Source of the DNA: an uncultured Bryobacteraceae bacterium
Lineage (GTDB): Bacteria > Acidobacteriota > Terriglobia > Bryobacterales > Bryobacteraceae
Assembly: GCA_938027685.1 (NCBI GenBank)
Contig: CALJAM010000040.1
Coordinates: forward strand, 1-34,220
Direction: 5' to 3'
Length of the DNA: 34,220 bases
Shown here: positions 1-34,220 of the stretch, piece by piece
How positions within the stretch are numbered: the first letter of the stretch is position 1
Layout: each line of letters begins with the position of its first letter
Translations under genes and position numbers: made by a program
The notes under the pieces: model-generated
What the model was told of the DNA's origin: nothing
Databases searched by the model: none
Seen by the model: the letters and a program-made list of their open reading frames with translations, nothing else

Positions 1-142
<142 letters not shown>

Positions 143-145
143 TCG

Positions 146-298
146 ATGCCTCGCGAGATCGTCACCTTGCAATGCACCGAGTGCAAGCGGCGTAATTACA
201 CCACCACCAAGAACCGCAAGACGACCACGGAGCGTCTGGAGTTTCGCAAGTACTGCCCCCATTGCCGCAAACACCAGGTGCACCGCGAGGTAAAATAA
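146..298 (+). CDS. rpmG: 50S ribosomal protein L33
   Basis: A 50-residue basic protein of the large ribosomal subunit, the normal length for L33. It keeps both CxxC pairs, C10/C13 and C37/C40, so it is the zinc-binding (C+) form rather than the cysteine-free form. The central TTTKNRKTT segment and the ending HxVHREVK are typical of the family. The gene begins three bases after the tuf stop and is followed by a 70-base spacer and then tRNA-Trp, secE and nusG. That is the conserved bacterial order. No separate promoter is obvious, and read-through from tuf is likely. Confidence 0.96.
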
Positions 299-368
299 GG
301 TAAGCTGGTTGATGGGCCGGGACCCCGCGCCCGGGAACCCGGCGCCTTCTGGCGATGACGAAGGACGC

Positions 369-443
369 AGGGGCGTAGGTTGAACGGTAGACCAGCGGTC
401 TCCAAAACCGCGAGTGGGGGTTCGAATCCCTCCGCCCCTGCCA
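369..443 (+). tRNA. tRNA-Trp (anticodon CCA)
   Basis: The acceptor stem pairs all seven positions: 369-375 (AGGGGCG) with 433-439 (CGCCCCT). The discriminator is G440 and the CCA end (441-443) is encoded in the DNA. The anticodon stem GCGGT (395-399) pairs with ACCGC (407-411) around the seven-base loop CTCCAAA. The anticodon is CCA at 402-404, which reads UGG for tryptophan. The T-arm holds the standard GGTTCGAATCC core. The position between rpmG and secE is the classical location of tRNA-Trp. The primary transcript probably also carries secE and nusG and is processed. Confidence 0.97.
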
Positions 444-471
444 TCCCCTTATCCCCACGAAGACAGATCCA

Positions 472-705
472 ATGACAGGAGCTGCGTGGACTGAAACGTT
501 GTTGAGGTGGCCCCGGCGCTTACGGGACTACATCCAGGAATTACAGGCCGAGATGCGCCGCGTCACGTGGCCGAACCGCAAGCAGGTGCAGGCTACGACC
601 GCGGTGGTCATCGCGGCTGTTTTCGCGTTTGCGGCGTACTTTGCGGTAGTGGATCTGGTCTTCGGGCGGTTGATCACGAAAATCTTCAACTACTTCGCAA
701 GGTAA
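472..705 (+). CDS. secE: Preprotein translocase subunit SecE
   Basis: A 77-residue single-span SecE of the short form, which clamps SecY in the SecYEG protein-conducting channel of the inner membrane. The amphipathic helix contains the family motif with Glu-Met-Arg-Arg-Val-Thr-Trp-Pro (about residues 27-34), followed by a hydrophobic span at about 42-64 and a short periplasmic tail. The gene sits between tRNA-Trp and nusG, its usual place. It starts 28 bases after the tRNA, and a purine stretch (GACAGATCC) upstream is only a weak ribosome binding site. The stop is 12 bases before nusG, consistent with co-transcription. Confidence 0.96.
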   Translation: MTGAAWTETLLRWPRRLRDYIQELQAEMRRVTWPNRKQVQATTAVVIAAVFAFAAYFAVVDLVFGRLITKIFNYFAR

Positions 706-717
706 CGGAGCGGCACG

Positions 718-1452
718 ATGTCGGAGGACTGGGACAGCGCCGGGACGCCGCCGGAGGGCGGCCTGCCGCCCGAAGAGTCGCAGGAGCTCGAACTCCAAGC
801 TTTGGCGCCCGACTTGCAAAAAGGCACCGAGGAAGCGGCGGCGCCCACGCCGCATGCTGAGGCCCAGCAAGCGCCTACGACCTCAGCTGCGCGAGAAGAC
901 GCGGGCCCGACATCGGGCGCCTCGAAAAAACAGTGGTACATCATTCACACTTACTCGGGTTTCGAACAGAAGGTGGCCGATTCGCTGCGCAGCCGTGCGG
1001 AAGCCTTCGGATACGCTGACAAGATCGGCCAGATCCTGATCCCCACCGAGGAAGTGGTCGAGGTCCGCGGGGGCAAGAAAGTCACCAGTAAGCGGCTGAT
1101 GTACCCAGGCTACGTGCTGGTCGAGCTGGAGATGAGCGATGACCTCTGGCACGCGATCCGCTCGACCCCCCGCGTGACGGGATTCGTCGGCGGCGGCACC
1201 ACACCCGTGCCGCTCACCGAACAGGAAGTGCAGGAAATTCTCAATCGGCAGGCCTCGGCTGCGGAACGCCCGCGTCCCAAGCAGACTTTCGAAAAGGGCG
1301 AAACCGTCCGCATCACCGACGGGCCTTTTGCCAGCTTCTCGGGCAAAGTGGACGAGGTCAACACCGAGCGCAACACTTTGCGCGTTCTGGTCACGATCTT
1401 CGGACGCGCCACTCCGGTGGAGCTGGAATTCGGCCAGGTGGAAAAGATCTGA
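718..1452 (+). CDS. nusG: Transcription termination/antitermination protein NusG, with N-terminal extension
   Basis: NusG binds the RNA polymerase clamp through its NGN domain and contacts Rho or ribosomal S10 through its KOW domain. The core starts near residue 70 with [17 protein letters not shown]. It includes the [12 protein letters not shown] strand and the GFVGGG segment, and ends with the KOW domain ([20 protein letters not shown] and the terminal strand at about 190-244). About 70 residues rich in Glu, Ala and Pro precede the core, so the protein has 244 residues against roughly 180 for typical NusG. The extension is in frame from an ATG with GGAGCGGC just upstream. A shorter start is not obvious, as no ATG or GTG lies at the core boundary. 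secE is 12 bases upstream and rplK is 25 bases downstream. Confidence 0.96.
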
Positions 1453-1477
1453 TCCGCCTGGCGCTGAGGTCTTCAAG

Positions 1478-1912
1478 ATGGCGAAACGAGTCGTAGCACA
1501 AGTGAAGTTGCAGATCCCGGCCGGCAAGGCGACCCCCGCGCCCCCGGTTGGCACAGCGCTGGGGCCGCAGGGCGTCAACATCATGGAGTTCTGCAAGGCC
1601 TTCAACGCCAAAACGTCCGGCAAGGACCAGGAAGGCCTCATCATCCCGGTCGTGGTGACGATTTATTCGGATCGCTCGTTCACGTTCGTCACCAAGACGC
1701 CGCCCGTGCCTGTCCTGATCAAGCGCGCGGTGAACATCGCCAAGGGCTCTTCGGAGCCGAACAAGAACAAGGTCGCCAAGATCACCGAGAAGCAGGTCGA
1801 GGAGATCGCGCGCATCAAGATGCCCGATCTGAACTGCTTCGATCTGGAAGCCGCCATCCGCTGCGTCAAGGGAACGTGCCGCAGCATGGGCGTCGAAATC
1901 GTTCCATCCTGA
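1478..1912 (+). CDS. rplK: 50S ribosomal protein L11
   Basis: A 144-residue L11, the usual length. It binds the GTPase-associated region of 23S rRNA and is involved in factor binding and the stringent response. The N-terminal domain has the proline-rich hinge and the signature [19 protein letters not shown]. The C-terminal rRNA-binding domain includes the ARIKMPDLN segment and ends [11 protein letters not shown]. The start is the ATG at 1478; an upstream in-frame start inside nusG (1328) would add a non-L11 tail and is rejected. In most bacteria rplA (L1) follows directly and the pair is feedback-regulated by L1. Here the next gene is an unrelated convergent radical SAM gene. Confidence 0.97.
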
Positions 1913-1915
1913 GGC

Positions 1916-1956
1916 GGCCGGCTCGCGGCCTCCCCGACAAGCAGCCGTCCGCTGCT
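1916..1956. terminator. Two tandem hairpins between convergent genes, possible transcription end
   Basis: GGCCG (1916-1920) and CGGCC (1926-1930) form a perfect 5-bp stem with a 5-base loop. AGCAGC (1940-1945) and GCTGCT (1951-1956) form a perfect 6-bp stem with loop CGTCC. They fill the 43-base gap between the rplK stop and the stop of the convergent radical SAM gene. Neither is followed by a T-run, so this is not a classical intrinsic terminator. A bidirectional role is inferred from position only. Confidence 0.3.
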
Positions 1957-3053
1957 CAGTAATCCCGTCCCAAGAGGTGGCGGTTGCCGATGCGCACTCG
2001 CCGCAGACCCGCGGCGCGGGCCGCGCGCTCGGCCTCCTCTGCATGCCGCAGCGATGTGGGCGGCAGATCGTTCATGGCGAACTGGGGGGCGAAGCCGAGC
2101 AGCGCATACGGGATGTCGGGGTCCAGCTCTGCGATGAACCGCGCGATCCTTCCTACCTCCGCCGCATCCACGTAGCCAGGCACCAGTAGGGTGCTGGCAA
2201 CTACCAACGGCGGCTCAGGCCTCTCCCGGAACCGGGCGGCGGCGCGCGCGAAATTTTCGAACACTGCCTCGTGGGACGCGCCCGTCAAAGCCCGGTAGAT
2301 GGCTGGATCGTATGCTTTCAGGTCGAACTTGATGCAGCCGCCCGTAACGAGCGAGAGCTCTACGGCCTGATCGAGCAGCTTCGGATGACTGGTGCCGGCC
2401 GTCTCCCAACACACCGCTACGCCCCGACGCGCCAGGGCGCGGCCGGCCGCCAACGCATGCGGCATCTGGGCCGCGGGATCGCCTCCGAAGAAACACACGC
2501 ACCATGTGCGTTCGTTCGCGACGGCCGCCAGCTGCTCCGCGCTCAGGAAGCCGCCCTGCTCGGGCCTGCGCTTGCGGAAGTGCCAGTTCTGGCAGAAGAG
2601 GCAATCCAGCGTGCAAGCCTCATAGAAGACCGCGAGATTGTGGAAGCCGCGCTGCGCGCTGCCTGCGCAGACCCAGTCGGCGACACAGTTTGTGGGCAAG
2701 GGATCGCGATACCACTCGAGCATTCCCCTGCCCGGAACGCCTGCCAGGTGAACCAGCCGGCCGTTTCGCACGGTACGGAGGCCGCAGTAGCCGCGTTCTC
2801 CTTCTGCGATGCTGCACTGCCGCGAACAGAGAACGCAGCGGAAACCTGTGGGCGAATTCGGGGTCGCCTCCGGAAGACCGAACGGCCGCCGCGCCCGCAC
2901 ATGCGCGCCCTCGCTCTCGACCAGCGCCTCCCGGGGGCGTGCGCGCAGGCACTCGGCGCAAACTCCCAGGACAGCGGCCACCAGCCGCGATTGTCCTCCG
3001 CACAAGCGACACCGCGTAGCGTCGGTTCGCTCCCGCGCCAAGTCCGCACGCAT
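1956..3053 (-). CDS. AmrS-like radical SAM protein with N-terminal zinc-ribbon-like cysteines
   Basis: A 365-residue radical SAM enzyme related to the AmmeMemoRadiSam (AmrS) / pyruvate-formate-lyase-activase-like group. The order is: a zinc-ribbon-like CxxC pair (C15/C18 and C32/C35), the AmrS-type four-cysteine cluster CVLCSRQC...GYCG (C73, C76, C80, C90), then the 4Fe-4S motif CX3CX2C (C147, C151, C154) in CTLDCLFCQNWHF, and a barrel with FFGGDPA and FDLKAYD. The iron-sulfur cluster should cleave S-adenosylmethionine; the substrate is unknown. It lies tail-to-tail with rplK and head-to-head (38 bases) with a second, clearly related radical SAM gene, suggesting an ancient duplication or paired function. 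The ATG lies only about 8 bases from a TATAAT on this strand. The start could also be internal, which would remove the first CxxC pair. Confidence 0.88.
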   Translation of the reverse strand: MRADLARERTDATRCRLCGGQSRLVAAVLGVCAECLRARPREALVESEGAHVRARRPFGLPEATPNSPTGFRCVLCSRQCSIAEGERGYCGLRTVRNGRLVHLAGVPGRGMLEWYRDPLPTNCVADWVCAGSAQRGFHNLAVFYEACTLDCLFCQNWHFRKRRPEQGGFLSAEQLAAVANERTWCVCFFGGDPAAQMPHALAAGRALARRGVAVCWETAGTSHPKLLDQAVELSLVTGGCIKFDLKAYDPAIYRALTGASHEAVFENFARAAARFRERPEPPLVVASTLLVPGYVDAAEVGRIARFIAELDPDIPYALLGFAPQFAMNDLPPTSLRHAEEAERAARAAGLRRVRIGNRHLLGRDY

Positions 3054-3060
3054 CGGCCGG

Positions 3061-3069
3061 TATTATACT
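3061..3069. promoter_or_regulatory. Overlapping -10-like elements in the divergent radical SAM gap
   Basis: The AT-rich block TATTATACT stands out in a GC-rich 38-base gap. On the minus strand it reads as a perfect TATAAT (3067 to 3062), only 8 bases from the minus-strand ATG. On the plus strand TATACT (3064-3069) lies 22 bases before the plus-strand ATG. No good -35 hexamer is present at 17 bases for either direction. A shared divergent promoter, with a nearly leaderless transcript on the minus side, is an inference. Confidence 0.4.
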
Positions 3070-3091
3070 CGCATGCTGGGATGGGGCGGCC

Positions 3092-4189
3092 ATGCGTCTG
3101 GGACGAGTAGAACTTCCGGACGACGCTCCTTTCGTGCACGTAAGCCTCTTGCAAGAGCGCGCCGGCAACCGCGTGCGTTGCCTGACGTGCGAACGGCGCT
3201 GCTTGCTGGTGGAGGGCGGACTAGGCTGGTGCCGCACGAGGCAGAACCGCGGCGGCCGGCTGTTCACTCTCATCTACGGCGCCGTCTCCTCGCTCGCGGC
3301 CAACCCAATCGAGAAAAAGCCCCTGTATCATTTCCGCCCGGGAACGCACTGCCTGACCGCCGGAAGCTGGTCCTGCAACTTCGGTTGCCCCTGGTGCCAG
3401 AACTGGGAGATCAGCAAGCGGCCTCCACCCGCCACCGGGGATTATGTGGGACCCGAGCAGTTTGTCGAAATGGCCGTGCGCATGGGTTGCGAAGGCACTT
3501 CGATTTCCTTCAACGAGCCCACGTTGTCGCTGGAATGGTCGCTGGACGTCTTTCGCGCGGCGAGGCGGCGCGGCCTTTACAACACGTTTGTCACCAACGG
3601 CTACATGCGCGAAGTAGCACTGCAGCTGCTCGCCGAGGCGGGCCTCGACGCCATGAACGTCGACATCAAGGGCGACGGAGAATCAGTCCGCAGGTATTGC
3701 AGGCAGGTGGCGGTCGACCGGATCTGGTCGAATTGCCGCACAGCCCGCCACCTGGGAATCCACGTGGAGCTGACCACTCTGGTGATCCCCGGGGTCAACG
3801 ACAGCGAGGAGGTGTTGGTCGGCATCGCCCGGCGAATCGTCACCGAATTGGGGCGCGAAACGCCGTGGCACGTCACGGCCTATCACCCCGCCTGGCAGTT
3901 CCAGGCGCCGCCGACTCCCCGGGCGGCCCTGGAGCGGGCCTTACGCGCGGGCAGAGAAACCGGCTTACACTACGTCTACGTGGGCAATCTACCCGGACAC
4001 CCAGCACAAAACACCTACTGCCCGAGCTGCGGCGCGCTGCTCGTCGTGCGTTCGGGCATGAGCCTGATCCGCTCGGAGATTCGCGGGAACCGCTGTCCCT
4101 GGTGCCGACGCTGGATCCATGGAGTCTGGGAGCCTGAAGGACAACAGCAGAGAAAGGAGACCGAAGCGACATGGACTTCTTCGAACTGA
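3092..4189 (+). CDS. amrS: AmmeMemoRadiSam-type radical SAM enzyme
   Basis: A 365-residue radical SAM protein of the AmrS type. It has the N-terminal cysteine cluster CLTCERRC...GWC (C30, C33, C37, C47), the 4Fe-4S motif SCNFGCPWCQNW (C95, C99, C102), the family segment ISFNEPTLSLEW (near 138-149), the FVTNGYM and NVDIKGD strands, and VIPGVND. A C-terminal rubredoxin-like pair CPSCG...CPWC (C310/C313, C335/C338) probably binds zinc or iron. AmrS genes are usually found with Memo and AMMECR1 family genes; neither is present here. The divergent neighbour is a second relative. The 3' end overlaps a nitroreductase gene by 19 bases, so the two are translationally linked. The exact reaction is not established by the sequence. 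Confidence 0.9.
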   Translation: MRLGRVELPDDAPFVHVSLLQERAGNRVRCLTCERRCLLVEGGLGWCRTRQNRGGRLFTLIYGAVSSLAANPIEKKPLYHFRPGTHCLTAGSWSCNFGCPWCQNWEISKRPPPATGDYVGPEQFVEMAVRMGCEGTSISFNEPTLSLEWSLDVFRAARRRGLYNTFVTNGYMREVALQLLAEAGLDAMNVDIKGDGESVRRYCRQVAVDRIWSNCRTARHLGIHVELTTLVIPGVNDSEEVLVGIARRIVTELGRETPWHVTAYHPAWQFQAPPTPRAALERALRAGRETGLHYVYVGNLPGHPAQNTYCPSCGALLVVRSGMSLIRSEIRGNRCPWCRRWIHGVWEPEGQQQRKETEATWTSSN

Positions 4190-4686
4190 TCCGGGCGCGC
4201 CGTTCGATTCGGGCCTATTCCCAGCAGCCCGTCGAGGAGGACAAGCTCCAGCAGATCCTGACCGCAGCCAACCTTGCACCTTCGGCCGGCAATTTGCAGG
4301 CTTACGAAATCTACCTGGTACGTGATCGCCAGGTCCGGGTCGAGTTGGCGCGAGCCTCGCTCGAGCAGTGGTTCATCAGCGAGGCGCCTGTGGCGCTGGT
4401 CTTTTGCGCGCACCCCGAGCGTTCGGCCGCCAAGTACGGTCGGCGCGGAGTGCGCCTTTATGCCCTGCAGGATGCGACCATCGCCTGCACCTTCGCCATG
4501 CTGGCGGCGACCGAGCTGGGACTGGCCACGGTATGGGTGGGCGCCTTCGACGACGAAGGGGTGCGGCGGGCGATTCGGGCTCCGGAAGGCCACCAGCCGG
4601 TCGCGATCCTGCCGATCGGGTACCCGGCTGAACAGCCGGCTCCGGCTCCGCGGCGTTCCCTGGCCGATCTCGTGCACCAGATTTAA
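4171..4686 (+). CDS. Nitroreductase family protein (FMN-dependent)
   Basis: A 171-residue compact nitroreductase-fold protein, expected to be a cytoplasmic FMN-dependent NAD(P)H oxidoreductase. It shows the N-terminal RARRSIRAYSQQPV motif (residues 8-21) that contacts the FMN phosphate. It also has the LAPSAGNLQAYEIYLV segment (about 35-50) and the ATELGLATVWVGAF helix (about 112-125). It belongs to the short nitroreductases that work as dimers. The ATG at 4171 is preceded by AGAAAGGAG, a strong ribosome binding site, and lies inside the end of the upstream radical SAM gene (19-base overlap). Sharing a transcript with an AmrS-like enzyme suggests a redox partner role, but this is inference. 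The substrate is unknown. Confidence 0.9.
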   Translation: MDFFELIRARRSIRAYSQQPVEEDKLQQILTAANLAPSAGNLQAYEIYLVRDRQVRVELARASLEQWFISEAPVALVFCAHPERSAAKYGRRGVRLYALQDATIACTFAMLAATELGLATVWVGAFDDEGVRRAIRAPEGHQPVAILPIGYPAEQPAPAPRRSLADLVHQI

Positions 4687-4698
4687 GGGGGGGGCGGC

Positions 4699-6027
4699 TT
4701 GAAACGCACGCTCGTCCTCCTTTTTGCGTCCGTCGGCTTCGTTCACGCGGGTTCAACGTGGAAAGCAGGCGTGGCGCGCACCCTGATCACGCCGCGCGAG
4801 CCCATATGGCTCGGAGGCTACGCCGCCCGCACCAAACCATCGGAAGGCGTGCTCATGGACATCTGGGCCAAAGCCCTTGCGCTGGAGGACGGGGCGGGCG
4901 CGATTTCGGTGCTCGTCTCCGCGGAAATTCTCGGCTTCACGCGGGAGATGTCGGAGGAGATTGCGCGGCGGGCGGCGGAGCGCTACCGCCTGCCGCGCGA
5001 ACGCCTGATCCTCAGCGCCACCCACACGCATAGCGCGCCTGTCACGGGCGGTCTGCTCGAACCCGCATATCCCCTGGACGCTGCGCAGAAGGAAACCATT
5101 CGCCGCTATACCGCGTGGCTGATCGATGAGATCGTCGAACTGGTCGGCCGCGCGATCGGCGACCTAGCTCCTGCGCGACTTTTCTTCGAACAAGGGCTGG
5201 CCGGCTTCGCAGTGAACCGGCGCCGGGTGGGAGCGCGCCGGCGTCCGGGCCCGGTGGATCAGGACGTGCCCGTCCTGGCCGTGCGTACGCCGGAGGGCCG
5301 ATTGCGCGCCGTGGTCTTCGGTTACGCCTGTCACACCACGGTGCTCGCTGATTACCTGATCAACGGCGATTACGCTGGATTCGCGCAGGAGGCGCTCGAG
5401 AAGGGGTATCCCGGCGCCACCGCGATCTTCGTGCTCAACGCCGCCGCCGACGCCAATCCCCTGCCCCGCCGTTCGGTGGAGCTGGCGCGGATGTACGGTC
5501 AGATCCTGGCCGCGGCCGTGCGCGAGGTGCTCGACGGGAAGATGAAGCCGGTCGAAGGCCCGCTGGGCGCCGCGCTCGAATACGTGGATCTGCCCTTTCA
5601 GGATCCGCCTTCGCGCTCGCAGTTGACGGCGCAGCTCGAACACACCGACGCGATGCACCGCCGCCACGCACAGATGATGCTCGCCATTCTCGACCGCGAA
5701 GGCCGCCTGCCCGACCGTTATCCCTACCCGGTGCAAGTCTGGCAGTTCGGTCCCAGCCTGACGCTCATCGTTCTCGCCGGAGAGGTGGTTGTCGATTACG
5801 CACTGCGGTTCAAGAGTCGGTACGGGTGGGATGACACCTGGGTGGCAGCCTACGCCAATGACGTGTTCGCCTACATCCCTTCGCTGCGCGTACTGAAGGA
5901 AGGCGGCTACGAGGGTGGCGGGGCTATGATCGCCTACGGTCAGCCCGCGCCCTTCCGCGAGTCCGTCGAGGAACTCATCGCCGGCAAAGTGGACGAACTG
6001 GTCGGCCGACTACGCGGGGCGCGGTAG
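4699..6027 (+). CDS. Neutral/alkaline ceramidase-like secreted hydrolase
   Basis: A 442-residue protein with an N-terminal signal peptide (hydrophobic run TLVLLFASVGFVHAG), so probably periplasmic or secreted. It matches the neutral/alkaline non-lysosomal ceramidase N-terminal domain. Visible features are GVARTLITPREPIWLGGYAAR near the start, the metal-binding SATHTHSAP motif (about residues 109-117), a second histidine in YACHTT, and FVLNAAADANP (about 250). In true ceramidases the last segment carries the nucleophilic serine in a GDxSPN-type motif; here it reads ADANP, so ceramidase activity is doubtful. The start is TTG at 4699 after a GGGG-rich ribosome binding site; it is chosen because it gives a complete signal peptide. 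The gene lies 12 bases after the nitroreductase stop and could share its transcript. Confidence 0.85.
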   Translation: MKRTLVLLFASVGFVHAGSTWKAGVARTLITPREPIWLGGYAARTKPSEGVLMDIWAKALALEDGAGAISVLVSAEILGFTREMSEEIARRAAERYRLPRERLILSATHTHSAPVTGGLLEPAYPLDAAQKETIRRYTAWLIDEIVELVGRAIGDLAPARLFFEQGLAGFAVNRRRVGARRRPGPVDQDVPVLAVRTPEGRLRAVVFGYACHTTVLADYLINGDYAGFAQEALEKGYPGATAIFVLNAAADANPLPRRSVELARMYGQILAAAVREVLDGKMKPVEGPLGAALEYVDLPFQDPPSRSQLTAQLEHTDAMHRRHAQMMLAILDREGRLPDRYPYPVQVWQFGPSLTLIVLAGEVVVDYALRFKSRYGWDDTWVAAYANDVFAYIPSLRVLKEGGYEGGGAMIAYGQPAPFRESVEELIAGKVDELVGRLRGAR

Positions 6028-6073
6028 CGCCACCGTGCGGCGCTGCCCTCAATCGGCGTATTGTGGTGCTGAT

Positions 6074-7471
6074 ATGTGGCGCGAACTGTTGCCCATAACT
6101 GTGATTCTTTTGGCGACACGCAACTCCGTGGCCGAAAACAGGCCCGGCAAACCGAAAGGAGGCTGGCGGCTGGTGACGCTCGATCCGGGCCACTTTCACG
6201 CCGCGCTGATCCACAAGCGAGCGTACCCGGACGTTTCGCCGCAGGTCTTCGTCTATGCCCCGCTGGGACCTGACCTGCTTGCCCACCTGGCGCGTATCCA
6301 CCAGTTCAACACGCGCCCGGAAGATCCGACCTCCTGGCGGCTGCAAATCTACGCGGGTCCGGACTTCCTCGAACGGATGCTCGCGGAGAAGCACGGTCAG
6401 ATCGTGGTGCTATCCGGCCATAACCGCGGCAAGATCGGCCGCATCCAGGCTTGCCTCGATGCGGGCCTTCACGTGCTTGCCGATAAGCCCTGGATCCTGG
6501 AGCCATCCGAGCTCCCCCTGCTCCAGGCTGCGCTTCGTACGGCAGAGCGCAACGGCCTCATCGCTTACGACATCATGACCGAGCGTTTCGAAGTGACCAA
6601 CATGCTCCAGCGAGAGCTGGCGGCCGATCGCGAAATCCTGGGGGACATCGAGCGCGGCTCGCCCGATTCGCCCGCGGTCGTGATGGAAAGCGTGCACCAC
6701 ATCTACAAGACCGTGGCGGGCGTGCCGGCGCTGCGGCCGCTCTCGTTCTTCGATATCGAAGAACAAGGCGAGGGCCTGACCGATGTGGGCACGCACCTGG
6801 TGGATCTGGTGCAGTGGATCCTGTTTCCCGAACAGTCGCTCGACTGGCAAGAAGACGTGACCGTGCTCGCCGGTGAGCGGTGGCCGGAAGCTCTCACGCG
6901 CGAACAATTTCGGCGAGTGACCGGTGCGGAGGACTTCCCCGACAATCTCCGGCGCTGGGTGCGGGGTGACCGCTTCGAATACTACTGCAACAATCGGGTC
7001 GTCTACCGCCTGCGCGACGTTCACGTCCGGCTGGACGTGCTGTGGCGCTACGAAGCGCCGGCGGGCGGCGGCGACACTCACTATGCCGTCATCCGCGGCT
7101 CGCGCGCCCGCGTCGAGATCCGCCAGGGCGCGCCTGAGAACTTCCGCCCCGAACTGTACGTGATCCCCAATCGAAAGGAGGATCTGGCGCCGATCCGCAC
7201 GGCTCTCGAGCGCCGCCTTGGGGAGTTGCAGAAGCGCTATCCGGGCGTCGGGCTGCGCGAACGCGAACTCGGGCTTTGGATCACCATCCCCGACGCCTTG
7301 AGGGTCGGGCACGAAGCCCATTTCGGGGAAGTCGTCGAGCGGTTTCTCTGGTATCTGGAAGAACCAGGGCGGCTGCCCGGTTGGGAGGCGCCCAACATGC
7401 TCGTCAAGTACGCGATCACGACCCAGGGGGTCGCCCTGGCTCGAAAGGCGCAAGCAGCGCAAACGCAATAA
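6074..7471 (+). CDS. Gfo/Idh/MocA-type oxidoreductase with putative oxidoreductase C-terminal domain
   Basis: A 465-residue exported protein with a hydrophobic N-terminus (WRELLPITVILLATRNSVAE). It resembles the large acidobacterial/planctomycetal Gfo/Idh/MocA relatives with a 'putative oxidoreductase C-terminal' domain. The N-terminal half contains LVTLDPGHFHAALIHK, a Rossmann-like strand IVVLSGHNRGKI, and HVLADKPWIL, a DKP variant of the family's EKP nucleotide-contact motif. The C-terminal half contains EGLTDVGTHLVDLVQW, typical of the second domain. The start is the ATG at 6074; an upstream in-frame GTG at 6035 would put extra residues ahead of the signal sequence. The last 56 bases overlap the convergent cysteine-cluster gene. 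NAD(P)-dependent sugar or polyol oxidation is the family expectation; the substrate is unknown. Confidence 0.82.
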   Translation: MWRELLPITVILLATRNSVAENRPGKPKGGWRLVTLDPGHFHAALIHKRAYPDVSPQVFVYAPLGPDLLAHLARIHQFNTRPEDPTSWRLQIYAGPDFLERMLAEKHGQIVVLSGHNRGKIGRIQACLDAGLHVLADKPWILEPSELPLLQAALRTAERNGLIAYDIMTERFEVTNMLQRELAADREILGDIERGSPDSPAVVMESVHHIYKTVAGVPALRPLSFFDIEEQGEGLTDVGTHLVDLVQWILFPEQSLDWQEDVTVLAGERWPEALTREQFRRVTGAEDFPDNLRRWVRGDRFEYYCNNRVVYRLRDVHVRLDVLWRYEAPAGGGDTHYAVIRGSRARVEIRQGAPENFRPELYVIPNRKEDLAPIRTALERRLGELQKRYPGVGLRERELGLWITIPDALRVGHEAHFGEVVERFLWYLEEPGRLPGWEAPNMLVKYAITTQGVALARKAQAAQTQ

Positions 7472-8036
7472 CGGTCTCGGCGTCGCCGAGCTGCTGGAGC
7501 AGGCGATCCTCGAGGCCATCCGGGTCGACCACCACACGGCAGGCTTCGACTTCCGCGAGCTCGGCCTCCCGGAAGCACAGGTGGCAGGGCGGCAGGTCCT
7601 CCTCACCGATGCGGACGGGCGGACCGAAGGTGCGGCACGAGATCGGCCGCGCCTCGTAGAGCTCGCAAAGCCCGGCGACCGGGTCCAGTACGGGGCACGG
7701 CAGCGCCGCATGCTTTTCCAAGAAGCGGTCCAGCGCTTCCGCTTCGTCGGAAAGCACACCGGTTGCAGGATCCCCGGGGAACTCCGCACGCATTATTGCG
7801 ACGGCCTGCTCGGCGCGGTGCCGCACGGCCTCAGCCCGCCCCGGATCTCGAGCCTGCAGCTCATCGAGAGCTCGACGCAGTCGCCATGCATCCAGGGACG
7901 TGATCGGGAACGGACCGACGCAACATTCGATGCAACCGGGGCGGCAAACAAGGTGATCGCCGGCCCGCCGCGCCGCTTGCTGGAGCGCCTCGTCCAGGCG
8001 GGCCAGCAGTTCGCGATCCTGCTGCTGCCAGGCCAT
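7416..8036 (-). CDS. YkgJ-type zinc/iron-chelating cysteine-cluster protein
   Basis: A 206-residue cytoplasmic protein of the YkgJ / putative zinc- or iron-chelating family. The cysteines are arranged as in the family: CRPGCIECC near residues 28-36, then CPVLDPVAGLCELYEARPISCRTFG in the middle, and a CHLC pair afterwards. This cluster probably binds an iron-sulfur centre or zinc; no enzyme activity is firmly known. The start is the ATG at 8036, giving MAWQQQDRELLARLDEALQ. Longer in-frame extensions run into the divergent phosphatase gene and are rejected. Its 3' end overlaps the convergent oxidoreductase by 56 bases. The phosphatase gene begins 96 bases away on the other strand. Confidence 0.84.
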   Translation of the reverse strand: MAWQQQDRELLARLDEALQQAARRAGDHLVCRPGCIECCVGPFPITSLDAWRLRRALDELQARDPGRAEAVRHRAEQAVAIMRAEFPGDPATGVLSDEAEALDRFLEKHAALPCPVLDPVAGLCELYEARPISCRTFGPPVRIGEEDLPPCHLCFREAELAEVEACRVVVDPDGLEDRLLQQLGDAETVIAFALLAPFEPGRPPGS

Positions 8037-8132
8037 TGGTTCCGCGTCTTTCAGCCTAACAAACGCCCGAGCATCCCTACCGGCAACTAAGAAAGCAGGC
8101 GGCCAAGCTCGAACCGGTATGCTGAAAAGTCT

Positions 8133-8603
8133 ATGAGCCTGAGCTACGACGAAATCGTCCCGGGCCTCATCGTCGGCGCTTGCCCGGACAGTCCTGGTGA
8201 AATCTCGGAGATCAGAGCGGCAGGCGTCACGGCCCTGCTGAGCCTGCAAACCGACGAGGACCTGGCCGAGCGCGGCTACGAATGGAGCGACGTGGAAGAG
8301 TGGTGCCGGCGCGCGGGGATCCTTGCCGTGCGGGAACCCGTGCGCGACTTCGATCCGGAACATTTGAGCGAGCGCATCCCGGGGTGCGCACGCACGCTCG
8401 ACCGGCTGCTGGCCGAGGGACACACCGTCTACCTGCATTGCACAGCCGGCGTGCAGCGTTCGCCGAGCGTCGCCATTGCCTGGCTGGTGTGGAGGCGCGG
8501 GATGAGCTTCGAGCAGGCCTACGAGCTGGTCACCCGCCGACGCAACTGCGGGCCCAATCCCGATACGATCCGTGCCGCGCTGCGCGCCAATCCGGTTCTC
8601 TGA
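8133..8603 (+). CDS. Dual-specificity protein phosphatase
   Basis: A 156-residue cysteine phosphatase consisting of the catalytic domain alone. The P-loop reads HCTAGVQRSP with catalytic C103 and phosphate-binding R109 (CX5R). The general acid is probably D72 or D74 in the RDFD segment, and the N-terminus (DEIVPGLIVGACPDS) is the usual first strand of the fold. It could dephosphorylate tyrosine or serine/threonine residues. The spacing also resembles carbohydrate (glucan) phosphatases, so the substrate is open. It has no signal peptide. A TATGCT (8118-8123) sits nine bases before the ATG and there is no clear ribosome binding site, suggesting a short-leader or leaderless message. The cysteine-cluster gene is divergent. 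Confidence 0.9.
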   Translation: MSLSYDEIVPGLIVGACPDSPGEISEIRAAGVTALLSLQTDEDLAERGYEWSDVEEWCRRAGILAVREPVRDFDPEHLSERIPGCARTLDRLLAEGHTVYLHCTAGVQRSPSVAIAWLVWRRGMSFEQAYELVTRRRNCGPNPDTIRAALRANPVL

Positions 8604-8620
8604 GCTCGCGCTGCGGGACC

Positions 8621-9274
8621 TCAGCGCTTGCTGAGATCGCGGATGTAGATGTCCTTGAACTTCATGTCGCCTTCGCCGCCGGAGTGCAGCTGCAAAGCGA
8701 TGTAACCGTCAAAGGAGCGCGGCGCAGGGTCGGTGAAATCCACCATCAGCACGCCGTTGAGTTTGCAGATGTAGCGGTTGCCCTCGACCTTCATGTACAT
8801 GTCGTTCCAGTCGTAAGGCTTGATGACGGTCTCGTTCTCGGGCGCGGGCCAAACCACCCACCCGCGCCCGTCGCCGTAGACCCCGCAGGTGTGGCGATTG
8901 ATGCCGCGGTCGATTTCGAACTGCAACCCGTGAGCGACCTTGGGCGTGTCGCCTTCGAATTCGGTGCGGAAGAAGACGCCGCTGTTGCCGCTGGCTTCGG
9001 CCTTGAAGCGCAGCGACAGCTCGAAATCCTTGTACATTTTCTCGGTTCGCAGGTAGCCGTATTCTTTCGTGACGCCCTGGCCGTGGATCACGCCGTCCTC
9101 GACCTCCCACTTCTCGTTGCCCACCTTGACCCAACCCGTCAGATCTTTGCCGTTGAACAGCGAGACCCAGCCGGTTTCCGGCGGCTTGGGGCGCTCGGTG
9201 GCCCGCGGCGCTTGAGCCCGCAGCAGCGTCGCGGCGGTCAGGCAGCCAATTGCAACAGCGATGCTTCGGCGCAT
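8621..9274 (-). CDS. DUF1080 family secreted protein (3-keto-disaccharide hydrolase-like)
   Basis: A 217-residue exported protein with a signal peptide (MRRSIAVAIGCLTAATLLRAQA) followed by one concanavalin-like DUF1080 domain. Diagnostic segments are WVSLFNGKDLTGWVKVG, EDGVIHGQG, YLRTEKMYKDFELSLRFKA, NSGVFFRTEF and the C-terminal strand GGEGDMKFKDIYIRDL. Family members act on glycosides or their 3-keto forms, often together with Gfo/Idh/MocA oxidoreductases, two of which lie elsewhere in this window. The ATG at 9274 has a strong upstream GGAGG. A TATGAT (plus coordinates 9297-9302 reversed) 22 bases upstream is a good -10 candidate. It is probably monocistronic, ends tail-to-tail with the phosphatase gene, and is 58 bases from the next minus-strand gene. 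Confidence 0.9.
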   Translation of the reverse strand: MRRSIAVAIGCLTAATLLRAQAPRATERPKPPETGWVSLFNGKDLTGWVKVGNEKWEVEDGVIHGQGVTKEYGYLRTEKMYKDFELSLRFKAEASGNSGVFFRTEFEGDTPKVAHGLQFEIDRGINRHTCGVYGDGRGWVVWPAPENETVIKPYDWNDMYMKVEGNRYICKLNGVLMVDFTDPAPRSFDGYIALQLHSGGEGDMKFKDIYIRDLSKR

Positions 9275-9332
9275 AATGCTATCCTCCGAACCCGTCATCA
9301 TAGCCGGGCGCCGTGCACCAAGGTGCCGGACC

Positions 9333-10187
9333 TCAGCGCGAAAGCAGCCCGCGTATGCGCAGCCAGTCGGCGAGTCGGCCGGGCCAGGTAGACAGCACGG
9401 GATCGTCGGCAGCAAGCCCCACGCCGTGCCGGCCGCGCTCGTAGATGTGCAGTTCCGCAGGCACGCCTGCCTTGCGCAAACCGAGGTAGAAGAGCACGCT
9501 GTTCTCTGCGGGCACACCCTTGTCCTCGTTGGTGTGAAAGAGAAACGTGGCCGGGGTACGCGGCGTGATCTGCTTCTCGTTGGAGAGGCTCTCGAGCAGG
9601 GCCGGATCGGGGTCGTCGCCCAGCAGGCTCCGCCGCGAGCCTTTGTGCACGTATTCGGTGTTCAGGCTGATGACGGGATAAGCCAGGATGACGAAGTCAG
9701 GACGGCAACCGACGCGCTCGACGGGATCGGCGGCGCCGGGGTCGCCGTCGTCGAAGTGCGTGGCCAACGTGGAGGCCAGGTGCCCGCCCGCCGAGAAGCC
9801 CCAGACGCCGATGCGGTCCGGGGCTATGCGAAACTCGGCTGCGCGGGATCGCACGATGCGAAGCGCACGCTTCGCATCCGTAAGCGGCGCCGGGTGCCGG
9901 TACCGTGGAGCCAGCCTGTACTTCAGCACGAACGCCGCCACCCCCAGCGAGTTCAGCCAGGCTGCGACCTGCCGTCCCTCGTGGTCCGTCGCCAGCTTCA
10001 CGTAGCCGCCTCCCGGGCAAACGATGACGCCCGTGGGAACGGCCTTGTCGGCGGGCGGCAAGTATACGGTGAGCGAGGGCCGATCCGCATCCTCGTTCCC
10101 TACTGCGCCGGGTGCGCCGTCAGGCCAGAGCAGAAGGGTTTGCGGTTCCGCAGCCGTCAGGAGCAAGCCGAGAGCGAGAACATACAT
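9333..10187 (-). CDS. Alpha/beta hydrolase, esterase/xylanase-like (exported)
   Basis: A 284-residue alpha/beta hydrolase of the BD-FAE / acetyl-xylan-esterase-like group. The oxyanion-hole segment is CPGGGY (about 57-62), the nucleophile is S132 in GFSAGGH, the acid is probably Asp in HTNEDKGVP, and the histidine is in GRHGVG near the C-terminus. The N-terminus MYVLALGLLLTAAEPQ looks like a short signal sequence. An in-frame ATG at 10232 would add 15 residues, but it would overlap the divergent permease start codon (CATG), so 10187 is preferred. A minus-strand TACACT (10201 to 10196) lies eight bases before this ATG. Deacetylation of plant polysaccharides or other ester cleavage is the family expectation. 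Confidence 0.87.
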   Translation of the reverse strand: MYVLALGLLLTAAEPQTLLLWPDGAPGAVGNEDADRPSLTVYLPPADKAVPTGVIVCPGGGYVKLATDHEGRQVAAWLNSLGVAAFVLKYRLAPRYRHPAPLTDAKRALRIVRSRAAEFRIAPDRIGVWGFSAGGHLASTLATHFDDGDPGAADPVERVGCRPDFVILAYPVISLNTEYVHKGSRRSLLGDDPDPALLESLSNEKQITPRTPATFLFHTNEDKGVPAENSVLFYLGLRKAGVPAELHIYERGRHGVGLAADDPVLSTWPGRLADWLRIRGLLSR

Positions 10188-10230
10188 AAGCCCGTAGTGT
10201 AGCGCTCCAAGCCATTGGTAGCATAGCAAC

Positions 10231-11286
10231 ATGTTGGGGCTGGATCCCAGAGCCGCGCGAGCCGCCTGGACGGTCTTCCTGGTCTCGCTTGTCCTCTGGC
10301 TCCTCTACAAGTTGCGTCGCGTGCTTTTCGTGCTGTTCGCCGCCGTTCTGCTGGCCTACCTGCTGGCGCCCGCCGTGAACCTCCTCGGGCGGTTCACGCG
10401 CCGACGCCTGTCACGCACGCTCACGCTCGCCGCTGTCTACCTGCTTTTTGTGGGCGCCATCACGGTGCTGCTCACGTTGCTCGGGTTCCGGGTGGCCGAG
10501 GAGGCCTCCGCGATGGCCGAAAGGCTCCCCGTCTGGGCTCAGAATCTGGAAAGCAAGCTCCAGATCCAGGGCCCCACATGGCTGGAGCCGGTCAGGATGG
10601 CGTTGCGCGATACCCTTCGGCAAAAGGTGGCCAACGCGGGCGAGATGTTGCTGCCGCTGCTGCAAAGGGCCACCGCGGGAGTGGCTTCTGTGGTGGGAGG
10701 CGTGATCGTAGCGGTCCTGATCGCGGTGCTCAGTTTTTTCCTGCTCAAGGATGCCGAGGAGCTGAAGAGACGCACGCTCGACCTGCTGGATCCTGCCCGG
10801 CGGGCCTCATGGGAGGATGTGCTGGCCGACGTGCACCTGCTGCTGGGCCAGTTCATTCGCGCGCTGGTCCTGCTTTCGCTGGCCAGCTTCGCTGCCTATG
10901 CCGTCGCTTTCACGCTGATGGGCATCCCTTATGCCATCCTGCTGGCCACGCTGGGCGGGGTGCTGGAGTTCATTCCGGTGCTAGGTCCTTTGGCCGCCGC
11001 CATCACCACCCTGACCGTCACGGTGATCTCGGGCAGCGCGTCCCTGTGGGGGGTGCTCGCCTTCCTGGCGGCCTGGCGGTTGTTTCTCGATTACGTGCTT
11101 ATGCCGCACGTCATGAGCGCCGGGCTGGCCTTGCACCCCGTGCTGGTGATCGCGGGAGCCCTCGCCGGCGAGGCCGTCGCCGGCATTCCCGGGTTGTTCC
11201 TCTCCGTTCCGGTCATGGCCACCCTTCGAGTACTCTACGTGCGGCTGCTGAAGTCCGGCGCTAAGCCGGGCGCCGAAAGGGATTGA
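10231..11286 (+). CDS. AI-2E family transporter (UPF0118-type permease)
   Basis: A 351-residue polytopic membrane protein of the AI-2E transporter family. The usual pattern is visible: two N-terminal spans (about 12-60), a third (about 70-90), a long periplasmic or cytosolic segment with amphipathic helices (SAMAERLPVWAQNLE), then a span with VIVAVLIAVLSFFLLKD. The C-terminal bundle includes the signature GIPYAILLATLGGVLEFIPVLGPLAAAI and a following YVLMPHVMS segment. Family members have been linked to autoinducer export, Na+/H+ exchange or small-molecule efflux; the sequence does not decide. The ATG is six bases after a TAGCAT, with no Shine-Dalgarno site. The divergent hydrolase starts 43 bases away. 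Confidence 0.9.
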   Translation: MLGLDPRAARAAWTVFLVSLVLWLLYKLRRVLFVLFAAVLLAYLLAPAVNLLGRFTRRRLSRTLTLAAVYLLFVGAITVLLTLLGFRVAEEASAMAERLPVWAQNLESKLQIQGPTWLEPVRMALRDTLRQKVANAGEMLLPLLQRATAGVASVVGGVIVAVLIAVLSFFLLKDAEELKRRTLDLLDPARRASWEDVLADVHLLLGQFIRALVLLSLASFAAYAVAFTLMGIPYAILLATLGGVLEFIPVLGPLAAAITTLTVTVISGSASLWGVLAFLAAWRLFLDYVLMPHVMSAGLALHPVLVIAGALAGEAVAGIPGLFLSVPVMATLRVLYVRLLKSGAKPGAERD

Positions 11287-11302
11287 GCCGGCGCGGTTCG
11301 GC

Positions 11303-11319
11303 GGCGGGAATTCCCCGCC
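11303..11319 (+). terminator. GC hairpin after the AI-2E family gene
   Basis: GGCGGG (11303-11308) and CCCGCC (11314-11319) form a perfect 6-bp stem around AATTC, 16 bases after the stop codon. No T-run follows, so intrinsic termination is uncertain. A role in 3'-end formation is inferred from position. Confidence 0.3.
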
Positions 11320-11353
11320 CGGCAGCGGGCTGAGGCGTTTGGCTGCGCGCGTG

Positions 11354-11382
11354 TTGCCCCCGCCGACGCCGCCTGCTAGCAT
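11354..11382 (+). promoter_or_regulatory. Candidate sigma-70 promoter for the radical SAM gene at 11419
   Basis: TTGCCC (11354-11359) and TAGCAT (11377-11382) match the -35 and -10 consensus at four of six positions each, with the ideal 17-base spacer. Transcription would start about 30 bases before the ATG at 11419, and GGAGCAAGAG lies in that leader. The upstream gene has already ended, so a promoter is needed here. Confidence 0.45.
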
Positions 11383-11418
11383 TTCCATTACCGGAGCAAG
11401 AGACCCGGCAATCCCGCT

Positions 11419-12540
11419 ATGCGCAAGACGCCCCTGGTTCAGTCCCTCAGCGTGATCGTACGCGGTTCGCTCAATTACTTCCGCGGGCTGCCGATCGTAG
11501 TCTCCTTCGAGGTCACCGACAGTTGCACCTGCTGGTGCCGGCACTGCGACCACGGCGGACCCAAGGACGACAGCCGCAATCTCCGGCCCGCGGATTACCG
11601 CCGCTACGTCCGCGCCTTGCGCCCTGCCGTAGCCCAGATTTCGGGTGGGGAGCCGCTGATGCGGCCCGATCTGGTGGAGATCGTCCGCGCAGTGAAAAAC
11701 CCGCGCACGGGGCTGCCGTATACGATCCTGGTTTCCAACTGGTCCCTGATGACCGAGGAACGCTATCTCGCGTTGCGCGCGGCGGGCGTGGACCAGTTCT
11801 CCGTCAGCCTGGATTTCCCCGACGAGCGTCACGATCAGTTCCGCCGCCATCCCGGCCTTTATCGCAAGCTGAGCCGTCTGGTGCCGCGCCTGGCTGCCTT
11901 GGGCTACGACGACATCGTGCTCAACACCTGCATTACGTCGGCCAACGTCAGCGAGATCAACGCCATCGCCGACCGTGCGCGGCAGTGGGGCGTCAATATC
12001 TGCTACAGCGCTTACTCGCCTCGCCGCACGGGCAATCCCGATTACTTCCTGAACACGCCCGAGCAACTGGCGGAGCTCAACCGCCAGCTCGACCGCATCG
12101 AAGCTCGGCGCGACAGCACCAACTGGATCGTCAACGCGCCCACCACCATCGAAGCCACCCGCCGTTACTTCGAGCGGGGCGGCGCGCCGGGATGCATGGC
12201 CGGCCTGCGTTTCCTCGTCGTCACCGCCGACGGCTACCTGCAGCCGTGCTCGATGCAGTTCGAACGCTACCGCCTCGAAGAGCGCGAGCGCATGATCGCC
12301 GAATTCACGCGTCGTAACCGTTGCGATCAGTGCTACGTCTCGATCCGTTCGTACGTGGACAAGACGTGGCCGCAGTTGGCGCGTGAGTACATCGGCAGCT
12401 TCTTTTCCTTCAAGCGGCGCTGGGACGGGGTGCGCCGCAACGGGCGCGCGAACCTCGAACCTCCGGCTATGGCTGCTTCGGCGGCTGCGGGGGCGGCGTC
12501 GGAACCGGTTCGCCGTAGCGAATCTGTACGTCAGCCTTGA
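11419..12540 (+). CDS. Radical SAM protein (SPASM-like C-terminus)
   Basis: A 373-residue radical SAM enzyme. The 4Fe-4S cluster motif is CX3CX2C formed by C36, C40 and C43 in DSCTCWCRHCDHGG, with an extra Cys at 38. Downstream are ISGGEPLMRPDL (the SAM-amine contact) and FSVSLDFPDERHDQFR. A later cysteine group, GCMAGLRFLVVTADGYLQPC...CDQC, looks like a partial SPASM or auxiliary-cluster region. Overall it resembles the HpnH/MoaA-like and peptide-maturase radical SAM proteins; the substrate is unknown and no peptide precursor is seen next to it. The last 24 residues (rich in Ala, Ser, Arg) are encoded in a 74-base overlap with the convergent gene and are unlike the rest, suggesting a shifted stop codon. 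Confidence 0.86.
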   Translation: MRKTPLVQSLSVIVRGSLNYFRGLPIVVSFEVTDSCTCWCRHCDHGGPKDDSRNLRPADYRRYVRALRPAVAQISGGEPLMRPDLVEIVRAVKNPRTGLPYTILVSNWSLMTEERYLALRAAGVDQFSVSLDFPDERHDQFRRHPGLYRKLSRLVPRLAALGYDDIVLNTCITSANVSEINAIADRARQWGVNICYSAYSPRRTGNPDYFLNTPEQLAELNRQLDRIEARRDSTNWIVNAPTTIEATRRYFERGGAPGCMAGLRFLVVTADGYLQPCSMQFERYRLEERERMIAEFTRRNRCDQCYVSIRSYVDKTWPQLAREYIGSFFSFKRRWDGVRRNGRANLEPPAMAASAAAGAASEPVRRSESVRQP

Positions 12541-13243
12541 ACTGCTTGTAGTCCTCGTAGCGGATGCGCATGCGGATCCGCTGCGGACCGGTCTCGAAAA
12601 ACAGGGTGTCGTCGGCGCCCGTCCACACCGGGAACCAATACTTGCCGTCGATCTGCTGGCGGTACGTCTCGAACTTCGGGAACTGGTTGTCGGATCCCTT
12701 CTTGAGCAGCCCCACGCCCCTTCCGTAGGTCTTGACGATTTGCAGATCGTGATCGTCCACCCAAATCAAACCCTGGAAGTAGCGCTGGCCCGGCTCCATC
12801 TTCTTCGGCTTGACGGCGAAGACGTAGCAGGAGATCTCGTCCACCTTCTGCCGCCCGAGGTAGCGAACCCAGTACTTGCCGATGTCCTCTTTGGTCAGCA
12901 CGAACGGCTGCACGTTGCGCACGTCCTGTTCGTCCTCGGGCGTCAGCTGAATCCGTTTCAGCGTGGGTACGGGCGCGCGCACCACGCGTTCGGTCCGTTT
13001 GCCCTCGGGCGAGAAGATCACGTCGGTGACCACCTCGAAGCGCCCGCGCACCGTGCCGCTCTCGTCCAGCTCCTCGATGCGCACCGTTTGGCGGTAAGTG
13101 TAGTTCTCCCGCGCCCGCGCGAATTCGCTCTCCTTGGCCGCGAACTTCTCGATGATGGCCTGGATTTCGGCTTCGGAAGGATCGCCTTGCGGGTTGCCCT
13201 GGAGCAGAATCAGGCTTAGCAGGACCGCCGGCAGGAAGCCCAT
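12467..13243 (-). CDS. LolA-like / outer-membrane lipoprotein-sorting-type exported protein
   Basis: A 258-residue exported protein with a short signal peptide (MGFLPAVLLSLILLQG). It looks like the acidobacterial LolA-fold proteins: a helix rich in charged residues (EIQAIIEKFAAKESEFARARENYTY), then successive beta strands such as VRIEELDESGTVRGRFEVV, IGKYWVRYLGRQKVDEISCYVFAV, YFQGLIWVDDHDLQIVKTYG and YWFPVWTGADDTLFF. It ends in a proline-rich tail. The fold would bind a lipid or lipoprotein in the periplasm; no function is proven. The ATG at 13243 has GGAGG upstream (AGAGGAGGCGTC). A longer frame to 13324 adds residues ahead of the signal peptide and is rejected. The 3' end overlaps the convergent radical SAM gene by 74 bases. 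Confidence 0.78.
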   Translation of the reverse strand: MGFLPAVLLSLILLQGNPQGDPSEAEIQAIIEKFAAKESEFARARENYTYRQTVRIEELDESGTVRGRFEVVTDVIFSPEGKRTERVVRAPVPTLKRIQLTPEDEQDVRNVQPFVLTKEDIGKYWVRYLGRQKVDEISCYVFAVKPKKMEPGQRYFQGLIWVDDHDLQIVKTYGRGVGLLKKGSDNQFPKFETYRQQIDGKYWFPVWTGADDTLFFETGPQRIRMRIRYEDYKQFKADVQIRYGEPVPTPPPQPPKQP

Positions 13244-13598
13244 GACGCCTCCTCTGCTACCAAGATGGCTCCGCAGCGCGGCGGGTTTCAACCGGCGTCC
13301 GCGAGTGGGCGGGCGCTGCCGCATTCGCGCGGCGGTTCCGCGAGGCAGCAGGGAGGCGAGGCTGAGGTAGCGACTGGCTACTACGACTCGCAGGCCGGGG
13401 CGGAGCCGCCCGAATGGGTCGACTCGCCTGCGCAGGCGCCGGTCGGCAGACGACGTGACCTCGCCGGCCTCGAGCCCGGGCGAGACTCGTGCAGCGCACT
13501 AGCGCCTCCGTTATCGCGATCGCAGAAGCCCGTCCGCCCGCCCTGCCTTTCCACCCCTCCTTCATCCGACGCTGCCGCATGTTAGACTGACGCCTGCC
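13244..13598. other. Intergenic region, no gene recognised
   Basis: A 355-base gap between the divergent LolA-like gene and the sulfatase gene. An open frame on the plus strand (13265-13585) has no ribosome binding site, no recognisable domain and a composition expected from GC-rich non-coding DNA. A perfect 14-base palindrome CGCCTGCGCAGGCG lies at 13425-13438 and could be an operator or simple chance. TAGACT (13583-13588), 10 bases before the sulfatase ATG, is a possible -10 element. No RNA gene was recognised. Confidence 0.5.
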
Positions 13599-14945
13599 AT
13601 GACCCGACGCGACCTGTTGCGTTTGAGCGTCGCCGCAACGCCCCCGGGCAGACCGAGGCCCAACATCGTGCTCATTGTGGCCGACGATTTGGGTTCGGGC
13701 GATTTGAGCTGCTACGGCTGCCCGGACATCAGGACGCCGAACATAGACAGCCTCGCCCGCTCCGGTCTCCGCTTTACGCAATGTTACGCCAACGCCCCTG
13801 AGTGCACGCCCACGCGCGCGGCGCTGCTGACCGGGCGCTACCAGCAGCGCGTGGGCGGGTTGGAATGCGCGATCGGCGTCGGCGACGTGGGCCGCTACGA
13901 CGAGGCGATCTGGCTTGCCCAACGCGGAGAGCTGGGTCTGCCCGCCACCGAGTTGACGCTTCCGCGCCTGCTGAAGAGGAGCGGTTACGCGACGGCCTGC
14001 TTCGGCAAGTGGCACCTCGGATACCGGCCGAAGTTCCGGCCCTCCCGGCACGGCTTCGATACCTGGTTCGGCATTCTGGGCGGTAACGCCGATTACTTCA
14101 CGTACCGAGAGGAGGGCGGACGGTACGTGCTTTACGAAAACGACCGTCCTGCCCGGCGCAAGGGCTACCTCACGGACCTGATCGCCGAAGAGGCGCTGGC
14201 CTGGCTGAAACAAAAGGCCCGGCGGCCGTTCTTTCTTTATCTGGCTTTCACGGCGCCCCACACGCCCATCCAGGATCCCGATGAGTTCGATCCCGTCACC
14301 GGCACGGCGCCCCGGCGCCAGGGTCATCGCCCCACCTATGCGCGCATGGTGGAGAGAATGGATGCCCGCGTGGGGGACGTGCTGGCCGAACTGGACCGAC
14401 GCGGCCTCCACGAGGATACGATCGTGATCTTCATCAGCGATAACGGCGCCGACTCGAACGGCAGCAACGGCCGCCTCCGCGGCGGCAAAGGATCGCTGTG
14501 GGAGGGAGGCATCCGCATCCCCTGCCTGCTGAGGTGGCCGCGCGTGCTGGCAGCCGGTCGCGACATCGACCAGGTGGCCATCACGATGGACCTTGCACCC
14601 ACGCTGCTGGCCGCCGCGCGCGTTCCCATGCCGGGCCGCCATCGCTTCGACGGCGTGAATCTGCTGCCCGTGCTCGAAGGCAGACAGGCTCCCTTCGCGC
14701 GCACGCTCTTCTGGCGCTACAAGCGCGGCGAGGCGCGTCGCAAGGCGGTGCGGCGTGGGACCATGAAGCTGGTAGTGGATGACGGCAGGACGGAGCTGCA
14801 TGACCTCGCCCGCGACGAAACGGAACAGCACGACCTGGCCGGCGCCGAGAAAGATGTGGTGGCGGAGATGAGCCGCCTGCTGACCGCCTGGGAGCAATCG
14901 GTGGAAGCGCCGCGATTGCGAGGATTCCGGGCCCGACGGGGCTAA
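13599..14945 (+). CDS. Sulfatase (arylsulfatase family, formylglycine type)
   Basis: A 448-residue type I sulfatase. The modification motif CTPTR (C69-R73) is the C-x-P-x-R signature in which the cysteine becomes formylglycine. Metal-binding aspartates D29 and D30 lie in IVLIVADDLGSGD, followed by CPDIRTPNIDSLARSGLRF. Later family segments are GYATACFGKWHLGY, FLYLAFTAPHTP, IVIFISDNGAD and GGKGSLWEGGIRIPCLLRWP. The enzyme would hydrolyse sulfate esters, probably of sulfated polysaccharides. The N-terminus MTRRDLLRLSVAATPPG looks like the start of a twin-arginine signal, but its hydrophobic core is very short, so export is uncertain. No formylglycine-generating or anaerobic maturase gene is adjacent. 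Confidence 0.94.
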   Translation: MTRRDLLRLSVAATPPGRPRPNIVLIVADDLGSGDLSCYGCPDIRTPNIDSLARSGLRFTQCYANAPECTPTRAALLTGRYQQRVGGLECAIGVGDVGRYDEAIWLAQRGELGLPATELTLPRLLKRSGYATACFGKWHLGYRPKFRPSRHGFDTWFGILGGNADYFTYREEGGRYVLYENDRPARRKGYLTDLIAEEALAWLKQKARRPFFLYLAFTAPHTPIQDPDEFDPVTGTAPRRQGHRPTYARMVERMDARVGDVLAELDRRGLHEDTIVIFISDNGADSNGSNGRLRGGKGSLWEGGIRIPCLLRWPRVLAAGRDIDQVAITMDLAPTLLAAARVPMPGRHRFDGVNLLPVLEGRQAPFARTLFWRYKRGEARRKAVRRGTMKLVVDDGRTELHDLARDETEQHDLAGAEKDVVAEMSRLLTAWEQSVEAPRLRGFRARRG

Positions 14946-15008
14946 AGAATCGTATCTCCGCCGGGCCGCGCGCCGCCTGACAAGACCCGTATGCAGCTTA
15001 TCGGGCCT

Positions 15009-15038
15009 CTGACGTCCCCTTACGGATAGAGCTACACT
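15009..15038 (+). promoter_or_regulatory. Candidate promoter for the AtzG-like/amidase pair
   Basis: CTGACG (15009-15014) and TACACT (15033-15038) each match the sigma-70 consensus at four of six positions with an 18-base spacer. The expected start of transcription falls at or next to the ATG at 15045, and no Shine-Dalgarno site precedes that ATG, so the transcript may be leaderless. Confidence 0.4.
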
Positions 15039-15044
15039 GGCGCC

Positions 15045-15227
15045 ATGCCGGACTGGAAAATGTCGGCCGCCGCCCGCGGCCTCGCCCTGAGCGACGAGGA
15101 TCTGGAACGCATCGCTCCCGTCCTCGAACCCTTGCACTCGCTGCTTTATCGCCTGACCGCCAACCTACCCCTGCTGACCGAACCGCTCATCGGTTTTCGT
15201 TGCGAAGCCGAGGAGGAAGGCTCATGA
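15045..15227 (+). CDS. Small GatC/AtzG-like protein coupled to amidase
   Basis: A 60-residue protein. The sequence LALSDEDLERIAPVLEPLHSLLYRLTANLPLL resembles the helical N-terminal part of GatC and AtzG-like (DUF4089) small subunits, which wrap around amidase-signature enzymes and stabilise them. Its TGA stop overlaps the amidase start in an ATGA arrangement, indicating translational coupling and probable 1:1 production. The start is the first ATG; an in-frame ATG 15 bases later is possible. There is no ribosome binding site, but a promoter-like pair ends just before the ATG. The similarity is judged by eye from length, helix pattern and context, so the family name is tentative. Confidence 0.68.
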   Translation: MPDWKMSAAARGLALSDEDLERIAPVLEPLHSLLYRLTANLPLLTEPLIGFRCEAEEEGS

Positions 15228-16606
15228 CGATCGAGCAGGCCGCGCAGGCCCTACGCGCACGGAAGGTCTCCGCGGTGGAGCTGACGCGTGAAGCGCTTAG
15301 GAGCGTGGAGCGGCTCGACGGCCGTCTTCGCACTTTCATCACCGTGACCGTGGACCAGGCGCTCGCGGACGCCGCGCGAGCCGACGAGGAGCTCGCGCGG
15401 GGACTCGATCGCGGCCCGCTGCACGGCGTTCCCGTCGCGTTGAAGGACGTCTTCGCCACCCGCGGCATCCGCACCACCTGCGGCTCGAAGATCTTCGCCG
15501 ATTACGTTCCGGATTTCGACGCCGCCGTCACCGAGCGACTGCGCGCGGCGGGCGCGGTGCTGATCGGCAAGACAAACATGCACGAGCTGGCTTACGGCAT
15601 CACCTCTACGAACCCTCACTACGGCGCGGTGCGGAATCCGCACGATCCGGAGCACGTCCCCGGCGGCTCGAGCGGCGGCTCGGCAGCGGCCGTCGCCGCC
15701 GGCATGGTCTTCCTGGCTATGGGGAGCGATACCGGCGGCTCGATCCGGATTCCCGCCGCCTGGTGCGGCGTCGTGGGCCTGAAACCTACGTTCGGCCGCG
15801 TCAGCCGCTTTGGCGTACTGCCGCTCGATTTCAGCCTCGATCACATGGGGCCGCTGGCGCGCTCGGTGCGCGACGCCGCCCTGGCGCTCGAGGTCCTGGC
15901 GGGCCACGATCCGCGCGATGAAACATCGAGCCGTCGGCCAGTCGGACAATACCTGCCGACCCTGGAACCCTCGCTGGAAGGCCTGCGCATCGGCCTGCCG
16001 CAGAACTTCTACTTCGAACGCGTGACGCCGGCTGTGGCCGAGGCCGTGCACGGGGCGGCCAGGCTGGCGGAAGAAGCGGGCGCCTCGATCGTGCCCGTAT
16101 GCGTGCCCGACGTGGCGGCCATGAATCAGATCAGCCGCATCATTTTGTTGGCCGAAGCGGCCGCCGTGATGCAACCGTACTTCGAGCGTCGCGGGCAGTT
16201 CGGCGAGGACGTCCGCCTCCTGCTTGAGCAGGGGATGCTGCTTTCGGCGACCGACTACATCCAGGCGCAGCGGCTTCGCCGCCTGATGCGCGACGAGTAC
16301 CGCCGCATCTGGCGCGAGGTAGATTGTCTGTTTACCCCCACGACGCCCATGGCCGCGCCGCGGCTCGGCCTGAGTACGATTGATTGGAGCGACGGACCCG
16401 AGGACCTCAGACTGGCGGCCACGCGCTTCGTGCGTGCCCTGAACATGTTCGGCTGGCCGGCGCTTTCGCTGCCGTGCGGCAAGGATCCGGCCGGGCTGCC
16501 CTTGGGCTTGCAGATCGTGGGTCCGCCGTTTTCCGAGGCCCGTTTGCTGCGCGTGGCGGCGGCGCTCGAGCAGCGGCTTCCCGCGCCCCCTCGGCCCGCA
16601 CTATAA
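15224..16606 (+). CDS. Amidase (amidase signature family, GatA/AtzE-like)
   Basis: A 460-residue amidase-signature hydrolase. The catalytic triad is visible: Lys74 in GVPVALKD, cis-Ser149 in PGGSSGGS and nucleophile Ser173 in GSDTGGSIRIPAAWCG. The 24-residue gap between the two serines is the standard one. It contains AVLIGKTNMHELAYG and GVVGLKPTFGRVSRFG, as in GatA and in biuret/allophanate-type amidases. The start is the ATG at 15224, with GAGGAGGAAGG just upstream and a 4-base overlap with the small GatC/AtzG-like gene. An upstream TTG at 15200 would extend into that gene and is less likely. With only a short C-like subunit and no gatB nearby, a stand-alone amidase is more likely than the tRNA amidotransferase. 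Confidence 0.92.
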   Translation: MTIEQAAQALRARKVSAVELTREALRSVERLDGRLRTFITVTVDQALADAARADEELARGLDRGPLHGVPVALKDVFATRGIRTTCGSKIFADYVPDFDAAVTERLRAAGAVLIGKTNMHELAYGITSTNPHYGAVRNPHDPEHVPGGSSGGSAAAVAAGMVFLAMGSDTGGSIRIPAAWCGVVGLKPTFGRVSRFGVLPLDFSLDHMGPLARSVRDAALALEVLAGHDPRDETSSRRPVGQYLPTLEPSLEGLRIGLPQNFYFERVTPAVAEAVHGAARLAEEAGASIVPVCVPDVAAMNQISRIILLAEAAAVMQPYFERRGQFGEDVRLLLEQGMLLSATDYIQAQRLRRLMRDEYRRIWREVDCLFTPTTPMAAPRLGLSTIDWSDGPEDLRLAATRFVRALNMFGWPALSLPCGKDPAGLPLGLQIVGPPFSEARLLRVAAALEQRLPAPPRPAL

Positions 16607-16607
16607 T
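16602..16607 (+). promoter_or_regulatory. Perfect -10 hexamer before the Tat-exported oxidoreductase
   Basis: TATAAT lies 24 bases before the ATG at 16632, leaving an 18-base leader that contains a GCGGAGG ribosome binding site. It overlaps the amidase stop codon, which may partly explain the bases. No clear -35 sequence is visible 17 bases upstream. Confidence 0.45.
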
Positions 16608-16631
16608 CGTGCCCGGAGCGGAGGTTGCCAC

Positions 16632-17942
16632 ATGCAGATCACCCGCCGCACGATCCTGAAGAACGCGCTCGCCACGGCGGCAGCACCCGCCGCGCGAACC
16701 TACGCCGCCAACGACCGGATCCAGGTGGGCGTCATCGGCACGGGCGCCCGCGCCCACGAGCTGATCCCGGCCCTTCTGTCCCATCCCGGCGTAGAGATCA
16801 CCGCGGTGGTGGACGCTTACAAAGGCCGCGTGGAACGCGCGATCGAACGCACGGGCGGGCGCGCTCGCGCCGTCAGGGACTATCGCGAGATCCTCGACGA
16901 CAAGTCCATTGACGCCGTCATGATCGTCACGCCCGATCACTGGCACCGCCAGATGGTGCTCGATGCGCTGAAAGCAGGCAAGGACGTCTACTGCGAGAAG
17001 CCGCTCACCTACCGCAGCTCCGAAGGTCTCGAAATCATTCAGGCCGCACGCGCCACCGGCCGCATCGTGCAGGTGGGCAGCCAGGGCATGAGCTCGGCCT
17101 TGCAACGCCGGGCCAAGGAAATGATCCAGAGCGGCAAGCTTGGCAAGGTCACCATCATCCGCGCCGCCTACAACCGCAACACGGCCTCGGGCGCCTGGAT
17201 CTATCCCATCCCGCCCGACGCCTCGCCGCAGACCGTCAACTGGGAGATGTTCCTTGGACCCGCGCCCAGACGCCCGTTCTCGCTGGAGCGTTTCTTCCGC
17301 TGGCGTTGCTATGAGGACTACTCGGGCGGAATCGCCACGGATCTGTTCGTGCACCTGTGCACGACGATTCACTTCGTCATGAACGCGGTGATGCCCTCGC
17401 GCGTGGTGGCTCTGGGACAACTCTACCGCTGGAAGGAGAGCCGCGAGGTGCCCGATACGCTCAACGCCATCCTCGAGTACCCCGAGGGCTTCGTCGTCAA
17501 TCTGAGTTCGACCTTCAACAACCAGGCCGCGGCCGAGGGCAGCTTTCAGTTCCTCGGAACCGAAGGAACGATCACGCTGAGCGGCGGCAGCATGAGCTTT
17601 TATCCTGAGCGGGCCGTCGAAGACAACCGCTGGATCGTCGAAAGCTGGCCGCGCCACCTCGAGGAGGCTTACTACCGCGACCCCAAGGTGCGGGAGACCG
17701 AGTTGCCCGCCACGCGCAAGCCGAAGGTGATCGAGGGACCGCAGGAGTTCTACCAGGAGGGACTCGACGCTACGACCGTGCACCTCGGGCACTGGCTGGA
17801 GTCCATCCGCACCCGCAAGCCGTACTGGCAGGATGCCGTGCAGGGCCATCACGCGGCGGCCTGCGCCCACATGGTGAACCTCTCAGCCAAACAGCTCCGC
17901 GTGGTCGAGTGGGATTTCGCGCGCGACGACATCAAGAGCTGA
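16632..17942 (+). CDS. Gfo/Idh/MocA family oxidoreductase with Tat signal
   Basis: A 436-residue NAD(P)-dependent oxidoreductase exported by the twin-arginine route. The leader MQITRRTILKNALATAAAPA has RR at 5-6 followed by a hydrophobic stretch. The Rossmann domain begins with VGVIGTGARAHEL, continues with DAVMIVTPDHWHRQM, and has the family EKP motif in VYCEKPLTYRSSEG. The C-terminal domain includes GGIATDLFVHLCTTIHFVM with the expected catalytic histidine region and GTEGTITLSGGSMSFYP. Such Tat-exported members in this group act on sugars or glycosides in the periplasm, carrying a tightly bound cofactor. It is probably monocistronic, following the amidase by 25 bases with its own -10 candidate. 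Confidence 0.93.
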   Translation: MQITRRTILKNALATAAAPAARTYAANDRIQVGVIGTGARAHELIPALLSHPGVEITAVVDAYKGRVERAIERTGGRARAVRDYREILDDKSIDAVMIVTPDHWHRQMVLDALKAGKDVYCEKPLTYRSSEGLEIIQAARATGRIVQVGSQGMSSALQRRAKEMIQSGKLGKVTIIRAAYNRNTASGAWIYPIPPDASPQTVNWEMFLGPAPRRPFSLERFFRWRCYEDYSGGIATDLFVHLCTTIHFVMNAVMPSRVVALGQLYRWKESREVPDTLNAILEYPEGFVVNLSSTFNNQAAAEGSFQFLGTEGTITLSGGSMSFYPERAVEDNRWIVESWPRHLEEAYYRDPKVRETELPATRKPKVIEGPQEFYQEGLDATTVHLGHWLESIRTRKPYWQDAVQGHHAAACAHMVNLSAKQLRVVEWDFARDDIKS

Positions 17943-17991
17943 CGCCCGGCCCCCCTAAACCCGCACCGCGCCCCGGCCGATAAGCGGTGGG

Positions 17992-18624
17992 GTGGGGCTG
18001 ATCACCGTCTTCGCCTGTGAATCGCAGCCGATGGTGGTCGAGGGCCTGCGCGTGGCGCTGGAGGCCTGCCGGCAGTTGATGCTGGTCGGCGCGGCGCCGC
18101 CCGAGCAGGCTGCGCCGCTGATCGCCCGGCTGCACCCGGCGGTCGTGCTGGTCAGCCCGGAGGAAGAGTCTCCGCAGGTCGTCGAACTGCTGCGGTCCTT
18201 GCGTAGGGCCTCGCCTTCGAGCGGCCTGGTTTTGTGGGTCCGCGATCCCGAGCGCATCCCTGCTGAGAAGGCCTACGAGGCCGGCGCGCGCGCCCTCCTG
18301 CGCCGCACGGCGCCGGTCGGCGTCCTGATGGACTGTCTGCTGACTGTGGCTGGAGGCGGCCTCTGGACCGAGCGCCGGGACAACCACTCGAAACCCTCGC
18401 TTAAGCCCGTGCGGCTCACGCCTCGCGAACGGCAAATCCTGCGTCTGCTGTGCCGAGGCATGAAGAACAGTCAGATCGCCGAAGCCCTGGCCATCGCACC
18501 GGGCACCGTCAAGGTCCATCTGACGCACTTGTTCGAAAAAACCGGGGCACGCAACCGGTACGAGCTCGCCATCGGGGCCTGGCGGCTGGGACTGGATCTT
18601 GCCGGGGAATCCCGCGCGGAGTGA
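17992..18624 (+). CDS. LuxR-family regulator with degenerate receiver domain
   Basis: A 210-residue NarL/FixJ-type protein. The C-terminal LuxR helix-turn-helix is intact: LTPRERQILRLLCRGMKNSQIAEALAIAPGTVKVHLTHLFEKTG, about residues 138-186. The N-terminal receiver-like half keeps the fold pattern but lacks the phosphorylation residues. The acidic pair is E10-S11, the position of the phospho-aspartate in VVLVSPEE is Ser55, and the conserved Lys region reads LLRRTAP. It is therefore probably regulated by protein or ligand binding, or is constitutive, not by phosphorylation. The start is GTG at 17992, with GGTGGGG nearby; this start is uncertain. The next gene begins four bases after the stop, so the two form an operon. 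Confidence 0.85.
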   Translation: MGLITVFACESQPMVVEGLRVALEACRQLMLVGAAPPEQAAPLIARLHPAVVLVSPEEESPQVVELLRSLRRASPSSGLVLWVRDPERIPAEKAYEAGARALLRRTAPVGVLMDCLLTVAGGGLWTERRDNHSKPSLKPVRLTPRERQILRLLCRGMKNSQIAEALAIAPGTVKVHLTHLFEKTGARNRYELAIGAWRLGLDLAGESRAE

Positions 18625-18627
18625 GCC

Positions 18628-20220
18628 GTGCTTCCGCGATCCGCGCACGCGCGCCGGCCGGCGCCTCATCCCGAAGACCGGGGTGAGCGCGGAAATCTTC
18701 TCCTGTCGGCGCACAGGCGCTGGCTGACGCCCTCGCTGCTCGATTGCGTCGCGGTCTCGCTGCTCGCCTGGCAGTTCGCGGTTGGCGGCCGCTGGATCAC
18801 CTTGCTTGCCGACGGCGACACGGGTTGGCACATTCGCACGGGCGAATACATCCTGGCGACGAGAAGCTGCCCGCGCCAGGACCTTTACTCCTTCAGCAAG
18901 CCGGGCGAGCCGTGGTTCGCCTGGGAGTGGCTGGCCGACGTCGCTCTGGCGCTCGCGCACCGCGCGGACGGCTTGGCGGGCGTGGCTTTTCTGGCCGCGC
19001 TGGTAATCGTCGGCGCGGCCCTGATTCTTCTCCGGCGCATGCTGCGTGCGGGCGCAAACGCATTCGTGGCCATGATCGCGCTGATGATTGCGGTGGGCGC
19101 GGCCTCGATCCACTTCCTCGCTCGCCCGCACGTTTTCACGCTTCTGTTGTGGACCATCGCGCTGGGCCTCATCGAGCGCGATCGCGAGCGGCCCGGACGA
19201 GGCATCTGGTGGCTCGTTCCCCTGACGCTGGTCTGGGTGAACCTGCACGGCGGCTTCGTCGCGTTGCCGGCCTCGCTCGCCCTGGCGGCCGCCGGCCGTG
19301 CCGGCGAGTTGTGGTGGGCCGGCGGACGGAGCGTGCGCGATCTCCTCCCCGCAGTCCGCTACGCGCTACTCGCGGCGGCCTGTACCGCAGCCTCGCTGGC
19401 GAATCCCTACGGCTGGCGGCTGCACGCCCACATCGCCTCATATCTGCGCTCGGACTGGATCCGCAACGCGGTCGACGAGTTCCAATCCCCGAAGTTCCGC
19501 TCGGAGTATTCGCTCTACTTCGAGCTGTTGCTGTTTGCGGCCTTGATGCTGGCGCCGGCGCTCGTTGCCCGCGGACGCCTGACCGAAGCGCTGCTCTACG
19601 TTTTCTGGGCGCACGCCTCGCTGGTCTCGGCTCGCCACGTGCCGTTGTTCGCCTTCCTGGCGGCTCCCGGCGTGGCCGCTGAGGCCACGGCGCTGTGGCG
19701 GCGGCTGGCGGCGCGGACGGGCGCACGCTCGATTCCGGCCATACTCGAGCAGGTCTCGGCCGATTTGAGCCGAGGCTTTGCGCGCCCCAGCTTGTGGGCC
19801 GTGCTGGCGTCGGCGCTGCTGATCCTGGGAACGCCCGAGTCGCACCGCCCGCGCGATTTCCCGCACCAGAAGTTCCCGGTGGAGATACTGAACCGCCACG
19901 GCGAACGCCTGGCCGGCCAACGGGTGTTCACCTCGGATCAATGGGCCGACTACCTCATCTACCGCTACTACCCCGCGCAACGCGTGTACTTCGACGGACG
20001 CAGCGATTTTTACGGCCGGCAGGTGGGTGAGGAATACCTTAGGATGGCCCAGGGCCGGACCGGTTGGCGGGAGGCCCTGGAAAAGTGGGACTTCAGATAT
20101 GCCCTGCTGCCCAGCGAATGGGCGCTCGCCTCCCTGCTGGCCGAATCCGACCAATGGCAGACGCTGGCGAAGGATCAGGTGGGCGTGCTCTACGCCCGCC
20201 GCGCCTGCGGCGCGCATTAA
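18628..20220 (+). CDS. Polytopic membrane protein, GT-C glycosyltransferase-like
   Basis: A 530-residue integral membrane protein with about ten hydrophobic spans and a soluble C-terminal part. Early segments LLADGDTGWHIRTGEYIL and DLYSFSKPGEPWFAWEWLADV resemble the first periplasmic loop of GT-C/PMT-type glycosyltransferases, where an acidic pair (ADGDTGWH) binds metal or lipid-linked sugar. The tail has VFTSDQWADYLIYRYYPAQRVYFDGRSDFYG. I recognise the pattern as a widespread uncharacterised acidobacterial membrane protein; sugar transfer is an inference. The GTG at 18628 has GGAG six bases upstream, overlapping the end of the regulator gene. It ends 153 bases before the Tad operon and may belong to the same transcript. 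Confidence 0.72.
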   Translation: MLPRSAHARRPAPHPEDRGERGNLLLSAHRRWLTPSLLDCVAVSLLAWQFAVGGRWITLLADGDTGWHIRTGEYILATRSCPRQDLYSFSKPGEPWFAWEWLADVALALAHRADGLAGVAFLAALVIVGAALILLRRMLRAGANAFVAMIALMIAVGAASIHFLARPHVFTLLLWTIALGLIERDRERPGRGIWWLVPLTLVWVNLHGGFVALPASLALAAAGRAGELWWAGGRSVRDLLPAVRYALLAAACTAASLANPYGWRLHAHIASYLRSDWIRNAVDEFQSPKFRSEYSLYFELLLFAALMLAPALVARGRLTEALLYVFWAHASLVSARHVPLFAFLAAPGVAAEATALWRRLAARTGARSIPAILEQVSADLSRGFARPSLWAVLASALLILGTPESHRPRDFPHQKFPVEILNRHGERLAGQRVFTSDQWADYLIYRYYPAQRVYFDGRSDFYGRQVGEEYLRMAQGRTGWREALEKWDFRYALLPSEWALASLLAESDQWQTLAKDQVGVLYARRACGAH

Positions 20221-20373
20221 AGAAATCCTTCCGGTCAACCGAACTGTAGATGGGATGCCGGCCACGCCCGATTCCCGGGATCAACCTTTCCCGAGCGTTC
20301 AACCCGGAGGCACCATCGAGGCCGGCGAGCGCAGGCGGGCCGTCTGAGACAGGATGCCAGGTGAGGTAAGGCG

Positions 20374-21267
20374 ATGGATCGGAGATTTCTGACCGTGGCA
20401 GGGCTGAGCCTGCTGTTCGCGCTGGTCGTGGCTGGGGTCTTCTACCAGACCGTGGCCGGCGCCAGCCGTGCTCCCAAGCCCCAGAAGATCGAAACCAGGG
20501 AAGTGGTCGTGGCGGTTCGCGCCTTGCCCGTGGGAGTCACGATCAAGCCTGATGACGTCAAGGTCGCGCGCCTGCCTGCAGCGCAAATACCGCCCGGAAC
20601 GTTCAGTCGCCCGGAGGAAGTCTACGAACGCCCCGTCATCAGCTCGATCCTTCCCGACGAGCCCATCCGCGAGGGGCGCGTCGCGGCGCGGGGCGCCGGT
20701 CTTGGTCTGGCGCCCGTGATTCCTCCCGGTATGCGCGCGGTAGCGGTGCGCGTCAACGAGGTTGTAGGCGTGGCCGGGTTCGTGCTGCCGGGCATGCGCG
20801 TGGACGTGCTGGTGACCGGCAAGCCGCCTCATCACCCGGACACCATGACGACCACGATTCTGCAGAACATCCTCGTGCTCTCGGCGGGCCAGAAGATCGA
20901 GCCGGACGCGCGCGGGCAGGCGATCAACTCGCCCGTAGTGACCTTGCTGGTGACGCCCGAGCAGGCCGAGATCCTGACGTTGGCGGGCAACGAGGGCAAG
21001 ATCCAGCTCGTGCTGCGCAACGCGGGCGATCAATCGGTCGAGAAGACGCCGGGGCGCATGCTGGCGGAGCTCTACCCGGTGCGCAAGCCGCCGCCCGAGC
21101 CGGCTGCCGCCGCCCCCGTGCGCGCGCCGCGCGCCGAAGTCAAAGTCGACAGCCCCGCGGTCCCGAAGCCTCCGCCCGCCGAAGAAGTCGTGGTCTACCG
21201 CGGCTCGCAGCGCAGCGTAGAGGTAGTCAGTTCCGCCAGGCAACCGGTCAGCGGGAGTCTGCCATGA
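20374..21267 (+). CDS. cpaB: Flp pilus assembly protein CpaB (RcpC)
   Basis: A 297-residue periplasmic/inner-membrane Tad component. One N-terminal span (FLTVAGLSLLFALVVAGVFYQTVAG, about 5-29) anchors it. The SAF domain follows: VVVAVRALPVGVTIKPDDVKVARLP...PVISSILPDEPIREGRV, about 45-105. The RcpC core contains MRAVAVRVNEVVGVAGFVLPGMRVDVLVTG and VTLLVTPEQAEILTLAGNEGKIQLVLRN. A proline/alanine-rich tail ends the protein. CpaB is thought to work with the secretin and may bind peptidoglycan. The ATG has GAGGTAAGG upstream. The stop overlaps the cpaC start (ATGA). The 153-base gap before it shows no clear promoter. Confidence 0.93.
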   Translation: MDRRFLTVAGLSLLFALVVAGVFYQTVAGASRAPKPQKIETREVVVAVRALPVGVTIKPDDVKVARLPAAQIPPGTFSRPEEVYERPVISSILPDEPIREGRVAARGAGLGLAPVIPPGMRAVAVRVNEVVGVAGFVLPGMRVDVLVTGKPPHHPDTMTTTILQNILVLSAGQKIEPDARGQAINSPVVTLLVTPEQAEILTLAGNEGKIQLVLRNAGDQSVEKTPGRMLAELYPVRKPPPEPAAAAPVRAPRAEVKVDSPAVPKPPPAEEVVVYRGSQRSVEVVSSARQPVSGSLP

Positions 21268-22649
21268 AACGTGGGATCGTTGCCGTGGCGCTTACGGGTT
21301 GGCTGGCACTGCCGCCGCTGCGCGGTCTGGCCGACGATGCGCCCGTCCCGGCCCAGGAGTTGCGGCTGGCCGCGGGCCGCAGTGCGGTGATCGACTTCCC
21401 GACCGACGTCGCGCGCATTTCGACCAGCAACCCCGAGGTCGTCGACGCGGTCGCCGTCTCGCTGCGCGAGGTTCTGCTGCACGCCCGGAACTTGGGCAGC
21501 GCGACGGTCGTGGTGTGGACGAAAAACGGGGGCCGCGCTTTCTACCAGGTTTCCGTCGAGCCCAACCTGGAGCCGATCCGCGAACTGCTCAGGAAGACGT
21601 TTCCGGGCGAGAACATTCAGGTTCAGGCTACGCGCGATTCGCTTTCGCTGACGGGCCGCGTCTCCAGCGCCGCCGTGGCCGAGCGCGCGGCCGCGCTGGT
21701 GGCGCCGCACGCCAAGACCGTGGTGAACCATCTCGAGATCGCGCCCAACGGTCCCGACCCGCAGGTGTTGCTGCGCGTGCGTTTCGCCGAGCTGAATCGC
21801 TCAGCGCTCGAGGCGCTGGGCGCCAACCTGGTCTCGACCGGTGCGCTGAACACCCCCGGCTCGGTCACCACGGGTCAGTTCCCCAGCCCGCGGGCCTCGC
21901 AACTGGAAGGCACGATCCCTGGCCGGCTGGAGGGAACGCAGTCCAGCTTCAGCATTTCCGACACGCTGAATGTGTTCGCCTTTCGCCCGGACCTGAACCT
22001 GGCCGCGTTCATCCGAGCGCTGGAAAGTCGCGGGCTATTGCAGATCCTGGCCGAGCCGAATCTGGTGACGACCAACGGCAAGGAGGCCAGCTTCCTGGTG
22101 GGCGGCGAGTTTCCCATCCCGGTCGTGCAAGGCGGAGCCAACGTGGGTGCAGTGACGATCCAGTTTCGCGAGTTCGGCATCCGCCTGACCTTCCTGCCGC
22201 AGATCACGCCGCACCAGACCATCAAGATGATGGTGCGCCCGGAGGTCTCCACGATTGACATGGCCAACGCCCTGGTCTTCTCCGGCTTCACGATTCCGGC
22301 CCTGGCCACACGGCGCATGGAGACCAACGTGGAGCTGGCGCCGCGGCAGAGCTTCGTGATCGCGGGCCTCATTGACGATCGGGTGACCGAAACGCTAGCG
22401 AAGGTGCCGGGCCTGGCCGACATTCCCCTGCTCGGCGCGCTGTTTCGTAGCCGGCAGCAGAACCGCAGCAAGACCGAGCTGGTGGTGATCGTCAGCCCCG
22501 AGATCACCCACCCGCTCGAGGCCGGTCAGCCGTTGCCGGGTCCGGAGATGCCCAAGGAGTTTCTGCCGCCGTTGACGAAGCCGAGCGCCCGCGGCGGCCC
22601 GGCGGCGCCCAGCCGGAAGGCGGCCGCCGGCAGGAAAGGGAACCGGTGA
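21264..22649 (+). CDS. cpaC: Tad pilus secretin CpaC (RcpA)
   Basis: A 461-residue outer-membrane secretin with a signal peptide (MKRGIVAVALTGWLALPPLRG). The pilus-assembly N-terminal domain is at about 33-108 (LRLAAGRSAVIDFPTDVARISTSNPEVVDAV). A BON-like region follows (about 110-155), then the secretin domain with LLQILAEPNLVTTNGKEASFLVGGEFPIPV and the signature VPGLADIPLLGALFRSRQQNRSKTELVVIVSPEI near 385-420. It forms the ring through which the pilus or cargo passes. It overlaps cpaB and cpaE by four bases each (ATGA and GTGA), showing tight translational coupling. The C-terminal 30 residues are basic and rich in Pro, Ala and Gly. Confidence 0.95.
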   Translation: MKRGIVAVALTGWLALPPLRGLADDAPVPAQELRLAAGRSAVIDFPTDVARISTSNPEVVDAVAVSLREVLLHARNLGSATVVVWTKNGGRAFYQVSVEPNLEPIRELLRKTFPGENIQVQATRDSLSLTGRVSSAAVAERAAALVAPHAKTVVNHLEIAPNGPDPQVLLRVRFAELNRSALEALGANLVSTGALNTPGSVTTGQFPSPRASQLEGTIPGRLEGTQSSFSISDTLNVFAFRPDLNLAAFIRALESRGLLQILAEPNLVTTNGKEASFLVGGEFPIPVVQGGANVGAVTIQFREFGIRLTFLPQITPHQTIKMMVRPEVSTIDMANALVFSGFTIPALATRRMETNVELAPRQSFVIAGLIDDRVTETLAKVPGLADIPLLGALFRSRQQNRSKTELVVIVSPEITHPLEAGQPLPGPEMPKEFLPPLTKPSARGGPAAPSRKAAAGRKGNR

Positions 22650-23851
22650 CTGCGAACAGCGAAAGCGGGGCGTTGACGGCGCTCGCCATCGCGCCGGACC
22701 GCGCCTTGGCGGAGGCGCTTACTGAAGCTGTGCGCCGCAGCGGCATCTTCCAGATCCTGGCCGAGCTGCGGAGCTATCCCCCGCGACAGACGCTCGAAAT
22801 CCGCGTGCGGCAGCTCTCGCCCGAGGTTGTTTTGCTGGATGTATCCAGCGATTTCAAGGCCGCCGCCGAGCTGATCCGCGCGCTGGTCCAGGCCCGTCCG
22901 CCGGTGCACGTCGTGGGCCTGGGGGCGCGAAACGATCCGGACTTGGTGGTGGCCGCGCTCCGGGCGGGGGCCAGCGAGTTCCTCTACCCGCCTTTCGAGG
23001 CCCGGGCACAGCAGGAGGCCGCGAGGCGCATCCGGCGCCTGCGGCGTCCCGAGCCAGCCGCTCCGCGCGAGCCAGGCCGCCTGTTCATGTTCGCCAGCGT
23101 GAAGCCGGGCTCGGGCGCTTCCACCCTCTCCTCTCAGCTCGCCTTCGCGCTGCAACGGCTGACGCGTCAGCGGGTCCTGCTGGCGGACCTGGACGCGAGG
23201 AGCGGCACCGTGAGCTTCTATCTGCGGCTGGGCGCGAGCCGCTCGCTGGAGGAACTGCTCACGGGCAGCAGGCCGTTGGAGCCGGCCGCCTGGGTTTCGC
23301 TTACCGAGCGAGTTCACGGGGTGGACGTGCTGCCGGCACCCCCCGGCCCAGGGTTCGAGCTGGTGGAGCCGGCGCGTTTCCACGAGTTCTGCGAATACGC
23401 CCGCCGCTACTATGACTGGGTCCTGCTCGATTTGCCTTCGATCTTTCACGCGCTCAGCCTGTTGGGACTGGCCGAGTGCGACACCGGGTTCCTAGTGACG
23501 ACGCTCGAGCTGGCCAGCCTGCACCTGGCGCGCAAAGCGGTGAGGCTACTGGGGCGGCTCGGATTGGGGCCGGAGCGCTACCAGATTCTGGTCAACCGCG
23601 TGGGAAGAGGAAACGGACTGAGTTTGTCCGATATGGAAAAAGTGATCCAGTGCCCGGCACGCGCCAGCTTCCCCGCCGACGAGTTCTCGCTCGAGCGCAT
23701 GCTCACGCTGGGCCAACCGCTCGATGCCGACACCGAGCTGGGCAGCTCGATCGAGGAGTTTGCGGGACGGCTGGCGGGCGTGACGCAAGGGGAGAAAAAG
23801 CGCGGCGGGCTGGTGTTGGGCGCGCTGCCGGTGTTTAGCGAAAGTTCCTGA
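22646..23851 (+). CDS. cpaE: Tad pilus localisation ATPase CpaE (TadZ)
   Basis: A 401-residue protein with an N-terminal receiver-like domain (about 10-125, with the acidic residue in PEVVLLDVSSDF) and a MinD/ParA-type ATPase domain from about 145. The deviant Walker A reads SVKPGSGASTLSSQLA: the signature first lysine is present, but the lysine before Ser/Thr is replaced by Ala, as in many TadZ/CpaE proteins. The Walker A'-like LLADLDARSG and Walker B DWVLLDLPS are clear. It is expected to place the Tad machine at a cell pole or other site. The start is GTG, overlapping the cpaC stop. The gap to cpaF is 31 bases and contains a strong GGAGGAG site. Confidence 0.93.
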   Translation: MTANSESGALTALAIAPDRALAEALTEAVRRSGIFQILAELRSYPPRQTLEIRVRQLSPEVVLLDVSSDFKAAAELIRALVQARPPVHVVGLGARNDPDLVVAALRAGASEFLYPPFEARAQQEAARRIRRLRRPEPAAPREPGRLFMFASVKPGSGASTLSSQLAFALQRLTRQRVLLADLDARSGTVSFYLRLGASRSLEELLTGSRPLEPAAWVSLTERVHGVDVLPAPPGPGFELVEPARFHEFCEYARRYYDWVLLDLPSIFHALSLLGLAECDTGFLVTTLELASLHLARKAVRLLGRLGLGPERYQILVNRVGRGNGLSLSDMEKVIQCPARASFPADEFSLERMLTLGQPLDADTELGSSIEEFAGRLAGVTQGEKKRGGLVLGALPVFSESS

Positions 23852-23882
23852 AGGCTGAGGAGTACGACACGGAGGAGAGTCG

Positions 23883-25244
23883 ATGCTTCCCATGACGGAT
23901 TCCGAGGCGCGACGACCGCTGAGCTGGGACCAGCGCCTGATCCAACGCGCACACCAGCCGCGCGGCTCGATCCGTCCGGAATATCAGGAACTGAAATTCA
24001 CCCTGCACCGCAAGCTAGTCGACCGCATGAACATGGAGGCGTTCGCGGCCATCGACAGCGAGCGCATGCGCGCGGAGGTGCGGCAGGCGCTGATGAGCCT
24101 CATCGAGGGCGAATCCACGCTGCTGAGTTCCTTGGAGAAACAGCAGATCTGCGACGAGGTGCTCGACGAGGTCTTCGGTCTGGGGCCGCTCGAACCCTTG
24201 CTCGAAGACCCGACGGTCTCCGACATCCTGGTCAACACGCACAAGCAGGTCTATGTCGAGCGGGGCGGGGTGCTCGAGCTGACCAACGTGAAATTTCGCG
24301 ACGACGCGCACCTAATGCGCATCATCGACCGGATCGTCTCCAACGTGGGCCGGCGCATCGACGAATCCAATCCGATGGTGGATGCGCGGCTGGCCGACGG
24401 CTCGCGCGTCAACGCCATCATCCCGCCGCTGGCGGTCGACGGTCCGCTGCTGTCGATCCGGCGCTTTGCCCGCGACCGGCTGATGCCCGCCGATCTGGTC
24501 GAACGCAAGGCTCTGACGCCGGGCATGATGGAGCTGCTCGAGGGCTGCGTCAAGGCGCGGCTGAACATGATCATCTCGGGCGGCACCGGCGCGGGCAAGA
24601 CGACGCTGCTCAATGCCCTGTCGGCTTTCATCTCGCCTCGTGAGCGCATCGTAACGATCGAGGATGCGGCCGAGCTCCAGCTCAAGCAGCCGCACGTGGC
24701 CCGCCTGGAGACGCGCCCGCCGAACCTGGAGGGTCAGGGCGCCGTCCGGCAGCGCGAGCTGCTCATCAACAGTCTGCGCATGCGGCCGGACCGGATCATC
24801 GTGGGCGAGGTGCGCGGCGAGGAGGCGCTCGACATGCTTCAGGCGATGAATACGGGTCATGAGGGTTCGCTGACCACGATCCACGCCAACTCTCCGCGGG
24901 ATGCCATCAGCCGTCTGGAAGTGATGGTGACCTGGGCGGCAGCCAATATGCCGCTGGTTTCCATCCGCCAACAGATCGCCAGCGCCATTCAGGTGATCGT
25001 ACAGGCGGCCCGCCTGAGCGATGGATCGCGCCGCGTGACCTCGATCACCGAGGTCACGGGCATGGAGGGGGAGGTCATAACCCTTCAGGACATCTTCGTG
25101 CTGGAACGGCGGGGCGTGAGCCCGGAGGGCAAGGTTCTCGGACGCTTCGTCGCCACAGGGATCCGGCCCAAGTTCTATGAGCGTCTGCTGGCGGCGGGCA
25201 TCCGGTTGCGGCCGGAAGTTTTCGACGAGGTGGTCGAGCTGTAA
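23883..25244 (+). CDS. cpaF: Tad pilus motor ATPase CpaF (TadA)
   Basis: A 453-residue hexameric secretion ATPase of the type II/IV (GspE/VirB11) superfamily that powers pilus assembly. The N-terminal domain contains [23 protein letters not shown]. The Walker A is [14 protein letters not shown] near residue 233, followed by [12 protein letters not shown] (Asp box), [21 protein letters not shown] (Walker B) and [22 protein letters not shown] (His box). All catalytic motifs are intact. The start is the ATG at 23883 after ACGGAGGAGAG; a second ATG three codons later is possible. tadB follows after six bases. Confidence 0.96.
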
Positions 25245-25250
25245 GACGCC

Positions 25251-26219
25251 ATGCTGCTAGCGGCCGTCGTTTTCGTCTTGGCGTGGCTGGCCTCGATGGG
25301 GCTGATTTGGGGCCTGTGGAGGGCGCGGCACGGGGCGCGACTGGACCGGATCACGCGACGGCTGACCGGGGGCGCAACCGCCGAGCGCAAGGCGCGTAAG
25401 GGACCCGCGTTGATCCAGACCGAGGCGCCCCGGCACGGCAAGTACGTGATGCAACTGGCGGCCCAGTTCAGGTTGATTGAGCGGTTGCGGATGCTCATCG
25501 AGCAAGCAGGCCTGAAGTGGGACGTGGCGCGGACGCTGCACGGCTGTCTGGCGTTGTTTCTGGCCGGCTTCGCCTTCGTGTGGTACCTGACGCCGGCCCT
25601 CCGCAGCCTGGCCCCGCTGTTCGGGATCCTCTGCGGGTCGATGCCGATCGTCTACATCCTGCGCGTGCGGCGGGACCGGCTGCGCAAGTTCGAGGAGATG
25701 TTTCCCGAGGGCCTGGAATTTCTGGCCCGCTCGATGCGCGCCGGGCACGCCTTCACGGTCGCGCTCGAGCTGATCCACGCCGAATTTCGGGAGCCGCTGT
25801 CGGGCGAGTTCCGGCGCGTCTTCGACGAACAGAACCTGGGGCTGCCGCTCGAGGTCGCCTTCCAGAAGTTCGCCGAGCGCGTCCCCCTGATGGACGTGCG
25901 CTTTTTCGTTTCCGCCGTGCTGCTGCAGAAGCGCACGGGCGGCAATCTGTCCGATCTGCTGGACAAGCTGGCCCACCTGATCCGAGAGCGATTCACGCTG
26001 CGCGGACGGATCCGGGCCATCAGCGCGCACGGGCGCATGACCGGCACCGTGCTTTCGCTGATTCCCGTGGTCGTGGCTCTCATCATGTCCTGGGTCAATC
26101 CGGACCTGATCTCGTTTTTCTTCCGCGACGAGTTGGGCCGGATGATGCTGGCGGCGGCGGTGGGCCTGCAGGTCGTCGGCTACCTGATCATACGCCGGAT
26201 CGTGGCCATCGAGGTGTAG
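25251..26219 (+). CDS. tadB: Tad inner-membrane platform protein TadB
   Basis: A 322-residue inner-membrane protein with a type II secretion F domain. An N-terminal span (LLAAVVFVLAWLASMGLIWGLW) is followed by a cytoplasmic stretch and a pair of spans (about 95-140). The T2SSF domain (about 160-285) includes FPEGLEFLARSMRAGHAFTVALELI, EQNLGLPLEVAFQKFAERVPLMDVRFFVSAVLLQKRTGGNLSDLLD, and two C-terminal spans. With TadC it forms the platform that couples the CpaF motor to the filament. It starts six bases after cpaF and ends three bases before tadC, so it belongs to the same transcript. Confidence 0.94.
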   Translation: MLLAAVVFVLAWLASMGLIWGLWRARHGARLDRITRRLTGGATAERKARKGPALIQTEAPRHGKYVMQLAAQFRLIERLRMLIEQAGLKWDVARTLHGCLALFLAGFAFVWYLTPALRSLAPLFGILCGSMPIVYILRVRRDRLRKFEEMFPEGLEFLARSMRAGHAFTVALELIHAEFREPLSGEFRRVFDEQNLGLPLEVAFQKFAERVPLMDVRFFVSAVLLQKRTGGNLSDLLDKLAHLIRERFTLRGRIRAISAHGRMTGTVLSLIPVVVALIMSWVNPDLISFFFRDELGRMMLAAAVGLQVVGYLIIRRIVAIEV

Positions 26220-26222
26220 CCT

Positions 26223-27143
26223 ATGCCCCTGCTGCTATCGATCGGCGTCTTCGTGCTGGTGGCGGGCGGGATGACGCTGTTGGCCTCGCGGTTGTGGTTG
26301 CGGCCGCGGGCGGTCATCGAGCGCATTACGGGCGCCGACGGGCTTGCCGTGGAGCGGCCGCAGAAACATCCCAGCCTGGCCTTTCGCGAATTGCTGACCA
26401 AACTGGGCAACGTCCTGCCGGCCTCGCCGCGCGACGTCACCGTCATGCAGCAGCGGTTGATCCGCGCGGGCTACCGCGGTTCCGCAGCTCTGAAATACCT
26501 GTACGGATCGAAGGTGCTGCTGGGCGTGACGCTGCCGGTGCTCGCGGCCGTCGCTGTAGCGGGCTCGTCGCGCACGGCCGAGAACAAGGCCATGCTGATC
26601 GCTCTCTCGGCCGCGGCCGGCTTCTTTGCGCCGAACGAGTTTGTGCGGCGCAGGGCCCGTCGTCGCCAGCGCCAGATCCGGCGCGGCCTGCCAAACGCTC
26701 TTGACCTGCTCGTGGTTTGCGTCGAATCGGGCCTGGGCCTCGATCAGGCGATCGTACAGACGGCCAAGGAGCTCGAACAAGCACATCCGGAGATCAGCGA
26801 GGAGCTGGCCCTGGTGAACTTCGAGCTGAGGGCCGGCAAGCGGCGGGTGGAGGCGCTGCGGAACCTGGCCGAGCGTACCGACGTCGAGGAGCTGCGCAAA
26901 CTGGCGGCCGTGCTCATCCAGGCGGATCGTTTCGGCACCAGCATCGCGCAGACGCTGCGGTCGCATTCGGATTTCATGCGGGTGCAGGCGCGGCAGCAGG
27001 CCGAGGAGAAGGCCGCCAAGCTGGGCGTGAAACTGGTTTTCCCGATTTTTTTCTGCATCCTACCGTCGCTGTTCGTGGTGACGGTGGGCCCGATCATGGT
27101 GCGGGTGGTGCGCGAGCTGCTGCCCGTAATCAGGGAGATGTGA
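26223..27143 (+). CDS. tadC: Tad inner-membrane platform protein TadC
   Basis: A 306-residue partner of TadB with the same type II secretion F domain. It has an N-terminal span (LLLSIGVFVLVAGGMTLLASRLW) and a pair of central spans around 100-145. The conserved segment is LPNALDLLVVCVESGLGLDQAIVQTAKELEQAHPEISEELALVN, and the T2SSF second half is FGTSIAQTLRSHSDFMRVQARQQAEEKAAKLGVKLVFPIFFCILPSLFVV, typical of the TadC C-terminus. It is the last recognised Tad structural gene in the row. A perfect hairpin follows two bases after the stop, and a tiny membrane-protein gene lies beyond it. No TadD, TadE or TadG follows, as would be usual. Confidence 0.94.
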   Translation: MPLLLSIGVFVLVAGGMTLLASRLWLRPRAVIERITGADGLAVERPQKHPSLAFRELLTKLGNVLPASPRDVTVMQQRLIRAGYRGSAALKYLYGSKVLLGVTLPVLAAVAVAGSSRTAENKAMLIALSAAAGFFAPNEFVRRRARRRQRQIRRGLPNALDLLVVCVESGLGLDQAIVQTAKELEQAHPEISEELALVNFELRAGKRRVEALRNLAERTDVEELRKLAAVLIQADRFGTSIAQTLRSHSDFMRVQARQQAEEKAAKLGVKLVFPIFFCILPSLFVVTVGPIMVRVVRELLPVIREM

Positions 27144-27145
27144 GC

Positions 27146-27163
27146 GGCGCCCGCACGGGCGCC
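27146..27163 (+). other. Perfect hairpin after tadC
   Basis: GGCGCCCG (27146-27153) and CGGGCGCC (27156-27163) are perfect inverted repeats; as RNA this gives a 7-bp stem with a GCAC tetraloop. It lies two bases after the tadC stop. An A-rich stretch, not a T-run, follows, with a weaker CGAGT/ACTCG pair at 27174-27196. An RNA-stability or processing element that separates the levels of tadC and the small gene behind it is more likely than intrinsic termination. Confidence 0.5.
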
Positions 27164-27230
27164 TGGGAGAAGGCGAGTCGGTAAAGAAAAAACTCGTCAA
27201 CAACCCTAACCGAAGACAAGGAGCTTAAAG

Positions 27231-27320
27231 ATGGACACGACGACGATCCGGATCATCTGCGCGATCCTGGCCGTACTGATGGTGGCGGTCATCGTGATGC
27301 GCCGGCGGCGCAGCGTCTGA
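27231..27320 (+). CDS. 29-residue single-span membrane protein after the Tad genes
   Basis: A 29-codon gene running from ATG to TGA. The product starts MDTTTIRIICAILA, has an unbroken hydrophobic segment up to VIVM (about residues 6-23), and ends with four arginines and SV. The layout (short N-terminus, one span, basic C-terminus) predicts one inner-membrane helix with the tail inside by the positive-inside rule. A strong AAGGAG (27218-27223) sits seven bases before the ATG, better than most sites in this window, which argues that it is translated. It is not a recognisable Flp pilin: there is no prepilin leader with Gly/Ala-processing site and no Glu-Tyr pair. The role is unknown; a small accessory subunit of the Tad machine is a guess from position. 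Confidence 0.7.
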   Translation: MDTTTIRIICAILAVLMVAVIVMRRRRSV

Positions 27321-27635
27321 AAGCGGCGGCGCCGAGCAGGCCGGCCGGTGGCGAGGAGCACGGCACACGTTCCGTTGTGCGGCACGCGACACCGGAGCGT
27401 GTCGAGGCGAACCGCCCGGCCATCGCGGCGGAGCCCCACGGTGCCCGCCGGATCGCAGCGCCTCAGGCGCGGCACGGTAGGGCCCGGGTGGCGGCAGGGG
27501 GTCCGCCGGCTTCGGGTCCTAATTTTCTGGACTCGGGCCGGAGCAGTCCGTGCGAGAATTGTCCAAGCGCGGCGCGCCGGCCGCGGCAGCCGGATGCGAG
27601 AAGCGCAGGATGCGTGCGCGAAGGAGTAGAGCGTC
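27321..27635. other. Intergenic region, no gene recognised
   Basis: A 315-base GC-rich gap, poor in T over its first 170 bases. Open frames on the plus strand (for example 27348-27629) have arginine-rich, patternless products and no ribosome binding site. A GAGCGTC just before the ATG at 27636, with AAGGAG at about 27621, serves the next gene. No tRNA, riboswitch or classical terminator was recognised. Confidence 0.5.
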
Positions 27636-30614
27636 ATGAGGAAGGCGGCATGTTTGCTTGGTTTCGTCGCAGCCACGCTCTCGCCTGCTGCGCCGTTTGG
27701 GCGCCTGGTGCGGGTGGGCGGGCAGCTGGCGGATGTGGCGCTGGATGAGCGGCGGGGGGTGGCGTATCTGGCCAACTACACGGCGAACCGCATCGAGCAG
27801 GTGGCGCTGGCCGATCTGAGCCTGCGCAGCCCGCTCAACGTGGCGCAGCAGCCGGCGGGGCTGGCCCTTTCCTGGGACGGCCGCTGGCTGGTGGTGAGCC
27901 ACTTTGCCCCCTTCGCGGCGCCCCTGCGGCCCTCGAACGCTCTGACGGTGCTCGAGCTGGATACGGGTCGCCGGCAGACCTTCCTGTTGGGCTCGCCGCC
28001 TTTAGGCGTGGCCTTCGGGCGGGACAACCGGGCGCTGGTGGTCACGGCCGCGGAGTTCCTGCGGCTGGCGCCGGAGACCGGGGCCACCGAGGTGGTGGCG
28101 CGCATGGAGGATCTGGCCACGCAGACCCTGCCCGTTCCGCCGGCCACCTGGCCGACCGAGATCGTGCGCGCTTCGGTGGCGGCCTCGCAGGACGGCAAGC
28201 GCATCCTGGGGATCCTGGAGGCCGAGGGCGAGCAGACCGCGCTGGTCTTTGTTTACGACGTCGACTGGCGGCGCCTGCGGCTGCAGGCCTGGGTGACCGA
28301 GCCGCCGCTGGGGCCGCGGGCCATCTCGGTGGCGAGCGACGGCTCGCTGCTGGCCACCGGCTGGGGGGTGTTCACGCCCGAGGGCGTGCTGCTGGCGCAG
28401 TTCCGCAACGCCTCGGGCCGTCTGGGCCGGGGCTCGGTGGCGCTGGATTCGGCGCGCGGGCTGCTCTACGCGCAGTTCGAGCCGGTGGGGGCCAAGCCGA
28501 CCGACCCGCCCGTTTTGGTGGTGGCCGAGGCCGACAATCTCACGGTGCGCGAACGGCTGCTGCTGCCGGCGAATCTGACCGGCAAGGCGGTCCTGAGCGC
28601 CGACGGGCGCACCATGTACGCGGTGGCCGAGAACGGGCTGGCCGTGCTGCCGGTGGGCGAGCTGGAACGGCAGCCGCGGCTGGCGGCCCGCCGCGAACAG
28701 ATCCTGTTCCGCTCGGGCTTCTGCAACCGCCGCGGCCTCAGCGAGGAGTTCGAGCTGGTGGATCTGAGCGGGGCGCGCACGGACTTCGAGCTGGAGGTCC
28801 CCGCCGGCTTTACGGTCTCGCCCGTGCGGGGCACGACGCCGGCCCGGGTGCGCGTCACGGTGGATCCCAACCGCTTCCTCAATCAGCGCGGAACCACGGA
28901 GGGCTTCATCCGCATCCGCTCCCAGGGCGCCGTGAACCTGCCCGAGCCGGTGCGCGTGCTGGTGAACATGCGCGAGCCGGACCAGCGGGGCACGGTGATC
29001 GAGGTTGCGGGCCGGCTGGTGGACATCCTGGCCGATGCGGCGCGCAACCGCTTCTACATCCTGCGGCAGGATAAAAACCAGGTGCTGGTCTACGAGGCCT
29101 CCGGCTACCGGCTCCTGGGCACGCTGCGCACGGGCAACACGCCCACGCAGATGGCGATGACGCCCGACGGCCGCCGTCTGCTGATCGGGGCCGACGACTC
29201 GCAGATCGCCCGCGTCTACAACTTGGAGACGCTGGAGGAGGAGCCGCCCATCGTCTTTCCGCCCGGCCACTATCCGCGCTCGCTGGCGGCGGCGGGCGAC
29301 GTGATCCTGGCGGCGGCGCGGGTGGCCGGCCCCAAGCATGTGCTGGATCGGGTGGATCTGAACCTGCGCCGGGCGGTCGAGCTGCCCAGCCTGGGCGTCT
29401 GGGAAAACAACATCCACGTGGACACGGTGCTGGCGGCCACGCCCAACCGGGCGGCGATCCTGGTGGCGCAGGCCGACGGCCACCTGCTGCTGTACAGCGC
29501 GGCCGAGGATACCTTCATCGCCTCGCGCAAGGACTTCGCCAAGCTGGGCGGGGCCTACGCCGCCATCAGCGAGGACCGCTTCCTGGTGGACAACCATCTT
29601 CTGGACGGCGCGCTGGCGCCCATCGGCGATCTGCCCGCCATGGGGCTGAGCTCGGGCTTCGTGGTCGTCGACGGCCTGGGGGTGCGCACGACGGCGCCGG
29701 ATGCGGCCGCGGCCGGAGGCATCGAGCGGGTCGATCTGGAGCGGGCCGGCATCCTCAGACCCACGCGCATGACGGAGGCGCCGCGGCTGGCCGACGCCGC
29801 GCTGCCGCCCGTCTTCACGCGCACGCTGGCCGCGCTGCCCGGGGCGGGGCTGATCCTGTCGCTTTCCACCTCGGGCTTCACCGTGCTCAGCTCGGACTAC
29901 GACGCCGCCGTGGCCGATCCGCGCATCGAGCGCGTGACCAACGCCGCCGACGACAGCGAGCGCGTCGCGCCGGGCGGCCTGATCACGGTGGCCGGGCGAC
30001 AGCTGAGCCTGCTGACGGAAGCCACGCGCGAGCTGCCGCTGCCCACCGCGCTGGCCGAAAGCTGCCTGACGGTGAACGGCGCGTTGGTTCCCATGGTGCT
30101 GGTATCGCCCGAACGGATCCACGCCCAGTTGCCCTTCGGGATCACGGGCTCGGCCACCATGATCCTGCGCACGCCGGGCGGGATCTCCAACAGCTTCCGC
30201 TTCACGATTCACCCGGCGGCCCCGGCCGTCTTCCGCACGGGGGTGGCGGGCGAGGAGCGGGGCTTGGCCACCGTGGTGCGCAAGCGCAACAACCAACTGG
30301 TGACGCTGTCGAACCCGATCCATCCCGAGGACGCGCTCGAGATCTACCTGACCGGGCTGGGCGCCACGGCTCCCGAGGTGCCCGAAGGCTATCCGGCGCC
30401 GGCGAGCCCGCTGGCCCAGGCGGTGAACAAGCCCGTGGTGCGGCTGGGCGGGGTCGAGCTGCCGGTGGAGTTCGCCGGCCTGAGCCCGGGGCAGGTGGGC
30501 GTTTACCAGATCAACGTGCGCGTGCCCTACTGGGTCCCGCTGGGCATGGACGTGCCGCTGGAAATCCAGGCCGCCGGGCAGGCGACGACGCTGAGCGTAC
30601 GGGTGGTCAAGTGA
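27636..30614 (+). CDS. Large secreted beta-propeller protein with TIGR03437-type C-terminal domain
   Basis: A 992-residue exported protein with a signal peptide (MRKAACLLGFVAATLSPAAP). Residues about 25-345 read as repeated YVTN/WD-like blades (ADVALDERRGVAYLANYTANRIEQV, GLALSWDGRWLVVSHF, ISVASDGSLLATG, AVLSADGRTMYAVAENG). An Ig-like segment follows at about 370-450 (FELEVPAGFTVSPVRGTTPARVRVTV). A second propeller covers about 460-750 (RNRFYILRQDKNQVLVYEASGY, QMAMTPDGRRLLIG). The end (about 762-992) matches the Solibacter-type C-terminal domain: VTNAADDSERVAPGGLITVAGRQL, LVSPERIHAQLPFGI, LEIYLTGLGAT and VGVYQINVRVP. It is probably surface-attached or secreted, and no catalytic motif is visible. 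The ATG has AAGGAG about ten bases upstream. The same C-terminal domain recurs in the third gene of this cluster. Confidence 0.88.
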   Translation: MRKAACLLGFVAATLSPAAPFGRLVRVGGQLADVALDERRGVAYLANYTANRIEQVALADLSLRSPLNVAQQPAGLALSWDGRWLVVSHFAPFAAPLRPSNALTVLELDTGRRQTFLLGSPPLGVAFGRDNRALVVTAAEFLRLAPETGATEVVARMEDLATQTLPVPPATWPTEIVRASVAASQDGKRILGILEAEGEQTALVFVYDVDWRRLRLQAWVTEPPLGPRAISVASDGSLLATGWGVFTPEGVLLAQFRNASGRLGRGSVALDSARGLLYAQFEPVGAKPTDPPVLVVAEADNLTVRERLLLPANLTGKAVLSADGRTMYAVAENGLAVLPVGELERQPRLAARREQILFRSGFCNRRGLSEEFELVDLSGARTDFELEVPAGFTVSPVRGTTPARVRVTVDPNRFLNQRGTTEGFIRIRSQGAVNLPEPVRVLVNMREPDQRGTVIEVAGRLVDILADAARNRFYILRQDKNQVLVYEASGYRLLGTLRTGNTPTQMAMTPDGRRLLIGADDSQIARVYNLETLEEEPPIVFPPGHYPRSLAAAGDVILAAARVAGPKHVLDRVDLNLRRAVELPSLGVWENNIHVDTVLAATPNRAAILVAQADGHLLLYSAAEDTFIASRKDFAKLGGAYAAISEDRFLVDNHLLDGALAPIGDLPAMGLSSGFVVVDGLGVRTTAPDAAAAGGIERVDLERAGILRPTRMTEAPRLADAALPPVFTRTLAALPGAGLILSLSTSGFTVLSSDYDAAVADPRIERVTNAADDSERVAPGGLITVAGRQLSLLTEATRELPLPTALAESCLTVNGALVPMVLVSPERIHAQLPFGITGSATMILRTPGGISNSFRFTIHPAAPAVFRTGVAGEERGLATVVRKRNNQLVTLSNPIHPEDALEIYLTGLGATAPEVPEGYPAPASPLAQAVNKPVVRLGGVELPVEFAGLSPGQVGVYQINVRVPYWVPLGMDVPLEIQAAGQATTLSVRVVK

Positions 30615-30866
30615 CGCGGCGGGCAAGCCAAGGGCGGCGGATCCGCATGCCGGGCGCCGGCGATTGCGGAGGCGGAGCGCATCAGGCGGCACCGTGCGGG
30701 CGGGATCCGAAGCGGCGCGGGGCGGGAGCGGCAGACCGATTCGATCGGCGGCGTGCGGATGGGGCCTGAAACGATGCAGTGCGGGAGCCGCGGATCTGAC
30801 CCGGTGGGTCCCGGCGGTGCAGCGCGGGTGAGGCCCCAAGCAACAGGGTACGGGATGGAGCGGGCC
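30615..30866. other. T-poor, G-rich leader between secreted-protein genes
   Basis: A 252-base stretch after the propeller gene with very few T residues on the plus strand and many GGCGG or GGAG words. Because stop codons need T, open frames run through it by default, so the long frame from 30753 is not evidence of coding. GGAGGCGG occurs at 30668-30675 and again at 30944-30951, 31747-31754 and 31773-31780 in the neighbouring leaders. No terminator or RNA gene is apparent. Confidence 0.55.
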
Positions 30867-31739
30867 ATGAGCGGAGATGGGCGGAAGGCGGAAGCGAGAG
30901 CGGTAGTAGGCCGAGGGCGGGCCAAGCCGACCGGCGGCTGCGGGGAGGCGGTGGCCGCAGAAGGCCGAGGGCGCGCGGGTGCGGCTCAGCCGAGAAGCGG
31001 GCACGCGCAGGCGGCCGCGCAGACGGCAGGCCGTCCCGGGCCCGGGCGCACGGGGCGGGCCGGCGGCAGCGAGATTGGCGGACGGCGGGCATCCACCAGC
31101 GCGGCGTGGCTCCGCCTGGCGGCGCTGGCGCTCGGGCTGGCCTGCACGGCCGGGGCGCAGCCCAAGTGGTACCTGGGCGCCACGGCCGGATACGGCCTGG
31201 CTCCCGCGGCCACGGCGCGGCAGGCGAACGAGCAGGCCGATACCGGCTTTCGACCCGGCGCGACGCTGGGCGTGGTGGGCGGGCAGGATCTTTACGAGCA
31301 CCTGAGCGGGGAGTTCCGCTACCTGTTCCGCTTCTCGGATCTGAAGGTGGCGCAGGCAGGGACCGAGGTCCGCTTCGCGGGCCGGGCGCACCTGTTCCAC
31401 TACGATCTGCTCATCGTGGCCCGCCGGCGGAGCGATCCCGTGCGGCCGTTCGTGGCTCTAGGCGGCGGCGTCAAGCTCTACCAGGGCACGGGCGAGGAGG
31501 CGGCCTGGCAGCCGCTGTCGCGCTTCGCCATCCTGACCCGCACCCGGCAAGTGGTGGGCATGGCCAGCTTTGGCGGGGGCGTGCGGATTCGCATCGGCGA
31601 GCGGAGTTGGATCCGCTGGGAGCTGCGCGACTGCCTGACTCCCTTCCCCAAGACCGTGATCGCGCCCGGCCGCGGGGCCCGGATCGAGGGCTGGGTGCAC
31701 GATCTGATCCCCATGGCCTCGATCGGGGTGAGCTTCTGA
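30867..31739 (+). CDS. Outer-membrane beta-barrel-like protein (start uncertain)
   Basis: The secure part begins with a signal peptide (AAWLRLAALALGLACTAGAQ) near 31103. It continues as a roughly 195-residue barrel-like protein: KWYLGATAGYGLAP, FRPGATLGVVGGQDLYEHLSGEFRYLFRF, VRPFVALGGGVKLYQG, VVGMASFGGGVRIRIGERSWIRWELRD and the terminal strand DLIPMASIGVSF ending in Phe. This is the pattern of small OmpA/OmpW-like barrels. The start is unclear. ATG 30867 has GGAG six bases upstream but puts about 75 Arg/Gly/Ala-rich residues before the signal peptide; GTG 30951 and the rare ATT 31074 would give shorter leaders. The ATT version fits a normal signal peptide best. It lies between two TIGR03437-type genes in the same direction. 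Confidence 0.65.
   Translation: MSGDGRKAEARAVVGRGRAKPTGGCGEAVAAEGRGRAGAAQPRSGHAQAAAQTAGRPGPGRTGRAGGSEIGGRRASTSAAWLRLAALALGLACTAGAQPKWYLGATAGYGLAPAATARQANEQADTGFRPGATLGVVGGQDLYEHLSGEFRYLFRFSDLKVAQAGTEVRFAGRAHLFHYDLLIVARRRSDPVRPFVALGGGVKLYQGTGEEAAWQPLSRFAILTRTRQVVGMASFGGGVRIRIGERSWIRWELRDCLTPFPKTVIAPGRGARIEGWVHDLIPMASIGVSF
30887..30900 (+). repeat. Short dispersed repeat GGCGGMAGCGAGA, copy 1
   Basis: GGCGGAAGCGAGAG. It differs by one base from the copies at 31062 and 31776. All three lie in the T-poor leaders of the secreted-protein cluster. Confidence 0.45.
31062..31074 (+). repeat. Short dispersed repeat GGCGGMAGCGAGA, copy 2
   Basis: GGCGGCAGCGAGA, identical over 13 bases to 31776-31788. 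Both copies are preceded by GGGCGGGC (31053-31060 and 31760-31767), and both are followed within a few bases by similar sequence (TTGGCGGACGG against GGATGGGGACGG). This suggests a duplicated leader segment with small indels. This copy ends at the A of the possible ATT start of the barrel gene. Confidence 0.5.
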
Positions 31740-31775
31740 GCAGACGGGAGGCGGCATGCGGGCGGGCGAGCCGGA

Positions 31776-31788
31776 GGCGGCAGCGAGA
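31776..31788 (+). repeat. Short dispersed repeat GGCGGMAGCGAGA, copy 3
   Basis: GGCGGCAGCGAGA, identical to copy 2. It lies in the 168-base T-poor leader (31740-31907) of the InlB-like repeat gene, directly before an in-frame ATG at 31791 that I do not take as the real start. The rest of this leader holds two GGAGGCGG words and no gene. Confidence 0.5.
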
Positions 31789-31907
31789 GGATGGGGACGG
31801 GCGAGCCTCAGGCGACCGGAGGCGCTGGGCGGCCGGGGGCCGCGGAGTACGCGGCCGCGGGTCGTTCCGGCGGGGAAGGCAGCGGATTGGCATCGGGAGA
31901 GCACGTC

Positions 31908-34208
31908 ATGAGAGCGCTGTGGTGGTTGTGGCTGGCGCCGGCGCTGGCTCTGGCGCAGTCGCCGGCACTGGTGGCTACGCGCATTTACGTGGAGGATCCC
32001 TGCGGGCGGGCGCGCGCCACCTTCTGGGTGGACGGCACGCCCTACAACGGGCCGGTGACCCTGTTCTGGCCCGAGGGCAGCAAGCACACGCTCAGCATCC
32101 CGGCCGTGCAAGAGATCGCCACCGGCATCCGTTGCACGGCCTCCGGCTGGACGGGCGTGCACCGCGATCGCGAGGAAGCCAAACTGGACGGCTTGACCAT
32201 CGCCGTCACCGCCCATCGCGACATCACCGCCTTCAAGGCCGCCGGCCAGCTCGACTACCGGCTCACCGTGCAGATCGTCAGCCAGGGCACGCTGCCCGCC
32301 TACTTCGACTGCACGCCCGGGCCCCGCTACGGCAAGATCTACGTCAACGGCGCCTGCTACGCCGCCAGCGGCGAGGTCTGGATTCCGGCCGACAGCGAGG
32401 TCCTGCTTCAGGCCTATCCGCCCGAAGGCTTCGTCTTCGACGGCTGGCAGGCGGACCTGGGCGGCTCGCAGGCCTTCGAAAGCCAGTTCCGCATGAACCG
32501 GCCCATCGTGCTCTACGCGCGCTTTGCACCCGCGGTGCGGGTGACGCTGCGAACCGAGCCGCCCGAGCTGGAGCTTCTGGCCGATCGCACCAGGGTGCGC
32601 GCACCCATCACGCTGGACTGGGGCGAAGGCAGCCGGCACACCCTGGCCCCGGTCTCGCCCCAGGCCGATCAGTGGGGCCGCTGGTGGGTCTTCGACTCCT
32701 GGTCGAACGGGCAGCCCGCCCAGCACGTCTACATCCCGGGCAAGGCCAACGTGCCCGAGAGCCTGACGGCGCGCTTCGTGCGCGGAGCGCAGGTCAGCCT
32801 GCTGACCGATCCGCCGGGCATGAACCTGGCCGTCGACGGCCGCGACAACTGGCCCTCGCTGAACTTCATCTGGGGCGTGGGGACCGCGCACCAGATCAGC
32901 GCGCCGGCCGAGCAGGAGTTCCGGGGGCGGCGCTGGACCTTCGCCGGCTGGTCCAACGGCGGGCCGGCGGTGCAGCAGATCACGGTGCCCGAGGAGGCGG
33001 CCGAGCAGGGGCTGCGGCTGACGGCGCGCTACCAGATGCTCGGCCGGCTGCGCCTGCTGAGCGCCTACGAGGTTCCCGTGCAGGTCAACGGCAGCCTCTG
33101 TCGGACCCCCTGCCTGCTCGATGTGCCGCAGGGCAGCGCGCTCACCCTGCGTGCGCAGCCCGTCGTCGAGCTGGATGAGTGGCGGCGGCTGGAGTTCACC
33201 GGCTGGGCCGATCAGAGCGAACCGGAACGGCTGTGGACGGCGGGACCGGCCGAGGAGATGCTGACCCTGAACTACCAGCCCGCCTATCGCGTACTGGCGC
33301 TGGTGGCCCCGGCCGAAGGCGCCACCCTGCGCTTCGAGCCGCCCTCGCCCGACGGCTTCTATCCCGCCGGCGCTACCGTGCGCCTGATCGCCGAGCCCCG
33401 TCCCGGCTTCCGCTTCCGGCACTGGGACGGGGACGTGCCGGGCGCCACCGCCGAGCTGAGCTTCGCGGTCACCGAGCCGCGCATCGTGCGGGCGGTGCTC
33501 GAGCGCATCCCCTACGTGCCGCCCACGGGCGTGCGCAACGCGGCCGGGCCCACGCCGGAGACGGCCGTGGCCCCGGGCTCGCTCATCGCCGTCTACGGCG
33601 TGCATCTGGCGCCGCGCTACGAGGCCGGGCCCGACAGCCCCCTGGCCCAGAGCCTGGCCGGGGTGACCCTGAGCCTGGGCGAACGGCTGCTGCCCCTGAA
33701 GTTCGTCTCACCGGAACAGATCAATGCCCAATTGTTCTCGGACTTGGGCGAGGGCGAATACCGGCTCCTGCTGCGGCAACCCGAACGCGAGCCGCTGGAG
33801 GTCCCCTTCCGCGTGGCGCGCAACGCCCCCGGCCTGTTCGAACGCGAAGAGGAGGGACGCACGCTGGCCCTGGCCTTCCATGAGGACGGCAGCCCGGTCA
33901 GCTTCGCACGGCCCGCGCGCCGCGGCGCCCTCGTCGTACTCTGGGGAACCGGCTTCGGCCCCTACCGACGACCGCTGCCCGACGGCTTCGCCGTGCCCGA
34001 GGGACTCAGGGCGGAGCTGGAGGACGAGGTCGAGCTGCGAGCCGCCGAGCGCACGCTCCGACCCGTGTGGGCCGGCGCCGCCGCCGGCCAGGTCGGCGTG
34101 GTCGCCCTGCACCTGCGCCTGCCCGCCGACCTGCCCCCAGGCCCCCTCACCCTCACCGCCCTCAGCAACGGCAAACCCTCCAACCCCGTCACCCTGCCCC
34201 TGGAGTAG
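31908..34208 (+). CDS. Secreted InlB-like repeat protein with TIGR03437-type C-terminal domain
   Basis: A 766-residue exported protein with a signal peptide (MRALWWLWLAPALALAQS). Residues about 25-535 hold roughly six divergent repeats of about 75-100 residues, each with a strand ending in a Trp motif: SGWTG (about 80), FDGWQAD (180), FDSWSNG (264), FAGWSNG (347), FTGWADQ (432) and FRHWDGD (505). This is the pattern of bacterial InlB B-like (Flg_new-type) repeats found in adhesins. The end (about 541-766) is the Solibacter-type C-terminal domain: VRNAAGPTPETAVAPGSLIAVYGVHL, FVSPEQINAQLFSDL, LVVLWGTGFGPY. The start ATG 31908 has GGGAGAG upstream and gives a clean signal peptide. An in-frame ATG at 31791 would add 39 low-complexity residues and is rejected. 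Six cysteines in the first half and a CRTPC motif suggest disulfides. Confidence 0.87.
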   Translation: MRALWWLWLAPALALAQSPALVATRIYVEDPCGRARATFWVDGTPYNGPVTLFWPEGSKHTLSIPAVQEIATGIRCTASGWTGVHRDREEAKLDGLTIAVTAHRDITAFKAAGQLDYRLTVQIVSQGTLPAYFDCTPGPRYGKIYVNGACYAASGEVWIPADSEVLLQAYPPEGFVFDGWQADLGGSQAFESQFRMNRPIVLYARFAPAVRVTLRTEPPELELLADRTRVRAPITLDWGEGSRHTLAPVSPQADQWGRWWVFDSWSNGQPAQHVYIPGKANVPESLTARFVRGAQVSLLTDPPGMNLAVDGRDNWPSLNFIWGVGTAHQISAPAEQEFRGRRWTFAGWSNGGPAVQQITVPEEAAEQGLRLTARYQMLGRLRLLSAYEVPVQVNGSLCRTPCLLDVPQGSALTLRAQPVVELDEWRRLEFTGWADQSEPERLWTAGPAEEMLTLNYQPAYRVLALVAPAEGATLRFEPPSPDGFYPAGATVRLIAEPRPGFRFRHWDGDVPGATAELSFAVTEPRIVRAVLERIPYVPPTGVRNAAGPTPETAVAPGSLIAVYGVHLAPRYEAGPDSPLAQSLAGVTLSLGERLLPLKFVSPEQINAQLFSDLGEGEYRLLLRQPEREPLEVPFRVARNAPGLFEREEEGRTLALAFHEDGSPVSFARPARRGALVVLWGTGFGPYRRPLPDGFAVPEGLRAELEDEVELRAAERTLRPVWAGAAAGQVGVVALHLRLPADLPPGPLTLTALSNGKPSNPVTLPLE

Positions 34209-34220
34209 CCGACTGCCGGC

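Follow-up and report, generated by a model that had tools for sequence, protein, structure and literature searches.

The window analyzed here, a stretch of 34,220 nucleotides, contains a Tad pilus gene cluster and, behind its last platform gene, a very short open reading frame (ORF) encoding a membrane microprotein. Tad pili are widespread, and the inner-membrane platform is the least understood part of the machinery. The features of the cluster and of the region behind it are as follows:

starting at 20374, cpaB (Pfam)
starting at 21264, cpaC (Pfam)
starting at 22646, tadZ (Pfam)
starting at 23883, tadA (Pfam)
25251 to 26219, plus strand, tadB, platform protein with a T2SSF domain (Pfam PF00482, E 4.3e-16)
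26223 to 27143, plus strand, tadC, platform protein with a T2SSF domain (Pfam PF00482, E 1.3e-19)
27146 to 27163, plus strand, perfect hairpin with a 7-bp stem and a 4-nt loop
27218 to 27223, plus strand, Shine-Dalgarno (SD)-like AAGGAG, 7 nt 5' of the ATG (from the sequence; -7.7 kcal/mol)
27231 to 27320, plus strand, ORF of the 29-residue membrane microprotein (from sequence and conservation)
27498 to 27520, plus strand, terminator-like stem followed by a T-rich stretch (1 found versus 0.5 expected by chance)

The terminator-like stem possibly marks the end of the operon. A LuxR-type regulator (17992 to 18624) is encoded upstream of the cluster.

The ORF begins with ATG, encodes MDTTTIRIICAILAVLMVAVIVMRRRRSV, and ends with TGA after 29 codons; the product has a single hydrophobic segment followed by RRRR. 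A preliminary description of this DNA had pointed to a short frame behind tadC with one membrane span and a tetra-arginine tail, and our analysis confirmed it at this position. The tiny gene is real and protein coding. In 30 sister pairs (one locus was used twice), the pooled ratio of nonsynonymous to synonymous change was 0.31 (0.161 versus 0.516), compared with 1.05 and 2.56 in the shifted frames, and differences at the three codon positions numbered 174, 82, and 355. The preliminary description had accepted that its proposal would fall if the frame were not conserved in relatives with the same Tad order; because the frame is conserved behind tadC, with an excess of synonymous change, that objection fails, and the claim of a coding gene tied to the Tad cluster was borne out.

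Chance is a poor source of such frames. Applied to both strands of the whole window, our ORF-calling rule found the microprotein ORF alone. The rule, which was devised after the first examples were known, made no calls in 3,680 dinucleotide-shuffled versions of the regions that follow 184 tadC genes and one call in the 184 reverse strands. Across 109 kb of full clusters it called only microproteins and two family members located away from tadC, and in a scan of 818 kb, 26 of the 33 calls away from this slot were C-terminal pieces of TadB, as judged by position and by eye.

Strong SD sites are usual in the family: 119 of 120 microprotein ORFs had a site of -6 kcal/mol or better, versus 66 of 120 tadC genes, with the most favorable start picked for both. 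The ribosome binding site in the window had been described as the clearest of the area, which is wrong, since those of tadA (-9.5 kcal/mol), the gene at 27636 (-8.3), and cpaB (-7.8) are all stronger than the -7.7 kcal/mol of the microprotein ORF. The hairpin (GGCGCCC-GCAC-GGGCGCC) does have a perfect stem, as had been reported; the further suggestion that it sets a separate, higher expression level found no support. Of 120 loci, only 5 have a comparable hairpin in the gap that separates tadC from the ORF; the window is one of them, its single same-genus locus (L003, in which a loop base differs) is another, and we rejected the hairpin as a general element of the family. Among 90-nt pieces drawn at random from the window, about 4.5% contain a comparable stem, and the 121 nt surrounding the hairpin fold only slightly better than their shuffled versions (z -1.4; 18 of 200 shuffles reached as low a value). 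The gap between tadC and the ORF is usually 34 nt (range, 6 to 298), in many loci too short for a hairpin plus an SD site. Neither a terminator-like T run behind the hairpin nor a promoter-like site or Rfam RNA match between 26900 and 27700 was found, and we rejected a terminator or promoter at this position.

In most of the Acidobacteriota Tad clusters examined, a microprotein gene regularly follows tadC directly; the family is phylum-wide and not universal. Among 61 related genomes searched, 45 had TadC, and 43 of these carried a microprotein behind a tadC; the two exceptions (G011 and G052) have only distant TadC genes, without a microprotein. No match at E <= 10 was detected in any of the 16 related genomes that lack TadC. 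The 29-residue query by itself matched 39 of the 61 relatives at E <= 10, and in the first 31 loci, the ORF followed tadC in 27 but not in L002, L008, L017, and L030. A second TadC type, about 40 to 51% identical and also found in the window's own genome (contigs C15 and C8), is accompanied by a related form, MDNTVLSAILWIAAGGVLVLLVLRRRKRKLSG. In a third TadC lineage from the same genomes, the microprotein was absent from all 15 loci fetched.

In an even draw of 199 genomes from the phylum, profile A1 matched 28 genomes at E <= 0.05, and all 16 loci analyzed lay behind tadB-tadC; weak matches (L141 to L152; E 0.01 to 0.05), several of them in long open frames, were left out of the locus analysis. 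TadC was present in 30 genomes of this draw at E <= 1e-35, and 17 of 28 newly fetched tadC loci had a microprotein, including some forms missed by A1. For profile A5, which was partly built from these loci, 22 of 25 matched places were behind a tadC. Among the best 80 named tadC loci of a longer list, matched to a TadC profile built from Acidobacteriota, a microprotein was found in 44 of 52 with Acidobacteriota titles (spanning Bryobacteraceae, Acidobacteriaceae, Vicinamibacteria, and others) versus none of 28 from other or unassigned lineages. A profile search of 27 genomes of other or unassigned lineages returned one match (E 0.0097), inside a 439-residue frame. The unbiased counts are those for the 45 TadC-bearing genomes, the 52 named loci (from the best 80 of the longer list), and the 28 newly fetched loci, and they are not all independent; the total of 120 ORFs behind 184 tadC ends is no frequency, since 36 of those ends were fetched because a microprotein was present.

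Presence of the microprotein follows the phylogeny of its neighbor. On a tree of 176 TadC proteins (184 before the removal of eight near-copy rows), the presence label needs 7 changes, versus a mean of 52 when shuffled, and none of 500 shuffles was as low. The tree includes 149 Acidobacteriota proteins, 113 with a microprotein, and 27 others, none with one. The 36 deduplicated Acidobacteriota loci without it include the third TadC lineage and also L103 and L104, two loci whose TadC is closely related to the type of the window. Tad platforms therefore work without the microprotein.

Across the family, the common plan is a short N terminus, one helix, and a basic cluster within about 30 residues; 115 of 120 ORFs encode 28 to 35 residues, and in 101 of 120 a basic pair sits at residue 24 or 25, after the helix. 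In the window's tadC-linked type (alignment A1; 36 sequences), Arg7, Arg24, and Arg25 never vary, and Cys10, Ala14, and Ile21 hardly do. Conservation varies along the helix with a period close to 100 degrees, and it peaks on much the same side across groups set by TadC (p 0.007, 0.037, 0.059, and 0.23, the last for a group of nine). An earlier version of this test, in which the groups were set by a motif containing the tested cysteine, gave p values of 0.010, 0.020, and 0.25 and was redone with the TadC-set groups. Such periodicity is consistent with a helix that uses one face to contact a partner. With its basic cluster after the helix, the protein would, under the positive-inside rule, have a periplasmic N terminus and a cytoplasmic tail (N-out/C-in). 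Three long forms (L044, L181, and L182) and one non-Tad member (L289) have an extra hydrophobic start that by eye resembles a signal peptide, which would agree with this orientation.

No Pfam or NCBIfam family names the microprotein, PHROGs yielded one weak match, and the PDB yielded none at E < 0.4. We took the likenesses to a PRD1 DNA-delivery family (Pfam E 0.02; PHROG E 0.008) and to a PDB chain (best E 0.47) as chance resemblance between hydrophobic sequences. LPXTG, PGF-CTERM, and similar sorting anchors share the order of a helix followed by a basic cluster, the N-out/C-in orientation, and weak profile matches, of which only the long form L181 scored above the cutoff (TIGR01167; 19.2 versus 15.9). 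However, these anchors are the C-terminal tails of large surface proteins, whereas the microprotein is a whole protein.

TadB and TadC form the platform and are thought to be one functional unit, according to excerpts of two studies (PMC11300603 and PMC10790770), one of which places the second transmembrane segment of GspF-type proteins (TMS2) at the periphery and proposes a trimer of TadB-TadC heterodimers (PMC10790770). By hydropathy, the window's TadB has five hydrophobic segments, including a pair at the C-terminal end, where TadC has a single one. The pattern is general: one terminal segment was predicted in all 176 TadC proteins, with or without a microprotein, versus two in 167 of 178 TadB proteins, the last followed by basic residues. 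This difference suggests that the microprotein may supply the helix that TadC lacks.

On balance, we think that the microprotein is probably a small, N-out/C-in subunit of the TadB-TadC inner-membrane platform, a putative component that would stabilize or tune it in a manner comparable to that of CydX in cytochrome bd. In this model, the microprotein would bind the platform, formed by its operon neighbors in the GspF/PilC family (PMC11300603 and PMC10790770, in part), through its one conserved helix face. Two marks of an accessory subunit, a constant gene order beside a single partner and inheritance together with that partner's type, were both found, alongside the 36 of 149 Acidobacteriota tadC loci without it. 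Pairwise distances of microprotein and TadC correlate (Mantel r 0.60; the largest of 2,000 permutations reached 0.13), but equally long pieces of TadC correlate better with TadC (0.72 to 0.88), which counts against the proposal.

A weaker part of this explanation concerns the place at which the microprotein would bind. TadC would end outside after its one segment, whereas TadB would add an out-to-in helix ending in basic residues. If it has the topology of that last TadB helix, as hydropathy and the positive-inside rule suggest, the microprotein could give TadC a matching helix at the platform edge, packing on it as a separately encoded last helix and steadying the platform. Sequence homology that would mark the microprotein as a duplicate of the last helix of TadB was not found: hhalign gave a probability of 6.6%, although this was the best of six helices tried. 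There was no sign of a microprotein fused to TadC or of longer TadC tails where it is missing; TadC ends alike with and without it, the tails after the last GP or AP having medians of 18, 17, and 17. More tentatively still, we speculate that the acidobacterial Tad platform could be a three-part machine of TadB, TadC, and microprotein, in which the separately encoded last helix would match the topology of TadC to that of TadB and might close the edge of the heterodimer trimer, with tandem copies as specialized versions. Tandem microproteins occur behind tadC in eight loci (L205, L224, L239, L241, L244, L246, L093, and L097), with three copies in L244.

An alternative hypothesis, which we consider improbable yet worth weighing, is that this is a general membrane microprotein, for example in quality control or as an adaptor for lipids or a protease, whose gene just happens to lie in the tad operon. 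A non-Tad sister group of the same design would then have another partner: the profile of nine such members, with DDF or EEF at the C terminus, matches the tadC-linked profile at an hhalign probability of 98.8, and 8 of the 15 non-Tad loci analyzed lie directly behind the malate dehydrogenase gene (mdh), each of the eight followed farther along by a SET-domain gene. These mdh-linked members (L275, L276, L279, L280, L285, L286, L289, and L302) have 36 to 63 residues and end in DDF or the like, L302 in KKF. The window's own genome encodes a non-Tad paralog on contig C33 (L326:7548-7718), 56 residues long, which starts with MKDVMPVLAWLLQEAETQPQV and continues with a helix, RRKRKKK, and EEF, and L043 holds a same-genus copy. 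The design is therefore not confined to Tad, which favors this hypothesis and suggests that one microprotein design is used for more than one partner. Orphans also occur. Two Tad-type microproteins lie away from tadC in reversed orientation (L032:3610-3690 on G037:C200 and L033:3071-3151 on G049:C333), and G037 has another tadC (L103) without a microprotein behind it; L305 and L322 form an orphan tandem pair of second-type microproteins (G216:C1:2027431-2027738) with no Tad gene within about 9 kb on either side. Against a general role stand the lack of matches in relatives without TadC, the place behind tadC kept across the phylum, and the fit of presence to the TadC tree.

The preliminary description had expected a small structural subunit produced in large numbers. 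Read as a minimal pilin or pseudopilin of the filament, this expectation was not borne out, and we regard such a role as very unlikely, even though the protein is small and hydrophobic, is encoded inside a pilus operon, and at some loci comes in tandem copies. A prepilin carries a basic leader and a Gly-xxxx-Glu peptidase site ahead of its helix. The window protein has neither, and its basic residues lie behind the helix, the reverse of that order. A Pfam search with the window protein at E <= 1 did not return the Flp pilin family (Flp_Fap; PF04964), which is likewise a small hydrophobic protein of the same system. No Flp match was found within the window itself, but Flp-like genes, most below the Pfam cutoff, lie in several relatives on contigs of microprotein-bearing tad genes (for example, G021:C120, G049:C241, G053:C20, G044:C1, G009:C31, and G016:C127), and weak Flp matches occur elsewhere in the window's own genome (C27, C16, C8, and C14). 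We rejected the pilin reading on the charge order, the lack of a Pfam match, and the separate Flp-like genes.

Type I toxins are small proteins with one helix and a basic tail, so the microprotein has the look of one, but against a hydrophobic toxin or selfish ORF stand a position kept in the same operon throughout a phylum, strong SD sites, and a conserved helix face, and no Rfam RNA was found between 26900 and 27700 (antisense families outside Rfam would be missed); we give this reading almost no weight. It is equally implausible that the ORF is a translated leader or spacer acting only in mRNA stability or coupling, despite the hairpin ahead of it here and in the same-genus locus, given that selection acts on the amino acid sequence and that this is a late gene of the cluster, with the genes behind it differing between lineages.

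For the favored platform subunit, the nearest functional likenesses would be CydX, KdpF, and AcrZ. Like the microprotein, CydX (and CydY and CydZ) of cytochrome bd oxidase are described, in excerpts of the source, as tiny single-span proteins encoded behind large-subunit genes, often unannotated, and tied to one partner type (PMC4325964). KdpF (PMC10903887) and AcrZ (PMC7267776) appear in similarly partial sources as single-span small proteins that join large membrane complexes. The partner of CydX is different, however, and its binding has a counterpart in the microprotein only by inference; KdpF and AcrZ belong to other machines and have no sequence match to the microprotein, and no Pfam model of the three was among its matches. 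The excerpted accounts of the Caulobacter and Klebsiella Tad platforms mention no small subunit (PMC11300603 and PMC10790770), and none was found in the open-license literature searched.

The family spans a phylum and, as far as they were searched, has no entry in Pfam, NCBIfam, or PHROGs. If its members are platform subunits, the annotations of most Acidobacteriota Tad clusters miss one gene, pilus motors join the complexes that have small single-span subunits of the CydX type, and the microprotein could help to show how TadB and TadC come together and move.

The surroundings of these genes also show some recurring neighbors. A small DUF192-like protein, recognized by eye, is often encoded next after tadC or the microprotein (L198, L250, L262, and other Acidobacteriaceae loci), and LuxR-like genes were seen by eye near two non-Tad microproteins (L038 and L045). 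In the window, the gene behind the Tad cluster (27636 to 30614) encodes a protein with the Solibacter C-terminal domain TIGR03437 and propeller-like repeats.
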